Shown here: one piece after another, positions 1 through 64,000 of the stretch
How positions within the stretch are numbered: the stretch's first letter is position 1
Layout: each line of letters begins with the position of its first letter
Virus record (IMG/VR): IMGVR_UViG_3300042453_002018
Coordinates: 18,199 to 82,198 of that record
Strand: one strand, 5' to 3'
DNA length: 64,000 nucleotides
From: a virus
Made by a program: the position numbers and the translations under genes
Notes under the pieces: generated by a model
What the model saw: only the letters and a program-made list of their open reading frames with translations
Database searches by the model: none
What the model was told of the DNA's origin: nothing

Positions 1-12
1 CAAGAACCTAGC

Positions 13-387
13 ATGATGAGAGTCCTACATTCAGTAAATCGCATTTTCAAAATATCCGCAAGAACCGATCTTTTGGAAGATTTTAACGTGTATGAACACG
101 ATAGATGGGGTAAATATGTGTTCAAAAAACGCATTCCGACTTGGATATCAGACAGTAGAAATGAGTTTGCTACCGATCTTTTAATCACAAGAATGTTTTC
201 TTTTTGTCCATCTTTAATAGACGATTATATAAGAACTCTTGGTGCCAACATCAATATCATCACACAAACGGAAATTGATACAGAACACGCTCATTTTTTG
301 AACATAAACAAAGAATTATTGGTGGAATTAGACCAGATTCATTGTCAAGGTACCGTAGCCACCACAAAAACGCTAGAAGTTTACTAA
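13..387 (+). CDS. Hypothetical protein, possibly 5'-truncated
   Basis: 124 residues from the first ATG, but the frame is open to the left edge (four more sense codons), so the true start may lie outside the window. No domain recognised. Its stop codon lies inside the first of two CTAAATA late-promoter motifs, so it ends the transcription unit before the structural block. Confidence 0.55.
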   Translation: MMRVLHSVNRIFKISARTDLLEDFNVYEHDRWGKYVFKKRIPTWISDSRNEFATDLLITRMFSFCPSLIDDYIRTLGANINIITQTEIDTEHAHFLNINKELLVELDQIHCQGTVATTKTLEVY

Positions 388-397
388 ATACTAAATA
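384..397 (+). promoter_or_regulatory. Tandem T4-type late promoter motifs
   Basis: Two back-to-back CTAAATA motifs (384-390 and 391-397), 33-40 bases upstream of the large polyprotein start. T4 late promoters have only a TATAAATA -10 box read by gp55/gp33 RNA polymerase. The same motif recurs upstream of other late-type genes in this window and a gp33-like gene is present. Confidence 0.6.
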
Positions 398-429
398 ACA
401 TAAAACAACTGCTGTAGAGGCGGAAACAT

Positions 430-3189
430 ATGAAATTTAGCGATTTTCTGCGTGAGCAGAAAGAAAAACATGCTGTCCTAGCATTTGGACGCATGAATCC
501 GATTACAAACGGTCACGAAAAAGTAGTTAAAACCGTTAAAAAACTTGCCAAACAAGTTGGCGGTTCACATCATATTGTCCTGTCACACTCACAGGATGCA
601 AAGAAAAATCCCCTTACAGTAGAACAAAAGATCAAACATGCTAAACATGCGTTTGCCGACACAAACTTTGTAGCAGCATCCAAAGAATCGCCTACATTCT
701 TTGATTATGCAGAAAAACTATACAAACAAGGCGTAACTCATCTTCACATGGTTGCTGGTTCTGATCGTGCTGTTGAATATGTAAAATTACTTCAAAAATA
801 TAATGGCACACATAAAGGTGCCCGTTTCAATTTCAAATATGTTGGTGTAGAATCCGCTGGTGAACGTGATCCAGATGCAGAAGGTGCAGAAGGAATTTCT
901 GCATCAAAGATGCGTGACGCTGCAAAGAACGGAGACTTTGATACTTTCAAAAAAGGTGCGCCATCAACAATGTCAGTTGCTCAAGTCAAACAAATGTATA
1001 ACGATGTTCGTAAAGGTATGAGACTTCATGAAGAAATACTTCGTGAAGGTGTTCATGACAAAGGTATTTTCAAAGCAGTATTTCTAGGTGGTGGTCCCGG
1101 TTCAGGTAAAGACTATGTGTTAAGCAAAACACTTGATGGTCATGGTCTGACAGAAATCAATTCTGACAAAGCACTTGAGTATTTGATGGACAAAGAAGGT
1201 CTTGATAAGAAGATGCCTGATGATGAAGAAGCACAACGTAATGCAGTTCGCAAGAGAGCAAAAAATGTAACGGAATTACGTCAGCGCCTTGCACTTCATG
1301 GACGTAATGGATTAATTATCAATGGTACAGGTGATGATCCAGAAAAGTATGCAAAACTTAAAGACATGCTTGAAAAGTTAGGCTATGAAACACAGATGAT
1401 CATGGTCAACACAGCAGACGAGGTTTCAAAAGAAAGAAACATCGAACGTGGTCAGCGCGGTGGTCGTACTGTACCAGAAAACATTCGTAAAGAAAAATGG
1501 GATTCTGTGCAAGCAGCACGACCAATGTTTGGTAAAATATTTCGTGACAATTACATTGAGTTTGATAATTCAGAAGATTTGCGTACCGCATCTCCAGATG
1601 TTGTGGAAGCAAAGACCAAAGAATTAGACGGCATTTTTAAGAGCGTACAAAAATTTGTTGCAAAACCACCTAAGAATGATGATGCAAAAGGCTGGATTGC
1701 TACTGAACTCGGCAAGAAAGATACCGCACCGATTCGTACCGACATGAAACCACACGCTGATGCAGGCACACATGATGACATGAACACGATGGGACTTGAA
1801 TACTATGGTTTTGGTCGTTATGGTAAAGATGGTAAAGTAACACACCGTTCTGTACACGGCAGTCTTGTGCCAGTTGAGAAGATTGCAAAAACTGTTGAAA
1901 CACATCAAAAGAAAATGTCAAAAGTAAATGAGGCATTTGATAAACTCATCAATGAAGCAGTTACAGTTTCGATTACTGGCGACACAGTAGAAGAAGTTAC
2001 TAAAACAATTCGTTTGCTGAAAACGGACGAAGAAGAAATGACTGAGGAAGAAGAAGTGAATACAATGTCTGATCCTGGTGCATACAATCTACTGACACTC
2101 GGTACAGGCATGATCAAAGAAGATTTGCGTAATTGGTTTAATCCAAAACATCCAGAGGGTGGTTGGAAACGAATCAATTCTAAAGGTGAAGCAATAGGTC
2201 CTTGTGCAAGAGAAGAGGGTGAACCAAAGCCAAAATGCATGTCAAATGCAAAGAGAGCAATGCTTTCTAAAAAAGAACGCGCATCAGCAGTTGCATCAAA
2301 ACGCCGTCATGATCCAAATCCAGAACGCAAGGGCGAACCAATTAATGTGTCAAGTTTTGGTAAAGGCAAAATTAGTGAAGCCGCATACGAGGGCAACATT
2401 GGCATGATGGAAGTTATGAAGTTCCATCAGAAAGCCACACCAGAACAAAAGAAAAAGTTCAAAGAACATCTTGCAAACAAAAATCACAAAGAAGCATGGA
2501 AAATGATTCAACATGTTTCTGGTACAAAGTTGATCGGTAAACAATTTGAAGAAACCGAAAAGAAGCAAAAACTGTTGACAGATAAAAATGGTAAACCAAG
2601 ATTGTTTTTCATTCGTGGTTCAGCAGCAAAAGAAGCACATCAAAAAAATGGTACAGTAGCAAAAGTTGGTAAAAGATATGTCGTTAAACTAAAAGAGGAC
2701 TTATATGAAGTACATTCACCTAATAATTCTGCGATTGAAGCAGTTTATGGACAGAATAACTCCACCCCGTCAGCCGAGCAACTTGGAAAAGTCAGAGCCA
2801 GTACTGGAAGAAAAGAACGACCAGCCCTCGACAAACCCGTTGCCGAAGGAAGAAGAACAATCAGTCTTGCCAGCATCAAAGAAAACTGGCAGAAAAAAAT
2901 CCAAGAGTCAATAGACAAAGGAATAGAACCAGGCATTTCAATGGCAGGTGCTGGTGAAAGCCCTGCAAGAGATATGGGTGAGAAACCAGATCGTGATGGT
3001 AAAGCAACACAAGTTACATGCAATGGTACAGGCGCAGGTGCAATATGTCCTAAACACGGAATGAAAAATTGCAGGCTTGCAGAATTAACTGGTGATGAAA
3101 CAACAGCAAGTATCGGCGATCAAAAAGAAGATGAATTGAAGAAAAAAGGTATATCACTCACAACATTCAAGAAAAAAAATTACATATGA
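430..3189 (+). CDS. Virion multi-domain protein: nucleotidyltransferase + P-loop kinase + DUF5872-like segments
   Basis: 919 residues. Residues 1-9 (MKFSDFLRE) resemble a T4 capsid-targeting peptide ending in LxE. Residues 14-200 are a cytidylyltransferase/NMNAT-like fold (FGRMNPITNGHEK, NGH at 27-29, ISASKMR near 157). Residues 207-400 are a P-loop kinase-like domain (GGGPGSGKD at 220-228). Residues about 565-640 resemble DUF5872 (HPEGGWKRIN, conserved Cys). Sites fitting (L/I)xE fall between these blocks: ILRE 203-206, LINE 506-509, ISE 648-650; VNE 499-501 and VAE 804-806 fit less well. Family knowledge: T4 gp21 cuts after LxE/IxE in core proteins. I infer a packaged, cleavable protein carrying enzymatic modules. 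SD-like AGAGGCGG precedes the ATG. The last codons overlap the next gene by ATGA. Confidence 0.8.
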   Translation: MKFSDFLREQKEKHAVLAFGRMNPITNGHEKVVKTVKKLAKQVGGSHHIVLSHSQDAKKNPLTVEQKIKHAKHAFADTNFVAASKESPTFFDYAEKLYKQGVTHLHMVAGSDRAVEYVKLLQKYNGTHKGARFNFKYVGVESAGERDPDAEGAEGISASKMRDAAKNGDFDTFKKGAPSTMSVAQVKQMYNDVRKGMRLHEEILREGVHDKGIFKAVFLGGGPGSGKDYVLSKTLDGHGLTEINSDKALEYLMDKEGLDKKMPDDEEAQRNAVRKRAKNVTELRQRLALHGRNGLIINGTGDDPEKYAKLKDMLEKLGYETQMIMVNTADEVSKERNIERGQRGGRTVPENIRKEKWDSVQAARPMFGKIFRDNYIEFDNSEDLRTASPDVVEAKTKELDGIFKSVQKFVAKPPKNDDAKGWIATELGKKDTAPIRTDMKPHADAGTHDDMNTMGLEYYGFGRYGKDGKVTHRSVHGSLVPVEKIAKTVETHQKKMSKVNEAFDKLINEAVTVSITGDTVEEVTKTIRLLKTDEEEMTEEEEVNTMSDPGAYNLLTLGTGMIKEDLRNWFNPKHPEGGWKRINSKGEAIGPCAREEGEPKPKCMSNAKRAMLSKKERASAVASKRRHDPNPERKGEPINVSSFGKGKISEAAYEGNIGMMEVMKFHQKATPEQKKKFKEHLANKNHKEAWKMIQHVSGTKLIGKQFEETEKKQKLLTDKNGKPRLFFIRGSAAKEAHQKNGTVAKVGKRYVVKLKEDLYEVHSPNNSAIEAVYGQNNSTPSAEQLGKVRASTGRKERPALDKPVAEGRRTISLASIKENWQKKIQESIDKGIEPGISMAGAGESPARDMGEKPDRDGKATQVTCNGTGAGAICPKHGMKNCRLAELTGDETTASIGDQKEDELKKKGISLTTFKKKNYI

Positions 3190-3968
3190 AAACTTTCAAA
3201 CAAATGATAGATGAGAGATGTTGGCCTGGGTACAAGCCTGTGCCAGGTAAAAAACCGTATTCATTAGGTTCTTGTCAAAAAGAAGAGATTGAAGAATTGG
3301 AAGAAAAAGGTCCTGGTTTGTGGGCAAATATTCGTGCAAAGAAAGCACGAGGTGAGCGTATGAGAAAGCCAGGAGAAGAAGGTGCACCAACTGATGCTCA
3401 AATCAAATCAATTAGAGCAAGTGAAGAAGTGGAACTAAGTGAATTGTCTAAATCAACTTTAGGTTCTTATCTGGTTAAAGCAAGTACAAATGCAAGACAA
3501 TTAGAAGGAAGTAGAGTGCGTGGTGGAACACAAAGAGGAAAGTTTCTTGCTTATAAAAAAATAAAAAAAGATATATCAAACAGATACGCTGGCATGGACC
3601 GTGCTATTTCAAAATTCCATTCAAAGTTAAATAAAGAAGAGTATGAACAAGATGATGGCGCATTGACTGAAGATCAACTAGAACAAATGAGAGAAGCAGC
3701 AGCATGGGAACGCGCAGAAGGTAAAAACCCAGAAGGCGGTTTGAATCGAAAAGGTATTGAATCATACCGTCGTGAGAATCCAGGTTCAAAGTTATCAATG
3801 GCAGTAACAACAAAACCTTCTAAGCTTGACCCAGATTCTAAAGCAGCAAAGCGCCGCAAATCATTTTGTGCAAGAATGGGTGGAATGAAAAAAAGATTAA
3901 CATCAGCAAAGACTGCAAAAGATCCAGATTCACGCATTAACAAAGCATTGAGAAAGTGGAACTGCTGA
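3186..3968 (+). CDS. Putative packaged core protein with DUF6321-like C-terminus
   Basis: 260 residues. Starts MKTFKQMIDE, closely like the T4 internal-protein targeting peptide (MKTYQEFIxE) with a predicted cut after E10. A second site LEE (38-40) and SELSE-like acidic stretch follow. The C-terminal 90 residues (WERAEGKNPEGGLNRKGIES ... KRRKSFCARMGGMKKR ... RKWNC) match the DUF6321 pattern known from phage and environmental proteins. Very basic C-terminus suggests DNA association. Translationally coupled on both sides (ATGA at 3186, TGATG at 3966). Confidence 0.7.
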   Translation: MKTFKQMIDERCWPGYKPVPGKKPYSLGSCQKEEIEELEEKGPGLWANIRAKKARGERMRKPGEEGAPTDAQIKSIRASEEVELSELSKSTLGSYLVKASTNARQLEGSRVRGGTQRGKFLAYKKIKKDISNRYAGMDRAISKFHSKLNKEEYEQDDGALTEDQLEQMREAAAWERAEGKNPEGGLNRKGIESYRRENPGSKLSMAVTTKPSKLDPDSKAAKRRKSFCARMGGMKKRLTSAKTAKDPDSRINKALRKWNC

Positions 3969-4195
3969 TGAAAACATTTAAGTCCTTCATAGTTGAAGAA
4001 AAGAAAGCAACAATAACTAAGAAAGAAAGTTATCGTGGCAGAACAACAGCCGATGTTGAATATAATGTACATGATGAAAATGGCCGTCATATTAGAACCA
4101 CAAAAACTAAAAAAGAAGCAAAAATGTGGAAAGATATGCATGAACTATCAAGGGAAGAAATGCATAAAAAATATCCGGAGTTAAAGCCAAAATAA
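3968..4195 (+). CDS. Small basic protein with capsid-targeting-like N-terminus
   Basis: 75 residues. I choose the ATG at 3968 rather than 3956 because it gives the peptide MKTFKSFIVEE, a third T4-like targeting sequence with a predicted IVE cut, and because it overlaps the upstream stop. Rest is Lys-rich and charged with no known domain. Probably a packaged internal protein like its two upstream neighbours. Confidence 0.65.
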   Translation: MKTFKSFIVEEKKATITKKESYRGRTTADVEYNVHDENGRHIRTTKTKKEAKMWKDMHELSREEMHKKYPELKPK

Positions 4196-4212
4196 GAAAA
4201 TGGAACTGCTAA

Positions 4213-5523
4213 GTGGCACAGTTTAGAACAGACCTACACAAGATAGATTCGGGACAAGTATTCACTCGGTATGAAGTGAATATGATGTCTGATCGTCTTA
4301 CACCATCTGGCACAATTACGGATGCGTTTGGTCGTCTTCGTCTATCACAACCATTTACTCTTTTTGATAGCACACATCGCTTTGCTGACAACGGACTGTG
4401 GTCAACATCAAATACAGCAGGAAATAGTTCTTATAATTTTGTAACGAATAAAAGTCTCATTGAAATGACTGTAGGAACTACAGCAAATGCTGAAGTCATT
4501 CGTGAAACAACAAGAGTGTTTTCATATCAACCAGGTAAGTCTTTGTTAATGATGTCGTCATTTGCTATGGAAACACCTAAAGCAAATGTTCGTCAAAGAG
4601 TTGGTTATTATGGTGCTGAGAATGGTATCTATCTTGAGAATGATGGAACGACTAATTATTTCGTGTTGAGAAGCAATACAACAGGTACGATTACAGAAAC
4701 AAAAGTTGCACAAACAGATTGGAGTATAGACAAGTTTGACGGCACGGGTTATTCATCTCAAAGTGGTGGTGCTGAACATACTGATGGCATTGATATAAGT
4801 AAAACAAATATTCTCTGGATGGATGTTGAATGGCTTGGCGTTGGTGATGTTCGTTGTGGATTTGTGGTTGATGGTAAAATGGTTCCTGCCCACATATTTC
4901 ACAATGATAATAAGAATTTGGTTCCTTATATGACAACGGCATCTTTACCGTTGCGTTATGAAATCAAGAACACAGGTATTACAACAAGTAATTCCACACT
5001 CAAACAGATTTGTTCAACCGTTATGTCTGAAGGTGGATATGAATTGCTTGGATCGCAGCAAGCCGTAGGCACACCAGTTACTAGCCCAATTGATTTGGCC
5101 GCTGCTGGAACATATTATAATCTCATTTCTTTGAGATTGAAATCGGATAAATTAGATGCGATTGTCATTATTACTGCACTATCTTTATTAGCCTTAACTA
5201 ACAACTCATATTATAACTGGCAACTCAGGGCAGGTGGCACAACAACAGGTGGAACTTGGGTTAGTGCAGGAGATAATTCGTCTGTTGAATATAAATTAGA
5301 TGCCGCAACAATTTCAGGTGGAAGAATATTAGCATCGGGCTTTACAACTTCTACTACACAAAGCTCTATACCAGTGGATATTCTTAGAGAAGCACTATTC
5401 AAATTTCAATTAGAAAGAAATGGATTGACCAATACACCCTTCGAACTCACATTATGCGTAGCAGCATCAGTTAATGGTTCTGATATCTACGCATCGATGG
5501 ATTGGGAAGAAGTCACAAGATAA
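4213..5523 (+). CDS. Virion structural protein (T4-like marine phage family)
   Basis: 436 residues with a GTG start directly after a stop. Ser/Thr/Gly-rich, beta-strand-rich sequence with no membrane segment (for example TPSGTITDAFGRLRLSQPF, HTDGIDISKTNILWMDVEWL). It resembles structural proteins seen in T4-like aquatic phages; precise location (tail fibre, decoration or baseplate) cannot be told. Sits between packaged-core genes and another core polyprotein, so late expression is expected. Confidence 0.65.
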   Translation: MAQFRTDLHKIDSGQVFTRYEVNMMSDRLTPSGTITDAFGRLRLSQPFTLFDSTHRFADNGLWSTSNTAGNSSYNFVTNKSLIEMTVGTTANAEVIRETTRVFSYQPGKSLLMMSSFAMETPKANVRQRVGYYGAENGIYLENDGTTNYFVLRSNTTGTITETKVAQTDWSIDKFDGTGYSSQSGGAEHTDGIDISKTNILWMDVEWLGVGDVRCGFVVDGKMVPAHIFHNDNKNLVPYMTTASLPLRYEIKNTGITTSNSTLKQICSTVMSEGGYELLGSQQAVGTPVTSPIDLAAAGTYYNLISLRLKSDKLDAIVIITALSLLALTNNSYYNWQLRAGGTTTGGTWVSAGDNSSVEYKLDAATISGGRILASGFTTSTTQSSIPVDILREALFKFQLERNGLTNTPFELTLCVAASVNGSDIYASMDWEEVTR

Positions 5524-5548
5524 CAAAAACTAAATCAGGAGAACAAAA

Positions 5549-7063
5549 ATGTCAATTTTTCATGACAAAAATCTAAAAAGTGTTGCGGAAGCAGCAGCAA
5601 AGATCATGGCTGAAACAAGTCATGAATTAAAGGGCAACCAACATAAAATTGACGCCAATAAAAATGGCAAAATTGATGCTCACGACTTTAAGCTTCTGCG
5701 TGGTAAGAAAGACACAAAGAAAGACATGCAAGAAGGTGTTAAAGGTGCAGCAGTTGGTGGTGCATTAGGTGCTATGGCAGGTGGTCCAGTTGGCGCAGCA
5801 GTTGGTGGTGCATTAGGTCATGCGGCTGGTGAGGTTCTTTCAAGCGCAAAAAATAAAGCAAAAACAATGGGTCGTGTTGCTGTGGGTCCTTCAATGGCCG
5901 ATAGCAAAATGAAGAAAGAAGAGATTGAGCAACTTGATGAAGTTGGTGATACACCATCAGGTAGAAAAACACTAAGCTCATATGTCAACAAAGCAATTGG
6001 TGACAAATCAAAAGATCGCTCAAAAGGTTTGCGTAAAGCAACATCACGCCTCTACAAAGACAACTTCTACGGCAAAAAAACAAATGAAGAAGTTGAACAG
6101 ATTGATGAGATCAGTTTAGATTTAGCAAAAAGAGCCAGAGATAAAGCCGAGCATATGGTTGATGCGGATCATGACGATATGAGAGATAAACCATATGGTT
6201 ATAGTGAAAAGCAAAGAGTCAAGTTTCAAAAATACGTTGACAAAAAAGAGTCAAAGAAAAACGTAAAAGAAGAAGTTGAACTTGATGAAGCATTTCCAAC
6301 TGTAGCAGATGCAAAGAAGCGTATGGATGCAGGTAAAACAGCAACAGGTTCAGTCACAAAAACTGCAACAGGTCTTGTTCATAAGCGTGACTACAAAGAT
6401 GATGATAATGATGAAGCACCAAAAAAATCAACAGGTTATGGCGCGCGTCAAAACTACAAGCGTTCAACCCGTGTCAATGAGGCAGCATCATTTACAGAAA
6501 TGCTTGAACTGTACAATGAGCATGGTCTGAAAGTGTTAGCACCAATTGAAACAGAAGAGATGGACATTGATGGCACGATGATTGAAGTTATTGATGCAGA
6601 TCAAGTGAACGGTTTCGTTCAAACTGAAATTGAGGAAGGCATCATGGACGTTGCAAAAGGTGCGGTAGGTGTAGTAAAAAATGTCATTTCAAAAGAAAAA
6701 GAGTATCAAGCACAAAAGCAGAAAAAAGCAGGCGAAGTTTTGAGAAAACTTCGTAAAGAAGAATCACTATCAGAAGAACCAACAAATGATGAGTTCACAA
6801 AAGAATATGAAGACCAAAAAGCAAGTTTTGAAGGTAAAAAGAAACAACCAAAAGTTGCTGCTGGTAAAACAACTGGTGTAAAAGAAATGCCTGAGAGTTA
6901 TCAGCAAATTGATGAGCGTGAACTATCAACTGGTGAAGCCAAGAAAAAAGAAGAATATGTCAAAGGCATGAAGAAGGGTCTTTCTGGCTTTAAACAGCGT
7001 TATGGTGAACGTGCTAAATCTGTAATGTATGCAACGGCTACAAAAATGGCTAAAAAGGACTAA
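5549..7063 (+). CDS. Putative packaged polyprotein with repeated prohead-protease sites
   Basis: 504 residues, highly charged. A calcium-loop-like stretch (DANKNGKIDAHDF, 35-47) and a glycine-zipper (GAAVGGALGAMAGGPVGAA, 66-84) precede repeated boundary motifs: EEIEQLDE (124-131), EEVEQIDE (180-187), VELDE (243-247), RVNE (308-311), IEE (361-363), LSE (407-409), QIDE (453-456). These fit or nearly fit the gp21 (L/I)xE rule. The C-terminus (GLSGFKQRYGERAKSVMYAT) is a segment recurrent in T4-like aquatic phages. Inference: scaffold-core or internal virion protein cut into at least six peptides. SD AGGAGAA precedes the ATG. Confidence 0.7.
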   Translation: MSIFHDKNLKSVAEAAAKIMAETSHELKGNQHKIDANKNGKIDAHDFKLLRGKKDTKKDMQEGVKGAAVGGALGAMAGGPVGAAVGGALGHAAGEVLSSAKNKAKTMGRVAVGPSMADSKMKKEEIEQLDEVGDTPSGRKTLSSYVNKAIGDKSKDRSKGLRKATSRLYKDNFYGKKTNEEVEQIDEISLDLAKRARDKAEHMVDADHDDMRDKPYGYSEKQRVKFQKYVDKKESKKNVKEEVELDEAFPTVADAKKRMDAGKTATGSVTKTATGLVHKRDYKDDDNDEAPKKSTGYGARQNYKRSTRVNEAASFTEMLELYNEHGLKVLAPIETEEMDIDGTMIEVIDADQVNGFVQTEIEEGIMDVAKGAVGVVKNVISKEKEYQAQKQKKAGEVLRKLRKEESLSEEPTNDEFTKEYEDQKASFEGKKKQPKVAAGKTTGVKEMPESYQQIDERELSTGEAKKKEEYVKGMKKGLSGFKQRYGERAKSVMYATATKMAKKD

Positions 7064-7065
7064 TT

Positions 7066-8322
7066 ATGTCAGTCGCAGATAAATTACATCAACGACAAAT
7101 GGCTCTGCGTAAGAAGTCGGGACTACCACATCCCGACTATTACAAAGAGTTGGGGCATTCATACAATATTTCTGATGATAACGAAAGACTTGCGAAGCAG
7201 GCTGAAATCAAAAAGAAATATAAAGTTGAAGAAGTTGAACAACTTGATGAGATGCCAGAGTCAAGCATGAAGACACGCGATGTTCATGCACATTTAAAAA
7301 AGTCTGGCTGGTCACTCAAACGCACAGGTGGTGGTCATGATGTTTATGCTCACCCCAAATCAGAGAAACATATTGCTGTGCCAAGACATAAACAACTCAA
7401 AGCACCATTAATTCGTGGTATTATGAAAGCATCAAGAGTTTCTGAAGAAACCGAAATTGATGAGCAACTTCACAAGAAAGGAAAGTTTGTGTCAGGTCCA
7501 GTTAAAAAACCATACAAATCACCTACCGTGGTTTCACCAATTAGAGAAGCAAAAGATTCGCGTGAGTATGATTACGAAGGCGATATGGCAATGTCACAAC
7601 TTCGGTCGTTAGTTTTTAATGCAGAAGATTTGATGGAAATGATGGATGAAAACACAAATCTTCCTGAGTGGGTGCAATCAAAAATTACACTTGCTGAAGA
7701 TTATATCTCTACAGCAGCAAACTATCTGCGTGGTGAATTATCGGAGTCGGTTAGTTTGAATGAAGGTCGTCCATCACAGCGTCATCCACTAGAGGGTCAT
7801 GAGTATCACAAAAAATCTAATGCCGAGTTGATTGGTATTGCTAAAGATGCACACGCTGCTGCTGAAGCAATGAAAGGACACAGTCCACGGGCAGAGAACA
7901 AATATCGTGATCAAGCAAACGATTCTGCAACAGTAAGATATTTCCGTCAAAAGAGTGGCATGCCCGACTGGTACAAGAAGAAGTATGGACATGTCAAGGA
8001 AGAAGTTGAACAGTTGGAAGAAAAGAATGTACCAACTTCACCTGAGAAGTGGGCGCAGGCTAAAGCACAAGCAAAGCAAAAGTTTGATGTATATCCTTCA
8101 GCATATGCAAATGGTTGGGCTGCAAAGAAATACAAAGAAATGGGTGGTGGTTGGAAGTCTGTAAACGAAGACACGGATGATCCAAGCGCAGCAGCAAGAA
8201 CTCTGTCACGTAAAGCACAAATCGTGAGAGATGCCGCAAAAGGAAAAAAGCAAGAACAAGAACAGGCATCGGACAAGTTTCAAAAAGACCCCGAATTGTC
8301 TAGCGATATGCAGAAAACATAA
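7066..8322 (+). CDS. Putative packaged polyprotein with a HicA-like toxin module
   Basis: 418 residues. Modules lie between predicted gp21 sites: EEVEQLDE (55-62), EIDE (130-133), PIRE (158-161), SLNE (230-233), EEVEQLEE (312-319), SVNE (365-368; Val at P3, weaker fit). Residues 68-125 read as a HicA mRNA-interferase fold (LKKSGWSLKRTGGGHDVYAH, with H91, then VPRHKQLK and LIRGIMKAS). Residues 320-366 contain YPSAYANGWAAKKY, a segment found in DUF5872-like proteins. Residues 196-225 (LPEWVQSKITLAEDYISTAA) are a helical segment typical of T4-like virion proteins. No HicB antitoxin is seen nearby. Begins two bases after the previous gene stops. Confidence 0.7.
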   Translation: MSVADKLHQRQMALRKKSGLPHPDYYKELGHSYNISDDNERLAKQAEIKKKYKVEEVEQLDEMPESSMKTRDVHAHLKKSGWSLKRTGGGHDVYAHPKSEKHIAVPRHKQLKAPLIRGIMKASRVSEETEIDEQLHKKGKFVSGPVKKPYKSPTVVSPIREAKDSREYDYEGDMAMSQLRSLVFNAEDLMEMMDENTNLPEWVQSKITLAEDYISTAANYLRGELSESVSLNEGRPSQRHPLEGHEYHKKSNAELIGIAKDAHAAAEAMKGHSPRAENKYRDQANDSATVRYFRQKSGMPDWYKKKYGHVKEEVEQLEEKNVPTSPEKWAQAKAQAKQKFDVYPSAYANGWAAKKYKEMGGGWKSVNEDTDDPSAAARTLSRKAQIVRDAAKGKKQEQEQASDKFQKDPELSSDMQKT

Positions 8323-8325
8323 ATA
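8319..8325 (+). promoter_or_regulatory. Late promoter motif ATAAATA
   Basis: ATAAATA overlaps the stop of the upstream gene and sits 29 bases before the next structural gene start, which has an AGGAG site. Closest of the set to the T4 consensus TATAAATA. Confidence 0.45.
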
Positions 8326-8353
8326 AACAATCAAAGATTTATAGGAGAAAAAC

Positions 8354-8932
8354 ATGCCACTTTGGGGAAATGTAGACGCATCTAACAATGCTCCAAACTT
8401 TTCGGGTTTAACTGGTTACGACACATCAACTACAGGTGAAAGTCTAGCCAACTCAGAAACATCATCAGTATTTTCAAATACTTACATGAGCGCAACCCGT
8501 ACAAATGTAGAGTTTGGTGTATTTGGTATAGATACAACAGAAGAAGGACTGATTACCGATGGTCAACCAACACACGCTGGTTGGGTAGCCCGCACTAAAG
8601 GTGCTGGTCCTGTCGTATCAGTTTCGGCAAATACCGATGCTGTAGGTCCAGCAGCATCAGCCTGCACATATACACTGGTGCTTTCAGGTGGTGGTACAAA
8701 CAATACCTCTGCACAAGTCAGCGTAACTACCGCTGATACTGGTAGAGTTACAGCAGTCACAGTTACAAATGCTGGATTGTACACGGGCACACCAACAGCA
8801 AACACATTTGGTAATACAGCATTTACCTTCACAATGGGCGGTCGTAATGGACGCACCACATTTGAAACTTTAGTAGCAATGGGTTCAATGACTGGTGATG
8901 CATCCGATGACGCTATCGCACCTGATTCTTAA
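8354..8932 (+). CDS. Virion structural protein
   Basis: 192 residues beginning MPLWGNVDASNNAPNFSG, an N-terminus common to a structural protein of T4-like aquatic phages. The rest is Gly/Ser/Thr/Ala-rich and likely beta-structured; the C-terminal region (GGRNGRTTFETLVAMGSM) is the most conserved-looking part. AGGAG lies seven bases before the ATG. Confidence 0.65.
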   Translation: MPLWGNVDASNNAPNFSGLTGYDTSTTGESLANSETSSVFSNTYMSATRTNVEFGVFGIDTTEEGLITDGQPTHAGWVARTKGAGPVVSVSANTDAVGPAASACTYTLVLSGGGTNNTSAQVSVTTADTGRVTAVTVTNAGLYTGTPTANTFGNTAFTFTMGGRNGRTTFETLVAMGSMTGDASDDAIAPDS

Positions 8933-8940
8933 TTGAAATG

Positions 8941-8962
8941 GCGGCTGCTTTTGGGCAGCCGC
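8941..8962 (+). terminator. Hairpin after structural gene (weak terminator)
   Basis: Perfect 8-bp stem GCGGCTGC / GCAGCCGC with a 6-base loop TTTTGG. There is no T-run after it, so it may act as a 3' RNA stabiliser or in front of the next start codon (8970) as a translation modulator rather than as a strong intrinsic terminator. Confidence 0.45.
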
Positions 8963-8969
8963 ATTCATT

Positions 8970-9362
8970 ATGTCCTTTGAAAATCTGACTGAAGATAATA
9001 TCATGTTGTATGCTGCAAAAGCGTATGATAAACCTAACTGTATCATGAGTGAATTTACTGAAGATATGAAACGTCTGAATTATCTTAAACGATTGTTCAG
9101 ACGTTATCATAAACATGGTGAGATGCGTGAGCGGTTGATACTCAATCATATCGTCGTTTTATACAACCTTTTTGGACCTGAAGCGGTTGCAAGAATACTC
9201 TTCTACAACACAAGCAAAAGTGATTATAGTGCATTAAAAACTTATCTAACTTTTTTAAATCTAATGCCAGAAAAAATTCGTGGAATTAACGGAAAAGATA
9301 TACTGTCATCGGATATTTTAATTGACATGAAAATTGCAGACGTTTTAAGAAATCTAAAATGA
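8970..9362 (+). CDS. Conserved phage protein (DUF7207-like)
   Basis: 130 residues, helical and without signal peptide. Pattern MSFENLTEDNIMLYAAKAYD ... RLILNHIVVLYNLFGPEA ... LFY is a conserved small protein of T4-like aquatic phages that I associate with DUF7207; function unknown. Its stop overlaps the next start by ATGA. Confidence 0.55.
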   Translation: MSFENLTEDNIMLYAAKAYDKPNCIMSEFTEDMKRLNYLKRLFRRYHKHGEMRERLILNHIVVLYNLFGPEAVARILFYNTSKSDYSALKTYLTFLNLMPEKIRGINGKDILSSDILIDMKIADVLRNLK

Positions 9363-10078
9363 TTATCGGACAAGGAGTATCAGTTGGTGGAGGAATTTAT
9401 GTTGATGCGAAAAGTGATAATTTTCCACCAGAAGGTGTAAATAAATTGTATTATGGAGATTTAGGCAATCTTTTTGATGCTTCAACATATAGCGGAAGCG
9501 GCAATCAATGGATTGATACTCAGAGTGGTAACATTGCAACGCTGATTAATTCTCCAACGTACAGTACAGATTTTACAGGGTATTTCGAATTTAACGGCAT
9601 CAATCAAAGAGCAACTGTTTCCGGAACGCCTTTAAATCCTGTAAGTTATACTAAGTGTGCTTGGTTTTATCTCAACGGGACTCAGGCAAATCATTTGATC
9701 AGTTTTAATGACGGTACTGGAACTGGTCACTACATGGCGTTTAATAACACAAACAAATTATATTGTGGACATACTTCATGGCCAGGGTTTCCACTTTCGT
9801 TTGAGTCCGTAACAACTTTCGATAATTTTGTTTGGTATTTTGTTGCAGTAACTTTTGACACAATTTCAGGAATGACGCTTTTTGTAAATGGAAGAGAAGA
9901 TAGTAAATTTACCCTATATAAAACTCCTCCTGTTGCAAGTCAAATAGGTATCGCAAGCTATGACAATTTTGGACATTTCAAAGGAAGAATCGGCAGAGTT
10001 TATATCTATAACCGTGCATTGACCGCTGAAGAAGTGCGCTGGACTTTTAATGGAACCAGATATATTTACTCAATTTAA
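9359..10078 (+). CDS. LamG/concanavalin-A-like virion protein
   Basis: 239 residues. Residues 30-235 have the laminin-G/lectin-like pattern: FEFNGINQRATV, then WFYLNG, FVAVTFD, MTLFVNGRED, and FKGRIGRVYIYNRALTAEEV at the end, which is the usual LamG C-terminal signature. Such domains sit on phage tails or capsids and bind glycans, so this is a candidate adhesin or decoration protein. Confidence 0.7.
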   Translation: MIIGQGVSVGGGIYVDAKSDNFPPEGVNKLYYGDLGNLFDASTYSGSGNQWIDTQSGNIATLINSPTYSTDFTGYFEFNGINQRATVSGTPLNPVSYTKCAWFYLNGTQANHLISFNDGTGTGHYMAFNNTNKLYCGHTSWPGFPLSFESVTTFDNFVWYFVAVTFDTISGMTLFVNGREDSKFTLYKTPPVASQIGIASYDNFGHFKGRIGRVYIYNRALTAEEVRWTFNGTRYIYSI

Positions 10079-10085
10079 CTAAATA
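10079..10085 (+). promoter_or_regulatory. Late promoter motif CTAAATA
   Basis: CTAAATA directly after the LamG gene stop and 6 bases before the ATG at 10091. The spacing is too short for a normal leader on that gene, so it may serve the lysis cassette or give a near-leaderless message. Confidence 0.4.
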
Positions 10086-10090
10086 GAACT

Positions 10091-10423
10091 ATGTCTAACG
10101 AATTCAAAAAAGAATGTGGTAAAGGATACTATTGGTGCAGTACAGATAAAGTCTGTAAGCCACTACAAGAATCTATGGAAACTACAAAGTTTTGTCCTGC
10201 ATGTAATAAAACAGAAAAACGCTCTGAGTGTGCATTTGGTCCAGAGTATTTTGATAAAAATGCAAGAAGCATGAAAGAAGATATGGGAGCACCAGCAAAT
10301 GCGGTTGGTGGTGGTGCTATTGCTGGTCTTGGCGTTGGACAGCAAGGTGAACCTGGTGTAAAGAAACGCAAAACTGCAACATTCATTTCATTTATAAAGA
10401 GAAAGTCAAATGTGGCTTCTTAG
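10091..10423 (+). CDS. Small Cys-rich protein with Gly-rich linker
   Basis: 110 residues. Two Cys pairs (CGKGYYWCSTDKVC and CPACNKTEKRSEC) suggest metal binding or disulfides. A Gly/Ala-rich linker follows (PANAVGGGAIAGLGVG), then a Lys-rich end resembling segments of T4-like virion proteins. Function unknown. Overlaps the spanin-like gene by 14 bases. Confidence 0.55.
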   Translation: MSNEFKKECGKGYYWCSTDKVCKPLQESMETTKFCPACNKTEKRSECAFGPEYFDKNARSMKEDMGAPANAVGGGAIAGLGVGQQGEPGVKKRKTATFISFIKRKSNVAS

Positions 10424-10847
10424 TTTTTTGCCCAGTGGATTTCTTTTATTCATTATCAATACAGTTTTAATTTGCGGTGCTGTCGGTGCCGTAATTGGTT
10501 TTTTAGGTAGTAGGCTGCCAGTTGTTGGCAACTATGCAAACGTAATTAAATATGTTTCCATAGTATTACTCTGTATCGGCATATATTGGAAAGGAGGCTA
10601 TAGCGTAGAGCAAGAGTGGCGTCAACGAGTGGCTGAATTAGAGGAGAAAGTGAAAGATGCAGAAGCGAAATCACAGCAGACAAATGTTGTTATTGAAACG
10701 AAAGTCAGAGAGAGAGTTAAGAGAGTCGTTGAAAAACGAGAGGTCGTTGTTGAGAAGATTAAAGAAGTGGAAAAAGTTATCGATGCAAAATGTGAACTTG
10801 ATCCAAGCGTAGTAAACCTTTTGAATGAAGCAGCCAAAAAGCCATGA
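10410..10847 (+). CDS. Inner-membrane spanin-like protein (Rz-like)
   Basis: 145 residues. Two hydrophobic segments at 5-33 and 45-60 are followed by a long charged coiled coil (65-125) and a C-terminal Cys region. This is the architecture of an i-spanin: membrane anchor plus periplasmic coiled coil that joins an outer-membrane lipoprotein to fuse membranes at lysis. The lipoprotein gene follows immediately with ATGA overlap and the endolysin comes next, which supports the role. Confidence 0.6.
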   Translation: MWLLSFLPSGFLLFIINTVLICGAVGAVIGFLGSRLPVVGNYANVIKYVSIVLLCIGIYWKGGYSVEQEWRQRVAELEEKVKDAEAKSQQTNVVIETKVRERVKRVVEKREVVVEKIKEVEKVIDAKCELDPSVVNLLNEAAKKP

Positions 10848-11104
10848 AAAAATTACTTATAGTTTTATTGCTTACTGGTTGTAGTACAACTGTGCCAGTG
10901 GCGCGTAAATTTCCTGAAATCCCAGATTCATTCAAGAATTCTTGTGCGCCACTGGCACAAATAAAAGAAGGCACAACCAAACTGAGTGAAGTGATTACGG
11001 TTGTTGCCGATAACTATACAGAGTATCACCTGTGTAGTGATAAAGTTGACATGTGGATAGAATGGTATAGATTACAAAAAGAGAATTTTGATTCTGTAAA
11101 ATAA
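10844..11104 (+). CDS. Outer-membrane lipoprotein, spanin partner (Rz1-like)
   Basis: 86 residues. Lipoprotein signal peptide with lipobox LLTGC (Cys13). Mature part contains conserved-looking CAPLAQIKEG and YTEYHLCSDKVDMWIEWY. Overlap with the coiled-coil membrane gene and proximity to the endolysin fit an o-spanin, although it is longer than lambda Rz1. Confidence 0.6.
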   Translation: MKKLLIVLLLTGCSTTVPVARKFPEIPDSFKNSCAPLAQIKEGTTKLSEVITVVADNYTEYHLCSDKVDMWIEWYRLQKENFDSVK

Positions 11105-11119
11105 AACCTGAGGATACAC

Positions 11120-11737
11120 ATGGAACTTACAAAAGAACAACTAAAACAATTACTACCAAAGAATCCATATATTGACCAGTGGTACAAAGCATTAAGTCAA
11201 TTGCTTCCTGATTATGAAATCAATACACCACAGCGCATTGCATCGTTTATTGCACAATGCGCTCACGAATCTGGTAATTTTGTTTTTCTTACTGAAAACT
11301 TGAATTACAAAGCGGAAAGTCTGATGAAGACATTTCCAAAATACTTCAAAGATTTAGCTACAGCAAAAGCTTACGAAAAGCAACCACAAAAAATTGCGAA
11401 TAAAATCTATGCAGATCGCATGGGTAACGGTAACGAAGCATCTGGTGACGGATGGAAATATCGTGGTCGTGGATTAATTCAACTGACTGGCAAAACAAAC
11501 TATACTTGGTTTGCAGCATCACTCGAAATCAGCTCAGAAGAAGCAGCGGAATATACACAAACATTTGAAGGTGCTGCACAATCAGCATGTTGGTTCTGGG
11601 AAACAAACAAACTGAATCAATATGCGGACACAGGTGACATTCTTACAATGACGAAGAGAATTAATGGTGGGACCATAGGACTTGAGGATCGCAAGAAACA
11701 TTATGCACATGCTCTTCACGTTCTAGGAGTCCACTAA
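11120..11737 (+). CDS. Endolysin, glycoside hydrolase family 19 (chitinase-like)
   Basis: 205 residues. GH19 signatures: FIAQCAHESGNF with the catalytic Glu, NYKAESLMKTFPKYF, GDGWKYRGRGLIQLTGKTNY, and WFWETNKLN with RINGG near the end. GH19 phage endolysins cut the glycan strands of peptidoglycan. No signal peptide, so export requires a holin. Starts 15 bases after the spanin pair with a GAGG site. Confidence 0.88.
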   Translation: MELTKEQLKQLLPKNPYIDQWYKALSQLLPDYEINTPQRIASFIAQCAHESGNFVFLTENLNYKAESLMKTFPKYFKDLATAKAYEKQPQKIANKIYADRMGNGNEASGDGWKYRGRGLIQLTGKTNYTWFAASLEISSEEAAEYTQTFEGAAQSACWFWETNKLNQYADTGDILTMTKRINGGTIGLEDRKKHYAHALHVLGVH

Positions 11738-11961
11738 TGAAATATCTAGCACTTCTATTATTACCATTATTAGTAGCGTGTGAAGAAAACTATCGTTATC
11801 CTTGTCAAGACCCAGAAAACTGGGATACAAAACAATGTAAAAAACCATACTGTAGCGCAAACGGAACTTGTCCTGAAGATTTGACACATTACGAAAAGAA
11901 TAAAGCAGGTCAACCTTCACCACAATTTCAACAGGTTCCAAGTAAAGGAGAATGTAAATGA
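11737..11961 (+). CDS. Small Cys-rich lipoprotein
   Basis: 74 residues. Lipobox LLVAC after a Leu-rich signal peptide; the mature peptide has five more Cys (PCQDPEN, QCKKPYCSANGTC, GECK) that may form disulfides in the periplasm. Sits in the lysis cassette with stop/start overlap on both sides. Could modulate lysis or protect the cell surface; not recognised as a known family. Confidence 0.6.
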   Translation: MKYLALLLLPLLVACEENYRYPCQDPENWDTKQCKKPYCSANGTCPEDLTHYEKNKAGQPSPQFQQVPSKGECK

Positions 11962-12431
11962 TTAAAGATTTATGGTCAGGAGAAAGATATACAACAGAAG
12001 AACTCAATGCACGACTGAAGTTTTTTATCGGCATTGTTTTGGGATTAACACTATTCGGTATTGTCTTTGTTGTTCTTTATAGTTTGATTTTTGTTACTCA
12101 ACCGATGAACGGTATGAGTCCTGTTGACAACAAGTTTTTTGAACTTATCATTCCTATTGCCACATTCTTGACAGGTACATTGTCAGGTATCATGCTTGCA
12201 GGTGACGATAAAGATTTGAGAGCAAAAGCACTTGATGCAGCAAACAAACCATATGTGCCACCGCCACCACCTCCAGTTGTGTCTGCGCCAGTTAGCACAG
12301 GTTTCGGAGCAACACCATCAGCAAGTCCATTTGATACTGTGGTAGATGCATTCTCATCATTTGCACCAACAGTTGCATCAGGTTTTGGTGGCAAAGATGC
12401 ACCCGCACAGCCTCCGCATCCTGAAAAATGA
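11958..12431 (+). CDS. Membrane protein in lysis cassette, holin candidate
   Basis: 157 residues. Two hydrophobic helices (22-47 and 62-82) separated by a short loop, then a Pro/Ala-rich tail (PPPPPP near 102). Two-helix topology and position after the endolysin make it one of two holin candidates. A Pro-rich tail is unusual for holins, so a regulatory membrane role is also possible. Confidence 0.5.
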   Translation: MIKDLWSGERYTTEELNARLKFFIGIVLGLTLFGIVFVVLYSLIFVTQPMNGMSPVDNKFFELIIPIATFLTGTLSGIMLAGDDKDLRAKALDAANKPYVPPPPPPVVSAPVSTGFGATPSASPFDTVVDAFSSFAPTVASGFGGKDAPAQPPHPEK

Positions 12432-12655
12432 AAAAGTTTTTGATGCAAATGCTTACCGCTGAAGGTGAGCAACAACCTTCCAGCAAGAGAGTAATTACCT
12501 TTTTGGCTTTTATTCTACTTGCTGTTGGGTTTATTGCCGAATTGTTTTTTGAAAGAAAGTTGAATCCATCGACGTTTGATGTTATGATGTATATTGTGCT
12601 AGGTGGATTAGGATTTACCGCATCTGAAAAGTTTACCTCAAAGGAAGAAAAATGA
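12428..12655 (+). CDS. Small two-helix membrane protein, holin candidate
   Basis: 75 residues. Helices at 21-39 (VITFLAFILLAVGFIAELFF) and 50-66 (VMMYIVLGGLGFTASEKF) with a charged Lys/Glu C-terminus. Size, two-helix topology and cassette position fit a class II holin better than the neighbour upstream. ATGA overlap with it. Confidence 0.55.
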   Translation: MKKFLMQMLTAEGEQQPSSKRVITFLAFILLAVGFIAELFFERKLNPSTFDVMMYIVLGGLGFTASEKFTSKEEK

Positions 12656-12849
12656 AAAAAGAAATTGCATTGATGTCGATGATTTTGGCTCTGCTTTTTG
12701 TACCACTTAGCAAAGGCGCTTTTGCTGCTGAAGAAAAGAAAGTGTGCGTCAAAGAGTATGACAATAAAACTAAAAAAGAAAAAGAAGTGTGCAAGACTAT
12801 CAAAGTCCATAAGAAGTTAGAAGGCACAAAGATTCCAGAGAAGAAGTAA
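12652..12849 (+). CDS. Small exported protein
   Basis: 65 residues with a clear signal peptide (MKKEIALMSMILALLFVPLS, cut near AFA-A). The mature part is about 40 residues, Lys/Glu-rich with two Cys (KVCVKEYD and EVCKTIKV). Function unknown; coupled by ATGA to the holin candidate. Confidence 0.55.
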   Translation: MKKEIALMSMILALLFVPLSKGAFAAEEKKVCVKEYDNKTKKEKEVCKTIKVHKKLEGTKIPEKK

Positions 12850-12852
12850 GAA

Positions 12853-13281
12853 ATGGACGGAGAAGTAGCACTTAAAGTAGAGGTTGGCGTTCTCAAAGAG
12901 AAAGTCTATACCCTTGTAGACCTTTGTGAGAAGATGGATCGCGTTATCGAAAAACTTACTGATAACAACACAACAGTAGTCAACCAGATTTATAACGACA
13001 TGGAAAAAAGAAGAGAAGATACCGCAAGTGATATCAAAGAACTTCATTCAAGAATAACTACCGTGGACAGAAATCTTTCAGATAAGATTGAGTTGACTGA
13101 GCGTAGAATTATGGATGAAATAAAATCACTACGCGATCATATTACTGAACATAATCAAAAAGAAGAAGATGATTTACAATCACTCATGAAATGGAAATGG
13201 ATGGTTGCCGGTGGTGTAGTTGTAGTTGCATGGATTGTATCTAACCTTAAATTTGAACATTTGGCAAAGTTTTTTGGATAA
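12853..13281 (+). CDS. Coiled-coil, C-terminally membrane-anchored protein
   Basis: 142 residues. Charged coiled coil over residues 10-110, then one hydrophobic helix (WMVAGGVVVVAWIVSNL, 114-130). Tail-anchored layout like small phage proteins near lysis genes; function unknown. Last gene of the late block before a host-type promoter. Confidence 0.6.
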   Translation: MDGEVALKVEVGVLKEKVYTLVDLCEKMDRVIEKLTDNNTTVVNQIYNDMEKRREDTASDIKELHSRITTVDRNLSDKIELTERRIMDEIKSLRDHITEHNQKEEDDLQSLMKWKWMVAGGVVVVAWIVSNLKFEHLAKFFG

Positions 13282-13310
13282 TTGATTTTTGTGAGCAGTA
13301 GTGTTATAAT
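13282..13310 (+). promoter_or_regulatory. Sigma70-type promoter of primase (leaderless)
   Basis: TTGATT (13282-13287), 17-base spacer, TATAAT (13305-13310). The primase ATG is at 13317, where transcription would be expected to begin, so the mRNA should be leaderless or nearly so; no Shine-Dalgarno sequence fits. Confidence 0.7.
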
Positions 13311-13316
13311 GATTGT

Positions 13317-14363
13317 ATGGCTATATACATTGATTCAAAATATGTGAGATTGGTTTCTTCACGCTTGCGTAACTTCAAGCAGAAAAACACCAATCTTTGG
13401 AACTTCTCATGCCCATATTGCGGAGATTCCCAGACAAACAAACTCAAAGCCCGAGGCTATGTTTATGCTAAGGGCAATGATTTATTCTATCGCTGTCACA
13501 ACTGTGGAGTAGGAACAAATGCAGCCAATTTCATCAAACATGTCGACCCATCACTACATGGAGAATATGTACTTGAGAAATACAAATCAGGTACAGGAAC
13601 AGCGAACACATATCACAGAAAAAGTAGTGATACACCAAGAATCATTACCCAACCACCCAAATTTGGTCACATCAAAAAGCGCAGTATATTTGAACATGGG
13701 GAGTGGCTCAGTAATTTACCAAGTGGACATTTTTGTCTAAATTATGCACAGAATCGTTTGATACCTGAAGAACATTATGATAAGTTGTTGTTCACTTCAA
13801 ATTATAAGATATTCTGTGACACACTAATTCCCAATCACGATAAAAAACTCATTGAAGATGCTAGGCTTGTTATACCCTTCTTCAATTATCAGAATGAATT
13901 AGTTGCAGTAAGTGGTCGTGCATTAGAAACAAGTGATCGCACACTACGTTATGTTACATTGCGTACAAATGATTCGGAGAATAAACTTATCTATGGCATG
14001 GATCGTGTAAATTTAGATGAACGTGTTTATCTTGTTGAAGGTCCGATCGACAGTTTGTTTTTGAAAAATTGTGTAGCATCTGGTGATGCAAATCTTGCGT
14101 TAACGGTGAAAAATATTCAAGCAAAAAAAATTACGCTTGTATTTGACAATGAGCCAAGAAATAAAGAAGTATGTAAGTTGATTGAAAATGCAATCAAATC
14201 GAATCACAATGTCGTAATTTGGCCAGATAACATTGAAGGTAAAGATATTAATGAGATGATTCTCAATGGTTTTTCATCTGGCGAAATTCAAGAGATTATA
14301 GATAGTAATACATTTTATGGACTTGAGGCTATAGCCAAATTTACATTTTGGAAGAAATTATGA
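13317..14363 (+). CDS. 61: DNA primase, T4 gp61-like
   Basis: 348 residues. N-terminal zinc finger (CPYCGDSQTN at 31-40 with CHNCG about 25 residues later), then a TOPRIM-type core: VYLVEGPIDSLFLKN, LVFDNEPRNKEV and GKDINEMI. This is the layout of T4 gp61, which makes RNA primers with the gp41 helicase at the phage fork. The gp59 helicase loader is encoded at the right end of this window. Expressed from its own host-type promoter. Confidence 0.85.
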   Translation: MAIYIDSKYVRLVSSRLRNFKQKNTNLWNFSCPYCGDSQTNKLKARGYVYAKGNDLFYRCHNCGVGTNAANFIKHVDPSLHGEYVLEKYKSGTGTANTYHRKSSDTPRIITQPPKFGHIKKRSIFEHGEWLSNLPSGHFCLNYAQNRLIPEEHYDKLLFTSNYKIFCDTLIPNHDKKLIEDARLVIPFFNYQNELVAVSGRALETSDRTLRYVTLRTNDSENKLIYGMDRVNLDERVYLVEGPIDSLFLKNCVASGDANLALTVKNIQAKKITLVFDNEPRNKEVCKLIENAIKSNHNVVIWPDNIEGKDINEMILNGFSSGEIQEIIDSNTFYGLEAIAKFTFWKKL

Positions 14364-14599
14364 ACGAACGAATTAAAGAATGTATGTTCAGCGCTGGTTT
14401 GAATTCTAACTACGTCGAAGGATTCGACAGCATTTATTCGAATCAACTGGAAAAGTTTGCCAATTTGATTGTTAAGGAATGTATGCGTATGTGTGAAGTT
14501 ACAGAGATGAGTTTTGTGACCCATGACTGTGATGTGGAAGCATCTGGTGCAATTACTGTAAAACAGTTTATTGCAGAACATTTTGAAATTGAAGAATAA
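14360..14599 (+). CDS. MNERI-family small protein
   Basis: 79 residues, start chosen at the ATGA overlap with primase. Begins MNERIKECMFSAGLNS and has EKFANLIVKECMRMCE, the pattern shared by four other small genes (31258, 32976, 33164, 33433). Unknown function; Cys residues follow the conserved EKFA(E)LI motif. Confidence 0.6.
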   Translation: MNERIKECMFSAGLNSNYVEGFDSIYSNQLEKFANLIVKECMRMCEVTEMSFVTHDCDVEASGAITVKQFIAEHFEIEE

Positions 14600-14605
14600 A
14601 AAACA

Positions 14606-14612
14606 CTAAATA
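14606..14612 (+). promoter_or_regulatory. Late promoter motif CTAAATA
   Basis: CTAAATA 30 bases before the HNH endonuclease start, which has its own AAGGAG site. Homing endonucleases in T4 are often under late control, so this fits. Confidence 0.4.
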
Positions 14613-14641
14613 ACATTGTCACTCAAAAGGAGTCCAGTGTT

Positions 14642-15214
14642 ATGTCTAAAAAGTATGTAAAAATATGGGAAGATTATAATGGTCAAAAGTTGCCAGAAAA
14701 CATGGAAATTCATCATATAGATGGCAATCACGACAACAATGATCCAAACAATCTATTGGCAGTAACAATAGAACAACATTTAGAAATACATCAAAAGCAA
14801 AAAGATTATGGAGCAGTACAGGCTATTTTGATGAGAATCAATAGAAGTGAAAGTGACACAAAATTGCTTACCGAATGTGCATCCAAGCATCAAAAGAAAT
14901 TACTCTCTGAGGGTAGGCACAATTTTCAATTGATGACTGAAGAAAGACGCAAAGAAATAAGTTATAAAGTAGGTAATCTTACCAAAGAAAAACAAATAGG
15001 ATTACATAGAATAAATGCTGATCCTATTCTATCAAAACAAAATGCAACAAAAGCAGGTTTGACATCTAAAGAAAAAAAAGCAGGTTGGCACGATCCAGAA
15101 AAAAGTGGTAGTAATTATGTAAAGAATACATTTTGGTGGACTAATAGCATTACAGGTGAAAGAAAAAGAAGTCAGGATTGTCCTGGTAATAATTGGAATA
15201 AAGGAATGAAATAA
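14642..15214 (+). CDS. HNH homing endonuclease
   Basis: 190 residues. HNH core near the N-terminus (MEIHHIDGNHDNNDPNNLLA) with following EQHLEIH. C-terminal WWTNSITGERKRSQDCPG looks like a DNA-binding NUMOD-type repeat. Freestanding endonucleases of this type spread into genes they flank; it sits between the primase unit and thyX and runs into thyX by one shared base. Confidence 0.85.
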   Translation: MSKKYVKIWEDYNGQKLPENMEIHHIDGNHDNNDPNNLLAVTIEQHLEIHQKQKDYGAVQAILMRINRSESDTKLLTECASKHQKKLLSEGRHNFQLMTEERRKEISYKVGNLTKEKQIGLHRINADPILSKQNATKAGLTSKEKKAGWHDPEKSGSNYVKNTFWWTNSITGERKRSQDCPGNNWNKGMK

Positions 15215-15867
15215 TGAGTGTGAAATTGATTGGTGTAACAGCACCTTTTGCTGGACACAATTCGGCAGAAGATATGATTGTTTATATGGCCAGAGTATCC
15301 AATCCAAAAAATCAAGACATGGTTCGAGGTAATGAGAAATTGATTAGGTATTGTATAAAAAATCAGCATTGGTCAATTTTTGAAATGGTCAACGTTGTTA
15401 TGGAAATAAGTACAACAAGAGACATCGCAAGACAAATCTTGCGACACCGCAGTTTCTCTTTTCAAGAGTTTAGCCAACGATATGCTGACCCGACGAAAGA
15501 TTTGGGATTTGATTTGCGTGAAGCAAGATTACAAGATACAAAGAATCGTCAAAACAGTATTGAAACTGATAATTATGCTCTAAAGACCTTATGGGAAGAG
15601 CAACAGCGTTTTATTATTGATTCTGCAAAGAGTGCATATGATTGGGCAATTGAGAATGGTATTGCAAAAGAACAAGCAAGAGCAGTATTGCCAGAGGGTA
15701 ACACACAATCGCGCATGTACATGAATGGTACCTTGCGTAGTTGGATCCACTATTGCCAGTTGCGTATGTCAAATGGCACACAAAAAGAACACGCAGAGAT
15801 AGCAATAGAATGTTGGAAAATCATTTCAGAAAAATTTCCAAACGTAGCGGTAGCATTAGAACAATAA
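15214..15867 (+). CDS. thyX: FAD-dependent thymidylate synthase
   Basis: 217 residues. ThyX motif RHRSFSFQEFSQRY matches RHRxxSxxExSxRY, the FAD/dUMP site; ARAVLPEGNTQSRMYMNGTL and QLRMSNGTQKEHAEIA complete the C-terminal active site. Makes dTMP from dUMP using methylenetetrahydrofolate and NADPH. First gene of the dNTP cluster with NrdA, thioredoxin and NrdB. Confidence 0.93.
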   Translation: MSVKLIGVTAPFAGHNSAEDMIVYMARVSNPKNQDMVRGNEKLIRYCIKNQHWSIFEMVNVVMEISTTRDIARQILRHRSFSFQEFSQRYADPTKDLGFDLREARLQDTKNRQNSIETDNYALKTLWEEQQRFIIDSAKSAYDWAIENGIAKEQARAVLPEGNTQSRMYMNGTLRSWIHYCQLRMSNGTQKEHAEIAIECWKIISEKFPNVAVALEQ

Positions 15868-15880
15868 CAATGGAGAAGAA

Positions 15881-17674
15881 ATGGTAGATATTAGCAGCAT
15901 TAAAATAGACCTAGAGAGAGATAAATTATTCGATGAACTCGGAACCAAAAGACTTAAAGAATCATACATGCGAGAAACTGAATCAAGTCCTCAAGAAAGA
16001 TTCGCATTCGTATCCGCAGCCTTTGCATCCAATCCTGATCATGCTCAAAGGCTTTACGATTATTCTAGTAAGCACTGGCTTTCTTATTCTACTCCTATTT
16101 TATCTTTTGGCCGTAGTAAGCGTGGTTTGCCTATCAGTTGTTTTTTACCCTATTTGGATGATTCAGCAGAAGGTTTGGTCAATACTTTATCGGAAGTAAA
16201 CTGGTTATCAATGTTAGGAGGTGGTGTTGGAATTGGATTGGGAATTCGTTCTGCTGATGATAAGTCCGTTGGTATCATGCCTCATCTTCGGACTTATGAT
16301 GCATCTTCATTGGCGTATAGGCAAGGTCGTACAAGGCGTGGCTCTTATGCTGCCTATCTTGATATCAGTCATCCTGATATTATTTCTTTCTTAGAGATGC
16401 GTAAGCCTACTGGTGATCCAAATTTACGCACATTAAATCTACACCACGGTATTAACATCACAGATGATTTTATGCAGTTGATTGAAAAATGTATGTTAGA
16501 CCACGATGCAGATGATACATGGGAACTCAAAGATCCGCATAGCGGTGAAGTTAAAGACAGAGTATCGGCGCGTGAATTGTGGCAGCGCATCCTAGAAACA
16601 CGCATGTTGACTGGCGAACCATACATTCACTTTATTGATACAAGTAATCGGTTGATGCCAGAATTTCAAAAACAAAAAGGTCTGAGTATCAAACAATCTA
16701 ATTTGTGTTCTGAAATTATTTTACCTACAGACAAACAACGCACAGCCGTATGTTGCCTGTCGTCTGTAAATTTGGAGTATTATGATGATTGGAAAGATAA
16801 TAAACTTTTTCTGCGGGACGTGGCGGAAATGCTTGATAATGTACTTCAGTATTTTATTGACAATGCTCCTGATGTTATACACAGAGCCAGGTTCTCTGCT
16901 CAACAAGAGCGCAGCATTGGTGTGGGGGCTCTTGGCTATCACGCTCTTCTTCAGAAAAAAAATATTGCGTTCGAATCTGCGGTAGCAAAGTCATTCAATA
17001 ATCAAGTATTCAAACATATCAGAGAGAAACTAGACAATGCAAATCTTGAACTCGGTAAAATTCGTGGTGAGGCTCCTGACGCTGCTGGTACTGGCAAACG
17101 CTTTTCTCATCTCATGGCTATTGCACCCAATGCTTCTTCTTCTATTATTATGGGCAATACTTCTCCTAGCGTGGAGCCGTACCGTGCAAACGCCTACAGA
17201 CAAGACACACTCTCAGGAGCATACCTGAACAAAAATAAATTCTTGGATAAAATCATCAAGGAGAAATGTGATGCAGACAGCAAATTGGACTATCAAGAAA
17301 TCTGGTCATCTATCATTGCAAATGACGGTTCCGTTCAACATTTGGACTTCTTGGATGACTATACCAAAGATGTCTACAAAACTGGAATGGAAATTGACCA
17401 AAGATGGGTTGTGGACCACGCCGCTGACAGACAACATTACGTTGACCAAGCGCAATCCATTAACCTCTTTTTTAGACCTGATGTAAATGTTAAATATCTT
17501 CATGCAGTACATTTTCAAGCATGGAAACAAGGACTGAAAACATTATATTACTGCCGTTCAGAGAAACTAGCAAAGGCCGATAAAGTATCCAAGAAAATTG
17601 AACGTGAGATTATACAAGAGATTGATTTGAAACAATTGGCTACTGAGGAGGTCTGTTTAGCATGTGAGGGCTAA
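15881..17674 (+). CDS. nrdA: Ribonucleotide reductase class I, large subunit
   Basis: 597 residues, shorter than bacterial NrdA (about 760) because the N-terminal ATP-cone is absent. Active-site features: PISCFLPY, SNLCSEI (N-x-C-x-E), CCLSSVNLE, radical-transfer tyrosines in LKTLYYCRS, and the C-terminal redox pair CLAC four residues before the end. Reduces NDPs to dNDPs with NrdB (19107). Loss of the ATP-cone removes dATP shut-off, which suits dNTP production during infection (family inference). SD GGAGAAG upstream. Confidence 0.93.
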   Translation: MVDISSIKIDLERDKLFDELGTKRLKESYMRETESSPQERFAFVSAAFASNPDHAQRLYDYSSKHWLSYSTPILSFGRSKRGLPISCFLPYLDDSAEGLVNTLSEVNWLSMLGGGVGIGLGIRSADDKSVGIMPHLRTYDASSLAYRQGRTRRGSYAAYLDISHPDIISFLEMRKPTGDPNLRTLNLHHGINITDDFMQLIEKCMLDHDADDTWELKDPHSGEVKDRVSARELWQRILETRMLTGEPYIHFIDTSNRLMPEFQKQKGLSIKQSNLCSEIILPTDKQRTAVCCLSSVNLEYYDDWKDNKLFLRDVAEMLDNVLQYFIDNAPDVIHRARFSAQQERSIGVGALGYHALLQKKNIAFESAVAKSFNNQVFKHIREKLDNANLELGKIRGEAPDAAGTGKRFSHLMAIAPNASSSIIMGNTSPSVEPYRANAYRQDTLSGAYLNKNKFLDKIIKEKCDADSKLDYQEIWSSIIANDGSVQHLDFLDDYTKDVYKTGMEIDQRWVVDHAADRQHYVDQAQSINLFFRPDVNVKYLHAVHFQAWKQGLKTLYYCRSEKLAKADKVSKKIEREIIQEIDLKQLATEEVCLACEG

Positions 17675-17800
17675 ATGTCATTCGAACTAAATCCAAAGAA
17701 ACCAAAACCACATCCAAAGCGACCGATATACAAAGAAAAAACTCCTGCTCCGTCAAAAGAGCAGGAGAAAAAAGACAATGACAAGAACAAACAAAAGTGA
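17675..17800 (+). CDS. Small Lys/Pro-rich protein
   Basis: 41 residues, highly charged (MSFELNPKKPKPHPKRP ... EKKDNDKNKQK). Immediately follows nrdA and overlaps the next start by GTGA. Contains a perfect inverted repeat at 17742-17767. No known domain; could be a real small gene or a spacer reading frame. Confidence 0.45.
   Translation: MSFELNPKKPKPHPKRPIYKEKTPAPSKEQEKKDNDKNKQK
17742..17767 (-). terminator. Minus-strand terminator-like hairpin
   Basis: Perfect 9-bp inverted repeat CTCCTGCTC / GAGCAGGAG with an 8-base loop, flanked by AAAAA on the left. Read on the minus strand, the stem is followed by a T-run, so it could stop antisense transcription into nrdA. On the + strand no T-run follows. 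Confidence 0.35.
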
Positions 17801-18435
17801 AAACCCTAGCACTATTTTTACATCAGCCGAAATGCTCTATTCAATCTGGTAACGGAATTATAAAAGCATTACACCCATTCTATAAATTTAAAATATTCAC
17901 TAAACATGAAGTTGAAGACGATTTCTTTGATGACGTTGACATGGTTGTATTTCCTGGAGGTGTTGGTGATGCTGATTCTTGGGATTCTCTTCTCAAGTTT
18001 CATAAATCCAGAATACAGAAGTTTGTTGCAAACGGTGGACGCTATCTGGGAATATGCATGGGTGCCTATTGGGCTGATCACACTTATTTTGGGCTATCTT
18101 CAGACTTCAGAGTCGATCAATACATTACAAGACCAAACACCGATACCAAAAGACCCCATGCAAAACAAATGAAAGTTACTTGGGATAATAAACCCGAAGA
18201 ACTTTTCTTTTATGATGGGTGTGCAATTTTTGGTGATGAAACAAAATATGATGTCATAGCACGATATCCTAATGGTGATGCAATGGCAGTTATACAGAAT
18301 AGAATCGGTTTGATCGGCTGTCATCCAGAAGCAGAGCAACATTGGTATGAAGATTATACATGGATGAGAAAACGATGGAACGGCAGCAAAAACTATTTGC
18401 TGCTTGATTTTGTAAACAGATTAATGGAGAAGTAA
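17797..18435 (+). CDS. Glutamine-amidotransferase-like protein (BPL_N type)
   Basis: 212 residues, GTG start at GTGA overlap. Class I amidotransferase-like triad: nucleophile elbow LGICMGAYW (Cys86), and CHPEAE near residue 176 with His and Glu. Pattern VVFPGGVGDADSW matches the biotin-protein-ligase N-terminal/GATase-like family. Lies inside the dNTP cluster between NrdA and NrdB, hinting at a role in nucleotide or DNA-base metabolism, but no partner synthetase is visible in the window. Confidence 0.65.
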   Translation: MKTLALFLHQPKCSIQSGNGIIKALHPFYKFKIFTKHEVEDDFFDDVDMVVFPGGVGDADSWDSLLKFHKSRIQKFVANGGRYLGICMGAYWADHTYFGLSSDFRVDQYITRPNTDTKRPHAKQMKVTWDNKPEELFFYDGCAIFGDETKYDVIARYPNGDAMAVIQNRIGLIGCHPEAEQHWYEDYTWMRKRWNGSKNYLLLDFVNRLMEK

Positions 18436-18436
18436 C

Positions 18437-18577
18437 ATGATAGGTGAAATTATTATGTGGGGTTTCTTTTCTGCATGGGGCTGGTTTGGTGCAACATACA
18501 TTAAAGAAAAAATATGGCCAGAAAAACCACCAATAGTACAAGAAGAAAAAAAGGAAACAAAGAATGAACAAAAATAA
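18437..18577 (+). CDS. Small membrane peptide
   Basis: 46 residues: hydrophobic, Trp-rich helix (IIMWGFFSAWGWFGATYI) followed by a Lys/Glu tail. Starts one base after the previous stop and overlaps the next gene. Unknown function. Confidence 0.5.
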   Translation: MIGEIIMWGFFSAWGWFGATYIKEKIWPEKPPIVQEEKKETKNEQK

Positions 18578-18728
18578 AGATTACAGCAATTTTGAAACAC
18601 AAAAAGAAATACTGTTAGACTACTTACAAGTAATGATTGCGATTGAAGATTGGCATGGCGTATCAGATGTGGCAAATGATTTGCGCGAATTAGAAGCAAA
18701 GCAAAATTCAAACTACAAAAGCAAATAA
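18564..18728 (+). CDS. Small acidic helical protein
   Basis: 54 residues (MNKNKDYSNFETQKEILLDY ...), helical, no cysteine, overlapping the previous gene by 14 bases. Not recognised. Confidence 0.5.
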   Translation: MNKNKDYSNFETQKEILLDYLQVMIAIEDWHGVSDVANDLRELEAKQNSNYKSK

Positions 18729-18737
18729 GGAGATATT

Positions 18738-18872
18738 ATGGCAAAGCAAACTGGTGTATCTAAACACAAAAAAGTACATAAACTGACTAAGCAAGGTGGA
18801 CATAATAAAACATCTAGCATGAGTAAAACTGAAAAACGCTCATTTAAAAAGTACAGAGGACAAGGAAAATGA
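18738..18872 (+). CDS. Small very basic protein
   Basis: 44 residues, rich in Lys/His/Arg (QTGVSKHKKVHKLTKQGG). AAGGAG site seven bases before the ATG and ATGA overlap with thioredoxin, so translation is well supported. May bind nucleic acid. Confidence 0.55.
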   Translation: MAKQTGVSKHKKVHKLTKQGGHNKTSSMSKTEKRSFKKYRGQGK

Positions 18873-19114
18873 AGAAGATAGTTCGATTTACAGCATCGTG
18901 GTGTGGTCCCTGTAAAATGCTGGCTAAAACACTAGAAGAAGTGGACTCAAAACTACCAATTGAAGTTGTGGATATCGATATACATCCAGAAGTTGCAGCA
19001 GAATTTGGCATTCGTGGTGTACCCACATTGGTGATTGTTGAAGATAATATACCATCAAAAAGATTAGTAGGAAATAAAACAAAACAAGAAATAGAGGCAT
19101 TCATCAATGATTAA
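18869..19114 (+). CDS. Thioredoxin-like protein
   Basis: 81 residues with active site SWCGPCKM (CGPC) at 10-16 and cis-Pro loop GVPTLVI. Shorter than bacterial thioredoxin (about 105), typical of phage glutaredoxin/thioredoxin hybrids. Between nrdA and nrdB, so it is the likely electron donor for the CxxC tail of NrdA. Confidence 0.9.
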   Translation: MKKIVRFTASWCGPCKMLAKTLEEVDSKLPIEVVDIDIHPEVAAEFGIRGVPTLVIVEDNIPSKRLVGNKTKQEIEAFIND

Positions 19115-20099
19115 AAAGCACGACACAAAACTAACAGACGAAAGAACAGCGTTCAAGCCTTTCGCATATCCATGGGCATATGAAAGTTGGCTCAAACATG
19201 AACAGAGTCATTGGCTTCATACTGAAGTACCTATGCTTGAAGATGTAAAAGATTGGAAGAATAAACTCACACAAGATGAGAAGAATTTTCTCACACACAT
19301 TTTTAGATTTTTCACACAGGGTGATATTGACGTAGCTGGTGGTTATGTAAAGAATTATCTGCCATATTTTCCACAACCAGAAGTTCGTATGATGTTGTTG
19401 GGCTTTGCGGCGCGTGAAGCATTACACATTGCAGCATATTCACATTTGATTGAAACACTTGGTATGCCAGATACCACATATACGGAGTTTTTAGAATATG
19501 AAGAGATGCGTTCAAAACATGATTATGTTCTTGGTATTAGCACACAAAATGGCGATAGGGCTTCTACTGCTGCTCACATTGCAGTATTCTCTGCTTTTAC
19601 CGAAGGAATGCAATTATTCAGTTCCTTTATCATGTTACTTAATTTTCCACGCACAGGCAAAATGAGAGGTATGGGACAAATCATTACGTGGTCAATCGTA
19701 GATGAAACACAACACGCAGAGTCTATGATTAAATTGTTCCGTACATATATCGAAGAGAACAAAGAAATTTGGAACGATGATCTGAAAAGTAAAATTTATA
19801 CCATTGCAGAGAAAATGGTTGAACTTGAGGATAAGTTTATTGATTTGGCTTTTAACATGGGTGAGATGACTGGTCTAACAGCGGCAGATGTGAAGCAATA
19901 CATTCGTTATATTGCAGATCGTAGACTGATTTCACTTGGACTCAAAGGTGTATTCAAAGTTAAAAAGAATCCACTACCATGGGTAGAAGAAATGATTAAT
20001 GCACCAACACACACCAACTTTTTTGAAAATCGCGCAACAGATTATTCAAAGGGTGCATTGACAGGTAATTGGGAAACTGTATGGGGTAAGGCAGCGTAA
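19107..20099 (+). CDS. nrdB: Ribonucleotide reductase class I, small subunit
   Basis: 330 residues. Di-iron ligands and radical Tyr visible: REALHIAAYSH (E, H, Y), AFTEGMQLF (E), DETQHAESM (E, H). Generates the tyrosyl radical used by NrdA. Overlaps thioredoxin by eight bases. Confidence 0.92.
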   Translation: MIKKHDTKLTDERTAFKPFAYPWAYESWLKHEQSHWLHTEVPMLEDVKDWKNKLTQDEKNFLTHIFRFFTQGDIDVAGGYVKNYLPYFPQPEVRMMLLGFAAREALHIAAYSHLIETLGMPDTTYTEFLEYEEMRSKHDYVLGISTQNGDRASTAAHIAVFSAFTEGMQLFSSFIMLLNFPRTGKMRGMGQIITWSIVDETQHAESMIKLFRTYIEENKEIWNDDLKSKIYTIAEKMVELEDKFIDLAFNMGEMTGLTAADVKQYIRYIADRRLISLGLKGVFKVKKNPLPWVEEMINAPTHTNFFENRATDYSKGALTGNWETVWGKAA

Positions 20100-20101
20100 T
20101 A

Positions 20102-20108
20102 CTAAATA
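20102..20108 (+). promoter_or_regulatory. Late promoter motif CTAAATA upstream of pstS
   Basis: CTAAATA just after nrdB and 106 bases before pstS. It is followed by a 12-bp hairpin (20112-20138), so the late transcript leader would begin with a stable structure. Confidence 0.4.
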
Positions 20109-20111
20109 TAA

Positions 20112-20138
20112 AGTCTGATTGTCTTCGGCGATTGGACT
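20112..20138 (+). terminator. Long hairpin between nrdB and pstS
   Basis: AGTCTGATTGTC / GGCGATTGGACT form a 12-bp stem (including G-U pairs) with a three-base loop, then ATTAAAAAAAATT. Without a T-run it is an imperfect intrinsic terminator; it may separate the nrd unit from pstS or protect the pstS mRNA 5' end. Confidence 0.45.
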
Positions 20139-20158
20139 ATTAAAAAAAATTCCAAATT

Positions 20159-20176
20159 GTGACGGTTCCGTTACAG
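20159..20176 (+). promoter_or_regulatory. PHO-box-like element upstream of pstS
   Basis: GTGACGG-TTCC-GTTACAG. On the complementary strand this reads CTGTAAC-GGAA-CCGTCAC, two 7-mers spaced by 4, the geometry of a PhoB site (CTGTCAT-N4-CTGTCAC type). It is also a near-perfect dyad, so it could instead be an operator or hairpin. Orientation is opposite to pstS. Confidence 0.35.
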
Positions 20177-20213
20177 CAGAATAATTTTAGTAGTCTAACT
20201 CAAAGGAGATAAT

Positions 20214-21236
20214 ATGAAGAAGTTTTTAGTATCATTGTTACTTTTCACAGGAGTCGCATCCGCAGCAGAATTAACTGGCGCTGGTGCGACTTTTCCATTT
20301 CCAATCTATGCTAAATGGGCTGAAGCATACAAGGCAGCAACAGGCATAGGTCTGAATTATCAATCAATTGGTTCCGGTGGCGGCATCAAACAAATCAAAG
20401 CAAAGACAGTTGATTTTGGTGCAAGTGATATGCCATTGAAGCCTGAAGAATTAGACAAAGAAGGTCTAATTCAATTTCCAGCAGTAATTGGCGGTGTAGT
20501 GCCAGTATTCAATCTTGATGGTATATCAGCAGGTCAATTAAAATTAACACCAGAAGTTATTGCAAACATTCATCTTGGTAAAATCACAAAATGGAATGAT
20601 AAATCAATCGTTGATTTGAATCCTGGTGTCAATCTACCATCATTAGCAATCACAGTTGTTCATCGTGCAGACGGTTCAGGTACTACATTTATTTGGACAA
20701 ACTTTTTAGGTAAAGCAAATGCAGAGTTTGCGAAAACTGTTGGTGAAGGCACAGCAGTAAAATGGCCAGTTGGTGTAGGTGGTAAGGGTAATGAAGGTGT
20801 TGCTGTTCAAGTGCAACGTATCAAAGGTGCATTTGGTTATGTTGAATATGCATACGCAAAAAGAAACAAAATTGCACACGCACAATTAAAGAATCGTGAT
20901 GGTGTTTTTGTACAACCAAGCGATGATTCATTCAAAGCCGCAGCAGCAAATGCAGATTGGAATAACGCACCAGGAATGTATTTGTTACTCACATGGCAAA
21001 CAGGTAAAGAAGCGTGGCCAGCAACAGGCGCAAGTTTTATTCTCATGCATAAACAACAAGCAGATAGTTTAACAGGTCGTGCAGTTTTGAAATTCTTTGA
21101 TTGGAGTTGGAAGAATGGCGCCAAGATGAGTGAAGAACTAGAATACGTTCATTTACCACAATCAGTCATCAAATTAAACCAAGACAATTGGAAAAAAGAC
21201 TTAAAAGGTCCTGACAACAACCCAATTTGGAAATAA
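20214..21236 (+). CDS. pstS: Phosphate ABC transporter substrate-binding protein
   Basis: 340 residues with signal peptide (cut near ASA-AEL). PstS phosphate-binding motifs: TGAGATFPFPIY, SIGSGGGIKQI, DFGASDMPL, HRADGSGTTFIW. Binds phosphate in the periplasm and hands it to the host PstCAB permease. No permease genes follow, as expected for a phage auxiliary gene. AAGGAG start site; a PHO-box-like element lies 38 bases upstream. Pairs with the porin that follows. Confidence 0.93.
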   Translation: MKKFLVSLLLFTGVASAAELTGAGATFPFPIYAKWAEAYKAATGIGLNYQSIGSGGGIKQIKAKTVDFGASDMPLKPEELDKEGLIQFPAVIGGVVPVFNLDGISAGQLKLTPEVIANIHLGKITKWNDKSIVDLNPGVNLPSLAITVVHRADGSGTTFIWTNFLGKANAEFAKTVGEGTAVKWPVGVGGKGNEGVAVQVQRIKGAFGYVEYAYAKRNKIAHAQLKNRDGVFVQPSDDSFKAAAANADWNNAPGMYLLLTWQTGKEAWPATGASFILMHKQQADSLTGRAVLKFFDWSWKNGAKMSEELEYVHLPQSVIKLNQDNWKKDLKGPDNNPIWK

Positions 21237-21245
21237 GGATAAATT

Positions 21246-22652
21246 ATGAAACTATTTAAAAAATTATCTATCGTAGTTGCACTTGCAGCAGTAATTCCTG
21301 CATATGCTGATGAGTATAAAGATACATTGAATATTCTAAGAGAGAAGAATATAATCACTCAAAAAGAATATGAATCAAAACTCAATGCATATGAAGAAAA
21401 AGAAGAAAACAAAAAGTTTGCAGAACAAAGAATCGATAAAGATGTTAGTGATTCGGTCAAATATAGACAAGCAAGAGCAAACGACGGTTCAGTCACAGAA
21501 AATGGACTTGGACTCAAATCAAAAGATGGTAACAATACGGCGCAGTTTACAGGTCGAATTCACATGGACTATCGACACTACACACCAGATTACGGTGTCG
21601 GTCAAACCACGGATTCGTATCAGAACTTAGCAGAAGTTCGTCGTGCAAGATTTGGTGTTCGTGGCCAGTTTGCAAAAGACTTCAAATATCAATTACTAGC
21701 AAACTTTGGTGCAAGTGATGGCTTTAGTTCTACATCATCAACAGCAGATGAGATGTGGGTAAACTATGCAGCAAATCCAGAAATGCAATTTCAATTTGGT
21801 TTATTCAAGATGCCATTTAGTCTTGAACAAATGACAAGTTCAAACAATCTAGATTTTATGGAACGTAGTTTGATTGGTCAGAATGATACTGAATTTATTC
21901 CTGCAAAAGAAACTGGTTTCATGTTACATGGTGTGCCAAAAGCTGGTCTTACATATGCTATAGCAGCAAGTAGAGGCAAATCCAATAAGAGCGCAGAGTT
22001 CGATGGACTTGATTATATTGGTCGTGTAACAACTAATATTGCTGAACTAACAGGCAGCAAAGCATATACTGCACACTTGGGTGCAGCATACAGCACAGGT
22101 GAAATTAAGAGTGGTGTTGCACCAGCCAGTGGTAGAACAGAATCTCGTATGCAGTCTGGTTGGTTTACCGGTCCTGCATTGGGTGGTGCTACTACAAGAA
22201 CACGACAGGGACTTGAAGCAGCATTTGCATATAACGGTTTAAAAGTTCAAGGCGAACAGTTCAATTTTAAATATGATGCTGCAACAGGTAGTGACCAAGA
22301 AATCAAAGGGTACTATGTACAAGCAGTTTATAATTTAACTGGTGAATCACATGCATACAAAGATGGTGCGTTTGGTTGGATTAAACCAAATAATCCAATC
22401 GACAAAGGTGGTCGTGGTGCATGGCAAGTTGGTGTGCGTATGAGTGAGTTTGATGCAAGTGATGTATCCGTTGCAACAGGCAAATCAAATCGTGCTACTG
22501 CTATGACATATGGCATCACCTGGTTCTGTACCGACAATCTACGTTTCATGTTAAACTATGTTGATACTAAGTTTGATGCGTTAGTTGGTTCTTCAGGTAG
22601 TCGTGTAACAGGTGATAAAGCAATTATGTTTAGAAGTCAATTAAGCTTCTAA
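21246..22652 (+). CDS. Phosphate-selective porin, OprO/OprP type
   Basis: 468 residues. Signal peptide (cut near AYA-DEY), a coiled-coil-like N-terminal segment (about 25-65), then a 16-strand barrel-like sequence ending in Phe (RSQLSF), the outer-membrane insertion signal. Patterns GRIHMDYRHY, RRARFGVRGQFAKDFKYQL, FGLFKMPFSLEQMTSS and DFMERSL match the porin_O_P family, which passes phosphate and polyphosphate. Only nine bases after pstS, so outer-membrane entry and periplasmic capture are co-expressed. Confidence 0.88.
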   Translation: MKLFKKLSIVVALAAVIPAYADEYKDTLNILREKNIITQKEYESKLNAYEEKEENKKFAEQRIDKDVSDSVKYRQARANDGSVTENGLGLKSKDGNNTAQFTGRIHMDYRHYTPDYGVGQTTDSYQNLAEVRRARFGVRGQFAKDFKYQLLANFGASDGFSSTSSTADEMWVNYAANPEMQFQFGLFKMPFSLEQMTSSNNLDFMERSLIGQNDTEFIPAKETGFMLHGVPKAGLTYAIAASRGKSNKSAEFDGLDYIGRVTTNIAELTGSKAYTAHLGAAYSTGEIKSGVAPASGRTESRMQSGWFTGPALGGATTRTRQGLEAAFAYNGLKVQGEQFNFKYDAATGSDQEIKGYYVQAVYNLTGESHAYKDGAFGWIKPNNPIDKGGRGAWQVGVRMSEFDASDVSVATGKSNRATAMTYGITWFCTDNLRFMLNYVDTKFDALVGSSGSRVTGDKAIMFRSQLSF

Positions 22653-22661
22653 ATTTTCACT

Positions 22662-22668
22662 CTAAATA
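22662..22668 (+). promoter_or_regulatory. Late promoter motif CTAAATA
   Basis: CTAAATA between the porin gene and the exported protein at 22688, 19 bases before its ATG, with AAGGAGG between. Confidence 0.45.
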
Positions 22669-22687
22669 GGTATTTCAAGGAGGTATT

Positions 22688-23140
22688 ATGAAATACCTAT
22701 TTTCCTTTATAATTGCCGCATTTTTGACTATTTCTGCATTTGCGGCAAATCAATTTGAACTCAGATTTGAAGGTAACAAAGTCATTCATCAAGATTCCGA
22801 CTGGGAATTTCTAATGCATGAACATGGCTACAATTTCTCAATGAGTAAAAAAATTGATATGCTAGATAAAGATAGTTTTATCGTGCATTCATTTATTGAG
22901 TTTGATTATCCTTATACATATAGTATGTTTAATGAGCCTACGCATAAAATATATACAATGGGTGTTATAAGTTGCTCAAGAAAAGCGATTATGTTATTAC
23001 GACAGATTTATGTCAAAACGGATAGTGAGATACAAATAATTCAACCAATTCAACCAAACGAGTACGTTTCTGAACTTGAGATGCCAGACACCGCAAGACA
23101 TCAAATGTACCTTAGAGTATGCTCAGGAGAAATAGTATGA
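22688..23140 (+). CDS. Exported protein, surface-adhesin-E-like
   Basis: 150 residues with a signal peptide (MKYLFSFIIAAFLTISAFA). Mature part has two Cys (ISCSRKA and RVCSGE) and alternating beta-strand pattern similar to surface-adhesin protein E domains; similarity is by eye only. AAGGAGG start site. ATGA overlap with the exported nuclease suggests they act together at the envelope. Confidence 0.5.
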   Translation: MKYLFSFIIAAFLTISAFAANQFELRFEGNKVIHQDSDWEFLMHEHGYNFSMSKKIDMLDKDSFIVHSFIEFDYPYTYSMFNEPTHKIYTMGVISCSRKAIMLLRQIYVKTDSEIQIIQPIQPNEYVSELEMPDTARHQMYLRVCSGEIV

Positions 23141-23580
23141 AAAAACTTTATGCAGCAGTAGGATTTTTATTCCTATGTTTATTTTTACCGACACAAGCAA
23201 AAACACCAGAAGGTGTGATGTATGATGCACAAATTGTCCGTGTCAATGATGGTGACACAGTAGTGATTGCAGCACCATTTTTACCAAAGCCATTAAAGCC
23301 AGAACTGGCAGTTCGTATTTATGGAGTAGACACACCAGAGAAAGGTTTTCGTGCAAAATGTCCACAGGAAGATGAACGGGGTAAGTTGGCTACAAAATTT
23401 ACAACCAATGCAGTCGCAAAATCCTCTAAGCGCCAAGTTGTACTTTACGACTGGGATAAATTTGGTGGTCGTGTATTGGGTGATATCGTTTTAGATGGAC
23501 AAAGTCTTCGTGCTATGCTCATTCAAAATGGTTTTGCGCGTGAATACTTTGGTGAAGCTAAACAATCATGGTGTAATTAA
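23137..23580 (+). CDS. Exported staphylococcal-nuclease-like nuclease
   Basis: 147 residues; start taken at the ATGA overlap so that the signal peptide MKKLYAAVGFLFLCLFLP begins the protein. SNase core: RVNDGDTVVI (Ca-binding Asp), AVRIYGVDTPEKG (catalytic Arg and Glu), GGRVLGDI (second Arg), LIQNGFAREY. A Ca-dependent nuclease sent to the periplasm or outside. It could degrade incoming DNA of competing phages or scavenge nucleotides and phosphate; the phosphate genes just upstream fit the latter. Confidence 0.82.
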   Translation: MKKLYAAVGFLFLCLFLPTQAKTPEGVMYDAQIVRVNDGDTVVIAAPFLPKPLKPELAVRIYGVDTPEKGFRAKCPQEDERGKLATKFTTNAVAKSSKRQVVLYDWDKFGGRVLGDIVLDGQSLRAMLIQNGFAREYFGEAKQSWCN

Positions 23581-23582
23581 TC

Positions 23583-23741
23583 ATGAGGATACAACACGAA
23601 TGTACCGCGTGTGGATCGGAGTTTACGATTTCTTATAACGAAATGCAAACCGAAACAGATCCAACCCATTGTCCTTTTTGTGGTGAATATTTGATACTTG
23701 ATGATGAGAGTTTTGATGATGAAGACGACGAGCCTTTATGA
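23583..23741 (+). CDS. Small zinc-ribbon protein
   Basis: 52 residues with CTACG and CPFCG knuckles 20 residues apart and a strongly acidic tail (DDESFDDEDDE). ATGA overlap with the next gene. Confidence 0.6.
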   Translation: MRIQHECTACGSEFTISYNEMQTETDPTHCPFCGEYLILDDESFDDEDDEPL

Positions 23742-24157
23742 CATGGTACTACGATAGTGCTCCATATCAATATGATGAGGTGCCTTTTGGCTTTGTGTAT
23801 CTGATAGAAAATCTTCTCACAGGAAAAAAATATATTGGACGCAAATACTTTACATGTGCTGGCTACAAGCAAGTCAACGGCAAGAAAAAAAAGATACGAA
23901 AACCTTCAGACTGGCAAACATATTGGGGTTCCAATGAGACACTCAAAAGAGAAATCGCAGAATCTGGAGAAAGTAACTACAGGCGAATAATTCTTCATTT
24001 ATGTAAAAGTAAGTCTGAGTGTGCATATTGGGAAACGTATGAGATACTATCACGACATGCACTATTAAGTGAGAATTATTACAACGACTGGGTTACGGCA
24101 AAAATACGCAAAGACCATCTTAAATCTATTGTGCAGAGCAGCAAAAATACTATATAA
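23738..24157 (+). CDS. GIY-YIG-type putative endonuclease
   Basis: 139 residues. GFVYLIENLLTGKKYIGRKYF is a GIY-YIG motif; then WQTYWGSNETLKREI and RRIILHLCKSKSECAYWE, as in T4-like Seg-type small nucleases, including a C-terminal catalytic Glu candidate (ETYEI). Probably a homing-type or DNA-processing nuclease. Confidence 0.75.
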   Translation: MTWYYDSAPYQYDEVPFGFVYLIENLLTGKKYIGRKYFTCAGYKQVNGKKKKIRKPSDWQTYWGSNETLKREIAESGESNYRRIILHLCKSKSECAYWETYEILSRHALLSENYYNDWVTAKIRKDHLKSIVQSSKNTI

Positions 24158-24158
24158 T
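24129..24158 (+). promoter_or_regulatory. Weak sigma70-type promoter
   Basis: TTGTGC, 18-base spacer, TATAAT (24153-24158), overlapping the end of the GIY-YIG gene. Downstream leader holds an imperfect AACGG / CCGTT hairpin (24164-24184) before the AGGAG of the gene at 24206. Confidence 0.45.
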
Positions 24159-24205
24159 AGTAGAACGGTGCCTAATGGGCCGTTTAACTTTTACAGGAGA
24201 AAATT

Positions 24206-24457
24206 ATGCTTTGGAATACACAACCTCAATTTCCTACATTTTACACATGGAATGACATTCAACGTAAAGCTGAAGAGATGACGATTAAGACTATTGACTT
24301 TAATAAAGTTGTGGTCGATCACACTATTGCCTATTTTGACAGCGTTACAGATAATCATTTTACTACATATACAAAGAAAGTAGTAAACTTGAATAAGAAT
24401 GTAGCAGAGGATGCAAAAAAAATCATTAAGTCTGAAATCAAGGAAGCTAAAGCTTGA
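24206..24457 (+). CDS. Small helical protein (phasin-like at best)
   Basis: 83 residues, helical, starting MLWNTQPQFPTFYTWNDIQR, with a Lys-rich C-terminus. Length and helix pattern faintly resemble phasins, but I do not claim that function. Strong AGGAG start site under a possible promoter at 24129. Confidence 0.5.
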   Translation: MLWNTQPQFPTFYTWNDIQRKAEEMTIKTIDFNKVVVDHTIAYFDSVTDNHFTTYTKKVVNLNKNVAEDAKKIIKSEIKEAKA

Positions 24458-24671
24458 TATAGAGGGCAAGACAAAATTTTTTGATTCGGTAACTAGAGGT
24501 GGGTGGTGGATTAAGTTCTCCACCTACCGTGATCATTATATCTTACTAATGATTATATCAAAATATACAGGTCAAACAATTATTCGATATTACGCAGAAG
24601 AACAAGACGCAGTAGCCTTTATAAATTTTATTACTACATGTAACGCACAAAATACATTTCATTCAGTATAG
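24411..24671 (+). CDS. Hypothetical protein, start uncertain
   Basis: 86 residues if the ATG at 24411 is used, which overlaps the previous gene by 47 bases. Body (GGWWIKFSTYRDHYILLMII ... YYAEEQDAVAFINF) looks like a compact alpha/beta domain. The overlap is longer than elsewhere in this genome, so the true start may be a non-standard codon further in. Confidence 0.4.
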   Translation: MQKKSLSLKSRKLKLDIEGKTKFFDSVTRGGWWIKFSTYRDHYILLMIISKYTGQTIIRYYAEEQDAVAFINFITTCNAQNTFHSV

Positions 24672-24679
24672 GAGTTGTT

Positions 24680-25300
24680 ATGAACATTTATGAGTCTTTG
24701 AAGAATACCCGCACTATGATTGATTCTTTACTGATAGACGCACCTCTTGAGTTCAATTCTATTCCCATTCCCAATCCAATAGAGCAAGTCAAACTTGCAG
24801 CCGATGCTTGTGTGAAAGCATTGAATGCAGGTAACAAGATATTCTTTATGGGTAATGGTGGTTCAGCAGCCGAAGCACAGCACCTTGCTGGTGAACTTGT
24901 TTCATTTTTTATGCAGAAAAGTAAACCGTATGCAGCAATCGCATTAAACACGGACACTTCGGTTATGACGGCAATTGCAAATGATTTGGGTTATCAGCAT
25001 GTATTTTCACGCCAAATCGAGGCGTTAGGAAAACCAGGTGATATAGCAATTTATTTGTCCACATCAGGTCTCTCTAAAAATATTTTAGAAGCGATGGGAG
25101 TTGCAAAAAACATGGGCATAATTAATATTGCGTTTACGGGTATGAAGACTAGATACATGAATAATTATTCAGATTATTACATTGCAATACCATCCACATC
25201 AACGCCTTTAATACAAGAAGGTCATTTGATTTTGGGGCATATATTATGTGAAATGATTGAGGAAAGTATAGAATCCAAAACACTTCACGACAATTTCTAA
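24680..25300 (+). CDS. gmhA: Sedoheptulose-7-phosphate isomerase (SIS domain)
   Basis: 206 residues. SIS domain with phosphosugar site GNGGSAAEAQHLAGEL, then NTDTSVMTAIANDLGY, YLSTSGLSKN and the C-terminal helix EGHLILGHILCEMIEE with metal-site His/Glu. GmhA makes D-glycero-D-manno-heptose-7-phosphate, first step of the LPS heptose pathway. An HldE-like adenylyltransferase is encoded at 52493, so the phage may alter LPS or glycosylate its own structures. Confidence 0.88.
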   Translation: MNIYESLKNTRTMIDSLLIDAPLEFNSIPIPNPIEQVKLAADACVKALNAGNKIFFMGNGGSAAEAQHLAGELVSFFMQKSKPYAAIALNTDTSVMTAIANDLGYQHVFSRQIEALGKPGDIAIYLSTSGLSKNILEAMGVAKNMGIINIAFTGMKTRYMNNYSDYYIAIPSTSTPLIQEGHLILGHILCEMIEESIESKTLHDNF

Positions 25301-25303
25301 TGC

Positions 25304-25618
25304 ATGCCTACACAGAAAACTTGTCCTAGATGTGGTGTAACACACAATAAACGTGGACCATATTGTTCCCGCTCATGTGGTAATGTGCGTGAGCATACTG
25401 AAGAAGACAAGGCAATTAGATCCGTTAAACTAACCGAGTATCATTTAACACCAGAAGGTGCAGCAACACGCGAAAAATCATCCCGAATGATATCAGCAAA
25501 AAATAGCGGGAAAGATTGGGAAGAAGTGGGAGTTGAAGACTTTGCAGTAAACATTCCAGATGTTACAGATTATGTGGCTGAGTATGATGAAACATGGAAC
25601 AGAGCAGAGAGGTGGTAA
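25304..25618 (+). CDS. Zinc-finger protein
   Basis: 104 residues. CPRCGVTHNKRGPYCSRSCG is a treble-clef-like knuckle resembling HNH-associated zinc fingers; the C-terminal part is acidic (DVTDYVAEYDETWNRAERW). Conserved-looking small phage protein, function unknown. Confidence 0.6.
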   Translation: MPTQKTCPRCGVTHNKRGPYCSRSCGNVREHTEEDKAIRSVKLTEYHLTPEGAATREKSSRMISAKNSGKDWEEVGVEDFAVNIPDVTDYVAEYDETWNRAERW

Positions 25619-25619
25619 A

Positions 25620-25751
25620 ATGAAAGCATTTATCATAATATTATTTACCGTATTCATGGTAATGGCAATGAATACTGGTGATTGGCTTGCTTATGTACTA
25701 GTAATGATTGGATTTGCGGTCATGATGTACTACATGGATGAGTTAGAGTGA
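25620..25751 (+). CDS. Small membrane protein
   Basis: 43 residues, almost entirely hydrophobic with two short helices (AFIIILFTVFMVMAM and YVLVMIGFAVMMYYM). Start at 25620 chosen because GAGAGG precedes it and it follows the previous stop by one base. Confidence 0.5.
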   Translation: MKAFIIILFTVFMVMAMNTGDWLAYVLVMIGFAVMMYYMDELE

Positions 25752-25756
25752 AATCG

Positions 25757-25785
25757 TTGACAATTACGATATATCGCTATATAAT
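25757..25785 (+). promoter_or_regulatory. Sigma70-type promoter, leaderless gene
   Basis: TTGACA (25757-25762), 17-base spacer, TATAAT (25780-25785). The ATG of the next gene is at 25793, seven bases after the -10 box, which is where RNA would start. Confidence 0.75.
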
Positions 25786-25792
25786 TTGATAT

Positions 25793-25966
25793 ATGGCAGA
25801 GATATATACATTTACACCGAAACAAAAACCTAAAGAAGGCAACAACAATGAGTTGAGCCGTCTTAGGGCAAAGTTGCTTGAATTACATGAAGTCCGAGAT
25901 GCACTTAACAAAGAAATAAGATATACAAAAGATGCAATTAACCTGCTCGAAAAAGGCGAAAAATGA
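25793..25966 (+). CDS. Small helical protein on a leaderless message
   Basis: 57 residues, charged helical (LSRLRAKLLELHEVRDALNK). No Shine-Dalgarno; starts at the predicted transcription start. ATGA overlap with the next gene confirms the frame. Resembles small phage proteins with a single coiled-coil; unknown function. Confidence 0.6.
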   Translation: MAEIYTFTPKQKPKEGNNNELSRLRAKLLELHEVRDALNKEIRYTKDAINLLEKGEK

Positions 25967-26202
25967 CAGAAGATCCTGACGATTTTGATGATGAAATTGA
26001 TGAGGTAAGTGTCATTGATAAAATAGACATCTTGATAACACTTATAGAAAATGGTCCAAAAGATAGGTACAAAGCTTTGGCAGTCGTACTACATGAAGCA
26101 AAATTTCAATTACTACATGCGTGGAATGAAGTCCAATACTATATGGAGCTATGTGAAAGTTATGAAAGAGCAATCAAACAAATAGGCGATAAGTTGAAAT
26201 AA
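25963..26202 (+). CDS. Hypothetical acidic protein
   Basis: 79 residues: acidic N-terminus (MTEDPDDFDDEIDEVS) and helical rest. Coupled by ATGA to the leaderless gene. Not recognised. Confidence 0.55.
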   Translation: MTEDPDDFDDEIDEVSVIDKIDILITLIENGPKDRYKALAVVLHEAKFQLLHAWNEVQYYMELCESYERAIKQIGDKLK

Positions 26203-26204
26203 CA

Positions 26205-26234
26205 ATTCATCGCCTAAGGAGAAAGGCGATGAAT
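26205..26234 (+). promoter_or_regulatory. Start-codon hairpin with SD in loop
   Basis: Perfect 10-bp inverted repeat ATTCATCGCC / GGCGATGAAT with loop TAAGGAGAAA. The loop exposes AAGGAG while the start codon (26229) is in the 3' arm. This geometry can hide or present a start codon, as known for some T4 mRNAs, and is followed by a tiny membrane peptide gene. Confidence 0.55.
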
Positions 26235-26321
26235 ATACTTTTCAGATATCTACTAATCTATATCATAGTATTTTTTACTGTGGTGTCAACACCGTACATT
26301 TTTTCGGTTCTAATCAAATGA
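26229..26321 (+). CDS. Tiny membrane peptide
   Basis: 30 residues, one hydrophobic helix (LLIYIIVFFTVVSTPYIF). Good AAGGAG in a hairpin loop; ATGA overlap with the D,D-peptidase gene, so it may be a leader peptide coupling that gene's translation. Confidence 0.5.
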   Translation: MNILFRYLLIYIIVFFTVVSTPYIFSVLIK

Positions 26322-27220
26322 ATAAACACTTCACACTTATAGAGTGGTTTGTTGTTTTTTCCGTTTTGTTTTTTCTTGTAATTCAATCGGCCGATGCAAG
26401 AAACAAACACAAACACAAACCACATCGAAAACAAACAACCAAGTCACAAGCCGTTCGTGAATACGTTCCAGATACTCTGTCCGTAATGGTAACAAATGTG
26501 ACTGATAATGTAATCATTCGTTCACAACACATTGATCAGATACGTCCATTGGCCAGCATGACAAAGTTGATGACCGCAATGGTGGCATTAGATTATGATG
26601 CAGATATGAGTCGTAAGCTTACATTAAGTCGATTAGCAGGCAGCAGAATGCCTAAACGCGAATACACACGCGGTGAGTTGTTTCATATGTTATTAATCAA
26701 GAGTGATAATGCGGCAGCCGAGACATTAGCAAATGATTATCCAGGTGGTCGTGAAAAGTTTATTACCGACATGAACATCCGTGCGATGATGCTAACGATG
26801 TACAGTACAAAGTTTGATGACCCGTCAGGTCTGAGTCCAAACAATGTTAGTACCGCAAGTGATGTAACACAAATGGTTGTAGCAGCCTCAAACTTTGGAG
26901 AGATAAGAGATATATCTACCAAGAAAACGGCTACGATTGAAATCGATGGGCGTAGAAAAAGCAGAGTTACCATACTACATAACACAAATCACGCAATACT
27001 TTCACAGGTAAACGGTGTGCAAGTGAGTAAAACTGGTTATACAAATCCAGCTGGTTTTTGTGTGGCTATATTGGTACACAAACAAAATGGCGACAAAGAA
27101 TATCATGAGGTAATCGTAGTAATGGGCGCAAGAAATCCTTCACAAAGAGTTGACACCGTGAAGAAGGTCGCATATAATAAAATGATAGGAGGCGTTTATG
27201 ACACGACGAGCCGAATTTGA
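26318..27220 (+). CDS. Penicillin-binding-like D,D-peptidase (S11 family)
   Basis: 300 residues with N-terminal signal/anchor (8-28). Serine peptidase motifs in order: SMTK (ASMTKLMTAM, SxxK), SDN (LIKSDNAAAE, SxN) and KTG (VSKTGYTN). Length and order match PbpG/DacB-small D-alanyl-D-alanine endopeptidases, which cut peptide cross-links of murein in the periplasm. The phage also carries a GH19 endolysin and an SleB-like enzyme; this one, made from an early-looking unit, may remodel the wall during infection rather than lyse. Confidence 0.85.
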   Translation: MNKHFTLIEWFVVFSVLFFLVIQSADARNKHKHKPHRKQTTKSQAVREYVPDTLSVMVTNVTDNVIIRSQHIDQIRPLASMTKLMTAMVALDYDADMSRKLTLSRLAGSRMPKREYTRGELFHMLLIKSDNAAAETLANDYPGGREKFITDMNIRAMMLTMYSTKFDDPSGLSPNNVSTASDVTQMVVAASNFGEIRDISTKKTATIEIDGRRKSRVTILHNTNHAILSQVNGVQVSKTGYTNPAGFCVAILVHKQNGDKEYHEVIVVMGARNPSQRVDTVKKVAYNKMIGGVYDTTSRI

Positions 27221-27416
27221 AGCAGTAATGAATCGAATTAAAAATTTAACCGAATATGAAGTACAAATAACGGTACCAGAAGATTTTCAATTTGAAGGTC
27301 CCGTACCATATGATATGTCAATATCAGGAGATACCGCATGGGTAAAAGTAGTTGCAGCTTCCTTAGAGGAAGCAACGATAAAAGCGAATGAATACTTTGA
27401 GTGCAAATACAAATAA
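27198..27416 (+). CDS. Hypothetical protein
   Basis: 72 residues, alpha/beta (MTRRAEFEAVMNRIKNLTEY ... VKVVAASLEEATIKANEYF). Overlaps the end of the peptidase gene by 23 bases and has AGGAGG in it. Unknown function. Confidence 0.5.
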   Translation: MTRRAEFEAVMNRIKNLTEYEVQITVPEDFQFEGPVPYDMSISGDTAWVKVVAASLEEATIKANEYFECKYK

Positions 27417-27558
27417 GCCTTGGATGGCACCAGAGTATGATATACCTGTGATGGAAAATGAAGAAATGTGGTCACAGCGTGTGATTGATGAAACCGCACG
27501 ATATCTATGGTTAGAACTTGACCGAGAAGGGGATAGCAATGTGGGTTCTAATAATTAG
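27388..27558 (+). CDS. Hypothetical small protein, start uncertain
   Basis: 56 residues from ATG 27388, or 44 from ATG 27424. Body KPWMAPEYDIPVMENEEMW looks like a conserved phage motif; no domain known. Confidence 0.4.
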   Translation: MNTLSANTNKPWMAPEYDIPVMENEEMWSQRVIDETARYLWLELDREGDSNVGSNN

Positions 27559-27727
27559 TTTATACATGTTACAGTCAAATACGGAGTTGGTACAGAGTAA
27601 AGGCGTAATACAAGCACCACAACGCAGTATTGAACAATGCATAAAAGAGCGCGACCGAGTGAAAGAACAATGGCACATGGATGGATATCGAATAAGTCCG
27701 AGATGTGTTTATATTAAATATTATTAA
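27539..27727 (+). CDS. Small exported or anchored Cys protein
   Basis: 62 residues: short hydrophobic N-terminus (WVLIISLYMLQ), then QRSIEQCIKERDRVKEQW and PRCVYIKYY. The Cys-spacing pattern resembles the gene at 33815, suggesting a family of small periplasmic proteins. GAAGGGG site precedes ATG 27539. Confidence 0.5.
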   Translation: MWVLIISLYMLQSNTELVQSKGVIQAPQRSIEQCIKERDRVKEQWHMDGYRISPRCVYIKYY

Positions 27728-27728
27728 T

Positions 27729-27815
27729 GCGACTATGGTGAAACAGGTATACACAGCAGACTTAAAATCTGCCGCTCGAAAGGGCATGCCAGTTCGATTC
27801 TGGCTAGTCGCACCA
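27729..27815 (+). tRNA. tRNA-Leu (TAA)
   Basis: 87 nt with CCA encoded. Acceptor GCGACTA / TAGTCGC, anticodon loop CTTAAAA (TAA), long variable arm typical of Leu. Confidence 0.93.
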
Positions 27816-27820
27816 ATTTC

Positions 27821-27897
27821 GGGCTGTTAGCTTAAATGGTCAAAGCAGCCGACTCATAATCGGTTGAGTGCGGGTTCAAGTCCTGCACAGCCCACCA
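27821..27897 (+). tRNA. tRNA with CAT anticodon, likely tRNA-Ile2
   Basis: 77 nt with CCA. Acceptor GGGCTGT / ACAGCCC, loop CTCATAA. The anticodon arm (CGACTCATAATCG) and A73 resemble bacterial tRNA-Ile2, whose C34 is changed to lysidine by TilS to read AUA. Two other CAT tRNAs at 43993 and 44782 look like initiator and elongator Met. Confidence 0.8.
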
Positions 27898-27903
27898 AAC
27901 AAC

Positions 27904-27978
27904 GCGGCTATCGTATAATGGATAATACAGGGGATTTCTACTCCCTAAATGTGGGTTCGATTCCTGCTAGCCGTGCCA
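27904..27978 (+). tRNA. tRNA-Arg (TCT)
   Basis: 75 nt with CCA. Acceptor GCGGCTA / TAGCCGT (first pair G-U), anticodon loop TTTCTAC. Confidence 0.9.
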
Positions 27979-27997
27979 ATTTTATTGTGGAGACATA

Positions 27998-28423
27998 ATG
28001 GCTATTACAAACAATCCTCATGGATTTGCACCCACTTTTGATGTTGATCCGTATCATGATCCCAGACTAGATTCATCATTAAATTCTGGTACATTTAAAA
28101 TAGATTCAAGGGGTGTGGGTAAAATTTCAGCACATGACATTACAGGTATCAATAACGGTAATTTTACACTTCAACCATTTGATACATATCAAGGACAAAT
28201 GATTACAGCCACACTAGAAATTGATGAATTTCAAATGAGTAGAATGGATGATGTTGACATGAAAAACAAAGTTTTAAACTCATTGGTCAATGAGTTACTC
28301 TCTGCAAAATGCATAGAGTTTACAAAACAGCATGATGTTGCAACAAATACAATGAAAGTTCGTGCAAGAATCTTTGCGACACCAGATAGTCAAATAAGAG
28401 TTATTCGACAGACGGTAAAGTGA
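27998..28423 (+). CDS. Conserved-looking phage protein
   Basis: 141 residues, no membrane segment. Central part (IDEFQMSRMDDVDMKNKVLN) and C-terminus (KVRARIFATPDSQIRVIRQT) look globular. GGAG ten bases before ATG. Unknown function. Confidence 0.55.
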   Translation: MAITNNPHGFAPTFDVDPYHDPRLDSSLNSGTFKIDSRGVGKISAHDITGINNGNFTLQPFDTYQGQMITATLEIDEFQMSRMDDVDMKNKVLNSLVNELLSAKCIEFTKQHDVATNTMKVRARIFATPDSQIRVIRQTVK

Positions 28424-28427
28424 TGTA

Positions 28428-29081
28428 ATGGATTTGGCAAGAATTTTAGCTCAAAATATTCATTCGGGATCAGGTAATCACGGTTTGTCTGAAGAAGAGT
28501 TGTACACTATACTCCAACAATGTACCGACATCGATAAATTTGCGTATTCATTATTTAAATGTGCAGAGATAAGTGGCAAATCTGCATTTACTACACAATT
28601 AATTACTCAAAATAAACCCGACGTAAAAAATTTCACAAGATGGCACCACATCAAAGAGTCGTATAATGAGACATGGGGTTTTGCAAAAAATACTCCAGGT
28701 TGTTACGTTTATGGATTATTTGAAGATGGTCCAAATGATGAATCTGCCGACTTTTTAGACCCTAATGTTTTTTACATAGGCGAAAGCAGAGCGACATCCA
28801 GAGGATGCATGTTAGGCAGACGAGCGGATTTCTATTACGGAGTTATTAATAATTGGGTAAGTCCAATGGGAAACAGTCAGAGATTCGTTGAGAGATTCGG
28901 TGAAGAAAAAATTAAATATGTTTATCAAGCCTACTTGCCGATGCATCCATCATTTTGTAAGTTGACCGAATTAGAGTTATTAAAAGAGTATTATCTAAAA
29001 TATAACGAAATACCTGTTTGTAATCATAAGTCAGATCGTTCCAAAATAAACAAGTTAATCAAAAGTAAATCACAAATATGA
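28428..29081 (+). CDS. GIY-YIG-superfamily-like protein
   Basis: 217 residues. PGCYVYGLFEDG ... NVFYIGESRATSRGCMLGRR matches the GIY-YIG strand pair and Arg-containing helix; a Glu-rich helix (LTELELLKEYYL) may supply the metal ligand. Divergent, so nuclease activity is inferred. Confidence 0.55.
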   Translation: MDLARILAQNIHSGSGNHGLSEEELYTILQQCTDIDKFAYSLFKCAEISGKSAFTTQLITQNKPDVKNFTRWHHIKESYNETWGFAKNTPGCYVYGLFEDGPNDESADFLDPNVFYIGESRATSRGCMLGRRADFYYGVINNWVSPMGNSQRFVERFGEEKIKYVYQAYLPMHPSFCKLTELELLKEYYLKYNEIPVCNHKSDRSKINKLIKSKSQI

Positions 29082-29140
29082 CAGAAAAAGTTATCAAAAA
29101 GAAATCACTCTGGCGAAAAAGGCAGGCACCTAGCAGATAA
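29078..29140 (+). CDS. Tiny basic peptide
   Basis: 20 residues (MTEKVIKKKSLWRKRQAPSR), ATGA-coupled to the previous gene and ending three bases before a promoter. Could be chance. Confidence 0.3.
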   Translation: MTEKVIKKKSLWRKRQAPSR

Positions 29141-29143
29141 TGC

Positions 29144-29172
29144 TTGACAATCTTACCGCTTTCGGATATACT
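29144..29172 (+). promoter_or_regulatory. Strong early promoter
   Basis: GC-TTGACA, 17-base spacer, TATACT. First of the run of near-consensus promoters driving the small-gene region; leader contains the recurring TGTGATGA sequence. Confidence 0.8.
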
Positions 29173-29200
29173 GTAAATGTGATGAGAAAGTGAGTAAGAA

Positions 29201-29473
29201 ATGGTTAAGAAAGTTGATAAGTTTGATTTGAGTGAAGCGTGTGGATGGATCGGTATGTTGTTGATTCATGCTGCTACTCTTCCTACTAGTTTGGGTGTGA
29301 TTCTTGGATATAGCGATAAGTTACCACCTCTAAGTATGGTGTTGATGGTCTGGAGCGGTTTGTTTCTGTTTCTAGTTCGTGCATTAGGTCGTAATGATAA
29401 GTTATACATAATTAGTAACGCCGTTGGTTTCTTTTTCAATAGTATTCTGTTGGCTCTGATTGTGTTTAAATAA
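29201..29473 (+). CDS. Small multi-pass membrane protein
   Basis: 90 residues, three hydrophobic helices (WIGMLLIHAATLPTSLGVIL, MVLMVWSGLFLFLV, NAVGFFFNSILLALIVF). Compact three-helix protein of a kind common in phage early regions; unknown function. Confidence 0.55.
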   Translation: MVKKVDKFDLSEACGWIGMLLIHAATLPTSLGVILGYSDKLPPLSMVLMVWSGLFLFLVRALGRNDKLYIISNAVGFFFNSILLALIVFK

Positions 29474-29484
29474 TGGAGAATGTG

Positions 29485-29676
29485 ATGAATTACGGAATGT
29501 TTACAGAGAATGGCAATCGTGTAATTGACGGGATTGTGATTGTTGCAAAAGAGTTTCATTATTCTTGGAATTGTGTAAGTGATATACTTACTAAAATTTC
29601 AGAGATAGAGGGCTTCGAAGAAGCAAATGATACTGCGGTTCGTGAGAGTGTATATTTGGCAATGGAGGGTGTGTGA
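29485..29676 (+). CDS. Hypothetical protein
   Basis: 63 residues from ATG 29485 (GGAG upstream; 67 residues if ATG 29473 is used). Mixed alpha/beta; stop overlaps next start (TGATG). Confidence 0.5.
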   Translation: MNYGMFTENGNRVIDGIVIVAKEFHYSWNCVSDILTKISEIEGFEEANDTAVRESVYLAMEGV

Positions 29677-29939
29677 TGAATAACTTAGTGAATGTAGCGA
29701 CACAAAGAAAATGGGAATATCAGGCTTACGGTGGCTACAAAGATGAAATTGTAGATTCTGTAAGAGATTCACTTACTTTTAAACTTTCAGGTCCAGGTAT
29801 GGTAATAGCAAGTTATCTGTCCGATGCACAAGAGTTGATTGCTGTAAACGATGGTGAGCGGGCTCGTCAATATATCAATATCGCAAAGATGTTGTTGATG
29901 GAATTTGAATTAGGGTTTGAAAGCCGTGCTGCGGCATAA
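29676..29939 (+). CDS. Hypothetical helical protein
   Basis: 87 residues (MNNLVNVATQRKWEYQAYGG ...), with helix GPGMVIASYLSDAQELI and Arg/Ala end. Not recognised. Confidence 0.5.
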   Translation: MNNLVNVATQRKWEYQAYGGYKDEIVDSVRDSLTFKLSGPGMVIASYLSDAQELIAVNDGERARQYINIAKMLLMEFELGFESRAAA

Positions 29940-29940
29940 G

Positions 29941-30165
29941 ATGGACCCGCTATTCATCGTAGCGGGTAACCGAGAAGAGTTTGACGATTATGTCATTCGC
30001 AAAAGAATGATGGGACATGATTATGATTTTAGATTTGTCTATAGTCCTGATGTACTGCGTGGCCTCAATACTATTCGTGGGTTCTACGTTGGTAGCTATC
30101 GAGAACGCCCCGACTGGTCTGAGATTGATACCGTTATCAAAGTGATAAAATCCCGCGGTGGATGA
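29941..30165 (+). CDS. Conserved phage protein (VAGNREEF type)
   Basis: 74 residues, start at ATG 29941. Pattern LFIVAGNREEFDDYV ... FVYSPDVLRGL ... GFYVGSYRERPDW is a recurrent small phage protein of unknown role. A perfect 7-bp inverted repeat (CCCGCTA / TAGCGGG, 29946-29966) lies in its first codons. Confidence 0.55.
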   Translation: MDPLFIVAGNREEFDDYVIRKRMMGHDYDFRFVYSPDVLRGLNTIRGFYVGSYRERPDWSEIDTVIKVIKSRGG

Positions 30166-30166
30166 C

Positions 30167-30195
30167 TTGACAAAGTTTTCATTTGTTGATATACT
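30167..30195 (+). promoter_or_regulatory. Strong early promoter
   Basis: TTGACA, 17-base spacer, TATACT, starting just after the upstream gene's stop; leader ends GTGGAGATTGTG before ATG 30226. Confidence 0.8.
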
Positions 30196-30225
30196 ATTAT
30201 TTCTTGAGTTGATGTGGAGATTGTG

Positions 30226-30414
30226 ATGATTACCCCGGATGTTGAAGATGTTTTGATTGCTGAACTGGCCCGTGCTATTGCTGAGGCTACCTTGACTGAT
30301 TATACTGAAGAAGAGTGTGAGGCTGCGCTTGATGAGATGTTTGCAGAACATCAAGCCTTGATGTATGCTGCACAATCGTGGGACAATGACGCGGTAGCAT
30401 ATGGTGAGATGTAA
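30226..30414 (+). CDS. Small acidic helical protein
   Basis: 62 residues, acidic and Ala-rich (LARAIAEATLTDYTEEECEA). GGAG eight bases before the chosen ATG. Confidence 0.55.
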   Translation: MITPDVEDVLIAELARAIAEATLTDYTEEECEAALDEMFAEHQALMYAAQSWDNDAVAYGEM

Positions 30415-30644
30415 TGAAATTATGTAAAGATTGTAAATACTTTGCCGAAGCCTCTGATAAAGAGGCTTTTTGCTTACATGAACAAGCGGTAAAGTATGAT
30501 GATCCAGTCTATGGCAATCATAGTAAAAGAACTTGCATTGATATGCGATTAGGCGGTCCTGATCGTACCGCATTATGTGGAAAAGTTGGTAAGTTGTGGA
30601 CTGCAAAGCCAGGCTTTTCAGTAGGATCATACAACCCACTATGA
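30414..30644 (+). CDS. Cys-rich phage protein
   Basis: 76 residues with CKDCKYF, FCLHEQ, KRTCIDMRLGGPDRTALCG: five to six Cys/His in a likely zinc-binding fold. Recurrent phage family of unknown function. A terminator-like hairpin (30448-30471) is embedded in the coding sequence. Confidence 0.6.
   Translation: MKLCKDCKYFAEASDKEAFCLHEQAVKYDDPVYGNHSKRTCIDMRLGGPDRTALCGKVGKLWTAKPGFSVGSYNPL
30448..30471 (+). terminator. Intragenic terminator-like hairpin
   Basis: AAGCCTCT / AGAGGCTT, 8-bp perfect stem, five-base loop GATAA, followed by TTTTT. Lies about 270 bases downstream of the promoter at 30167 and inside a coding region, so it could attenuate downstream genes when not covered by ribosomes. 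Confidence 0.45.
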
Positions 30645-30880
30645 AATATTACACTATAGTTTATCCTGATGTGACTGAATCTGGTCAAGAATATGACCAT
30701 TGGGAAACATTATCAGAAAAGGAAATACTGAATCAATATTGGATATATTGGTTCACGAAAATGATTCAAGCCAAACGCCCTGATTTTGAGTTGACATCCG
30801 AAAATTGTATCAATGACTGGTGTATTGTGCATTGGGCACAACGAAATTGCTGGCGTGAGATGAAAGACAATTATGAGTGA
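30641..30880 (+). CDS. Hypothetical protein
   Basis: 79 residues, Trp/Tyr-rich (MKYYTIVYPDVTESGQEYDH ... WCIVHWAQRNCWREM). ATGA-coupled start at 30641. Unknown. Confidence 0.5.
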   Translation: MKYYTIVYPDVTESGQEYDHWETLSEKEILNQYWIYWFTKMIQAKRPDFELTSENCINDWCIVHWAQRNCWREMKDNYE

Positions 30881-31265
30881 TGTTGAAGATAATGTTGCCA
30901 AGAGCAAAGCGGCCATATTTGATTTGATTGAACATAATGAAATGTTGGACGAAGATGGTTATCCAACTGATGCTGCGTTGGATGTTATTCGATTATGGCA
31001 TTACTCTGATGCACGTGGTTGGTTCAAGTTTATTGAGAACTTATGGCACTTTCGTACTTTTGGTTGGAAAGAAACTGACGAGCCGCACGAATACAGAGAT
31101 AAAATCGTACACAAATATTATATCTCAACCTGTGGCTGGTCAGGTAACGAGAGTATTATTCGGGCTATGCAACAAAATGAAAATATGTTGTGGACACTAA
31201 ACTGGGAACAATCACGCCGTGGTGGTCATTATATTTTTGAGTTGAGGGAGTTTAAGAATGAATAA
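30873..31265 (+). CDS. Conserved-looking phage protein
   Basis: 130 residues, helical (AAIFDLIEHNEMLDEDGY ... YYISTCGWSGNESIIRAM ... WEQSRRGGHYIFELREF). The CGWSGNE and RGGHYIF motifs look conserved among phages; function unknown. Confidence 0.6.
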   Translation: MSDVEDNVAKSKAAIFDLIEHNEMLDEDGYPTDAALDVIRLWHYSDARGWFKFIENLWHFRTFGWKETDEPHEYRDKIVHKYYISTCGWSGNESIIRAMQQNENMLWTLNWEQSRRGGHYIFELREFKNE

Positions 31266-31461
31266 ACGAATTGGAGAACTGGCAGAACAAGCTGCACTAC
31301 TAGGTCCCGGTAGTAGAATTGGTAATGCCCATGAAGCCACAGAAAAGTTTGCCCAGTTGATTCTGAAAGAATGTATTACCATTTGTGAAGATGGTAAAGA
31401 CACACAAATGACATCCATAGGTGCTGCTGATAGAATACGAACGACATTCGGTATAAAATAA
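31258..31461 (+). CDS. MNERI-family small protein
   Basis: 67 residues: MNKRIGELAEQAALLGPG ... EKFAQLILKECITICEDG. Paralogue of the genes at 14360, 32976, 33164 and 33433. Confidence 0.6.
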   Translation: MNKRIGELAEQAALLGPGSRIGNAHEATEKFAQLILKECITICEDGKDTQMTSIGAADRIRTTFGIK

Positions 31462-31501
31462 ATACTGCTATGATTTGGTGATAATCCAATCAAAGCAGAA
31501 A

Positions 31502-31720
31502 ATGTCCGACGATACAGAAGACCCAAGAGAAAAACTTAAAAAGTTTAAACCCAAAAAGAAAAAACTAGTTGTACCACAAGAATTTCTAGATAGTGCGAAA
31601 TCCTATGATGAAAAGCTTATGTTGGTAAGGCATCTAACGGAAAGAGAAAAAGGTCGTGTTTTATTGATTATCCGTAGTATGTTGTCTGATGCAATTAAGA
31701 ATAAAGGCAAAGTGAAGTGA
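31502..31720 (+). CDS. Small charged protein
   Basis: 72 residues, Lys-rich N-terminal half (EKLKKFKPKKKKLVVPQEFL) then a helix (LTEREKGRVLLIIRSML). An ATAAATA motif lies at 31458, 38 bases upstream. Confidence 0.5.
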   Translation: MSDDTEDPREKLKKFKPKKKKLVVPQEFLDSAKSYDEKLMLVRHLTEREKGRVLLIIRSMLSDAIKNKGKVK

Positions 31721-31986
31721 AACAGTTATTGGAAATATTACCAAGACTATTGAGCGCGATGCCTGAAATAGTCAAGTATATTAAATATATTCCAATACTA
31801 ATGATACTGGCTGGCATAGGTTATGGTGTATATTATGCCACGCTACATTACAAAGATCCCTATATGTGCTATAATAATCAGTTGTATGCACAAAAGTCTA
31901 TGTTTTCAAATGTGTATATTTTTATTGGTGATATCTGTGTAAGTGGAAATGAGAATGAAAATCAGCCTCCTGTTACGGAAAATTAA
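31717..31986 (+). CDS. Small membrane protein
   Basis: 89 residues, GTG start at GTGA overlap. One or two hydrophobic helices (IPILMILAGIGYGVYYATL) and two Cys in the C-terminal half (MCYNNQ, DICVSG), probably periplasmic. Confidence 0.5.
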   Translation: MKQLLEILPRLLSAMPEIVKYIKYIPILMILAGIGYGVYYATLHYKDPYMCYNNQLYAQKSMFSNVYIFIGDICVSGNENENQPPVTEN

Positions 31987-32185
31987 TTGGGAATATGTGG
32001 TTCTGTATGCATTCTATGGGTGCTGTTTTCTCATAGCAGCCACAGCCTATCATACAATCCGTAGTCAGTTTCAAGCCGCAGAAGAAGCTTGTCAAAATCG
32101 CAACGGTGTCCTGTTGCAAGAAAAACAAGGAAATTTCATCTGTATCAAACGCAAGTCCGTAATACCCATCGAAGAAACCTCTTGA
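31949..32185 (+). CDS. Small membrane protein
   Basis: 78 residues (start could also be 31955). One helix (YVVLYAFYGCCFLIAATAYH) and a C-terminal Cys pair (ACQNRNGVLLQ, FICIKRK) similar in style to the previous gene. Confidence 0.5.
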   Translation: MRMKISLLLRKINWEYVVLYAFYGCCFLIAATAYHTIRSQFQAAEEACQNRNGVLLQEKQGNFICIKRKSVIPIEETS

Positions 32186-32210
32186 CAAACCTCAGCACTC
32201 CTGTGATAAT
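32182..32210 (+). promoter_or_regulatory. Early promoter
   Basis: TTGACA, 17-base spacer, GATAAT; the leader TGTGATGAATTGATTTGGAG leads to ATG 32243. Confidence 0.75.
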
Positions 32211-32242
32211 GATTCTGTGATGAATTGATTTGGAGATGCAAA

Positions 32243-32476
32243 ATGTACAATAATCTAATGGCTGAAGTTGAGTATATTCGAACCGCACGTGGTTACGGTA
32301 TTCTAGAGGCAATTGCTTTTATTCTAGAATATGAGGCTGAGTTTCCCTCTGAGGTACGCCGTGAGTTGCGCGATTTTATGGACGAGGGTGCGCGGATGTT
32401 TGCGCCGCGTGAAGAGTATGAACTGGTGAGTTCAGACGGTACTGTGATTGACACTTTTACGATGGAGGCTGTATGA
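32243..32476 (+). CDS. Hypothetical acidic protein
   Basis: 77 residues, helical then beta (EYELVSSDGTVIDTFTM). TTTGGAG site upstream. Unknown. Confidence 0.55.
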   Translation: MYNNLMAEVEYIRTARGYGILEAIAFILEYEAEFPSEVRRELRDFMDEGARMFAPREEYELVSSDGTVIDTFTMEAV

Positions 32477-32679
32477 TCGGCGAATCTTTTCTTGACGGTA
32501 AACGAATCGTCGGTATGTACATGGGTGAATATCCTGTATCAGGTATCGTGCGGTTGAGTCGTATAAAATATGGTGGTGGTATGTCTCATCATGTTACACT
32601 TAATCGACCAATCAGCGTGTATGGTGCGGTACGTGATTCGGTTATTCTTGATGCAAAAGAGATAGCGGGAGTTTTATAA
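32473..32679 (+). CDS. Hypothetical protein
   Basis: 68 residues, beta-rich (VGMYMGEYPVSGIVRLSRIK), probably a small barrel. ATGA-coupled. Confidence 0.5.
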   Translation: MIGESFLDGKRIVGMYMGEYPVSGIVRLSRIKYGGGMSHHVTLNRPISVYGAVRDSVILDAKEIAGVL

Positions 32680-32873
32680 TGTATGTTGCAAAAGACTTTG
32701 GCACGGTGCGTATCGTGCATGACGGTAGCCCCTTTGATGTCCTGTATGATATTAAAGTTGAACGGCTAGTCAACGGTGAATGGAAATTCTATGACGGCTA
32801 CAATAGCTTGTCAAATGATTATGCATTCTCTGAAGCAAATAATGCTGCTGCCCGAGCGTTAAAATTGAATTAA
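32679..32873 (+). CDS. Hypothetical protein
   Basis: 64 residues, beta-rich (VERLVNGEWKFYDGYNSLS). TAATG overlap with the gene before. Confidence 0.5.
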   Translation: MYVAKDFGTVRIVHDGSPFDVLYDIKVERLVNGEWKFYDGYNSLSNDYAFSEANNAAARALKLN

Positions 32874-32975
32874 ACCAGTCAAAAATGCATAAAAAATGAA
32901 ATTTGACCACTTCTGGTACATAGGTTTTGTGCTATGCATTTGTATATGCCTGTACATATTTCACAAGACACCACT

Positions 32976-33167
32976 ATGACCGAACGAATTAAAGAGTTAG
33001 CAATTGAGGCTGGATATCTTCCAGACTCATTCGGTGTAGGGCATTGGGATATGCCAGAGTGTAAGAAGTTTGCTGAGTTAATTGTAAAAGAGGTTGAGTC
33101 GTATATTGAGGAAGCTGAGGGTGATATAGATTTAGTACAATTTCTTATTGACAGGTATTTGAAATGA
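32976..33167 (+). CDS. MNERI-family small protein
   Basis: 63 residues: MTERIKELAIEAGYLPDS ... CKKFAELIVKEVESYIEE. Start chosen by alignment to its paralogues; no clear ribosome site upstream. The 100 bases before it (32874-32975) hold no other gene. Confidence 0.55.
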   Translation: MTERIKELAIEAGYLPDSFGVGHWDMPECKKFAELIVKEVESYIEEAEGDIDLVQFLIDRYLK

Positions 33168-33436
33168 ACGAACGAATTCGAGAACTTTCTGAACAGGCTG
33201 AAAAATATGCTGATGATAACTTTAGAGGCGAGCCTACCTGGTCGGAAGCATTTGAGTTAAAATTTGCCGAGTTGATAATACAAGAATGTGCCGCTTGCTG
33301 TGGTTCACAAGCCGATAAGCGAAACATTCGAAAGCGTTTTGGACTTTCAGTTGAGTCCAATGTACAATACGAAGCACCACCAATTTACGGCTCAGTAACC
33401 AGCCAATACACCCGAGAGTATAATATACCAAAATGA
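33164..33436 (+). CDS. MNERI-family small protein
   Basis: 90 residues: MNERIRELSEQAEKYADD ... LKFAELIIQECAACCGSQ, then a longer Tyr-rich tail. ATGA-coupled to its paralogue on each side, forming a tandem of three. Confidence 0.6.
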   Translation: MNERIRELSEQAEKYADDNFRGEPTWSEAFELKFAELIIQECAACCGSQADKRNIRKRFGLSVESNVQYEAPPIYGSVTSQYTREYNIPK

Positions 33437-33651
33437 ACGAACGAATAAGAGAATTAGGCAGGCAGGTTGGATTCTACATGGAAAATATGCATCCTGGTGG
33501 TTTTCCTAATGAAAATTTATTGGCGATAGAAAAGTTTGCTGAGTTGATTATACAGGAATGTGCTAATCTTTTTCCGTTGACATTTACGGACGAACAGTAC
33601 CAGCGTAGAATTGATAAGACTATACTAAAACATTTCGGAGTTGATCAATGA
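33433..33651 (+). CDS. MNERI-family small protein
   Basis: 72 residues: MNERIRELGRQVGFYMEN ... EKFAELIIQECANLFPL. Third of the tandem. Confidence 0.6.
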   Translation: MNERIRELGRQVGFYMENMHPGGFPNENLLAIEKFAELIIQECANLFPLTFTDEQYQRRIDKTILKHFGVDQ

Positions 33652-33818
33652 ACGAAAATGATATAGTTTACCGATTGCGAAAACGAGCAGAGATTCGCCG
33701 TCAAATACCTGACCGCAAGTCTGTGCAAGAAAACAAGCCCGACAGGATAGCAGACCTGTTAGAAGAGGCTGCGAATGAAATAGACCGTCTGCGTGAATAT
33801 AAGGACCTAACTAAATGA
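33648..33818 (+). CDS. Small helical protein
   Basis: 56 residues; C-terminal helix IADLLEEAANEIDRLRE is a common ending of small phage proteins. Overlaps by ATGA on both sides. Confidence 0.55.
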   Translation: MNENDIVYRLRKRAEIRRQIPDRKSVQENKPDRIADLLEEAANEIDRLREYKDLTK

Positions 33819-34030
33819 TGGATATTTTCGTACCCGTTCTCTGGATTTGTATTAATGCGAACTGTGAATTTATGCAGGCTGAACAACACTATACCAGAGA
33901 GTCCGAGTGTAAACAACAAATTGACAAGCAAAAAGTTAAGATTAAAAAACTAGCCAGAGAAGCCAGAAGTCAAGTTGATACCCTTGAGGGTACCTGTATT
34001 TCCGTATCTATTCGAAAGAGTATGATATGA
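33815..34030 (+). CDS. Small exported-type Cys protein
   Basis: 71 residues: weakly hydrophobic N-terminus (IFVPVLWICINANC), Glu/Cys helix (TRESECKQQIDKQK) and TCISVSIRK. Similar layout to the gene at 27539. Confidence 0.45.
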   Translation: MMDIFVPVLWICINANCEFMQAEQHYTRESECKQQIDKQKVKIKKLAREARSQVDTLEGTCISVSIRKSMI

Positions 34031-34233
34031 ATACAAAAGATGAAGATAAGTGTATCAAAGCGGTTCGTGATGGAATGAAAGAAGGTATTATACCCATGTC
34101 GCTGACACCCGAGATGGAAAAATTGTTTAGGCTGGTGTATCGGCTAGGGTATAAACAAAGCACGATTGACCGTATGGAAAAAGAACTGAAACCCGACTTA
34201 GGTTATAGCCGCGTGGGATTAGAAAACGCATGA
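34027..34233 (+). CDS. Hypothetical protein
   Basis: 68 residues, helical and charged (MEKLFRLVYRLGYKQSTIDR). Not recognised; ATGA-coupled. Confidence 0.5.
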   Translation: MNTKDEDKCIKAVRDGMKEGIIPMSLTPEMEKLFRLVYRLGYKQSTIDRMEKELKPDLGYSRVGLENA

Positions 34234-34478
34234 ACACAACAACAGAAATTCTGACAATCCTTCAAGAAGAGGCTGCTGAGGTAATCCAGGTAGCATCCAA
34301 GATACACCGCTTTGGACACCGCCCTGACAATATGAAAAAACTAGCAGAGGAACTAGGTGATCTCCAATGTATGATCGACCTGTGTATAGAACACCAGCTA
34401 GTTGATGAAGCGATGCTCCAGATATATGCAAAAGACAAGCGCCATAAACTCAAAACATGGAGTAATATACCTGTATGA
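34230..34478 (+). CDS. MazG-like nucleotide pyrophosphohydrolase
   Basis: 82 residues. All-alpha NTP-PPase motif: LQEEAAEVIQVASKIHRFG then KKLAEELGDLQCMIDL (EExxE ... ExxD), the Mg-binding helices. Phage MazG-like proteins hydrolyse dNTPs or (p)ppGpp-related nucleotides and may tune host stress signalling or dNTP pools. Confidence 0.75.
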   Translation: MNTTTEILTILQEEAAEVIQVASKIHRFGHRPDNMKKLAEELGDLQCMIDLCIEHQLVDEAMLQIYAKDKRHKLKTWSNIPV

Positions 34479-34600
34479 GAGCGATACTTCTACTGCTACT
34501 CCTCACCAGCTGTACACCAAAAACTACAATGATCCGCGTATTGCCAGAAACACAAAATCTCAACCATTGTCTAAAGAACAACAAAATAGTCTGTAATTAA
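34475..34600 (+). CDS. Tiny lipoprotein
   Basis: 41 residues: MRAILLLLLLTSC is a minimal lipoprotein signal with lipobox LTSC (Cys13); mature peptide of 29 residues has two more Cys. ATGA-coupled to the MazG-like gene. Confidence 0.55.
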   Translation: MRAILLLLLLTSCTPKTTMIRVLPETQNLNHCLKNNKIVCN

Positions 34601-34603
34601 GGC

Positions 34604-34632
34604 TTGACAATTCTACCATTTCCAGCTATCAT
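34604..34632 (+). promoter_or_regulatory. Early promoter
   Basis: TTGACA, 17-base spacer, TATCAT, in front of ATG 34667 with AAGGAG. Confidence 0.7.
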
Positions 34633-34666
34633 AATCCTGTAATGAATGAATAAGGAGTTAGTTATT

Positions 34667-34855
34667 ATGAAAGTTGTGAATTCTTCGGTGTATCTAGATT
34701 CGGTTCGTGCATATTTGACAATGCCTAAAGATATAGGTTTTGACTATATGGAAACACTAGTCGAAGAAATTTCTGATGCTGAGTGTATAACATGGACTGA
34801 AGCTTATGAGTTTTTCGGTGCTATGTGTGACAAAGTTATAATGGAAAAGTGGTGA
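34667..34855 (+). CDS. Hypothetical acidic protein
   Basis: 62 residues (MKVVNSSVYLDSVRAYLTMP ...). AAGGAG site 12 bases upstream. Unknown. Confidence 0.55.
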   Translation: MKVVNSSVYLDSVRAYLTMPKDIGFDYMETLVEEISDAECITWTEAYEFFGAMCDKVIMEKW

Positions 34856-34860
34856 TCAAA

Positions 34861-35022
34861 ATGACCAAAGTCTTTATTGTTGTTGATATGTCAGAAGGTA
34901 TGTCACCAGGGACAGTCCTGCGTGTATTTGCAAAGTATGATGATGCCCTAGTATATGGCGAAGATTTGCTGTTTGACGGTGTGGTGAACGAGTTTGACAT
35001 ATATGAGCGTGAGGTGTACTAA
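34861..35022 (+). CDS. Hypothetical small protein
   Basis: 53 residues (MTKVFIVVDMSEGMSPGTVL ...), alpha/beta. Follows the previous gene by five bases; stop is followed by a GTGTGA-rich untranslated stretch (35028-35070). Confidence 0.5.
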   Translation: MTKVFIVVDMSEGMSPGTVLRVFAKYDDALVYGEDLLFDGVVNEFDIYEREVY

Positions 35023-35203
35023 ATGTGTGGGTGTGAAAAAGTGTGAAATTGTGTGAAATTGTGTGATGCAAACGCACTAGTGATGGGATACCAAAAATGC
35101 GTGTATTTATGTGTGCCTAAATCCATCACCTAAGCGCCGATGATCCGCAGAGTCGTGCGAAAATAGCAACACACCGCGCCGCACACAAAACGCAAAATAC
35201 CGC

Positions 35204-35232
35204 TTGACAATTGCCGCAATGCCAGTTACCAT
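35204..35232 (+). promoter_or_regulatory. Early promoter
   Basis: TTGACA, 17-base spacer, TACCAT; leader TGTGATGAGATGAATTGGAG before ATG 35264. The 180 bases upstream (35023-35203) contain no gene that I can support. Confidence 0.7.
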
Positions 35233-35263
35233 TTGTCTGTGATGAGATGAATTGGAGATTGAG

Positions 35264-35350
35264 ATGATTGCGATTTTTGTACTGTTTGCTGTGATTGCTG
35301 TGTGGGGTGTTCTGGCTGCTGCCCCTGGTGCTGTTACTACTCTAGGTTAA
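35264..35350 (+). CDS. Tiny membrane peptide
   Basis: 28 residues, one hydrophobic helix (IAIFVLFAVIAVWGVLAAA). GGAG upstream and first after a strong promoter, so probably expressed. Confidence 0.5.
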   Translation: MIAIFVLFAVIAVWGVLAAAPGAVTTLG

Positions 35351-35354
35351 TAAA

Positions 35355-35447
35355 ATGGAAACGATTGAAATTGTGTTCTGTATAGCCGCTCTGGTGGGTG
35401 GTGTGTATATTGTCATTGATGCAATGATTGATAGAGGTGAACTGTAA
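35355..35447 (+). CDS. Tiny membrane peptide
   Basis: 30 residues, one helix (IEIVFCIAALVGGVYIVI). TAATG overlap with the next gene. Confidence 0.45.
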   Translation: METIEIVFCIAALVGGVYIVIDAMIDRGEL

Positions 35448-35707
35448 TGAGAACGAAAACTCTGGTACCTGGAATGAAAAATACTGATAATATCCGCATT
35501 CGGTTCTGTGATGCTGATATCTCTGTGTATATGACGGTAAAGCAAGCGTTGGAAGGGTTCGGTAAAGTGGCGCATAGTATAGCGGTGGAGTCTGCGTTGA
35601 AGGCTCTAGGCGCTGCCAGGCGTGATCCTGGTGCTGCTGGAGTGGCTGCTGTGGGTCTAGCAGGTAACTGGCATGGCGTGGCACTACAAGTTGATTACTA
35701 CGCATAA
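35447..35707 (+). CDS. Hypothetical protein
   Basis: 86 residues, Ala/Gly-rich C-terminal half (ALKALGAARRDPGAAGVAAV). Not recognised. Confidence 0.5.
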   Translation: MRTKTLVPGMKNTDNIRIRFCDADISVYMTVKQALEGFGKVAHSIAVESALKALGAARRDPGAAGVAAVGLAGNWHGVALQVDYYA

Positions 35708-35717
35708 GGAAAATTGT

Positions 35718-35906
35718 ATGTTTACAGAAAAACAACTAGCCGCTGCTTACAAGAAATTCAAAGGTAAAGTCGTAGTTGCTGAAATGGAAAAACCCAGACC
35801 CTCTGAGAAAACTTTCCGAAATAACAAGTATTCCGTCTTTAACCGTGGACGTATGGCCAGTCAATTCGGAAAAGGTGGTACGTATTCCTTCGTCGAAAAA
35901 ATCTAA
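35718..35906 (+). CDS. Small basic protein
   Basis: 62 residues, Lys/Arg-rich (AAAYKKFKGKVVVAEMEKPR). Start at 35718 preferred because AAGGA precedes it. Unknown. Confidence 0.5.
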   Translation: MFTEKQLAAAYKKFKGKVVVAEMEKPRPSEKTFRNNKYSVFNRGRMASQFGKGGTYSFVEKI

Positions 35907-35911
35907 TGATT

Positions 35912-35948
35912 ACCGCAGAAAAAGCTTGACAGAATTCTGCGGTTTTTG
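35912..35948 (+). terminator. Intrinsic terminator overlapping a promoter
   Basis: ACCGCAGAA (35912-35920) pairs with TTCTGCGGT (35935-35943), then TTTTG. The 14-base loop contains the TTGACA -35 box of the next promoter, so one element ends the upstream transcript and starts the next. Confidence 0.65.
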
Positions 35949-35954
35949 TATAAT
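35926..35954 (+). promoter_or_regulatory. Strong early promoter within terminator
   Basis: TTGACA, 17-base spacer, TATAAT (35949-35954). Leader has GATATGGAGATTGTG before ATG 35984. Confidence 0.8.
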
Positions 35955-35983
35955 GCTTTTGTGCTGATGATATGGAGATTGTG

Positions 35984-36151
35984 ATGTATACCTGTGATGG
36001 AAGAAAATTCAAGACGCTGAGAGCCGCTGTTGCGTATGCTACAAAAACATTCGTTAAGACGGGTGTTAAGACTTTTACCATTGAGCCTGTGGTGGTATTG
36101 AACAAGACACCTGGTTATATTGCTTATCTTGCAAATGGGATGAAATTATGA
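35984..36151 (+). CDS. Hypothetical basic protein
   Basis: 55 residues (MYTCDGRKFKTLRAAVAYAT ...). GGAG site upstream, ATGA overlap with next gene. Confidence 0.5.
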   Translation: MYTCDGRKFKTLRAAVAYATKTFVKTGVKTFTIEPVVVLNKTPGYIAYLANGMKL

Positions 36152-36282
36152 TTATCCGACGTGAAACGATTAATGAGATTGCTACTCTGAAGTACCTTGG
36201 CTACCCTGTGTGGCGTATTGCAGAGTTGATGAAAATTCCTGTAGCAGATATTACTGCTGCGATTAAAGCATGGAGACTGTAA
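36148..36282 (+). CDS. Small HTH-like protein
   Basis: 44 residues resembling a helix-turn-helix (EIATLKYLGYPVWRIAELMK then IPVADITAAIKAW). Could be a transcription or DNA-binding factor; similar in size and logic to the gene at 36705. Confidence 0.5.
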   Translation: MIIRRETINEIATLKYLGYPVWRIAELMKIPVADITAAIKAWRL

Positions 36283-36464
36283 TGAAATATGCACAAGCAC
36301 TATTTACTGATGCTGATGTAGCCGAAGCGACACATGGTATGGGTGCGACCGTACTGAAACCGCGTAAAGCAAAACGTACCGCAATGCGCGTAAAGTCCAG
36401 TAAGGGCTTTGTAAAAGGTACGAGTGGGTTTGCAATGGGATATCCGCGTAAGACGTTTGTATAA
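36282..36464 (+). CDS. Small basic protein
   Basis: 60 residues, TAATG-coupled. N-terminal helix then very basic part (KPRKAKRTAMRVKSSKG). Its 3' end contains the first copy of a 13-bp repeat (AATGGGATATCCG) that recurs at 36485. Confidence 0.5.
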   Translation: MKYAQALFTDADVAEATHGMGATVLKPRKAKRTAMRVKSSKGFVKGTSGFAMGYPRKTFV

Positions 36465-36497
36465 GTGAAAACCGACTTTTGTATAATGGGATATCCG
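36434..36497 (+). repeat. Short direct duplication
   Basis: AATGGGATATCCG occurs exactly at 36434-36446 and 36485-36497; both copies lie near a TTTGTATAA string, giving an imperfect 51-base period. Looks like a recent local duplication spanning the end of one gene and the intergenic space. Confidence 0.6.
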
Positions 36498-36517
36498 AGC
36501 AAAAAATTTGACTAAAA

Positions 36518-36733
36518 ATGACTAAAAAAACGACCTTTTCAAATACAGATATAGCAAGTGCAGTTGATGCATTTACCGCAAACTGCACCACCGTGACCAG
36601 AGTGATGCCTGGCACAAGCAAGCATGGAGTAATTACTGAGTTGGTGCTACCTGGTACCACTCCACGTGAGTACACACCTAAACTAATACCCGAAAAGGAC
36701 TACAATGGGCCAGATGAAAAATATAGTAATTGA
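36518..36733 (+). CDS. Hypothetical protein
   Basis: 71 residues, Thr-rich (MTKKTTFSNTDIASAVDAFT ...). No strong ribosome site. Unknown. Confidence 0.45.
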   Translation: MTKKTTFSNTDIASAVDAFTANCTTVTRVMPGTSKHGVITELVLPGTTPREYTPKLIPEKDYNGPDEKYSN

Positions 36734-36866
36734 TATCCTAGAGATGTATCAGAGAGGGTATAGCATATATGAAATTGCAAACTACCACGAAATGCGGCAA
36801 GAGTCCGTTGTAAGTGTGATTGAGACTTACGGTGGATATGCGGCGGAAGGGCTGTTCTTTGCTTGA
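36705..36866 (+). CDS. Small HTH-like protein
   Basis: 53 residues with VIDILEMYQRGYSIYEIANY ... SVVSVIETYGG, a resolvase/sigma-like HTH typical of tiny phage DNA-binding proteins. Overlaps the gene before by 29 bases and the next promoter at its end. Confidence 0.5.
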   Translation: MGQMKNIVIDILEMYQRGYSIYEIANYHEMRQESVVSVIETYGGYAAEGLFFA

Positions 36867-36891
36867 CAAAGTGGTGCACCCATGATACACT
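36863..36891 (+). promoter_or_regulatory. Early promoter
   Basis: TTGACA, 17-base spacer, TACACT. Unlike the other early promoters it is followed by a long (about 175-base) untranslated leader. Confidence 0.7.
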
Positions 36892-36897
36892 AGAGAG

Positions 36898-37072
36898 GTG
36901 CTACCGGGCAGTCTAAGTCGATAATTGCGCGTCACGTTACTTGCGCTCTAGTGTGGCAAAAGCTACAATCAAAGGAACATGCTATTCGGAAGCAACCTTA
37001 TCGAACGAAAAGTCGAATTGCTCTATTCGGTCGCACCAAAATTTTTTTTCTGGCCAAAAACTGCACAATACT
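36898..37072 (+). ncRNA. Long structured leader or small RNA
   Basis: About 175 untranslated bases between the promoter and ATG 37073. Contains the 7-bp hairpin GTCGAAT / ATTCGGT (37013-37042 region) followed within ten bases by eight Ts, an attenuator-like layout. No coding start with a ribosome site inside. Confidence 0.35.
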
Positions 37073-37399
37073 ATGCCTGTCGTATACAACACACCTCTGA
37101 TGGACACCGCGGCTGCACCAGCTGCTTCGGAAGTAAAGCCTGCTGATTCGCTGGATGCAAATGAGGTTATCGTACCAGCTCCCGCACTTATCAGCACGAC
37201 ACCGAAGTTAGAAATCTTCGAAGGCTTTCCAGACATAAAGATTCCATCACTAGAGCATGGAAATGGTGATGCAAGTTTCGGCACAACACTCATTGCAATT
37301 CTGATATGTTTGTGGATTGCAAAGTTGATTTTGGGGCTGATACCGCGGTTTCTGCTGATTGGTATCGGAATTGCAATACTGTACACATTCATGCAATGA
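37073..37399 (+). CDS. Membrane protein
   Basis: 108 residues. Ala/Pro/acidic N-terminal half, then two hydrophobic helices (TTLIAILICLWIAKLILGLI and FLLIGIGIAILYTFM). Start at 37073 preferred over an upstream in-frame codon in the leader. Unknown function. Confidence 0.5.
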   Translation: MPVVYNTPLMDTAAAPAASEVKPADSLDANEVIVPAPALISTTPKLEIFEGFPDIKIPSLEHGNGDASFGTTLIAILICLWIAKLILGLIPRFLLIGIGIAILYTFMQ

Positions 37400-37539
37400 T
37401 TCTCATATTCTATATTCTTGTCTTTTTAGCAATCAATCTGTGCATCACGGTACTGCTGCGACACATTGGCGGTAACGATGGATGGATGGAGTGGTATCGG
37501 AGAAAATCGCTTAGGGAACCTCTTGACAAAGGTAATTGA
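37396..37539 (+). CDS. Small membrane protein
   Basis: 47 residues, one helix (ILIFYILVFLAINLCITVLL) and a basic tail. ATGA-coupled. Its 3' end contains the next promoter's -35 box. Confidence 0.5.
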   Translation: MILIFYILVFLAINLCITVLLRHIGGNDGWMEWYRRKSLREPLDKGN

Positions 37540-37551
37540 TTCGCTTATAAT
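37523..37551 (+). promoter_or_regulatory. Strong early promoter
   Basis: TTGACA, 17-base spacer, TATAAT, leader TGTTGAGAGTGAATGGAG before ATG 37582. Confidence 0.8.
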
Positions 37552-37581
37552 GAAGTCTGTTGAGAGTGAATGGAGAAAGAA

Positions 37582-37902
37582 ATGAAAGCAATTATTCTTA
37601 CGCAAGTTTATGAGAACTATGCGATCCGTGAAGACGGCACGGTTGGTAAGGGTGCAGATGCGTACTTCAAACCCAAGGGTGGCGATGAGTATGTGGTGCG
37701 GAATGTGACCGAAGATCAGGCATTCGAAATTCTCGAAAGAGTCGCTGGTCAAATTGAGAAATCGAATGACTACTATCAAGAGTTTATTGTCGATGTAAAG
37801 ATTGTCGAGGATGACTTTCTGACTGAGTATGAGTTGAATCAGTTGGAATGGGAAGGTAAGATTGTTTATCCACCGAAAGAAATTGAACTGGAGTTTGCAT
37901 GA
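37582..37902 (+). CDS. Conserved-looking phage protein
   Basis: 106 residues, alpha/beta (MKAIILTQVYENYAIREDGT ... KGGDEYVVRNVTEDQAFEIL). GGAG precedes the ATG at 37582. Unknown function. Confidence 0.55.
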   Translation: MKAIILTQVYENYAIREDGTVGKGADAYFKPKGGDEYVVRNVTEDQAFEILERVAGQIEKSNDYYQEFIVDVKIVEDDFLTEYELNQLEWEGKIVYPPKEIELEFA

Positions 37903-38099
37903 TGGATGCTGCGGACTTTCTGGATCGCGCTGAAAGATATGCCGCGGCGCGTGGTGATGAGAACTGGTTCAAAGAAGTGTACACTCGGTATCGTGAGTGG
38001 TACAATGTGTCGGACTCGGTATGGTGTGCGCTGACATGGCTGTACGATGAAGATTCAGCTCGGATGCTGAAATACAAATATTGTGATGCAAGAATATAA
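37899..38099 (+). CDS. Hypothetical protein
   Basis: 66 residues, Trp/Tyr-rich helical (FLDRAERYAAARGDENWFKE). ATG ATG start; ATGA-coupled. Confidence 0.5.
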   Translation: MMDAADFLDRAERYAAARGDENWFKEVYTRYREWYNVSDSVWCALTWLYDEDSARMLKYKYCDARI

Positions 38100-38110
38100 T
38101 GGAGAAGAAA

Positions 38111-38428
38111 ATGGTAAATGCTGACTTGGCTACTGCGCTGATTGGTTATAAAGATAACATCGTCGCAAATTATGTGAAATGGTGTGAAGATGCTGGCATC
38201 GCTGATATTGGTAAGTTTGGTATTGAGTTTGAGCCAGGGTCGAAGTACGTGAAAGTCGTGAAAGTTTCCTCTGGTGGTTCCCGCTCGGTACACTCTTTTG
38301 TCGAGAAAGAAAATGGTGCGATTTGGAAAGCAGCCAGCTGGAAAGCACCTGCGAAAAACTTCATTCGCGGTAATGTGTATGATGCATCGTCGTATACCAA
38401 TCGCCTTTCATGGACAGGTGTAGCATAA
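38111..38428 (+). CDS. Hypothetical protein
   Basis: 105 residues, start at 38111 with GGAG; beta-rich (FEPGSKYVKVVKVSSGGSRS). TAATG-coupled to the next gene. Appears related in style to the gene at 41427 (phage proteins with one Lys-rich strand pair). Confidence 0.5.
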   Translation: MVNADLATALIGYKDNIVANYVKWCEDAGIADIGKFGIEFEPGSKYVKVVKVSSGGSRSVHSFVEKENGAIWKAASWKAPAKNFIRGNVYDASSYTNRLSWTGVA

Positions 38429-38640
38429 TGATTGAAACATTCACACGTAAATCAAAGTTTACGGATCTCAAGCCCTATTGCCATTTTACCACAGATGATA
38501 CCGATTTTATGGAACTCTGTGAGTGGAACAATGGTGAAGGGTTTGATTTGATTATGGCTCTTGGTAAACGACTTCAAACATTTTCAATGACTTGGGGACA
38601 GTTTGAAGCACTCCAAGCACTAGCAGCCTATAGGGAATAA
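38428..38640 (+). CDS. Hypothetical protein
   Basis: 70 residues (MIETFTRKSKFTDLKPYCHF ...), alpha/beta. Unknown. Confidence 0.5.
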   Translation: MIETFTRKSKFTDLKPYCHFTTDDTDFMELCEWNNGEGFDLIMALGKRLQTFSMTWGQFEALQALAAYRE

Positions 38641-38641
38641 T

Positions 38642-38806
38642 ATGAACTATTCGTTTGTGGTAAAATGCACCGAGTGTGATGATGAACACTTGACATCCGA
38701 AGTGAAGTTTGATAATATAGAAGAAAACTTTTATGGAGAAGATGTGGCTTATTTTACCTGCCCTGTGACTGAAGCGGCTACACAAAGCCGCGTGTATCGC
38801 CTATGA
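38642..38806 (+). CDS. Small zinc-ribbon-like protein
   Basis: 54 residues with CTEC and one TCP further on; acidic. Starts one base after the previous stop; ATGA overlap with next. Confidence 0.5.
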   Translation: MNYSFVVKCTECDDEHLTSEVKFDNIEENFYGEDVAYFTCPVTEAATQSRVYRL

Positions 38807-39048
38807 GAGAATTCAAGTGGGAACGATACGGTGACAAATACTATTACTACGATTCGCTGACTGGTAAGATTGTCGGTGCAGTCAACAAGATAGCACTCCA
38901 AGAAGTTTGGATTGCTTTGGTCTATACGGGTGAATACTCTTTTACGATTCAAGATGAAAAACATCTGGGTCAGTATATCAATATGGATTTCGCAAAACGT
39001 GCAGCCGAGTTCTTTTGGGAACGTGAGAGTCGCACACTATTGGAATAA
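38803..39048 (+). CDS. Hypothetical protein
   Basis: 81 residues, Tyr/Glu-rich (WERYGDKYYYYDSLTGKIVG ... AKRAAEFFWERES). Unknown. Confidence 0.5.
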   Translation: MREFKWERYGDKYYYYDSLTGKIVGAVNKIALQEVWIALVYTGEYSFTIQDEKHLGQYINMDFAKRAAEFFWERESRTLLE

Positions 39049-39050
39049 AT

Positions 39051-39461
39051 ATGAGTCCTAAACTTGATGCCGATCTGTGTGAGCATTATCCACAAATTAT
39101 GATTGAACGACACCTCGGTGCAATGCAGACTGTAATGTGTTGGGGTTTTGAACATTCTGACGGATGGTACAATCTCCTTGATACTGCTATGCGGCTGGTT
39201 CAATCGCACATTGAAATGGAAAAACGCCGTGGTCATGAAATTGAGCAAGTGGTATTTGAACAAGTCAAAGAAAAGTTTGGTATGCTGACCATCTATCATC
39301 GTGGTGGTGATGACTACACAAATGGTGTGCTCCGCATGGCAGAAGAGATGAGCCGTCACACATGTGAAGAATGTGGTAACGTAGGCTATCCAACAAAGAC
39401 TGGTTGGATACGAACTCTGTGTGACAAGCACCACGGAGAACATGAAGAAAGAACCAAATGA
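39051..39461 (+). CDS. Phage protein with C-terminal zinc finger
   Basis: 136 residues. N-terminal helical region (MLTIYHRGGDDYTNGVLRMA conserved-looking) and C-terminal knuckle HTCEECGNVGYP ... LCDKHHGEH. Recurrent phage protein of unknown role. Confidence 0.6.
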   Translation: MSPKLDADLCEHYPQIMIERHLGAMQTVMCWGFEHSDGWYNLLDTAMRLVQSHIEMEKRRGHEIEQVVFEQVKEKFGMLTIYHRGGDDYTNGVLRMAEEMSRHTCEECGNVGYPTKTGWIRTLCDKHHGEHEERTK

Positions 39462-39607
39462 TAATGTTTATCATTAATTTATTTTTTATAGTTATATTCT
39501 GGAACATGGCCACTATAGCCGCTGACGAAGGTCGTGTGGGTTGGGCATGGGTATATTTGATTTTGTCTGCACTAAATGGTGCAGCATTGTGTGCATCTAT
39601 TTTTTAG
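39458..39607 (+). CDS. Small membrane protein
   Basis: 49 residues, two helices (MFIINLFFIVIFWNMATIAA and VYLILSALNGAALCASIF). ATGA-coupled. Confidence 0.5.
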   Translation: MIMFIINLFFIVIFWNMATIAADEGRVGWAWVYLILSALNGAALCASIF

Positions 39608-39616
39608 GAGAAACGT

Positions 39617-39775
39617 ATGAAAGAAGGAATTGTAGCGGGAATTGTATTTCTGTTGTTTTTTGCCATGATGTTTTCTGCAATGATCTATAGTGACACCATG
39701 AGAGTTCAATGCAGAGAAGCAGCAATCGCAAAAAATTATAGCGCAGTTGAAATTCAAGCAATCTGTCGCTGGTAA
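39617..39775 (+). CDS. Small signal-anchor protein
   Basis: 52 residues: helix IVAGIVFLLFFAMMFSAMIY then a short outer segment with two Cys (VQCREAA, AICRW). AGGAG eight bases before ATG. Confidence 0.5.
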   Translation: MKEGIVAGIVFLLFFAMMFSAMIYSDTMRVQCREAAIAKNYSAVEIQAICRW

Positions 39776-39789
39776 ATAAGGAGAACAAA

Positions 39790-40236
39790 ATGGCACAATG
39801 GATTATTCACCCAAGTTGGAAGAAGTCGCTGATTGAACGCCAGTATTATCACAAAGGTGATAATACGTTTATGACAGAAACTGGATGGCGTTGGGGTAGT
39901 TTTGAAGTAGAAACTGAAGACGAAAACGTACCAAACATTACTGCTGGTGATAATCTGTGGGACTGCGGCTATTCTGTTGAATTACTTGAAACGACCGATG
40001 GTTGTTGGGAAAGTCATGATATGGATGATTGTGATGAAGAAACTCAACAAATGCTTGAGGAGTTTTTTGAAGAGGGCAATAGTGCATACGATTTGGAAGA
40101 ACGAGAAGATTGGGTGCAAGGTGATAGTGAGATGATCATTGATTGTGATCCTATCTTTGAACGTGTCGATGGTCCAAACGCTGGCAAACGCTATGATGTT
40201 GATGGTAACGAAATCGTTGAAGGTCAGGAAAATTAA
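39790..40236 (+). CDS. Acidic phage protein
   Basis: 148 residues, strongly acidic (SHDMDDCDEETQQMLEEFFE), with several Trp. A GTAAATA motif precedes it (39772). AGGAG site. Acidic proteins of this kind can be DNA mimics, but I see no specific match. Confidence 0.55.
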   Translation: MAQWIIHPSWKKSLIERQYYHKGDNTFMTETGWRWGSFEVETEDENVPNITAGDNLWDCGYSVELLETTDGCWESHDMDDCDEETQQMLEEFFEEGNSAYDLEEREDWVQGDSEMIIDCDPIFERVDGPNAGKRYDVDGNEIVEGQEN

Positions 40237-40238
40237 TT

Positions 40239-40787
40239 ATGGTCACTATTGTAAAGCATGAATGGCATCAAGTCGATGAACAGTATGCATTTGATCTGGA
40301 TGAAGAAACACTTAGCAATATCTATCCTGACCTAGATGTCGGTGAAATTGTTTCTTTGATGGTGCGAATAGAAAATGGTGAAGTCTCAATTGAAGAAATT
40401 CTCGATGATGCATACAATAATGACGTAGAGATAGAATGGGATCACCAGTATTCGGACTGTTGGACTGCACGAAAAGGTGGCTATGATGTTACTTATGAGT
40501 TGGGTGATGAAGACAGTTGGGTAGCACCAGAGAAAGAACCAGAGCCTACTCACAAGTGTACAAAATGTAAGTGGACTGGTCAAAGTTATGATGCTGAATG
40601 GTCTTGGGAAGACAAAGAAGGCAATGAACTGGAAGATCCATTAAAGATTTGTCCATACTGTGAAAGTGATGTAGTATTGACTGAACATGGTATGCAAAAA
40701 GAAAAGAAAGAAGAAGAGTTACGTAAAAAATGGGAAGAAGAAAGTCAACGAGAGTTAGAAGAAGAAATAAGGAAACATGATGAGTAA
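40239..40787 (+). CDS. Zinc-ribbon protein
   Basis: 182 residues. Acidic N-terminal half, then a zinc ribbon (CTKCKWTGQ ... CPYCES, about 34 apart), then a long Lys/Glu helix at the end. Follows the acidic neighbour by two bases; unknown function. Confidence 0.6.
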   Translation: MVTIVKHEWHQVDEQYAFDLDEETLSNIYPDLDVGEIVSLMVRIENGEVSIEEILDDAYNNDVEIEWDHQYSDCWTARKGGYDVTYELGDEDSWVAPEKEPEPTHKCTKCKWTGQSYDAEWSWEDKEGNELEDPLKICPYCESDVVLTEHGMQKEKKEEELRKKWEEESQRELEEEIRKHDE

Positions 40788-41151
40788 TTATGGTATACAT
40801 TCAAATCGATTTCAGGGTGACTACAAACGTGTGTTAACGGTTTGTTCTGCTAACATGTTACGTAGCCCTACAATAGCACATATTCTTTCCGCAGACCCAT
40901 ACAATTTCAATACTCGGTCAGCAGGTACAGAACCATATGCCTTGATTCCTGTTACTGAAGATTTGCTAATGTGGTGTGATGAGGTCGTGTGTGCTGATAC
41001 TGAACACGCAATGTGGGTTCGCAACAAGATGATGGAGTGGATGCTAGACAAGCCTATCATTGATTTGCAGATTGATGATATCTATGAGTATCGCAATCCT
41101 GAATTAATTGAACTTATCAAGGAGCGTTATGGACAACGAACTGCTGGATAA
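40777..41151 (+). CDS. Low-molecular-weight protein tyrosine phosphatase-like
   Basis: 124 residues (ATG ATG start). VLTVCSANMLRSPTIAHIL matches the LMW-PTP P-loop CX5R followed by SPT; later CDEVVCADTEHAMWV and DLQIDDIYEYRNPELI fit the acid-loop region. Could dephosphorylate host tyrosine kinases of capsule control, or arsenate. Similar genes occur in aquatic T4-like phages. Confidence 0.7.
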   Translation: MMSNYGIHSNRFQGDYKRVLTVCSANMLRSPTIAHILSADPYNFNTRSAGTEPYALIPVTEDLLMWCDEVVCADTEHAMWVRNKMMEWMLDKPIIDLQIDDIYEYRNPELIELIKERYGQRTAG

Positions 41152-41368
41152 ACTAGCCCTGAGAACTGGCGGTAGTCTTTTCCCTGAAGTCTTTCAATAT
41201 TATCAAAAACAATATGTAATGCAACTGTTGTCAGAAATACATCAAGTGTTTCAAAAACAGCAATTTGACGGATATGCAATAGACTTCTGGGATGACATTG
41301 TAAAGCATTTCCAGCTTGACCATTATGAAATTGAAAAGTTGCATAAAAACAACAAAGAATCCGCTTGA
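41129..41368 (+). CDS. Hypothetical protein
   Basis: 79 residues, start at 41129 with AAGGAG; helical, His/Gln-rich (LLSEIHQVFQKQQFDGYAID). Overlaps the phosphatase gene end by 23 bases. Confidence 0.5.
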   Translation: MDNELLDKLALRTGGSLFPEVFQYYQKQYVMQLLSEIHQVFQKQQFDGYAIDFWDDIVKHFQLDHYEIEKLHKNNKESA

Positions 41369-41393
41369 CAGATTACCACACTTCGGATATAAT
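41365..41393 (+). promoter_or_regulatory. Strong early promoter
   Basis: TTGACA, 17-base spacer, TATAAT; leader ATGTTGATTGATTACATGGAG before ATG 41427. Confidence 0.82.
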
Positions 41394-41426
41394 GATTCAT
41401 GTTGATTGATTACATGGAGATTTGTC

Positions 41427-41816
41427 ATGGCTTATGTTTCTCAAGAATTGAAGTCTAAGTTAGCCCCTAAGATTAAAGCGATTTGCAAAAAGCATGGCGT
41501 GAAGGCTAGCCTTGCGGTTCGCAATCATTCTACGCTGGTGCTGAATGTAAAATCTGGTAAAGTCGATTTTATCAGCGACTATGGTAATAGTCCTGAAACA
41601 CGTGCCGATGCTGAGAAATTTGGAATTCAAGTAAATCCTTATCATTACAAAAGTCATTTTAATGGCGATGCGTATTTCTTTTTGTCCGAAGTGATTCCTG
41701 CGATGAATGACGGTAATTGGGATAAGTCTGATATTCAAGTCGATTACTTTAATGTTGGTTGGTACATTGATGTAAATATCGGTAAGTGGAATAAACCTTA
41801 CGTTTTGGAGGCTTAA
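41427..41816 (+). CDS. Widely conserved phage/plasmid protein
   Basis: 129 residues: MAYVSQELKSKLAPKIKAIC ... LAVRNHSTLVLNVKSGKVDF ... DIQVDYFNVGWYIDVNIGKW. I recognise this as a small protein widely spread in phages and plasmids with no assigned function. GGAG site upstream. Confidence 0.65.
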   Translation: MAYVSQELKSKLAPKIKAICKKHGVKASLAVRNHSTLVLNVKSGKVDFISDYGNSPETRADAEKFGIQVNPYHYKSHFNGDAYFFLSEVIPAMNDGNWDKSDIQVDYFNVGWYIDVNIGKWNKPYVLEA

Positions 41817-41817
41817 T

Positions 41818-41988
41818 ATGGATCAGATAGATAAAATTATGGCTTTTGAATCTGGTGAACTAGATTTTGATGCTACTGTCGAATTGTTTCAAGACTTGAT
41901 TGATTCTGGTCTAGCGTGGCAATTGCAAGGTTCGTATGGTCGTATGGCAAGTGCATTGATTGAGAATGGATATTGTGACCGATGGTAG
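41818..41988 (+). CDS. Conserved small protein (DUF7417-like)
   Basis: 56 residues: IDKIMAFESGELDFDATVEL ... SGLAWQLQGSYGRMASALIE. A short family that accompanies the previous gene in other phages and plasmids; function unknown. Confidence 0.6.
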   Translation: MDQIDKIMAFESGELDFDATVELFQDLIDSGLAWQLQGSYGRMASALIENGYCDRW

Positions 41989-42368
41989 GCAACGAAAAAA
42001 TTGTAGCCAATCGAATTCGGACACCTGATGGTACGATTCTTGAATCAATGCATCGGCATGATTATGTAACTTATCTTGATGCAAATGGTAAAGAATATAT
42101 GGTCGATGGTGGTCTAGACTATCTGCGCCGCAATGTACATGATGATGCACCGTATCAAGAATTATCGGTGTATGCTGATGACCTTCACATTGAAATCCGC
42201 AATGTATTCAAGTGGGGTACACGTGGTAAAGACGGCAAACAACCTTTGACATATGTACCACTCAAAGACTTGACAACAGAACACATTGAAGCTATACTAG
42301 ATACTCAATCACATATTCAAGAACACATTCGAAAAATATTTTTGAATGAATTGAGTTTTCGGGGTTAA
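41982..42368 (+). CDS. Conserved phage protein
   Basis: 128 residues: RIRTPDGTILESMHRHDYVT then MVDGGLDYLRRNV and LTYVPLKDLTTEHIEAIL. Recurrent in tailed phages; function unknown. Overlaps the gene before by seven bases. Confidence 0.6.
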   Translation: MVGNEKIVANRIRTPDGTILESMHRHDYVTYLDANGKEYMVDGGLDYLRRNVHDDAPYQELSVYADDLHIEIRNVFKWGTRGKDGKQPLTYVPLKDLTTEHIEAILDTQSHIQEHIRKIFLNELSFRG

Positions 42369-42386
42369 AGTTTTATATATAGAGAT

Positions 42387-42482
42387 ATGAACAAAATTGT
42401 ACACATTACGAAGGATTGCCAAGAGTATCGCACATTTAGCGATAATAACTCATGGGCACCCGCATCGGAGGTTTGTGTATAG
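42387..42482 (+). CDS. Tiny hypothetical protein
   Basis: 31 residues (MNKIVHITKDCQEYRTFSDN ...). Lies just before a strong terminator; no good ribosome site. May be a leader peptide or chance. Confidence 0.3.
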   Translation: MNKIVHITKDCQEYRTFSDNNSWAPASEVCV

Positions 42483-42509
42483 ATTGTAGTTTAGTTCAGA
42501 CTGTATACA

Positions 42510-42546
42510 AACCCCAAAGCCCACAAAGTTTTGGGGTTTTTTGTTT
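42510..42546 (+). terminator. Strong intrinsic terminator before the tRNA array
   Basis: AACCCCAAA / TTTGGGGTT, 9-bp stem, about 11-base loop, then TTTTTTGTTTT. Ends the early small-gene unit. Confidence 0.85.
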
Positions 42547-42551
42547 TATAA

Positions 42552-42630
42552 CTGGGTGTATTGTCAGCCTGGTCAGACGGCTCGCCTTGGAAGTGAGAGG
42601 ACGCAGGTTCAAATCCTGCCACCCAGACCA
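42552..42630 (+). tRNA. tRNA-Pro (TGG)
   Basis: 79 nt with CCA. Acceptor CTGGGTG / CACCCAG, anticodon loop CTTGGAA. Lies between the terminator and the array promoter. Confidence 0.9.
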
Positions 42631-42642
42631 AAAAAAAAGTAG

Positions 42643-42671
42643 TTGACAGAGTTTTGGTTGTTGTGTAGAAT
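42643..42671 (+). promoter_or_regulatory. Promoter of the main tRNA array
   Basis: TTGACA, 17-base spacer, TAGAAT, 42 bases before tRNA-Glu. Leader carries a boxA-like sequence. Confidence 0.75.
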
Positions 42672-42688
42672 GATGTTTGTTGATTGAT

Positions 42689-42700
42689 TGTTCTTTAAAA
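42689..42700 (+). promoter_or_regulatory. boxA-like antitermination signal
   Basis: TGTTCTTTAAAA closely resembles bacterial rRNA-leader boxA (TGCTCTTTAACA), the NusB/S10 binding site that prevents termination on untranslated RNA. Placement between promoter and first tRNA of a long structured operon is as in rrn operons. Confidence 0.55.
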
Positions 42701-42712
42701 AATTTGTGACAT

Positions 42713-42787
42713 GCACCGTTCGTCTATCGGTTAGGACATTGCCCTTTCACGGCAGTAAGAGGAGTTCGATTCTCCTACGGTGTACCA
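42713..42787 (+). tRNA. tRNA-Glu (TTC)
   Basis: 75 nt with CCA. Acceptor GCACCGT / ACGGTGT, anticodon loop CTTTCAC. Confidence 0.93.
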
Positions 42788-42797
42788 ATTATAGTAT

Positions 42798-42874
42798 GGG
42801 TGTGTAACTCAGTTGGTTAGAGTATCAGACTTTTAATCTGAGAGTCGTGAGTTCGAATCTCACCACACCTACCA
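42798..42874 (+). tRNA. tRNA-Lys (TTT)
   Basis: 77 nt with CCA. Acceptor GGGTGTG / CACACCT, anticodon loop CTTTTAA. Its CCA is the start of structured element A. Confidence 0.93.
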
Positions 42875-42937
42875 TATTGAAGCACATTGGCTTGTAAAGC
42901 GGTGAAGTATTCGTAAAGTTAGTGTGTTTCAATATGG
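42872..42937 (+). ncRNA. Structured element A (CATATTGAAG-arm RNA)
   Basis: 66 nt closed by a terminal stem: CCATATTGAAGCACA pairs with TGTGTTTCAATATGG (one G-U). Inside, ACATTGGCTT / AAGCGGTG forms a bulged hairpin. Flush against tRNA-Lys and tRNA-Asp, sharing their terminal bases. Same arms as elements C and D. Confidence 0.65.
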
Positions 42938-43012
42938 CACTTTAGTTCAGTTGGTCAGAACGCTGCCCTGTCACGGCAGAGGTCAGGGATTCGAATTCCC
43001 TAAGTGTCGCCA
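42936..43012 (+). tRNA. tRNA-Asp (GTC)
   Basis: 77 nt with CCA. Acceptor GGCACTT / AAGTGTC, anticodon loop CTGTCAC. Confidence 0.93.
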
Positions 43013-43018
43013 GAATAT

Positions 43019-43094
43019 TGACCGAAACGCACAACGGTGTGCGGCCAGACTGTTAATCTGTGTGAGACAGGTTCGATCCCTGTTCGGTCAGCCA
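43019..43094 (+). tRNA. tRNA-Asn (GTT)
   Basis: 76 nt with CCA. Acceptor TGACCGA / TCGGTCA, anticodon loop CTGTTAA. Unusual D-arm but complete. Confidence 0.9.
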
Positions 43095-43279
43095 AGTTCC
43101 GGTTACTACTTTCCTGAAAGTAGCGTGTAACGACGATAATTGTTCGGTGGCTATGGCACCGTTAGCGCAGTCGAATGCAGACAACATAGCAGCGTGGACA
43201 CTACGTAGCAAAGTGCTTTTAGTGTTCGGACAGGGAAACAACTCCAGCATAGGGGCGACCGTGGAAAGCGTGGCCTAAG
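43095..43279 (+). other. Non-coding stretch with several hairpins
   Basis: 185 bases with no tRNA and no supported CDS. Hairpins include CTACTTT / AAAGTAG (43108-43125), CGGTG / CACCG near 43145-43161, GCTATG / CATAGC, and ACACTA / TAGTGT enclosing AGCA / TGCT. May hold one more structured RNA like the elements around it. Confidence 0.4.
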
Positions 43280-43407
43280 CAATATTAAATTTGCAGTTTG
43301 TAAGCCATGGGCTTGATCATGCCTGAGTAACTATGTACACACACGGTAAGTCCAGCTGGCAATTCCGTTGAGCATAGCAAATAGTGCAGACTGCAATTCT
43401 AATATTG
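43280..43407 (+). ncRNA. Structured element B
   Basis: 128 nt closed by a long imperfect stem: CAATATTA (43280-43287) with TAATATTG (43400-43407), continuing as TTGCAGTTTG / CAGACTGCAA. Arm sequence differs from A, C and D but the architecture (long closing stem, ends abutting a tRNA) is the same; next gene is tRNA-Gln two bases on. Confidence 0.55.
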
Positions 43408-43408
43408 T

Positions 43409-43482
43409 TGGGGATTGGTGAAATGGTATCACACTGGATTTTGATTCCAAGGTCGTAAGTTCGATTCTTACATCCCCTGCCA
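43409..43482 (+). tRNA. tRNA-Gln (TTG)
   Basis: 74 nt with CCA. Anticodon loop TTTTGAT; acceptor TGGGGAT / ATCCCCT has an open first pair, usual for tRNA-Gln. Confidence 0.88.
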
Positions 43483-43489
43483 GTATTAT

Positions 43490-43573
43490 GGGTAACGAGC
43501 AGCATTGGTGACTGCACCTGACTGTAAATCAGACGCTTCGGCATACTTGGTTCGACTCCGAGGTTACCCACCA
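43490..43573 (+). tRNA. tRNA-Tyr (GTA)
   Basis: 84 nt with CCA and a long variable arm. Acceptor GGGTAAC / GTTACCC, anticodon loop CTGTAAA. Confidence 0.93.
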
Positions 43574-43574
43574 A

Positions 43575-43650
43575 CGGTCTTTAGTAAAATGGATTATTAC
43601 GGTGGGCTACGGACCCGCAGGTGGGAGTTCGATTCTCTCAAGACCGTCCA
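43575..43650 (+). tRNA. tRNA-Arg (ACG)
   Basis: 76 nt with CCA. Acceptor CGGTCTT / AAGACCG, anticodon loop CTACGGA. A34 needs TadA editing to inosine. Its CCA begins element C. Confidence 0.88.
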
Positions 43651-43724
43651 TATTGAAGTGTACTCTTTGAGGTCTTGGTCGTTACCAGCGTAGCAAAAAC
43701 GGCGACAGAGTACACTTCAATGTG
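43649..43724 (+). ncRNA. Structured element C (CATATTGAAG-arm RNA)
   Basis: 76 nt. 18-bp closing stem: CATATTGAAGTGTACTCT (43649-43666) with AGAGTACACTTCAATGTG (43707-43724), one G-U. The 40-nt interior has a small TGGT / ACCA hairpin. Arm shared with A and D. Confidence 0.7.
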
Positions 43725-43729
43725 AGAGT

Positions 43730-43826
43730 CCATATTGAAGTGTTGTTTAGGGTGGCATGTAAAAGTTTAACAAGACTTTGAGGGCTGGAATTCCCGATCT
43801 GTGAACAGCAGAACACTTCAATATGG
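43730..43826 (+). ncRNA. Structured element D (CATATTGAAG-arm RNA)
   Basis: 97 nt. Perfect 15-bp closing stem: CCATATTGAAGTGTT with AACACTTCAATATGG. Interior of 67 nt differs from A and C. Its last two bases are the first two of tRNA-Ala. Confidence 0.7.
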
Positions 43827-43900
43827 GGGATTGGTGCTAATTGGGAACACATGTGCTTTGCAAGCATGAGTAAGCAGTTCGAATCTGCTATCCTCCACCA
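43825..43900 (+). tRNA. tRNA-Ala (TGC)
   Basis: 76 nt with CCA. Acceptor GGGGGAT / ATCCTCC, anticodon loop TTTGCAA. Confidence 0.92.
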
Positions 43901-43910
43901 AAGTTTTATT

Positions 43911-43986
43911 GCCGATTTAGCTCATCTGGTAGAGCAGGCGCCTTGTAAGCGTCAGGTGGTGGGTTCAAGTCCTGCAATCGGCACCA
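43911..43986 (+). tRNA. tRNA-Thr (TGT)
   Basis: 76 nt with CCA. Acceptor GCCGATT / AATCGGC, anticodon loop CTTGTAA. Confidence 0.95.
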
Positions 43987-43992
43987 GACTAT

Positions 43993-44068
43993 CGCAGAGT
44001 ATGGAAGTGGTCATCCGCTTGGTCTCATAAGCCGAGAATCGCAGGTTCGAATCCTGCCTCTGCAACCA
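43993..44068 (+). tRNA. tRNA-Met (CAT), initiator-like
   Basis: 76 nt with CCA. Acceptor CGCAGAG / CTCTGCA leaves a C1-A72 mismatch, the identity mark of bacterial initiator tRNA; A73 and loop CTCATAA also match. The anticodon stem (TTGGT / GCCGA) has only two of the three G-C pairs that favour P-site entry. Confidence 0.82.
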
Positions 44069-44081
44069 TTATAGGTGAATC

Positions 44082-44549
44082 ATGAAAAAAGAAATTGATG
44101 TGAACGAAGTGGCTGCATTTCTTGATACGTGTGGTCCTGATACGAAAGTTTATATTGGTGCTGATTCTGAGCGTTTTCAAGTAAACGGTGAATGGTATGC
44201 TGATTACATTCTTGCTGTTGTTGTTCATATCGATGGTCGTCATGGTTGCAAGATATTTGGTGCAGTCCAGCGTGAGCGTGATTTTGAACAAAAGAAAAAT
44301 CGTCCACGTTTTCGTTTGATGAATGAAGTATACAAAGTAGCTGATTTATATTTGAAATTGTATGAAGCAATACCACATGATATTCAAGTGCATTTAGATA
44401 TTAATCCAAGTGAGATGCATGGTAGTTCGTGCGTAGTAAACGAAGCAATTGGTTATATCAAAGGTACTTGTAATGTCGTACCATTGATCAAGCCAAAAGC
44501 TTTTGCTGCAAGTTATGCAGCCGATAGATTTAAAAGTTTAGTAGCGTAA
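44082..44549 (+). CDS. RNase H-like protein, DUF458 family
   Basis: 155 residues. VYIGADSERFQVNG and HLDINPSEMHGSSCVVNEAI followed by KPKAFAASYAADRFK match DUF458, an RNase H-like family common in bacteria and phages; exact substrate unknown. Embedded in the tRNA array, ending one base before tRNA-Trp, so processing of that tRNA trims its mRNA end. Confidence 0.8.
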   Translation: MKKEIDVNEVAAFLDTCGPDTKVYIGADSERFQVNGEWYADYILAVVVHIDGRHGCKIFGAVQRERDFEQKKNRPRFRLMNEVYKVADLYLKLYEAIPHDIQVHLDINPSEMHGSSCVVNEAIGYIKGTCNVVPLIKPKAFAASYAADRFKSLVA

Positions 44550-44550
44550 T

Positions 44551-44624
44551 CTCGGTGTAGTTTAATGGCAGAACCACGGTCTCCAAAACCGTATGTGGGA
44601 GTTCGATTCTCTCCACCGAGGCCA
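44551..44624 (+). tRNA. tRNA-Trp (CCA)
   Basis: 74 nt with CCA end. Acceptor CTCGGTG / CACCGAG, anticodon loop CTCCAAA. Confidence 0.92.
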
Positions 44625-44626
44625 AT

Positions 44627-44701
44627 GGTGTCTATGGTGTAGTGGTAGCATTACTCTCTGTGAAAGAGTAGGTACGGGGTCGGTACCCGTTAGACACCCC
44701 A
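44627..44701 (+). tRNA. tRNA-His (GTG)
   Basis: 75 nt with CCA. Eight-pair acceptor with G-1 to C73, diagnostic of His; anticodon loop CTGTGAA. Confidence 0.92.
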
Positions 44702-44705
44702 ATTT

Positions 44706-44779
44706 TGTCCTGTAGTTAAATGGTATAACTGTCGATTGATAATCGACCATTACAAGTTCAATTCTTGTCGGGACAACCA
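44706..44779 (+). tRNA. tRNA-Ile (GAT)
   Basis: 74 nt with CCA. Acceptor TGTCCTG / CGGGACA, anticodon loop TTGATAA. Confidence 0.9.
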
Positions 44780-44781
44780 AT

Positions 44782-44856
44782 GGTAGTGTAGCATAACGGT
44801 AGTGCGCCACCTTCATACGGTGTCAGGTGTAAGTTCGAATCTTACCACTACTACCA
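44782..44856 (+). tRNA. tRNA-Met (CAT), elongator-like
   Basis: 75 nt with CCA. Acceptor GGTAGTG / CACTACT (first pair G-U, fully paired), anticodon loop TTCATAC. Confidence 0.85.
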
Positions 44857-44857
44857 T

Positions 44858-44933
44858 GCGCTGGTGACGGAACGGTATACGTGTTGGTCTTAGAAACCAA
44901 ATTTTGAGAGTTCGAATCTCTCCTAGCGCACCA
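44858..44933 (+). tRNA. tRNA-Leu (TAG)
   Basis: 76 nt with CCA. Acceptor GCGCTGG / CTAGCGC, anticodon loop CTTAGAA. Variable arm is short for a Leu tRNA. Confidence 0.87.
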
Positions 44934-44957
44934 TATAAGTATCGCGTGTGAGGCTGT

Positions 44958-45032
44958 GCATCGTTAGTTCAGCGGTAGAATCCCTGCCTTACAAGCAGGT
45001 TGTCGGTGGTTCGAATCCATCACGATGCACCA
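44958..45032 (+). tRNA. tRNA-Val (TAC)
   Basis: 75 nt with CCA. Acceptor GCATCGT / ACGATGC, anticodon loop CTTACAA. Confidence 0.93.
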
Positions 45033-45037
45033 ATTAT

Positions 45038-45115
45038 GCAACGGTGGCAGAGTGGCCCAATGCAAGAGTCTGCAAAACTCTAAAACCGTCGGTTCAAATC
45101 CGACCCGTTGCTCCA
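45038..45115 (+). tRNA. tRNA-Cys (GCA)
   Basis: 78 nt with CCA. Acceptor GCAACGG / CCGTTGC, anticodon loop CTGCAAA. Confidence 0.92.
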
Positions 45116-45120
45116 GTTAG

Positions 45121-45208
45121 GGAAGTGTGGATGAGTGGTTTAAATCAGCAGTCTTGAAAACTGCCGATCAGAAATGATCCGTGAGTTCGAATCTCACCGC
45201 TTCCGCCA
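45121..45208 (+). tRNA. tRNA-Ser (TGA)
   Basis: 88 nt with CCA and long variable arm (GATCA / TGATC). Acceptor GGAAGTG / CGCTTCC, anticodon loop CTTGAAA. Confidence 0.93.
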
Positions 45209-45223
45209 TTTAAAGGAAAAATT

Positions 45224-45628
45224 ATGTTAGAATGTTTAATTGTTGGTGATAGCATCGGTGTTGGTGTGAGTCAAGTTCGTAGGGAGTGTGTTGCATATGT
45301 GAAGAGTGGTATCAATTCACATAATTGGAATAAAATCTATATGAATAAACTACAACCGACAAAAACTTTGATTATCAGTCTTGGTGCAAATGATTTAGGT
45401 ATCAACACAGAAGGAAATATTCGGTCATTACGAACAAATGCACAAGCACAAAAAGTTTTTTGGCTTTTACCGAGTCAAAAATTGAAGCCAAAACAAGTAG
45501 AAGCAGTAAAACAAGTCGCAGCAGAGTTTGGAGATGTAGTAATTTCTCGACCAGAGAGTGATATTAGTGCGGATGGTGTACATCCTACTGGAAAAGGTTA
45601 CAAAAAACTTGCGGATCAGACACGGTAA
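45224..45628 (+). CDS. SGNH/GDSL-type hydrolase
   Basis: 134 residues. Block I LIVGDSIGVG (catalytic Ser), block III LGANDLG (Asn) and block V DGVHPTGKGY (Asp/His). No signal peptide. Esterase or deacetylase acting on lipids, sugars or acyl groups; cannot be narrowed. Inserted in the tRNA array; its TAA stop (45626-45628) lies inside the acceptor stem of the next tRNA. Confidence 0.8.
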   Translation: MLECLIVGDSIGVGVSQVRRECVAYVKSGINSHNWNKIYMNKLQPTKTLIISLGANDLGINTEGNIRSLRTNAQAQKVFWLLPSQKLKPKQVEAVKQVAAEFGDVVISRPESDISADGVHPTGKGYKKLADQTR

Positions 45629-45714
45629 GTTGGATGAGAGGCTTAAATCAGCGGTTTGCTAAACCGTCGAGCGTAGAAATACGTTCCGTGGGTTCAAATC
45701 CCACACTTACCGCC
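45624..45714 (+). tRNA. tRNA-Ser (GCT)
   Basis: 91 nt with CCA, long variable arm. Acceptor GGTAAGT / ACTTACC, anticodon loop TTGCTAA. Its first five bases are the last codons of the SGNH hydrolase gene. Confidence 0.93.
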
Positions 45715-45721
45715 ATTATAA

Positions 45722-45750
45722 TTGACAAAATTTGAGTTTTCTGACATAAT
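45722..45750 (+). promoter_or_regulatory. Sigma70-type promoter, near-leaderless
   Basis: TTGACA, 17-base spacer, CATAAT; ATG 45761 follows the -10 by ten bases with no ribosome site. Confidence 0.7.
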
Positions 45751-45760
45751 AGAGTCTATC

Positions 45761-45922
45761 ATGAGTACGAAAAACACGAAAAAATTGCAAAAGCCGCGAA
45801 ATTTTGTCGCAAAAGACTTATTCACACCGAAATATCGGATGAAAATTGAACATTCTGCGATAAATTTTTACAGTCGAGCAGCCGAAAAACAAAATTTACG
45901 GAAAAACTATGCCTTCTTCTGA
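45761..45922 (+). CDS. Small basic conserved phage protein
   Basis: 53 residues: LQKPRNFVAKDLFTPKYRMK, Lys/Arg-rich, resembling the small (R)NxVAKxL proteins common in tailed phages. Starts a few bases after the predicted transcript start. Overlaps the next gene by 14 bases. Confidence 0.55.
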   Translation: MSTKNTKKLQKPRNFVAKDLFTPKYRMKIEHSAINFYSRAAEKQNLRKNYAFF

Positions 45923-46343
45923 TGAAAAGTTGCAAAAAGCTGAAGCCGAAAGTGTAAACGGCGATGAAATGAGTAAATTTGATGGTTTTTACTTTGTTCC
46001 TGACTATGATGACTTTGAGGAAAACTATAAATTAGCGTTTTTTAACTTTAAAGAAGAATGGACACAAGCGGAACCGATTGAAAAGTCTGAAATGGGCTAC
46101 AAATATCATATGGCATTTTTTAAAGAGAACGAAGAAGGTATGCCTGAGTTTGAAGATGCGTTTGAAGCCATTTTAGTTGATCCTTTAGTGTATATAAAAA
46201 ATCTAGTGGGTTCAGGAATATCAGGTTGTATCGTCAAAAAGACTGAGCAGTCAGATAATTGGTGGACTGAGTATCTTGATTTCATTACAAATGGTACATT
46301 CAAGAAAAAAGTCAATGAAGCGTTAAAATCTTTAGCGGAGTAA
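45909..46343 (+). CDS. Hypothetical acidic protein
   Basis: 144 residues (FVPDYDDFEENYKLAFFNFK ... FITNGTFKKKVNEALKSL), acidic N-terminus. Unknown. Confidence 0.5.
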   Translation: MPSSDEKLQKAEAESVNGDEMSKFDGFYFVPDYDDFEENYKLAFFNFKEEWTQAEPIEKSEMGYKYHMAFFKENEEGMPEFEDAFEAILVDPLVYIKNLVGSGISGCIVKKTEQSDNWWTEYLDFITNGTFKKKVNEALKSLAE

Positions 46344-46346
46344 ATT

Positions 46347-46640
46347 ATGAATCCAAATGTTTTTTCAGGTAATACAGAAGATGCAAGAATTGGTCGTGAA
46401 TGGCTGATTGGTCTTTTAGAACAGTCTCCAGTTGAAGTGATTTTCACAAAAAAAGACGGAACTGAACGTACAATGAAATGTACATTGATGGAAAAATTTC
46501 TTCCTGAAACTGTAGGCTCAGATAGACCGAAAAATGATGAAACTCTTGCAGTTTATGATTTAGAAAAAGAAGGTTGGCGTTCTTTTCGTTGGGATTCAAT
46601 TAAAGAAGTTCATTTTTCATTGGGGAGTGAAAATGCCTAA
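46347..46640 (+). CDS. DUF2693-like SH3-barrel phage protein
   Basis: 97 residues: VEVIFTKKDGTERTMKCTLM ... LAVYDLEKEGWRSFRWDSIK matches DUF2693, a small barrel found in T4-like phages. May bind nucleic acid. Confidence 0.65.
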   Translation: MNPNVFSGNTEDARIGREWLIGLLEQSPVEVIFTKKDGTERTMKCTLMEKFLPETVGSDRPKNDETLAVYDLEKEGWRSFRWDSIKEVHFSLGSENA

Positions 46641-46923
46641 GTATATTGTTGAACAATTGTCCGTTTTTCGAAATGTTTATGTCATTGAAGCCGATTCTGA
46701 AGAAGAAGCAGTAAAAATTTCTGAGTATGCTGATGACAATTGGCAAGAATGGCTCGGATGCATGAAAGTTGATATCAATGAATACACCGATGAACGAATT
46801 GCATACTTCAAAGACAAAGATTATTTTTGGGCTGGCGTAACATACAAAGACAAAGATGGATATATTGCATATCATCATCCATCAGGTGAAGATGTAGAAC
46901 GCAAAGAAATCCTTATCAAGTAA
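46633..46923 (+). CDS. Hypothetical protein
   Basis: 96 residues (ATG 46633; GTG 46627 possible). Alpha/beta start (PKYIVEQLSVFRNVYVIEAD) typical of small phage proteins with a repeated strand-helix; unknown. Confidence 0.5.
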   Translation: MPKYIVEQLSVFRNVYVIEADSEEEAVKISEYADDNWQEWLGCMKVDINEYTDERIAYFKDKDYFWAGVTYKDKDGYIAYHHPSGEDVERKEILIK

Positions 46924-46930
46924 ATCAAAC

Positions 46931-47004
46931 GCGGGATTAGTTTAATGGTAAAACGTGAGCCTTCCAAGCTCCTGTTATCAGTTCGATTCTGATATCCCGC
47001 TCCA
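46931..47004 (+). tRNA. tRNA-Gly (TCC)
   Basis: 74 nt with CCA. Acceptor GCGGGAT / ATCCCGC, anticodon loop CTTCCAA. Last tRNA of the array, separated by three coding genes. Confidence 0.93.
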
Positions 47005-47017
47005 CATTTTTTTTATT

Positions 47018-47209
47018 ATGTCAAAAACTTGGACCTTAGAAGTACAACAACACGAAGACGGCGAATACTTTATTGAATTTCCTGATGAAGTATTACAAGA
47101 AGCTGGCTGGAAAGAAGGTGATGTTATTGATTGGTCAGATAATGGTGATGGTTCATGGACGCTGAAAAAATTAGATAAAAATCAAGAAAATACTGAGAAA
47201 AAAGAGTAG
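47018..47209 (+). CDS. AbrB/SpoVT-like small protein
   Basis: 63 residues: IEFPDEVLQEAGWKEGDVID then NGDGSWTLKKL, a swapped-hairpin AbrB-type pattern seen in aquatic T4-like phages. Possible DNA-binding regulator. Confidence 0.55.
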   Translation: MSKTWTLEVQQHEDGEYFIEFPDEVLQEAGWKEGDVIDWSDNGDGSWTLKKLDKNQENTEKKE

Positions 47210-47218
47210 TGGCTTTGT

Positions 47219-47225
47219 GTAAATA
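47219..47225 (+). promoter_or_regulatory. Possible late promoter GTAAATA
   Basis: GTAAATA 28 bases before the rubrerythrin ATG, differing from the CTAAATA set by one base. Confidence 0.35.
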
Positions 47226-47252
47226 AGAAGTTATCATTTTATAGGAGATGTT

Positions 47253-47687
47253 ATGAGTTTGAAGGGTACAAAAACCGCAGAATGCTTGAAAGAAGCTTTT
47301 GCTGGAGAATCTATGGCAAACCGTCGTTATCTGTATTTCGCAAATCAATGTGATATCGCAGGTGAAAACGATCTTGCTGCATTATTCCGTTCTACTGCTG
47401 AAGGCGAAACAGGACATGCACACGGTCACATGGAATATCTCATTGAAGGCGGTGCGGGTGAGCCAGGCACAAATATGCCAGCAAAGTCTGCTAGAGAAAT
47501 GTTAGAAGCAGCAATTCATGGTGAAACACACGAATATTCTGACATGTATCCTGGTATGGCAAAAATTGCCCGCGATGAAGGTTTTGATGAAGTAGCAGAT
47601 TGGTTTGAGACACTTGCGAAAGCAGAACGGTCACATGCTAATCGTTATCAAAAAGCGTTGGACAAACATTTAGCAGAAAATAACTAA
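47253..47687 (+). CDS. Rubrerythrin-like di-iron protein (no rubredoxin domain)
   Basis: 144 residues, four-helix di-iron pattern: [68 protein letters not shown]. The rubredoxin Cys4 tail of classical rubrerythrin is missing (erythrin type). Such proteins reduce H2O2 or handle iron. Rare in phages. AGGAG start site; shares its unit with pqqA. Confidence 0.85.
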
Positions 47688-47701
47688 CTAAGGAGAAAAA
47701 A

Positions 47702-47776
47702 ATGAAGTGGACTACACCATCAGCACAAGATATGCGTTTCGGTTTTGAAATCACAATGTATATTGCAAATCGTTAA
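47702..47776 (+). CDS. pqqA: PQQ precursor peptide PqqA
   Basis: 24 residues, the length of canonical PqqA. Sequence begins MKWTTPSAQDMRF and ends GFEITMYIANR; the Glu16-x3-Tyr20 pair that PqqE cross-links to build pyrroloquinoline quinone is present. AAGGAG lies eight bases before the ATG and an intrinsic terminator follows 12 bases after the stop, so it is a genuine terminal gene of the rubrerythrin unit. No pqqBCDE in the window, so it would use host enzymes. Too short for most ORF callers. Confidence 0.88.
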   Translation: MKWTTPSAQDMRFGFEITMYIANR

Positions 47777-47788
47777 TTAGTAAAAATA

Positions 47789-47815
47789 AAAGCGGCTACC
47801 AAGCCGCTTTTTTTC
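47789..47815. terminator. Bidirectional intrinsic terminator
   Basis: AAAGCGGCT / AGCCGCTTT, 9-bp stem, four-base loop, followed by TTTTC on + and by TTTATTTTTA on the minus strand. Separates pqqA from the convergent minus-strand genes. Confidence 0.88.
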
Positions 47816-47987
47816 TATCACGCACCGCATTGATTCTAAAGTAAGAATCATCTTTTTTGTTTTTTAATGCAGCATTGGTTTGAGTTGCTAGCCTACTATC
47901 TCTTGTCATGAGAATTAGATTATTACCTTTGTTCGTAAAAACAAAGTAAAATAGTTCACCATCAATAAACTCAAGTTTCAGCATCAT
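47796..47987 (-). CDS. Small protein, weakly DUF1508-like
   Basis: 63 residues, start ATGATG inside the end of the upstream minus-strand gene. Pattern FIDGELFYFVFTNKGNNLIL ... DDSYFRINAV faintly resembles the YegP/DUF1508 repeat. Its stop codon lies in the terminator stem. Confidence 0.5.
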   Translation of the reverse strand: MMLKLEFIDGELFYFVFTNKGNNLILMTRDSRLATQTNAALKNKKDDSYFRINAVRDRKKAAW

Positions 47988-48765
47988 CGTAAGGTTTTCG
48001 TATTTCACAGTCAACCCATTTCAAATTGCTATAATGTTCGTAAGGCCATGTGCCTTTTGGTATGAGACAGTCTCCTAATTCAGGATGATTTTCAATTCTT
48101 ATTTGTACAACTGCCCATATTAGCCATACCATGTAAACGGTAAATATAAAAGTCAGCCCATATTTCCATGCGTTGCATTTTATGTGGTTTATTCTTTTTC
48201 TTTTTTTAATTGCGGAAATTCTATCATCTTCTTTTTTTCTAGACCATGCAGACGCTTGTTGCTTTTTCATTTTTTCCATCATAGCGTATACGCGGGTATA
48301 CAGATCACCTAATTCTGGAGGGCAGTTGTAAACCATAAGTTCACGAAGTTCTGCTTCCATGGCAGCCAATCTGCTTTCCATAAGAACACGCTGCAATGCT
48401 CTTTTGCCTAAACTAGTTTCTCCTGTGTAGACTTCGTTATCATGTTTTGCTTCCTCTTCAAAAATAGCAGAACATTTTGCATAGTTTTCAAAGTAAACGC
48501 CCAGTTCCTCACCTATCTGAGTGTAGATATCATTGGGTTGTTTTTTGCTTAGTTCAATTACGCGGTTTTTTTCTGCTATGTACTGATTTTTCTCAGCAAC
48601 AGTAGGAGGCTTGTCTTTATGACGAGAATTGAATTGTTCTTCTAAATCAGATAAAACACCTTTTACATCACCAGCGGCACTTGCAATTTCTTTGTATAAC
48701 TCACAGCCTTTTTTTACCGCTTGGACTGCACCATTTGCCAAGGCAAAAAGTGTAAACGGATCCAT
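47971..48765 (-). CDS. Coiled-coil membrane-anchored protein
   Basis: 264 residues. N-terminal MDPFTLFALANGAVQAVKKG, charged helical body, one hydrophobic helix (YGLTFIFTVYMVWLIWAVV, about 205-224) and short outer tail with Cys. Resembles a hypothetical protein of aquatic T4-like phages. One of only two minus-strand genes in the window. Confidence 0.55.
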   Translation of the reverse strand: MDPFTLFALANGAVQAVKKGCELYKEIASAAGDVKGVLSDLEEQFNSRHKDKPPTVAEKNQYIAEKNRVIELSKKQPNDIYTQIGEELGVYFENYAKCSAIFEEEAKHDNEVYTGETSLGKRALQRVLMESRLAAMEAELRELMVYNCPPELGDLYTRVYAMMEKMKKQQASAWSRKKEDDRISAIKKRKRINHIKCNAWKYGLTFIFTVYMVWLIWAVVQIRIENHPELGDCLIPKGTWPYEHYSNLKWVDCEIRKPYDDAET

Positions 48766-48820
48766 TTGTCTTTTTCGTAACCTTTCATGGAAGAAACATA
48801 CTTTGATTCAAAAAAGACAA
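48766..48820. repeat. Inverted repeat in divergent intergenic region
   Basis: TTGTCTTTTT (48766-48775) and AAAAAGACAA (48811-48820) form a 10-bp dyad just upstream of the minus-strand gene and just before the + promoter. Possible operator or leader hairpin; no clear minus-strand -35/-10 pair was found. Confidence 0.45.
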
Positions 48821-48822
48821 TC

Positions 48823-48852
48823 TTGACAATCACGGTATATTTATGCTATACT
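48823..48852 (+). promoter_or_regulatory. Sigma70-type promoter
   Basis: TTGACA, 18-base spacer, TATACT, 35 bases before ATG 48887, which has GGTGGAG. Confidence 0.75.
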
Positions 48853-48886
48853 GCAATTTAGTGAATAAATACATGGTGGAGACATT

Positions 48887-49960
48887 ATGAGTAAATCAAT
48901 TGACATTAAAGCAATCTTATCAAACAACAAAGAACCTAAGTTTTCAGGTGAGTTGTCACAAACGCAACTAACTCAAGCGTTGAGTTGGTATGCTCAAAAC
49001 CGCGATAATAAAGATGCAACAAAATATGCGGTAGAATACTTTAAAAAGAAACTCAAAATCCAAGCTCCAGACGCATTAAAATCCCAAGTCAGTACATTTG
49101 GGTTCATCTGCCGAATTGTAAGCTTAGGCGGCATTCTGAACGATTCTAACGCTAAATGGTTCAATGAAACAATCGACAAACTCAAGCAATCAACAAGTGT
49201 TGTCAAACAGACAACCACGACCTCTAGTGTCGTATCAATTCAAGATCACATTAAAAGAAAAGCAAGTGAGTGTATCGGGGAACTGGAAGGTCAGATTGAT
49301 GACTTGATAATATCGGAATTTAAAGCAAATGTTTCACCTTATGCAACGATGACTGGAATGGATGTCAAAAATGCACATACTAAGTTCATAATTGAACATT
49401 TCAAAACACGCCGAGTTGAGTACGATAATGTTTTGACAACGGATGATTCTGATATCAAAGAAGCATATTCCAACTTTACAAAATCACAACTTAAAAAATT
49501 GATATCATACTGTGATCAAGTTATTGTTGACGGAATGAAACTTGCTGGTGAAGCAATTAAAACGCGCAAGCCACGCAAACGCAAAACGAAGTCGGCAGAT
49601 CAATTGATTGCCAAATTGAACTACGCAAAAGACTTTGCTGATTTGAAAATTACCTCAGTTGATCCAAAAACGATTATCGGCGCAACATCATTGTGGGTGT
49701 ACAATATCAAAACACGCAAACTTGGTGTATATCATGCACTTGATGCATCGGGATTGAATATCAAAGGTTCTACGATACAAAACTATGCCGAAAGTAAATC
49801 GGTAAGTAAAACATTACGAAAACCTGAGGTAACGGTGCATGAGGTATTGAAAGCAGGTAAAGTTGCATTACGAAATGTATTGAACGACATTCGTGCCGCA
49901 GAAAAACCGTTGACAGGTCGAATCAATACTGATACAATACTATTGAGAGTTTCTAAATGA
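48887..49960 (+). CDS. T4-like phage conserved protein
   Basis: 357 residues. N-terminal helical region, Lys/Arg-rich middle (AIKTRKPRKRKTKSADQ) and a beta-rich C-terminal part (TIIGATSLWVYNIKTRKLGV). Sits before RNase H as in other aquatic T4-like phages; function unknown, DNA binding plausible. Confidence 0.6.
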   Translation: MSKSIDIKAILSNNKEPKFSGELSQTQLTQALSWYAQNRDNKDATKYAVEYFKKKLKIQAPDALKSQVSTFGFICRIVSLGGILNDSNAKWFNETIDKLKQSTSVVKQTTTTSSVVSIQDHIKRKASECIGELEGQIDDLIISEFKANVSPYATMTGMDVKNAHTKFIIEHFKTRRVEYDNVLTTDDSDIKEAYSNFTKSQLKKLISYCDQVIVDGMKLAGEAIKTRKPRKRKTKSADQLIAKLNYAKDFADLKITSVDPKTIIGATSLWVYNIKTRKLGVYHALDASGLNIKGSTIQNYAESKSVSKTLRKPEVTVHEVLKAGKVALRNVLNDIRAAEKPLTGRINTDTILLRVSK

Positions 49961-50058
49961 CGATACGCGGTTACTACTATCGCAAGTTTAAATTTCACTT
50001 ACGAGTTGCATTCTTGTTTCTATTCAAGGGTGCAATTCTAGGACAACATGTAAAATGA
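49957..50058 (+). CDS. Tiny basic peptide
   Basis: 33 residues (MTIRGYYYRKFKFHLRVAFL ...), ATGA-coupled at both ends, bridging the two larger genes; may serve translational coupling. Confidence 0.45.
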   Translation: MTIRGYYYRKFKFHLRVAFLFLFKGAILGQHVK

Positions 50059-50903
50059 TAATCTTTGATTACAATCAAGTAGCCATCTCTACGCTGATGG
50101 AACAGATCGGTTCATCTAAAAAATCTGTTGAAGAAGCATTGGTACGACATATGATATTGAATGTCATTCGCACCTATGTTAAAAAGTTCAAAGCATCACA
50201 TGGACCAGAAGTTGTCATTGCATGTGACAATCGTAATTACTGGCGCCGTGAGTTGTTTCCACAATACAAAGCTGGTCGTAAAAAGACACGCGATGCATCT
50301 GGGCATGACTGGAATTCTATCTTTGAGTGTTTACACAAAATCAAAGAAGAATTGAAAGAACATTCACCATATAAGGTCATTGATGTTGATACCGCTGAGG
50401 CTGATGATATCATTGCCACATTGACCATTCGATATTCTGCACATCAGAAGGTAATGATATTGTCTTCCGATAAAGACTTTGCACAATTGCAGAAATTTGA
50501 CAATGTTGAACAGTATTCACCTATACTCAAGAAGTTCATCAAAGAACCTTTGCCAGCGGTGCAGTTGAAGCAGATGATTATTCGTGGTGATAAGGGTGAT
50601 GGCATACCCAACATTCTGTCTGCTGATGATAGCATTGTGAATGGTGTGCGCCAGCGACCTATTACTGAAGCTAAGATAATCAATTGGCTCAATCAAGCAC
50701 CAGAAGAATTTTGTGAGGGTGAAATGCTGCGTAATTACAAACGCAACGAAATGATGATTGACTTGACAAAAATACCTGAACAATTGCAGAAAAATATCAT
50801 AGATACATATGAGAGTGCGACTGGTCACACCAAACAGCACTTTATGAATTATATGATTGCAAACAAACTAAAAAATCTTTTGGAAGTTATTGATGAGTTC
50901 TGA
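50055..50903 (+). CDS. rnh: T4-type RNase H (5'-3' exonuclease)
   Basis: 282 residues, FEN/PIN-like nuclease: N-terminal FDYNQV Asp, YKAGRKKTRD, acidic cluster DTAEADDIIATL, SSDKDFAQL, and GDKGDGIPN in the helix-hairpin-helix region. Removes RNA primers from lagging strands, complementing the gp61 primase. Confidence 0.9.
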   Translation: MIIFDYNQVAISTLMEQIGSSKKSVEEALVRHMILNVIRTYVKKFKASHGPEVVIACDNRNYWRRELFPQYKAGRKKTRDASGHDWNSIFECLHKIKEELKEHSPYKVIDVDTAEADDIIATLTIRYSAHQKVMILSSDKDFAQLQKFDNVEQYSPILKKFIKEPLPAVQLKQMIIRGDKGDGIPNILSADDSIVNGVRQRPITEAKIINWLNQAPEEFCEGEMLRNYKRNEMMIDLTKIPEQLQKNIIDTYESATGHTKQHFMNYMIANKLKNLLEVIDEF

Positions 50904-52065
50904 TTCCGTAATACTTATTGCACCACCTTTCATTACTGCTGGTGTAAACAATTGGGTTATCTTTCCACCGAATCCAATTGAATCTGATATGGTATATCAC
51001 CTACGAACATCTTTTCAACAATATCACAAAATACCTCTTTTTGAACCCAAATGGAGTCTTGCGGATTTTGTTGTGACGGCTTATTTTCACAAAGATGTTG
51101 CATCATGTATTGCACCATATGATCCTAAGCAGCAAGAAAAATTTGAACTCAGAGAATTAACTCCACTCGATGTTGATTTCGATTCTATTGATGAATGCTT
51201 TGATCAAGCAAGTAAGATATCCGAAACTATTAATTTTCTATTTTTGTGGAACATTGAACCATATCTTTCTCCTAACATGATTCATATCTTCAACAAGATT
51301 AAATCATATAGAAAAAAAGGAAAAGAAGTTAGAGTCATTTCAATTATACCAGATGCTTGGCCAAGAGGTGGAGATTTGTTTAATCTAATTTCTTCACACA
51401 TTGTGGTGTCTGATAAAACAGTGGTCTTATATGAAGAGATGATTCCGTACCTGCTTGCAAATAAGAGAAAAGATTTAGCGGATGAACTAAGCTATTTTCC
51501 TTGCTCATCAATGGCACTAAACAAAACGACGATGGAAGATAAAACTACCGACTTTTGTTTCATAGGTCCTATTGGACTAGGTCGTGAGCATAGAGGCGTT
51601 GCTTTAGAACTGATGCAAACTAGTCTACCCGATAAAAGTTTCTTCGTTTATACCGAAGGCAAAACTACAAAGCCAGATAATTATCTTAGCGCAACTAAAG
51701 ATTATTTGGATAAAGTTGCAGAATCGCGTTTTTCAATTTTGACTGCAACTATGCCAGCAAGTTTTTTGAATGATGCTGAAAAAAGTTATAAACAATGGAA
51801 GAGTGTGCTTCCCGCAAGATTCGCTGAAAGTATTATCAATATGACTGTACCAGTTTACGTTCAGTTTTCAAAAAATGATAGATTGCCAAAAGTTATCGAT
51901 GACTATGAGGCATGCGTTTACATTCAAGCAAATGATAGTCCAGATACTATAAGACAAAAAATCGAGTCTGTATCATTTGAAAAAATGAAAGACAACATGA
52001 TGAATTTATATAATGATCATATATCACCTAATGTGTTAATACCCAAACTTTTAGAGAGAACATAA
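50893..52065 (+). CDS. Putative glycosyltransferase (GT-B-like)
   Basis: 390 residues from ATG 50893. Alternating alpha/beta; FCFIGPIGLGREHRGVALEL and VLPARFAESIINMTVPVYVQ resemble GT-B/exostosin-like C-terminal domains with a nucleotide-sugar Glu. Followed by other sugar genes. Specificity unknown. Confidence 0.5.
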   Translation: MSSDSVILIAPPFITAGVNNWVIFPPNPIESDMVYHLRTSFQQYHKIPLFEPKWSLADFVVTAYFHKDVASCIAPYDPKQQEKFELRELTPLDVDFDSIDECFDQASKISETINFLFLWNIEPYLSPNMIHIFNKIKSYRKKGKEVRVISIIPDAWPRGGDLFNLISSHIVVSDKTVVLYEEMIPYLLANKRKDLADELSYFPCSSMALNKTTMEDKTTDFCFIGPIGLGREHRGVALELMQTSLPDKSFFVYTEGKTTKPDNYLSATKDYLDKVAESRFSILTATMPASFLNDAEKSYKQWKSVLPARFAESIINMTVPVYVQFSKNDRLPKVIDDYEACVYIQANDSPDTIRQKIESVSFEKMKDNMMNLYNDHISPNVLIPKLLERT

Positions 52066-52496
52066 TGAGTTCCGAAAAACTGTATTCTGAAATATTTGAT
52101 GAGTTTGAAAACGCATCAACTAAACAAGAACGAATTAATCTTTTACGCCGTGAAGGCGATGAACGATTTCGTTTCTTTCTTCAACTAGCGTTTAATCCAG
52201 CAATTGAGTTTGATATTGCATTGCCAGATAGATACCGTCCAGCAAAAGAACCTGCTGGCTTAAACTATGCATATCTTGACACACAAATGCCCAAGATGTA
52301 TAGATTTATTAAAAATCATCCAATGCGACCACCAGGATTTACCACAGAAAAAACCACGCAACAAATTTTAGTTATGGTAGAATCACTTCATCGTGATGAA
52401 GCTGCTATCATTCTTGATGTTTTTCAAAAAAAGTTCAAGGTAAAAAATCTTACCGCTAATCTAGTCAAAGAAGCATTTCCTGATTTAGTCATATGA
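52065..52496 (+). CDS. T4-like conserved protein (DUF6433-like)
   Basis: 143 residues: IFDEFENASTKQERINLLRR ... QLAFNPAIEFDIALPDRYRP ... LVMVESLHRDEAAIILDVF. Recurrent in T4-like phages near replication genes; function unknown. Shares one base with the gene before. Confidence 0.6.
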   Translation: MSSEKLYSEIFDEFENASTKQERINLLRREGDERFRFFLQLAFNPAIEFDIALPDRYRPAKEPAGLNYAYLDTQMPKMYRFIKNHPMRPPGFTTEKTTQQILVMVESLHRDEAAIILDVFQKKFKVKNLTANLVKEAFPDLVI

Positions 52497-52933
52497 AAAT
52501 AGTCGTTGTCTCTGGTGGATTTGATCCCATTCATTCTGGACACCTTGCATTGCTGCGTGAAGCATCGGGCATGGGTGATAAACTTATCGTTGGCGTAAAC
52601 TCTGATGCTTGGCTCACACGCAAGAAAGGTAAGCCATTCATGAACATTCACGAACGCAAAGCAGTATTGGAATCAATTCGTTGGGTTGATGAAGTATGGG
52701 AGTTTGACGATTCTGATGGCACCGCGTGTGATTTACTTGAACGTGTGAGAGATCACTATTGTAATGTTTTACCTACACTTTCAAATTATTCAATCTGGTT
52801 TGCAAATGGTGGTGATCGTAATGAAACAAATAATGCAGAAGCAAGTGTACCAAATATTAACTTTGTATATGGTGTGGGTGGCAGCAACAAGAAAAATTCT
52901 TCATCTTGGTTATTAAGGAATTGGAATGAGTAA
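52493..52933 (+). CDS. HldE/RfaE-like nucleotidyltransferase
   Basis: 146 residues. GGFDPIHSGHLALLREA (HxGH motif HSGH), VGVNSDAWLTRKKGKPFMN and ERKAVLESIRWVDEV match the adenylyltransferase half of HldE, which makes ADP-heptose; glycerol-3-phosphate cytidylyltransferase is the alternative. GmhA at 24680 supports the heptose pathway. Confidence 0.8.
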   Translation: MKIVVVSGGFDPIHSGHLALLREASGMGDKLIVGVNSDAWLTRKKGKPFMNIHERKAVLESIRWVDEVWEFDDSDGTACDLLERVRDHYCNVLPTLSNYSIWFANGGDRNETNNAEASVPNINFVYGVGGSNKKNSSSWLLRNWNE

Positions 52934-53066
52934 GGGATCGAAACCTAGACCTATTGAAATACCTCGTGAAAAATTTAATGATAACTGGGACAAAATCTTT
53001 AAGAAAAAGGTGAAAGATGAAAGTAGCAGTCGTAACTCCGACAATCGGAGCAAAAACTTTAAGTAA
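52926..53066 (+). CDS. Small conserved phage protein (MSKGSK type)
   Basis: 46 residues: MSKGSKPRPIEIPREKFNDN then WDKIFKKK, a tiny protein common to many tailed phages, function unknown. Overlaps genes on both sides (eight and 50 bases). Confidence 0.55.
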   Translation: MSKGSKPRPIEIPREKFNDNWDKIFKKKVKDESSSRNSDNRSKNFK

Positions 53067-53772
53067 ATGTCTTCAATCTGTTGATGAGCAAACATACGAA
53101 AATTTGACACATTACATTGTTCTTGATGGAGAGGACGAGCATGGCGACAAAATCTGGAATCAACTTCAAGGCGCAACAAGAACCAAAACAATCCGTTTGC
53201 AAGAAAACATTGGTAAAGGTTGGTACGGGCATCGTATATACGCTGCATGTGGCTTCTTGGTTAACGCTGATGCTATATGTTATCTTGATGAGGATAATTG
53301 GTTTGAGCCTAATCATGTTGAGAAACTTGTGGAAAAACTTAAAAAAGGTGTTGACTGGTCATACTCACTAAGAAAGATTTTTGACAAACAAGGTAATTTT
53401 ATTTGTGAAGATAACTGTGAGTCGTTAGGTCAATGGCCAATTTACTTCAATAAAGATGCGTTTCACATTGATACATCGTCATTCATGGTTAAAGCTGACA
53501 TTGCACGAAGATTAGGTCAAGCTTGGTATGGGCAATGGGGTGCAGATAGACAATTTTTCAATGCACTAAAACAATACTATCCTAATTTTTCCTGCTCAAG
53601 AGAATATTCGTTGTGTTATCGATTAGATGGTAATCCTAATTCAGTAAACGCCGAGTTCTTTGAAAAAGGTAATAAAGAAAATGAAAAGAACTATGTCGAT
53701 GGATTTCCATGGAAAAAAGAAATTAAAGAAGAGTATGTTGTTGGACCTGGTATAACTATAGTGAGTGGATAA
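53017..53772 (+). CDS. Family 2-like glycosyltransferase
   Basis: 251 residues. GT-A fold start VAVVTPTIGAKTLSKCLQSV, metal-binding YLDEDNWFEPNH (DxD), then ADRQFFNAL. Transfers a sugar from a nucleotide donor. Neighbours point to LPS or virion glycan. Confidence 0.8.
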   Translation: MKVAVVTPTIGAKTLSKCLQSVDEQTYENLTHYIVLDGEDEHGDKIWNQLQGATRTKTIRLQENIGKGWYGHRIYAACGFLVNADAICYLDEDNWFEPNHVEKLVEKLKKGVDWSYSLRKIFDKQGNFICEDNCESLGQWPIYFNKDAFHIDTSSFMVKADIARRLGQAWYGQWGADRQFFNALKQYYPNFSCSREYSLCYRLDGNPNSVNAEFFEKGNKENEKNYVDGFPWKKEIKEEYVVGPGITIVSG

Positions 53773-54263
53773 TGATAATCGAAGATACAAGCCTCAAAGG
53801 CGTTAAACTAATCAAACCTACCGTACACGAAGACTATCGTGGCACGAACATCGAAACGTGGCACAAAGAGAATTATGCACAGTTAGGAGTGAATTTTATT
53901 TTAGATAGTGTTTCAACTTCACGTAGACATACATTGCGTGGTATTCATGGTGATGACTGCACAACAAAACTTGTTTCATGTTTACACGGCACAATCTATC
54001 AAATTGTAATTAACCTTGATGAAGATTCGGATCAATATGGACAATGGCAAGAATTCACTTTATCTGATAGAAACGGATATCAAGTATTGTTACCACCAAA
54101 ACATGGCAATGCACACTTGGTAATGTCTGAACATTGTGTATTCAGTTATAAACTTGACCAATACTATGACCGCAAATCACAGTATACGGTAAAGTGGAAC
54201 GATGATCGATTTAATATTTACTGGCCAATTAAAAATCCTATTTTATCGGAACGAGATAGATGA
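53772..54263 (+). CDS. dTDP-4-dehydrorhamnose 3,5-epimerase-like (RmlC)
   Basis: 163 residues, cupin. VHEDYRGTNIETWHKENY, TLRGIHGDDCTTKLVSCLHG (catalytic His) and PPKHGNAHLVMSEHCVFSY match RmlC-type sugar epimerases. Works on the same nucleotide-sugar pathway as the epimerase that follows with ATGA overlap. Confidence 0.82.
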   Translation: MIIEDTSLKGVKLIKPTVHEDYRGTNIETWHKENYAQLGVNFILDSVSTSRRHTLRGIHGDDCTTKLVSCLHGTIYQIVINLDEDSDQYGQWQEFTLSDRNGYQVLLPPKHGNAHLVMSEHCVFSYKLDQYYDRKSQYTVKWNDDRFNIYWPIKNPILSERDR

Positions 54264-55213
54264 GAACCGCATTAGTGACTGGTGGATCAGGGTATCTTGG
54301 TTCACATCTTGGCAAGGCACTAAAAAAAGTAGGTTACTATACAGTTTGTTTTGATATAAAAACTCCTCGAAACGATTTGTACTGGGACGTATATCATCCA
54401 GGTGACATACGTTCTTATCAAGATTTATCAAGAGTTTTTACGAACTGGAAGCCAGATGTTGTTTTTCATTTAGCTGGTCGTATTGAAGTTGGTGAGTCAG
54501 TTGAACATCCTGAAGAGTTTTGGGATGTCAATGTTGGTGGCACTTGCAATCTATTGAATACAATGAGAAGATTTGGTGTTACAAATATTGTTTATTCATC
54601 TACCGCTGGTGTTTATCGGTCGCAGTTTACCTCTCTTTCTGAGAAAGCTGAGATAGACAATAATAATCCGTATGCAAACAGCAAGTATGCTGCTGAGTGT
54701 GCGATTCGTGATGCGAAAGTTAATCATATTATTTTTCGCTTCTTTAATCTTGCTGGTGCTGATCCAGATGGAGAAATGGGTGAAGATCATGAACCAGAGA
54801 CACATTTGATTCCGCTAATGTTCAGGAGTCTAAATAATGAAAAGTTCGTGATAAACGGAAACGATTATCAAACAATAGACGGTACATGTATTCGTGATTA
54901 TGTGCATGTATCCGACGTTGCTGATGCACACATATTAGCAGACGAATATTTGCAAACTAGAGGTAACAATCAACCTACGCTATTCAATCTTGGAGTAGCA
55001 AGAGGATATACTATATTAGAAGTAATTGATGCTGCACAAAAAGAACTTAATGTTTCTATTCAATATACTGTTGGTCCAAGAAGAGAAGGCGATCCAAGAA
55101 GACTTGTCGCAAACTCAGATTCGGCTAGACACCATCTTAATTTCAAACCCAAACACAATTTACAATCTATTTTGAGAACCGCATATAATTGGTATGAACG
55201 ACAAAGACAATGA
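54260..55213 (+). CDS. NAD-dependent sugar epimerase (GalE-like)
   Basis: 317 residues, extended SDR. GGSGYLGSH NAD motif, FHLAGRIEVGESVEHP, SSTAGVYRS, catalytic YANSK, and IRDYVHVSDVADAHI. Closest pattern is UDP-glucose 4-epimerase. Confidence 0.87.
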   Translation: MRTALVTGGSGYLGSHLGKALKKVGYYTVCFDIKTPRNDLYWDVYHPGDIRSYQDLSRVFTNWKPDVVFHLAGRIEVGESVEHPEEFWDVNVGGTCNLLNTMRRFGVTNIVYSSTAGVYRSQFTSLSEKAEIDNNNPYANSKYAAECAIRDAKVNHIIFRFFNLAGADPDGEMGEDHEPETHLIPLMFRSLNNEKFVINGNDYQTIDGTCIRDYVHVSDVADAHILADEYLQTRGNNQPTLFNLGVARGYTILEVIDAAQKELNVSIQYTVGPRREGDPRRLVANSDSARHHLNFKPKHNLQSILRTAYNWYERQRQ

Positions 55214-55727
55214 AATATCTTTTGAATCGTATGCACATTTTTTGTCAGGTAATATTGATCCGACAATTATTGAAGCTGCGTCACGTTGGATATTATACGC
55301 AAAATTTAACAAGATTGAAAAGCCCTTAACATTGCACATTAACTCAGAAGGTGGAAACTTAGGTGATGCAATAGGACTTGCAGATTTAATGTTAGGTGTG
55401 GGTGTGCCTGTTCGCACACTTGCATATGGTAATTTAATGAGTGCTGCATTCGTAATATTTGCTGCTGGTGAAAAAGGTTATCGTGCAGTCGGTAAAAACA
55501 CGACAATTATGATTCACCAATTTAATGATGAAATGGGTGGCAAATATCATGATATGCGGGCTTATGCCAAAGAGTGTGATAGGTATCATCACAAAATGGC
55601 AAAGATTCTTTCTGATTGTTCTAAACTTTCAGTTAAAGATGTAAAGGCTAAGTTTCTGCGACCAACTGATGTTTGGTTGTCAGCAGAAGAACTGGTCGAG
55701 TATGGTATTGCAGATATTATCTTTTAG
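55194..55727 (+). CDS. clpP: ClpP-like serine protease
   Basis: 177 residues. ClpP fold with HINSEGGNLGDAIGLADLML, nucleophile in YGNLMSAAFVIFAAG (Ser), His in TIMIHQF, and Asp in LRPTDVWLSAEELVEYGIAD. Overlaps the epimerase by 20 bases. Phage ClpP homologues may process virion proteins or work with host ClpX; the phage tmRNA tag (ends LAA) would feed ClpXP. Confidence 0.85.
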   Translation: MNDKDNEISFESYAHFLSGNIDPTIIEAASRWILYAKFNKIEKPLTLHINSEGGNLGDAIGLADLMLGVGVPVRTLAYGNLMSAAFVIFAAGEKGYRAVGKNTTIMIHQFNDEMGGKYHDMRAYAKECDRYHHKMAKILSDCSKLSVKDVKAKFLRPTDVWLSAEELVEYGIADIIF

Positions 55728-55738
55728 GAGTAATAAGT

Positions 55739-55891
55739 ATGTTGTCTGGCGGTAAGAAATTTCAAAAACCCAAAAAAACTAAATTTCACAAAAACCGTGA
55801 GCAGTATGAAAATCAACAAGCGAAGAATCAAAAACATCATGATAAATCTTTGTATCGTTTACTGAAACAGGAAAAAGATTATGTCTTATAG
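55739..55891 (+). CDS. Small very basic protein
   Basis: 50 residues, Lys/His/Gln-rich (MLSGGKKFQKPKKTKFHKNR). AGGAG ahead of 55739. Likely nucleic-acid binding. Confidence 0.55.
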   Translation: MLSGGKKFQKPKKTKFHKNREQYENQQAKNQKHHDKSLYRLLKQEKDYVL

Positions 55892-56057
55892 AGAACAAAT
55901 TAAAAAACGCATAGCGGAACTGGAAGCAAAAATTGCCGAATCTAATTTGGATAAAATCCAGTTAGACAGTCTGCGTGTCGAACTTGCTAAATTGAATATG
56001 CAAGATTTTGAGGAAGATATGCGTGAAGAGAGTGGACAGCAGTTGCTAAAAGGTTAA
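55881..56057 (+). CDS. Small coiled-coil protein
   Basis: 58 residues, heptad-like (IKKRIAELEAKIAESNLDKI ... LRVELAKLNM). Overlaps the basic protein gene by 11 bases. Confidence 0.55.
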   Translation: MSYREQIKKRIAELEAKIAESNLDKIQLDSLRVELAKLNMQDFEEDMREESGQQLLKG

Positions 56058-56063
56058 TACCGC

Positions 56064-56092
56064 TTGACAATTGGTGGATGTCGTAGTATACT
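56064..56092 (+). promoter_or_regulatory. Sigma70-type promoter, near-leaderless
   Basis: TTGACA, 17-base spacer, TATACT; ATG 56102 is nine bases after the -10, leaving at most three bases of leader. Confidence 0.78.
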
Positions 56093-56101
56093 GGTTGTAC
56101 T

Positions 56102-56458
56102 ATGAAAAATCTGCCATCTGTCGGCTCGACAATTGCCGTAAATTGTCAATATATTACTAAATCTATCACTCTTACTGGAGTGGTTGTCAATCCATATCGT
56201 TGGCTAAGTGCTGACGAATTTTGTTTACAAACAGGCAATTCTGAGTTTCCTGTGTCAGTTATTAATCTTGTAAATGTTGTTGATTTGAAAATACTTAAAG
56301 GTTCAACAACAAATATTCGTAAGTTTAAAGTTGCTGGTTCAAAAGGTGAATACATCGTAACATTATCAGGACAGCATTTTTCCTGTTCATGCATAGGTTT
56401 CAAATATCACAACAAATGTAAGCACATTACAAAAGTGAAACAAAACATTACCAACTAA
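56102..56458 (+). CDS. SWIM zinc-finger protein
   Basis: 118 residues. C-terminal SWIM signature CSCIGFKYHNKCKH (CxC-x8-CxH). N-terminal beta-rich part (GSTIAVNCQYITKSITLTGV) may be a small barrel. SWIM domains bind DNA or protein. Translated from a leaderless-type message. Confidence 0.72.
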   Translation: MKNLPSVGSTIAVNCQYITKSITLTGVVVNPYRWLSADEFCLQTGNSEFPVSVINLVNVVDLKILKGSTTNIRKFKVAGSKGEYIVTLSGQHFSCSCIGFKYHNKCKHITKVKQNITN

Positions 56459-56462
56459 TGTC

Positions 56463-56491
56463 TTGACACTTTCCATAAATTTTGATATAAT
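56463..56491 (+). promoter_or_regulatory. Sigma70-type promoter, near-leaderless
   Basis: TTGACA, 17-base spacer, TATAAT; ATG 56501 (ATGATG) nine bases after the -10. Confidence 0.8.
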
Positions 56492-56500
56492 GGTAACATT

Positions 56501-56893
56501 ATGATGATACAAATCTACAGCAAGTCGAAGAAACGCAAGTTGACAAAAAAGCAATTGCAAGAGCAGCAAGATTTCATTGCTTCAATCAACAAAATACCGT
56601 TGCCATCTGGCGGTCGTTTCCCGGCTACAGCATCGAAACAAGTCAAAAGCAAGCCTATAGTGGCATATCGTGTGCCACGCGATATAAAACGCGCACCAAG
56701 CTTGCCAGACACTCATAAGGGTGCTTTGACAAAGACGGGTATCATGAAAGACTATCACAAACTCACCGCATCCGACCGTGAGATTGTGAATGATGTTGCA
56801 TCTTGTACGGCTCCCATACACAAGAGTAGTTATACTTACGTTACTCCTGGTATGAATCCTGCAAGTCTTGGTCGGAAAAACGAGGTATTGTGA
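56501..56893 (+). CDS. Small basic protein
   Basis: 130 residues, Lys/Arg/Pro-rich (YSKSKKRKLTKKQLQEQQDF ... YRVPRDIKRAPSLPDTHKG ... MNPASLGRKNE). The end resembles phage proteins of unknown function that bind ribosomal or nucleic-acid partners; not assigned. Confidence 0.55.
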   Translation: MMIQIYSKSKKRKLTKKQLQEQQDFIASINKIPLPSGGRFPATASKQVKSKPIVAYRVPRDIKRAPSLPDTHKGALTKTGIMKDYHKLTASDREIVNDVASCTAPIHKSSYTYVTPGMNPASLGRKNEVL

Positions 56894-56896
56894 TGC

Positions 56897-56925
56897 TTGA
56901 CATTTCGGTCAAGCTTTGCTATACT
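56897..56925 (+). promoter_or_regulatory. Strong sigma70-type promoter
   Basis: TTGACA, 17-base spacer, TATACT, with GGAG and ATG 56960 downstream. Confidence 0.8.
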
Positions 56926-56959
56926 ATAATTTCTACTGTTGAAAATGGAGTTTTTTATT

Positions 56960-57349
56960 ATGGCAAATAAATCTGTGAAACCTGTTCGTTCAGAACGCCT
57001 TTTAATGATTCTGTGTAACGGTGGTAAAGTTACACTTAAAGAAATCGAAGATACGATGGACTATCACAACATGTATCGAATCAGTTGTGAAGTTTACTGC
57101 ATCAAGATTCACGGCGGTGTCGTTAAGACACACAAAAATGGTCGTAAAGTTGAAGGTTATGAACTTGTCAATGTACAAGAAATGATCGATAAGATGTTGA
57201 CACCTAAAGGTCTTTCTGTGACACCTATTGTCGGTCGCGACGGTGGTGTAAATACATTGGCTGATCTAAAAGCTAAACCTGCAAAATCTTCTAAATCTTC
57301 TAAATCTGTTGAGAAAGAAATTCTTGAAGTAGAAGAAATCACCGAATAA
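56960..57349 (+). CDS. Phage protein, possibly DNA-binding
   Basis: 129 residues. N-terminal winged-helix-like region (RLLMILCNGGKVTLKEIEDT ... YCIKIHGGVVKTHKNGRKVE) and a Lys/Ser linker with acidic end. Start at 56960 preferred over in-frame TTG/ATG because GGAG sits nine bases before it. The next 100 bases (57350-57450) are untranslated leader. Confidence 0.6.
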   Translation: MANKSVKPVRSERLLMILCNGGKVTLKEIEDTMDYHNMYRISCEVYCIKIHGGVVKTHKNGRKVEGYELVNVQEMIDKMLTPKGLSVTPIVGRDGGVNTLADLKAKPAKSSKSSKSVEKEILEVEEITE

Positions 57350-57450
57350 TCAGTTTCGGGGTGGTAGCCGTCAGCGGGACATAGGCTTATCATTAAACAA
57401 CAATGAATGTCGGGATGACATCCACGTGCCCCTTCTTTTATGAGGTAAAA

Positions 57451-57693
57451 ATGTCGAAACTTAAAGCATGGCTTGTTGACAAGTATTTAAAACTTGAAGA
57501 ACAAGCCATCGAAGCTATTGGTACTGCAAATTTTTATGGCAATTTATTCACACCGCGACAAAAATTTCATATCGCGGTTTTTTTCATGGGCCTACTAGCA
57601 CTCGGTGGTGCTTATGGCGCAGTTCAGTTTATAGCGTTTGTTTACATTATGAGTAAAATGACTCCAGATGATCCAGACAATAAACAAGAATGA
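57451..57693 (+). CDS. Small membrane protein
   Basis: 80 residues: amphipathic N-terminus, then helices FHIAVFFMGLLALGGAYGAV and FIAFVYIM. ATGA-coupled to the next gene. Start 57451 chosen for GAGG upstream. Confidence 0.55.
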   Translation: MSKLKAWLVDKYLKLEEQAIEAIGTANFYGNLFTPRQKFHIAVFFMGLLALGGAYGAVQFIAFVYIMSKMTPDDPDNKQE

Positions 57694-58232
57694 ATATATT
57701 TTATCTCTCACATGATCCAAAACTTTGTGCTGAATACCATTGCGATAAGCATGTGGTAAAAATGATTATTGAGTACGCACAACTTTTGTCCACGGCACAT
57801 AGAATTTGTGACGGTCAAGAATATACCGATCTAACAGCAAATAATCGAAAGATCAAGCGTTGGCGTTTGTCTGATGAACGTGAACAGCGTTTAATGAAAG
57901 CATCACATATTAATCATCCATCAAATGTGTGGGCCCGAGCGAATCATTTGAACTACAAATGGTTGTATGAAATGTGGTGTCATTTACTTGATGAGTACAC
58001 ACATCGATATGGTAAAGTTCATGCGTGTGCGCGACTGAGAGATATTCTTGCACAGCCACCAGAAAAAATTTCTGTTGGTCTGCGTGAAACTGAACCAACG
58101 CCTGCAATGCCCGATGACTGCAAGATAGCCAATGATTCGCTTGCATCATATCATAAATATTACAATGAGAGAAAAACTCACTTTGCACGATGGACAAAAC
58201 GTCCTGTGCCTGAGTGGTATTTGACTATATAA
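57690..58232 (+). CDS. Conserved phage protein (DPKLCAEYHCDKH type)
   Basis: 180 residues, Cys/His/Trp-rich: LSHDPKLCAEYHCDKHVVKM, SNVWARANHLNYKWLYEMW, and PAMPDDCKIANDSLASYHKY near the end. Widespread in tailed phages, no proven function. Possible metal-dependent enzyme. Confidence 0.65.
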   Translation: MNIFYLSHDPKLCAEYHCDKHVVKMIIEYAQLLSTAHRICDGQEYTDLTANNRKIKRWRLSDEREQRLMKASHINHPSNVWARANHLNYKWLYEMWCHLLDEYTHRYGKVHACARLRDILAQPPEKISVGLRETEPTPAMPDDCKIANDSLASYHKYYNERKTHFARWTKRPVPEWYLTI

Positions 58233-58237
58233 GATTG

Positions 58238-58540
58238 ATGCCTACATACGATTTTTATAATACACAAACTGGTGAAGAGTTTGAGCAATTCATGAGCATT
58301 GCAGCGCGTGAAGAATTTCTCAAAGCGAATCCACACATCCAACAAGTTCTTGGCGCCACTTCTACTGTAAGTGGTGTATCAATTACTGGTAAAATACCAG
58401 ACGGTTTTAAAGAAGTTCTAGCAAAAGTTTCCGAGAATCACAAACAATCTACTGTGGCTAATCGTCACGGTAAAAAATCAATTAGTGAATCACAAACACA
58501 AAGAATTGTTGATAAACATTTAGGAAAATTTGGGCAGTAA
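58238..58540 (+). CDS. FmdB-like conserved protein lacking Cys
   Basis: 100 residues: MPTYDFYNTQTGEEFEQFMS resembles an FmdB N-terminus without its zinc Cys; then REEFLKANPHIQQVLGA. T4-like phage family of unknown function. Confidence 0.6.
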   Translation: MPTYDFYNTQTGEEFEQFMSIAAREEFLKANPHIQQVLGATSTVSGVSITGKIPDGFKEVLAKVSENHKQSTVANRHGKKSISESQTQRIVDKHLGKFGQ

Positions 58541-58573
58541 CTACATTATGCGAACTTTGCACAAGGAGCGTAT

Positions 58574-58753
58574 ATGTCTAAAAAATCTTTGCAGAAAAAA
58601 GTAGCATTGTTAAACGATTACATTACCAAAGAAATCGAAAAAGAGATGATAACAGAAATTGATGAAATAGAAAAAAATACTACTGCAAAGATTGAAAAGA
58701 AGTATATTAGACAAAATTATCCATATCACAGTCGAAGTCATTACGTTACATAA
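58574..58753 (+). CDS. Small charged helical protein
   Basis: 59 residues, Lys/Glu/Ile helix (ITKEIEKEMITEIDEIEKNT) and Tyr/His end. AAGGAG site. Unknown. Confidence 0.55.
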   Translation: MSKKSLQKKVALLNDYITKEIEKEMITEIDEIEKNTTAKIEKKYIRQNYPYHSRSHYVT

Positions 58754-58757
58754 AATT

Positions 58758-59321
58758 ATGAGTTATGTTAAAACATATGATAATGTTCTATCACAGGATT
58801 TGTGTGATAGAATAATCAAAAAATTTGAAGCGCATCCCGAACAACATGTAGTAACATATCTTGAGAATCATCGTTCGTTTACTGAGATTAATTTAAATCG
58901 AAATCCAGATGATTGGAACGAAGAACTTCAGATTTTGATTGGCACAATGCAGGCATATCTGAAACGATACAAACAAGATGTTGGTGTTGATGATCGTTCA
59001 TGGCCAAAACAAAATGGCTACGAAGAACTGAGAATGAAAAGATATTTGCCTAATTCGAAAGATTACTTCAAATTTCACGTTGACGTAAATGATTATTCAT
59101 CAGCACGAAGATTCTTAGTCTATTTTTGGTATTTAAATGATGTAGAAGAAGGCGGTGAAACTGGATTTCAATTGAATAGAAATACTCAACCAAAATTAAA
59201 GATTCAACCAAAAGCAGGAAAGTTGTTGATGTTTCCACCTTTATGGACACATCCACACGTTGCATATCCACCGATTAGCAGCGCAAAATATATTATCGGT
59301 GGTTATTTACACTATATCTAA
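58758..59321 (+). CDS. 2-oxoglutarate/Fe(II) dioxygenase (prolyl hydroxylase-like)
   Basis: 187 residues from ATG 58758. Double-stranded beta-helix with KFHVDVND (HxD) and distal THPHVAYPP His, preceded by YFWYLNDVEEGGETGFQ and followed by GGYLHY with AGKLLMFPP for 2OG binding. Common in T4-like aquatic phages; substrate (protein or nucleobase) unknown. Confidence 0.85.
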   Translation: MSYVKTYDNVLSQDLCDRIIKKFEAHPEQHVVTYLENHRSFTEINLNRNPDDWNEELQILIGTMQAYLKRYKQDVGVDDRSWPKQNGYEELRMKRYLPNSKDYFKFHVDVNDYSSARRFLVYFWYLNDVEEGGETGFQLNRNTQPKLKIQPKAGKLLMFPPLWTHPHVAYPPISSAKYIIGGYLHYI

Positions 59322-59323
59322 CA

Positions 59324-59989
59324 ATGCGAATATTTGAACATGTAAGCTTACCGCAATTACAATTTGACTTAAAAGCAGAAACTACTGATAGTGGTAGACT
59401 GTATACTACACCAGAAGGTAATAGATACAAGTCTATCACTACTGTTCTTTCAAACTACGGCAAACAAGCTATTTACGAATGGCGTCAAGCTGTGGGTGAG
59501 GAACGTGCGAATGAAATCTCACGCAAAGCATCGAATCGTGGTACCAAAGTACATAAAATTTGTGAGGATTACATTAACAATGAAATACCAGAACTAAAGA
59601 TGCAAATGATGATGCCTGATCTGAAAGAACTGTTTTTCAAGATTAAGCCAATCATAGATGAGAATGTAGGTAAAGTTTATTCACAAGAGCAGGCATTATA
59701 TTCAGACAAGTTACGAATTGCTGGTCGAGTGGACTTGATTGCAGAATGGAATGGTAAGTTAGCCGTCATCGATTTTAAAACATCGACGAAGCAGAAATTG
59801 GAAGAGAATATTCAGAATTACTTTATGCAATGTACAGCATATGCTCTGATGTTTTCTGAACGAACTGGTATGTGGATTGACGATATTGTGGTGCTGATTG
59901 CGACTGAAGAAGGTCCAGCGCAAGTGTTTGAGCGTCAGATTCATGATTATAGACAGCCTCTAATTGAGATGATTGATAAATATGCTTGA
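59324..59989 (+). CDS. PD-(D/E)XK nuclease (RecB/Cas4-like exonuclease)
   Basis: 221 residues. KSITTVLSNYG start and catalytic core GRVDLIAEWNGKLAVIDFKT (D ... DxK), then YFMQCTAYALMF (QxxxY). Likely DNA-end processing in recombination or packaging. Confidence 0.82.
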   Translation: MRIFEHVSLPQLQFDLKAETTDSGRLYTTPEGNRYKSITTVLSNYGKQAIYEWRQAVGEERANEISRKASNRGTKVHKICEDYINNEIPELKMQMMMPDLKELFFKIKPIIDENVGKVYSQEQALYSDKLRIAGRVDLIAEWNGKLAVIDFKTSTKQKLEENIQNYFMQCTAYALMFSERTGMWIDDIVVLIATEEGPAQVFERQIHDYRQPLIEMIDKYA

Positions 59990-60004
59990 CACGTCGGAGG
60001 CACT

Positions 60005-60535
60005 ATGCTATCATTCAAACAACATACACAACTAGATGAAGGCAATCCATTAGCAAGATTGGCTAAACATGCGGAAGAAGGTCGTCATTATGCAATTCTT
60101 TCTTCACAGCGACCACATGATGAAGTGTCGCCAGAACAAAATAAAAAGCATCACGAAGAACTAAAAAAGAAACTGACCTCACAAGGTTATACACATAAAG
60201 AAGTAGAAGGACATTGGGAAGGTGGAAAAGAAAAATCAATACTTGTACATGCCAAAGGCAAAGGTGAAGAACACGGAAAACAACTCCTCCATGATGTTAA
60301 AAAACATGGAGAACATTATAATCAAGACTCAATCTTACATCATGATGGAAAAACGGCGACCCTGCACGGAACAAACAAAACGGGATTCCCAGGACATGGC
60401 AAGACGGAGAATGTAGGTAAAATGGCTTTCAATAAGTCACATGTACCATTTCAAACAGAAACAAAACCGAAGTCTGACAAGCCGTTGAAGCCCGGTAGAA
60501 CGAGCAAAGGTTCTGCAAGATTTACGACAGAGTAA
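60005..60535 (+). CDS. DUF3293-like protein with capsid-targeting-like N-terminus
   Basis: 176 residues. MLSFKQHTQLDE ends in LDE and is followed by GNPLARL, as expected for a gp21 cut site; it resembles the leader peptides at 430, 3186 and 3968 although 50 kb away. Residues 28-120 (AILSSQRPHDEVSPEQNKKH ... EKSILVHAKG ... NQDSILHHDG) match the DUF3293 pattern. Probably packaged in the capsid; function unknown. GGAGG start site. Confidence 0.6.
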   Translation: MLSFKQHTQLDEGNPLARLAKHAEEGRHYAILSSQRPHDEVSPEQNKKHHEELKKKLTSQGYTHKEVEGHWEGGKEKSILVHAKGKGEEHGKQLLHDVKKHGEHYNQDSILHHDGKTATLHGTNKTGFPGHGKTENVGKMAFNKSHVPFQTETKPKSDKPLKPGRTSKGSARFTTE

Positions 60536-60537
60536 TT

Positions 60538-60708
60538 ATGCAAATTAGTGAACAAGATTATTACGAAAGATTTGAAGCATACTTGAAAGAATGTGGTTCT
60601 AATCCAGGCACAACATTCTTTGGTGCATGGGGTTGGTATGCAGCAAGAAAAAATGAATTTGATGCAATAATGCAAGAAGACGGAATTGTTGTAACTCCTT
60701 CAAAGTGA
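60538..60708 (+). CDS. Hypothetical small protein
   Basis: 56 residues (MQISEQDYYERFEAYLKECG ... TTFFGAWGWYAARKNEFDAI). Its last codons lie next to or within the start of the tmRNA acceptor piece, so RNA processing there would remove its stop codon. Confidence 0.5.
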   Translation: MQISEQDYYERFEAYLKECGSNPGTTFFGAWGWYAARKNEFDAIMQEDGIVVTPSK

Positions 60709-60990
60709 AGGCATTCTGGACCCGGGTTCGATCCCCGGCATCTCCACCAAAAGTATTCTTGTCCATGGAGTTGGGAACGGAAAGATAAACCGTGAGAATA
60801 CTTTTGATGGGGATGACATGGCTTCGACAGGGTGAGATAGCGGAGAAGGCAACACAGTAGGCGATGACTGTAAATCAAGCAAATCTACAAATGCAAACGA
60901 TGCATTTTACGGAGAAGAACGCCTAGCAGCGTAACTCTCATGGGGTTTAAGTGGGGTGTACCTTATTACCAAAACACCCTACACCAAATT
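60695..60990 (+). ncRNA. ssrA: Circularly permuted (two-piece) tmRNA
   Basis: The acceptor piece comes first: CATTCTG (60712-60718), T-arm CCGGG-TTCGATC-CCCGG, then CATCTCC-A-CCA ending at 60749. A linker (60750-60808) follows, closed by AAAAGTATTCT / AGAATACTTTT. The coding piece starts GGGGATG (60809), which pairs with CATCTCC, and has ACATGGCTTCGACAGGGTG, in which CAGGGTG pairs with CATTCTG (P2). The tag frame at 60893-60934 reads ANDAFYGEERLAA then TAA. 5' and 3' outer ends are approximate; a GGGTGT / ACACCC hairpin (about 60953-60985) probably closes the coding piece. tmRNA with SmpB frees stalled ribosomes and tags the peptide for ClpXP. Confidence 0.9.
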
Positions 60991-61002
60991 CAGAGATACA
61001 TT

Positions 61003-61725
61003 ATGAAAGTAAACATTGGTCCTTATACAAACTGGTTCGGTCCCTATCAATTAGCAGACTTACTTTGCTTCTGGGCAAAGAAAGTACCCGATGAGTGTGG
61101 CTTTTCACGAAAGCCTGATTGGGTTCACGACTTTGGTACATGGCTTGCAGAAGATCGAAACGGTAACGACTCTTGGTTGACTAAAGTTTGCCAAAAGATT
61201 GAAGAGTACAAGAAGCGCAAAATCAAAATACGCATTGACAAGTATGACACATGGTCAATGGATCACACATTAGGTATGATCGTTTTGCCGATGTTGAAAC
61301 AGTTGCGTGATACTAAACACGGTTCACCACTAGTTGATACAGAAGATGTGCCAGAAGAACTACGTATTAGTGGTTATGACGATTGTTCTTCCCAACTTGA
61401 ATTGAAGTTTGAAGATGATGAAGAATTTCAAAAAAAATCTTGGGACATCACACATCGTCGTTGGGAATGGGTGTTGAATGAAATGATTTTTGCATTTGAA
61501 CACCTCATTGACGATTCGTGGGAAGAAGCATATCGTTCGGGTAATATTGATACACATTCTGTGCCGTGTGAATGGGATGCAGATGGTAAACCAATACTCT
61601 ACACATTTGAACACGGACCAAATCACACATACGAATGTGATTACGATGGCATGAAAAAAGTTTATGATCGTATGGATAACGGTTTTCGTTTATTTGGTAA
61701 ATACTACAGAGGACTTTGGGATTGA
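61003..61725 (+). CDS. Conserved phage protein
   Basis: 240 residues from ATG 61003: MKVNIGPYTNWFGPYQLADL ... DTWSMDHTLGMIVLPMLKQL ... WEWVLNEMIFAFEHLIDDSW. Widespread in large aquatic phages, often late; function unknown. Follows the tmRNA directly. Confidence 0.65.
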   Translation: MKVNIGPYTNWFGPYQLADLLCFWAKKVPDECGFSRKPDWVHDFGTWLAEDRNGNDSWLTKVCQKIEEYKKRKIKIRIDKYDTWSMDHTLGMIVLPMLKQLRDTKHGSPLVDTEDVPEELRISGYDDCSSQLELKFEDDEEFQKKSWDITHRRWEWVLNEMIFAFEHLIDDSWEEAYRSGNIDTHSVPCEWDADGKPILYTFEHGPNHTYECDYDGMKKVYDRMDNGFRLFGKYYRGLWD

Positions 61726-61726
61726 T

Positions 61727-61900
61727 ATGAACAAATCATTTTTGTTGATTGGTGGAGCCGTTCTTCTATTCATGTTCTTGATTGTATTTGTACCACAACC
61801 AAAAGGTACATACATCAATTGTGGATTGTCTGAGATATCTCCAGACTTTACGCCAGAGATGAGGAAATTATGTCGTGAAACGCGGGCTACAAAGTTATAA
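61727..61900 (+). CDS. Small signal-anchor protein
   Basis: 57 residues: helix FLLIGGAVLLFMFLIVFV then an outer segment with two Cys (INCGLSE, KLCRETR). ATGA-like junction after the previous gene. Confidence 0.5.
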   Translation: MNKSFLLIGGAVLLFMFLIVFVPQPKGTYINCGLSEISPDFTPEMRKLCRETRATKL

Positions 61901-61904
61901 ATGA

Positions 61905-61911
61905 CTAAATA
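61905..61911 (+). promoter_or_regulatory. Late promoter motif CTAAATA
   Basis: CTAAATA 57 bases before ATG 61968, followed by a 7-bp hairpin TACTGGC / GCCAGTA (61916-61942) in the leader and AGGAG before the gene. Confidence 0.55.
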
Positions 61912-61967
61912 AGATTACTGGCACCACACACACTCGCCAGTAAACACACACAACACAGGAGAAACAC

Positions 61968-62240
61968 ATGAGTAATCTGACACCGTTCGAGATTCGTCTT
62001 GAACTTCTAAAAATGGCGAAAGAACTTTTATTGGAAGAGTATTCTTCCAGCAAAGATCGCCTATCAAATGAATGGCACGTAAAGGTAGAGTCTGCTAAAC
62101 TAAACGGACAAGTAATACCTGAACATCCAGCCTTTCCAACTTATCCCACAGAAAACGATATCATCACTAAGGCAGCTGCCTTAAACGGATTCGTTTCCAA
62201 TATCACAGCAGAAAAAACACAAAGCAAAAAAACTGCCTGA
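61968..62240 (+). CDS. T4-like conserved small protein
   Basis: 90 residues: LTPFEIRLELLKMAKELLLE ... NEWHVKVESAKLNGQ ... FPTYPTENDIITKAAALNGF. Recurrent in aquatic T4-like phages; unknown function. Under a late promoter. Confidence 0.6.
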   Translation: MSNLTPFEIRLELLKMAKELLLEEYSSSKDRLSNEWHVKVESAKLNGQVIPEHPAFPTYPTENDIITKAAALNGFVSNITAEKTQSKKTA

Positions 62241-62247
62241 CGGGAAC

Positions 62248-62267
62248 AGAGATGCTTCGGCATCTCT
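62248..62267 (+). terminator. UUCG-loop hairpin
   Basis: AGAGATGC-TTCG-GCATCTCT, perfect 8-bp stem with the extra-stable UUCG loop, no T-run. Such hairpins in T4 protect mRNA 3' ends or weakly terminate. Confidence 0.55.
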
Positions 62268-62286
62268 CTAACTAACAAGGAGAAAT

Positions 62287-62838
62287 ATGCGTTACATCAC
62301 ACTATTACTTTGTAGTATCTTTGCAGCATTTATAGTTTATATAAGCCATGCGGCAGCACAAGTAAACATACCAATTGTGCCACATGTTCAACTGGAAGAT
62401 TTAGCTCCAATGGCTAGGGCTGAAGTTGAATGTCTTGCACAAAACATGTATTTTGAAGCAGGAGGTGAACCTGAAAAGGGTCAACTAGCAGTAGCATTTG
62501 TCACACACAATAGAGCATTGTCTGGTTCATTTCCAGGAAGCTATTGTGGTGTAGTCAAACAAAGAGAAGGTTATGTTTGTCAATTCTCATGGTATTGTGA
62601 GAGTAGAGCGAAGGCAATGATTGATAGAGGATTGTTGACAATTGAGAACAATGCAGTATATAATAAGATAACTGAGATGGCTTTGAGATTTTATTTGTAT
62701 CCAGAATCTTTCAGAGATCCAACAAAAGGAGCATTGTTCTTTCATGCAAATTATGTGAAGCCTGGTTGGAATAATATGCGTTATACTGCACAAATAGGCA
62801 GACATTTATTTTACAATAAGGTAAGAAGAAATTCATGA
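62287..62838 (+). CDS. Cell-wall hydrolase, SleB-like, exported
   Basis: 183 residues with a signal peptide (cut near HAAA-QV). VECLAQNMYFEAGGEPEKGQ then AVAFVTHNRA, YCGVVKQ and CQFSWYCE match the Hydrolase_2/SleB catalytic domain (Glu in YFEAGGEP). Acts on murein in the periplasm. AAGGAG start. Confidence 0.8.
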   Translation: MRYITLLLCSIFAAFIVYISHAAAQVNIPIVPHVQLEDLAPMARAEVECLAQNMYFEAGGEPEKGQLAVAFVTHNRALSGSFPGSYCGVVKQREGYVCQFSWYCESRAKAMIDRGLLTIENNAVYNKITEMALRFYLYPESFRDPTKGALFFHANYVKPGWNNMRYTAQIGRHLFYNKVRRNS

Positions 62839-62867
62839 GTATTTTATCAAGCAAAAAGGAGAAGATG

Positions 62868-63086
62868 ATGGAAAAAGGATTGAGTAGTGTGACCACAGTT
62901 TCTGTAACTTTGGTTCTACTTTCAATCGTTGCTGCGACATGTTTATATGGTTTGAATGACCGTAAATTAATGGCAGCGAATATTGAAAACGCAATCGCAA
63001 AAGGCATTGATCCACTTGCAGTACGGTGTTCTTATGCCAAGAGTGATGATATCGTTTGTATTGCACACGCAGCAAATCGTAAATAA
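62868..63086 (+). CDS. Small membrane protein
   Basis: 72 residues from ATG 62868, preferred over 62835 because AAGGAG lies six bases before it. One helix (VSVTLVLLSIVAATCLYGL) and an outer part with two Cys (RCSYAKS, IVCIAHAA). Confidence 0.5.
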   Translation: MEKGLSSVTTVSVTLVLLSIVAATCLYGLNDRKLMAANIENAIAKGIDPLAVRCSYAKSDDIVCIAHAANRK

Positions 63087-63101
63087 ACGGAGAACTATAT
63101 T

Positions 63102-63413
63102 ATGCACTTTGAAGAAGATAAACACAATTTTACATTTCGATTTGATTCAAATGATGGCGAACGAACTTTAGAGATGGGTTGCAATGAAGTGTTTCTTGGA
63201 GATATTTTAGATCGATTTAAAGAATTTCTACAAGGTTGTGGATACATTGTTGATGGACAACTTGAAGTTACACCACCATGGGATGAGTTTGAAAGACCTA
63301 CAGTCGATACCAAGTTTGACTTTTCGAATATACCAAATAACAACTGGCCATTTTCTGAAAGAAAAACTGGAGATGCTGTGTACTCACCTGTAGTTCATCC
63401 GTCTGAAAAATAA
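63102..63413 (+). CDS. Hypothetical protein
   Basis: 103 residues: FRFDSNDGERTLEMGCNEVF ... VDGQLEVTPPWDEF. No known domain; conserved-looking N-terminal beta domain. Shares one base with the next start. Confidence 0.55.
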   Translation: MHFEEDKHNFTFRFDSNDGERTLEMGCNEVFLGDILDRFKEFLQGCGYIVDGQLEVTPPWDEFERPTVDTKFDFSNIPNNNWPFSERKTGDAVYSPVVHPSEK

Positions 63414-63637
63414 TGCCTACTAAAGACGAAATGCTCCAGTTTTCTCTGCAAATAGAGCAGTTGGTGGCTAATACTGATTACACATATCTTGAAGCTATTA
63501 CTGAACATTGCAAAGAAACTGGACTTGAATTAGAAGTTGCTGCTTCACTCATTACACCAAATCTTAAATCGAAGATTCATGAGCAAGCAGAAAGATTAAA
63601 TATGTTAAAAGTGAAAGGCAATCGTTTACCGATATGA
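63413..63637 (+). CDS. 33: Late-transcription co-activator, T4 gp33-like
   Basis: 74 residues: FSLQIEQLVANTDYTYLEAI ... CKETGLELEVAASLITPNLK ... EQAERLNMLKVKG. Matches the short gp33-like proteins of aquatic T4-like phages, which link the sliding clamp to RNA polymerase at late promoters. Fits the CTAAATA motifs in this window. Confidence 0.75.
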   Translation: MPTKDEMLQFSLQIEQLVANTDYTYLEAITEHCKETGLELEVAASLITPNLKSKIHEQAERLNMLKVKGNRLPI

Positions 63638-64000
63638 CCGGGTATGAGGCATTTTGTTTATATACTTCTCTCAAGCTCCACTTTAATTCAGATTCTTACG
63701 ATTACTTTAAGTATCATGGTAAAGTAAGTACCAGTATTGATGCGTTTGAGAATCGAAAAGATAAATGGCACTTCTACAAACTAAGCAGGAGATTCACAAA
63801 TGATGATCAAGGGCGCGATTATATTGTTGCTAATTTGGTTCATGATTCAGATGTTTGGATAGGACACCTACTCACAAACGATGCTGATATTGAGTATCGT
63901 AAACGACAAAAAGTGATTCAATCATTGACGTATACTTTTACCAACGAAATTGCATCATTAATAAGTCATAAAGACGCTAATGCAGCATTTATGATACATG
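63634..64000 (+). CDS. 59: DNA helicase loader, T4 gp59-like (3'-truncated by window)
   Basis: 122 codons visible: MTGYEAFCLYTSLKLHFNSD, YDYFKYHGKV, RKDKWHFYKLSRRF, VANLVHDSDVWIGHLL, QSLTYTFTNEI. T4 gp59 loads gp41 helicase on forks and is about 217 residues, so roughly half is present. ATGA-coupled to gp33 as in T4-like phages. Confidence 0.85.
   Translation, partial: MTGYEAFCLYTSLKLHFNSDSYDYFKYHGKVSTSIDAFENRKDKWHFYKLSRRFTNDDQGRDYIVANLVHDSDVWIGHLLTNDADIEYRKRQKVIQSLTYTFTNEIASLISHKDANAAFMIH

Follow-up and report, generated by a model that had tools for sequence, protein, structure and literature searches.

Here we describe a predicted HicA toxin module that lies within a 418-residue modular protein of a T4-like, Kyanoviridae-like aquatic phage, between two putative cleavage sites of the prohead protease gp21. 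On balance, we favor the view that this HicA is an antitoxin-free RNase carried as a cargo module of a T4-like prohead-core polyprotein, and that it would be cut out by gp21, packaged, ejected and left to cleave RNA.

RESULTS

The HicA module lies in a cluster of genes for modular proteins

The stretch of DNA that we analyzed, hereafter the window, comprises 64,000 nucleotides (bases 18199-82198 of the 82-kb virus record IMGVR_UViG_3300042453_002018). Besides a tmRNA gene (60657-61025), it has 24 tRNA genes, and its genes resemble those of the Kyanoviridae (cyanophages, Methylophilales phages and HTVC008M). All protein features described below lie on its plus strand. The ORF at 7066-8322 encodes the 418-residue protein, a putative prohead-core polyprotein. 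Its neighbors are a 919-residue polyprotein that starts with MKFSDFLRE and combines cytidylyltransferase and zeta-toxin-like P-loop kinase domains (430-3189; PF06414 for the kinase, 5e-14), a 260-residue DUF6321 polyprotein starting with MKTFKQMIDE (3186-3968), a 75-residue internal-protein-like gene product starting with MKTFKSFIVE (3968-4195), a virion structural protein encoded within the polyprotein cluster (phrog_1645; 4213-5523) and a 504-residue sister polyprotein with EEVEQLDE-type sites like those of the 418-residue protein (5549-7063).

Several of these genes deserve a separate remark. The 919-residue protein would represent a second toxin-like enzyme with a targeting-like peptide at its start, and it may be packaged as well. 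Searches of NCBIfam, Pfam and PHROG with the 75-residue protein gave no significant match. In the 504-residue polyprotein, a DANKNGKIDAHDF stretch resembles an EF-hand and another segment a glycine zipper, each scoring under the Pfam cut-offs. The core of a T4-like late promoter (ATAAATA) occurs in the window at a frequency below chance and was not informative.

Residues 63-133 have the features of a HicA toxin

The original prediction, made on the letters of the DNA, had recognized a HicA pattern in residues 63-133, and this assignment held. Bases 7252-7464 translate to MPESSMKT...TEIDE, which is exactly this segment. Pfam HicA_toxin (PF07927) matched it with 42.9 bits (E=5e-11; gathering score, 27), the core domain spanning residues 71-122 (7276-7431), and PHROG family phrog_353, annotated as "toxin," matched with E=9e-14; none of the NCBIfam models did. 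Structure prediction, suggested earlier as a check, also returned the HicA fold: the AlphaFold model of the module, built with 21 homologues (pLDDT, 86.5), shows the succession helix-strand-strand-strand-helix, the dsRBD-like arrangement of HicA. When this model was compared with the PDB by Foldseek, the top seven matches were all HicA proteins, the best being 6g26 (rmsd, 1.1 Å; TM, 0.78/0.83; identity, 27%). Designed coiled coils that outscored HicA in a PDB sequence search were dismissed as composition matches.

In the HicA of Burkholderia pseudomallei, toxicity is lost upon change of either Gly22 or His24 (PMC3969222). By alignment, their equivalents are Gly89 (7330-7332) and His91 (7336-7338), and both were kept in all 34 distinct versions of the module, as was the VPRH motif, at overall identities to the window module as low as 56%. 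Furthermore, the median pairwise dN/dS of the module was about 0.16, a value that is only approximate because synonymous sites are near saturation but that indicates purifying selection. It is thus well supported, by modeling and alignment, that residues 63-133 would adopt a true HicA fold with its active-site residues intact.

These data also bear on what the module might do if it is packaged and released. It could bind nucleic acid only, as a DNA-neutralizing internal protein or an RNA-binding protein devoid of RNase activity. This would suit its basic character (pI of about 9.8 to 10.6), the positively charged, dsRBD-like surface of HicA (PMC3969222) and the fact that T4 internal proteins touch the packaged DNA via lysines (PMC3012670). 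However, a neutralizer needs neither the Gly and His residues required for toxicity nor an invariant VPRH, and these have persisted despite the drop in overall identity, which makes the binding-only explanation unlikely in our view. We consider it quite improbable that the injected HicA acts as an antidefense decoy, that is, that it binds a host HicB or a HicA-dependent defense complex and alters its state with no free RNase being involved. IPI of T4 is indeed injected and inhibits a nuclease of the host (PMC3012670), and HicA domains are described as frequent in defense islands, with a proposed antiphage role (PMC10865869). Nevertheless, the catalytic residue of a decoy need not be invariant, yet here it is, and titration of HicB would release the host's own toxin.

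No HicB partner accompanies the module

It had been noted that no hicB gene lies next to the module, and a broader search bears this out. In the phage's own contig and 19 related contigs, which are possibly incomplete, no HicB family (PF15919 or PF05534) was matched above the curated cut-off, and the sole trace of HicB was a subthreshold match with three stops. We also looked for bacterial relatives of the module in 84,980 prokaryote genomes and found none, with two narrow patterns that bear on close copies only. Among the isolated phages of INPHARED, just distant HicA relatives were retrieved, all of them outside such polyproteins, and the exact module was absent.

The HicA segment is exchanged among phage polyproteins

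Using the 418-residue ORF as a query, we recovered 77 viral loci in which the same blocks occur in changed order and with other blocks inserted. The HicA module alone retrieved 55 viral contigs, where it is embedded in a wide variety of proteins, a recurrence which indicates that the module is more than a chance resemblance. Its position varies among polyproteins of 180 to 1432 residues, and in L050/L129, L123, L124 and L128 it lies within a homologue of the DUF6321 gene found at 3186-3968 of the window. Grouped by shared 4-mers, the HicA contexts fell into 22 upstream and 13 downstream groups; context counts should not be taken as probabilities, since the contexts are phylogenetically nonindependent. 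It is well supported that the HicA segment is a separable, exchangeable module.

Three further modules were delineated in the 418-residue protein. A two-helix module (EYDYEGDM...LPEWVQSKITLAEDYIS; 7549-7746), with helices predicted at residues 169-192 and 201-227, occurs in cyanophages and HTVC008M too. It is followed by the helical GRPSQRHPLEGHEYHKK module (7765-8001) and by the KNVPT..PSAYANGWAAKKYKEMGGGW module (phrog_27331; 8023-8169), also present in T4-GC119 of Synechococcus phage S-BM3. A Pfam scan of the window proteins and 34 relatives detected no embedded peptidase domain.

Two side observations concern the relatives. The 1431-residue HicA polyprotein of L143 (3809-8101) gave a weak match to an intein-splicing domain (PF14890), below the cut-off. 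T4-GC119 of cyanophages S-SM2 (L146, 3698-5824) and S-BM3 (L148, 2539-3552) adjoins terminase genes; it is a similar modular protein in isolated phages, with a DUF6321-like block at its end.

Most module boundaries coincide with predicted prohead-protease sites

The T4 prohead protease gp21 cleaves after L/I-X-E (PMC9026906). The QLDE and EIDE sequences pointed out earlier as cut sites flanking the HicA segment are indeed present: LDE (residues 60-62; 7243-7251) lies on its N-terminal side, in a low-confidence linker (residues 56-64), and IDE (residues 131-133; 7456-7464) on its C-terminal side. Further predicted sites precede the other modules, namely IRE (7540-7548; linker, residues 127-169) before the EYDYEGDM helical module, LNE (7756-7764) before the GRPSQRHPLEGH module and LEE (8014-8022) before the KNVPTSPEKW module. 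When the whole ORF was modeled with AlphaFold, which gave a rough guide only (mean pLDDT, 62), LDE62, IDE133, IRE161, LNE233 and LEE319 all fell within segments of pLDDT <50, consistent with unstructured linkers on both sides of HicA. LSE227 was found at the edge of such a segment, and LME191, LPE201 and LAE211 are in or beside helices of one predicted folded module; LPE201 and LAE211, which lie inside it, count against the proposed processing.

Across the relatives, [LI]xE stands directly N-terminal of the HicA module in every one of the 43 distinct contexts, compared to a background of 1.5% per position in these proteins. Similarly, it marks the start of the GRPSQRHP (47/51 contexts), KNxPT (45/45), LSxxTLxSY (14/14) and AKDxxEYDYEGD (13/14) modules. 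The association was weaker at DLRxWF (21/36) and RCWPGYK (15/27), and the start of DUF6321 is mostly displaced from the tripeptide by at least 1 residue. All six leucine codons are in use at the HicA-side LDE, indicating that the protein rather than the DNA is conserved. The tripeptides before GRPSQRHP include LQE, LEE, ITE, LTE, LDE, LSE and others, with constant ends and a free middle residue. A middle residue and codons that vary in this way are as expected of a protease recognition sequence rather than of a DNA joint that has been copied, and an inherited DNA joint was therefore ruled out for the left-hand HicA site.

On the C-terminal side of HicA, position 65 is occupied by V/I-x-E in almost every relative. 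In a little more than half of the distinct contexts, L/I-x-E follows within about 12 residues past the HicA core; the remaining contexts have V-x-E only, which is outside the T4 consensus. Since [L/I]-x-E is less constant here than on the N-terminal side, C-terminal release is less certain outside this phage. Judged from these motifs, it is well supported that the HicA module is bounded by putative gp21-type L/I-x-E sites, and there is likewise good reason to think that the 418-residue protein would be cleaved at them.

Relatives encode gp21, and sister proteins carry putative capsid-targeting peptides

Six related contigs were found to encode a homologue of gp21 (PF03420; E values no higher than 4e-33), and HicA is present in three of the six as well; near-complete relatives of the window phage carry gp21. 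The phage's own 82-kb contig contains none; because this contig is a fragment, the protease is deduced from the relatives. The head genes near gp21 in the relatives follow the T4 order. Four major capsid proteins have LSE, LQE, LTE or LYE at the position that corresponds to the T4 gp23 cleavage site, which we take to be LTE.

T4 internal proteins are packed via an N-terminal targeting peptide, although not all T4 core proteins bear one (PMC9958956). IPII and IPIII share the peptide MKTYQEFIAE; that of IPI reads MKTFKEF. A strict pattern for it matched only two protein starts in the window, those of the genes at 3186 and 3968, and had no match in 20 shuffles; its DNA form gave 7 matches in the 20 contigs, and the reversed pattern gave none. 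The HicA protein of L050 begins with MKSFTQFINE followed by EVEILDE and the HicA module, and that of L123 has MKTFKAFISE, EVELLDE and HicA in the same arrangement. A T4-like targeting peptide, MKSLKQHI[AS]E, also stands directly before the GRPSQRHP module of L064 and L119. The 418-residue protein itself starts with MSVADKLHQRQ and has no T4-type capsid-targeting peptide. Overall, it is well supported that it belongs to a set of T4-like prohead-core proteins.

As a separate observation, MKxFxxFLxE peptides are found at the N termini of several genes located beside the cytidylyltransferase gene in Synechococcus, Methylophilales and other phages (L149, 2255-3418; L150, 5606-7947; L151, 6365-9667). 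To judge by their sequence, they look like capsid-targeting sequences beyond the T-even phages.

S-SM1 virions contain a homologue of a sister protein

The cytidylyltransferase T4-GC190 was detected in purified S-SM1 virions by Sullivan et al. (PMC3037559). We found that it shares homology with the 919-residue protein, in the first domain of the latter (43.5% identity), and that it starts with MKKFSAFLNE followed by an alanine. Its detection is the sole direct evidence for the presence of proteins of this cluster in the virion, and it concerns a sister protein and not HicA. Taken with the data above, it makes packaging of the HicA module in the virion a well-supported proposal.

It is very unlikely that these proteins are multidomain factors which are neither cleaved nor packaged, with the acidic EEVEQLDE linkers as mere flexible linkers or recombination joints and HicA, if active, acting late in the producing cell: the linkers do recur, the modules are clearly exchanged and the 418-residue protein lacks a targeting peptide, but the tripeptide is constant only at L/I and E, its middle residue and codons varying as in a protease motif, sister proteins bear targeting peptides and one has the homologue in S-SM1 virions.

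DISCUSSION

We propose that the packaged HicA RNase would work as follows. The polyprotein would be made late in infection and would join the prohead core alongside sister proteins bearing a T4-type capsid-targeting peptide. A gp21-family protease would then cut the unstructured linkers after [L/I]-x-E, here after LDE62 and IDE133, yielding an 8-kDa basic HicA. This fragment would remain in the head beside the DNA, like IPI and IPIII of T4, and would be ejected with the genome to cleave RNA in the new host, resulting in a shutdown of translation or in the degradation of defense RNA. An active RNase that is produced in bulk late in infection, with no antitoxin, ought to be harmful to the producing cell unless its precursor is inactive. 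Inactivity of the uncut HicA would account for the tolerance of the producing cell in spite of the missing antitoxin.

The early steps, entry into the core and cutting, would be well supported by the motif pattern and by analogy with T4. Late expression, retention in the head and RNA as the target are steps that we infer, and ejection and RNase activity of the HicA module are postulated. As a whole, it appears probable that a toxin is packed in the phage head, cut loose and delivered to the host along with the DNA. More tentatively, we suggest that in a group of T4-like aquatic phages the prohead protease turns shuffled polyproteins into injected effectors, including an active, antitoxin-free HicA RNase that would attack RNA at the time of DNA entry. 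If this is true, a toxin of a toxin-antitoxin system has been converted into a prepacked phage weapon. The unannotated modular proteins of marine and freshwater T4-like phages would become readable, each segment bounded by L/I-x-E being a candidate injected effector. This would offer a sequence-based route to injected proteins, which are so far known in detail for few model phages.

Capsid-borne effectors are already known, as exemplified by T4 Alt and IPI, the MuF toxins (PMC5576092) and the polyvalent proteins (PMC5512222), and the original claim that a toxin delivered inside a capsid would be new was therefore too strong. In the open-access papers searched, we found no description of HicA as a capsid-delivered polyprotein module. 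The module resembles the HicA of type II HicAB systems in its fold, its catalytic Gly and His and its domain size. However, HicAB systems have HicB, whereas here the module is placed between predicted protease sites in phage polyproteins and no HicB was found in the related contigs. Such a polyprotein context is not among the 14 contexts of a HicA survey, as far as its available text goes (PMC10865869).

The polyvalent proteins are similar in being multidomain phage proteins with effector domains that are thought to be coinjected with DNA, and their authors, in a paper that contains no mention of HicA, likened them to viral polyproteins (Iyer et al. 2017, PMC5512222). They differ in that their release is attributed to an embedded peptidase, whereas no such domain is embedded here and the sites fit the phage's prohead protease. 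The MuF polymorphic toxins share toxin domains and a proposed delivery by the phage head (PMC5576092). Unlike the proteins described here, in which no MuF domain was seen, they belong to temperate phages of Firmicutes, carry the toxin at the C-terminal end of the MuF portal-associated protein and are usually followed by a small gene for a putative immunity protein.

The closest parallel is provided by IPI, IPII, IPIII and Alt of T4. Both systems share the order of the head genes, a gp21-family protease, L/I-x-E sites, MKTFxxFIxE-like peptides, here on the sister proteins, and small basic cargo. The T4 internal proteins bear a targeting peptide, whereas the 418-residue protein does not. Finally, T4 encodes one cargo per gene, whereas in the phages described here several modules are combined in one polypeptide and shuffled among phages, one of them being a HicA toxin.
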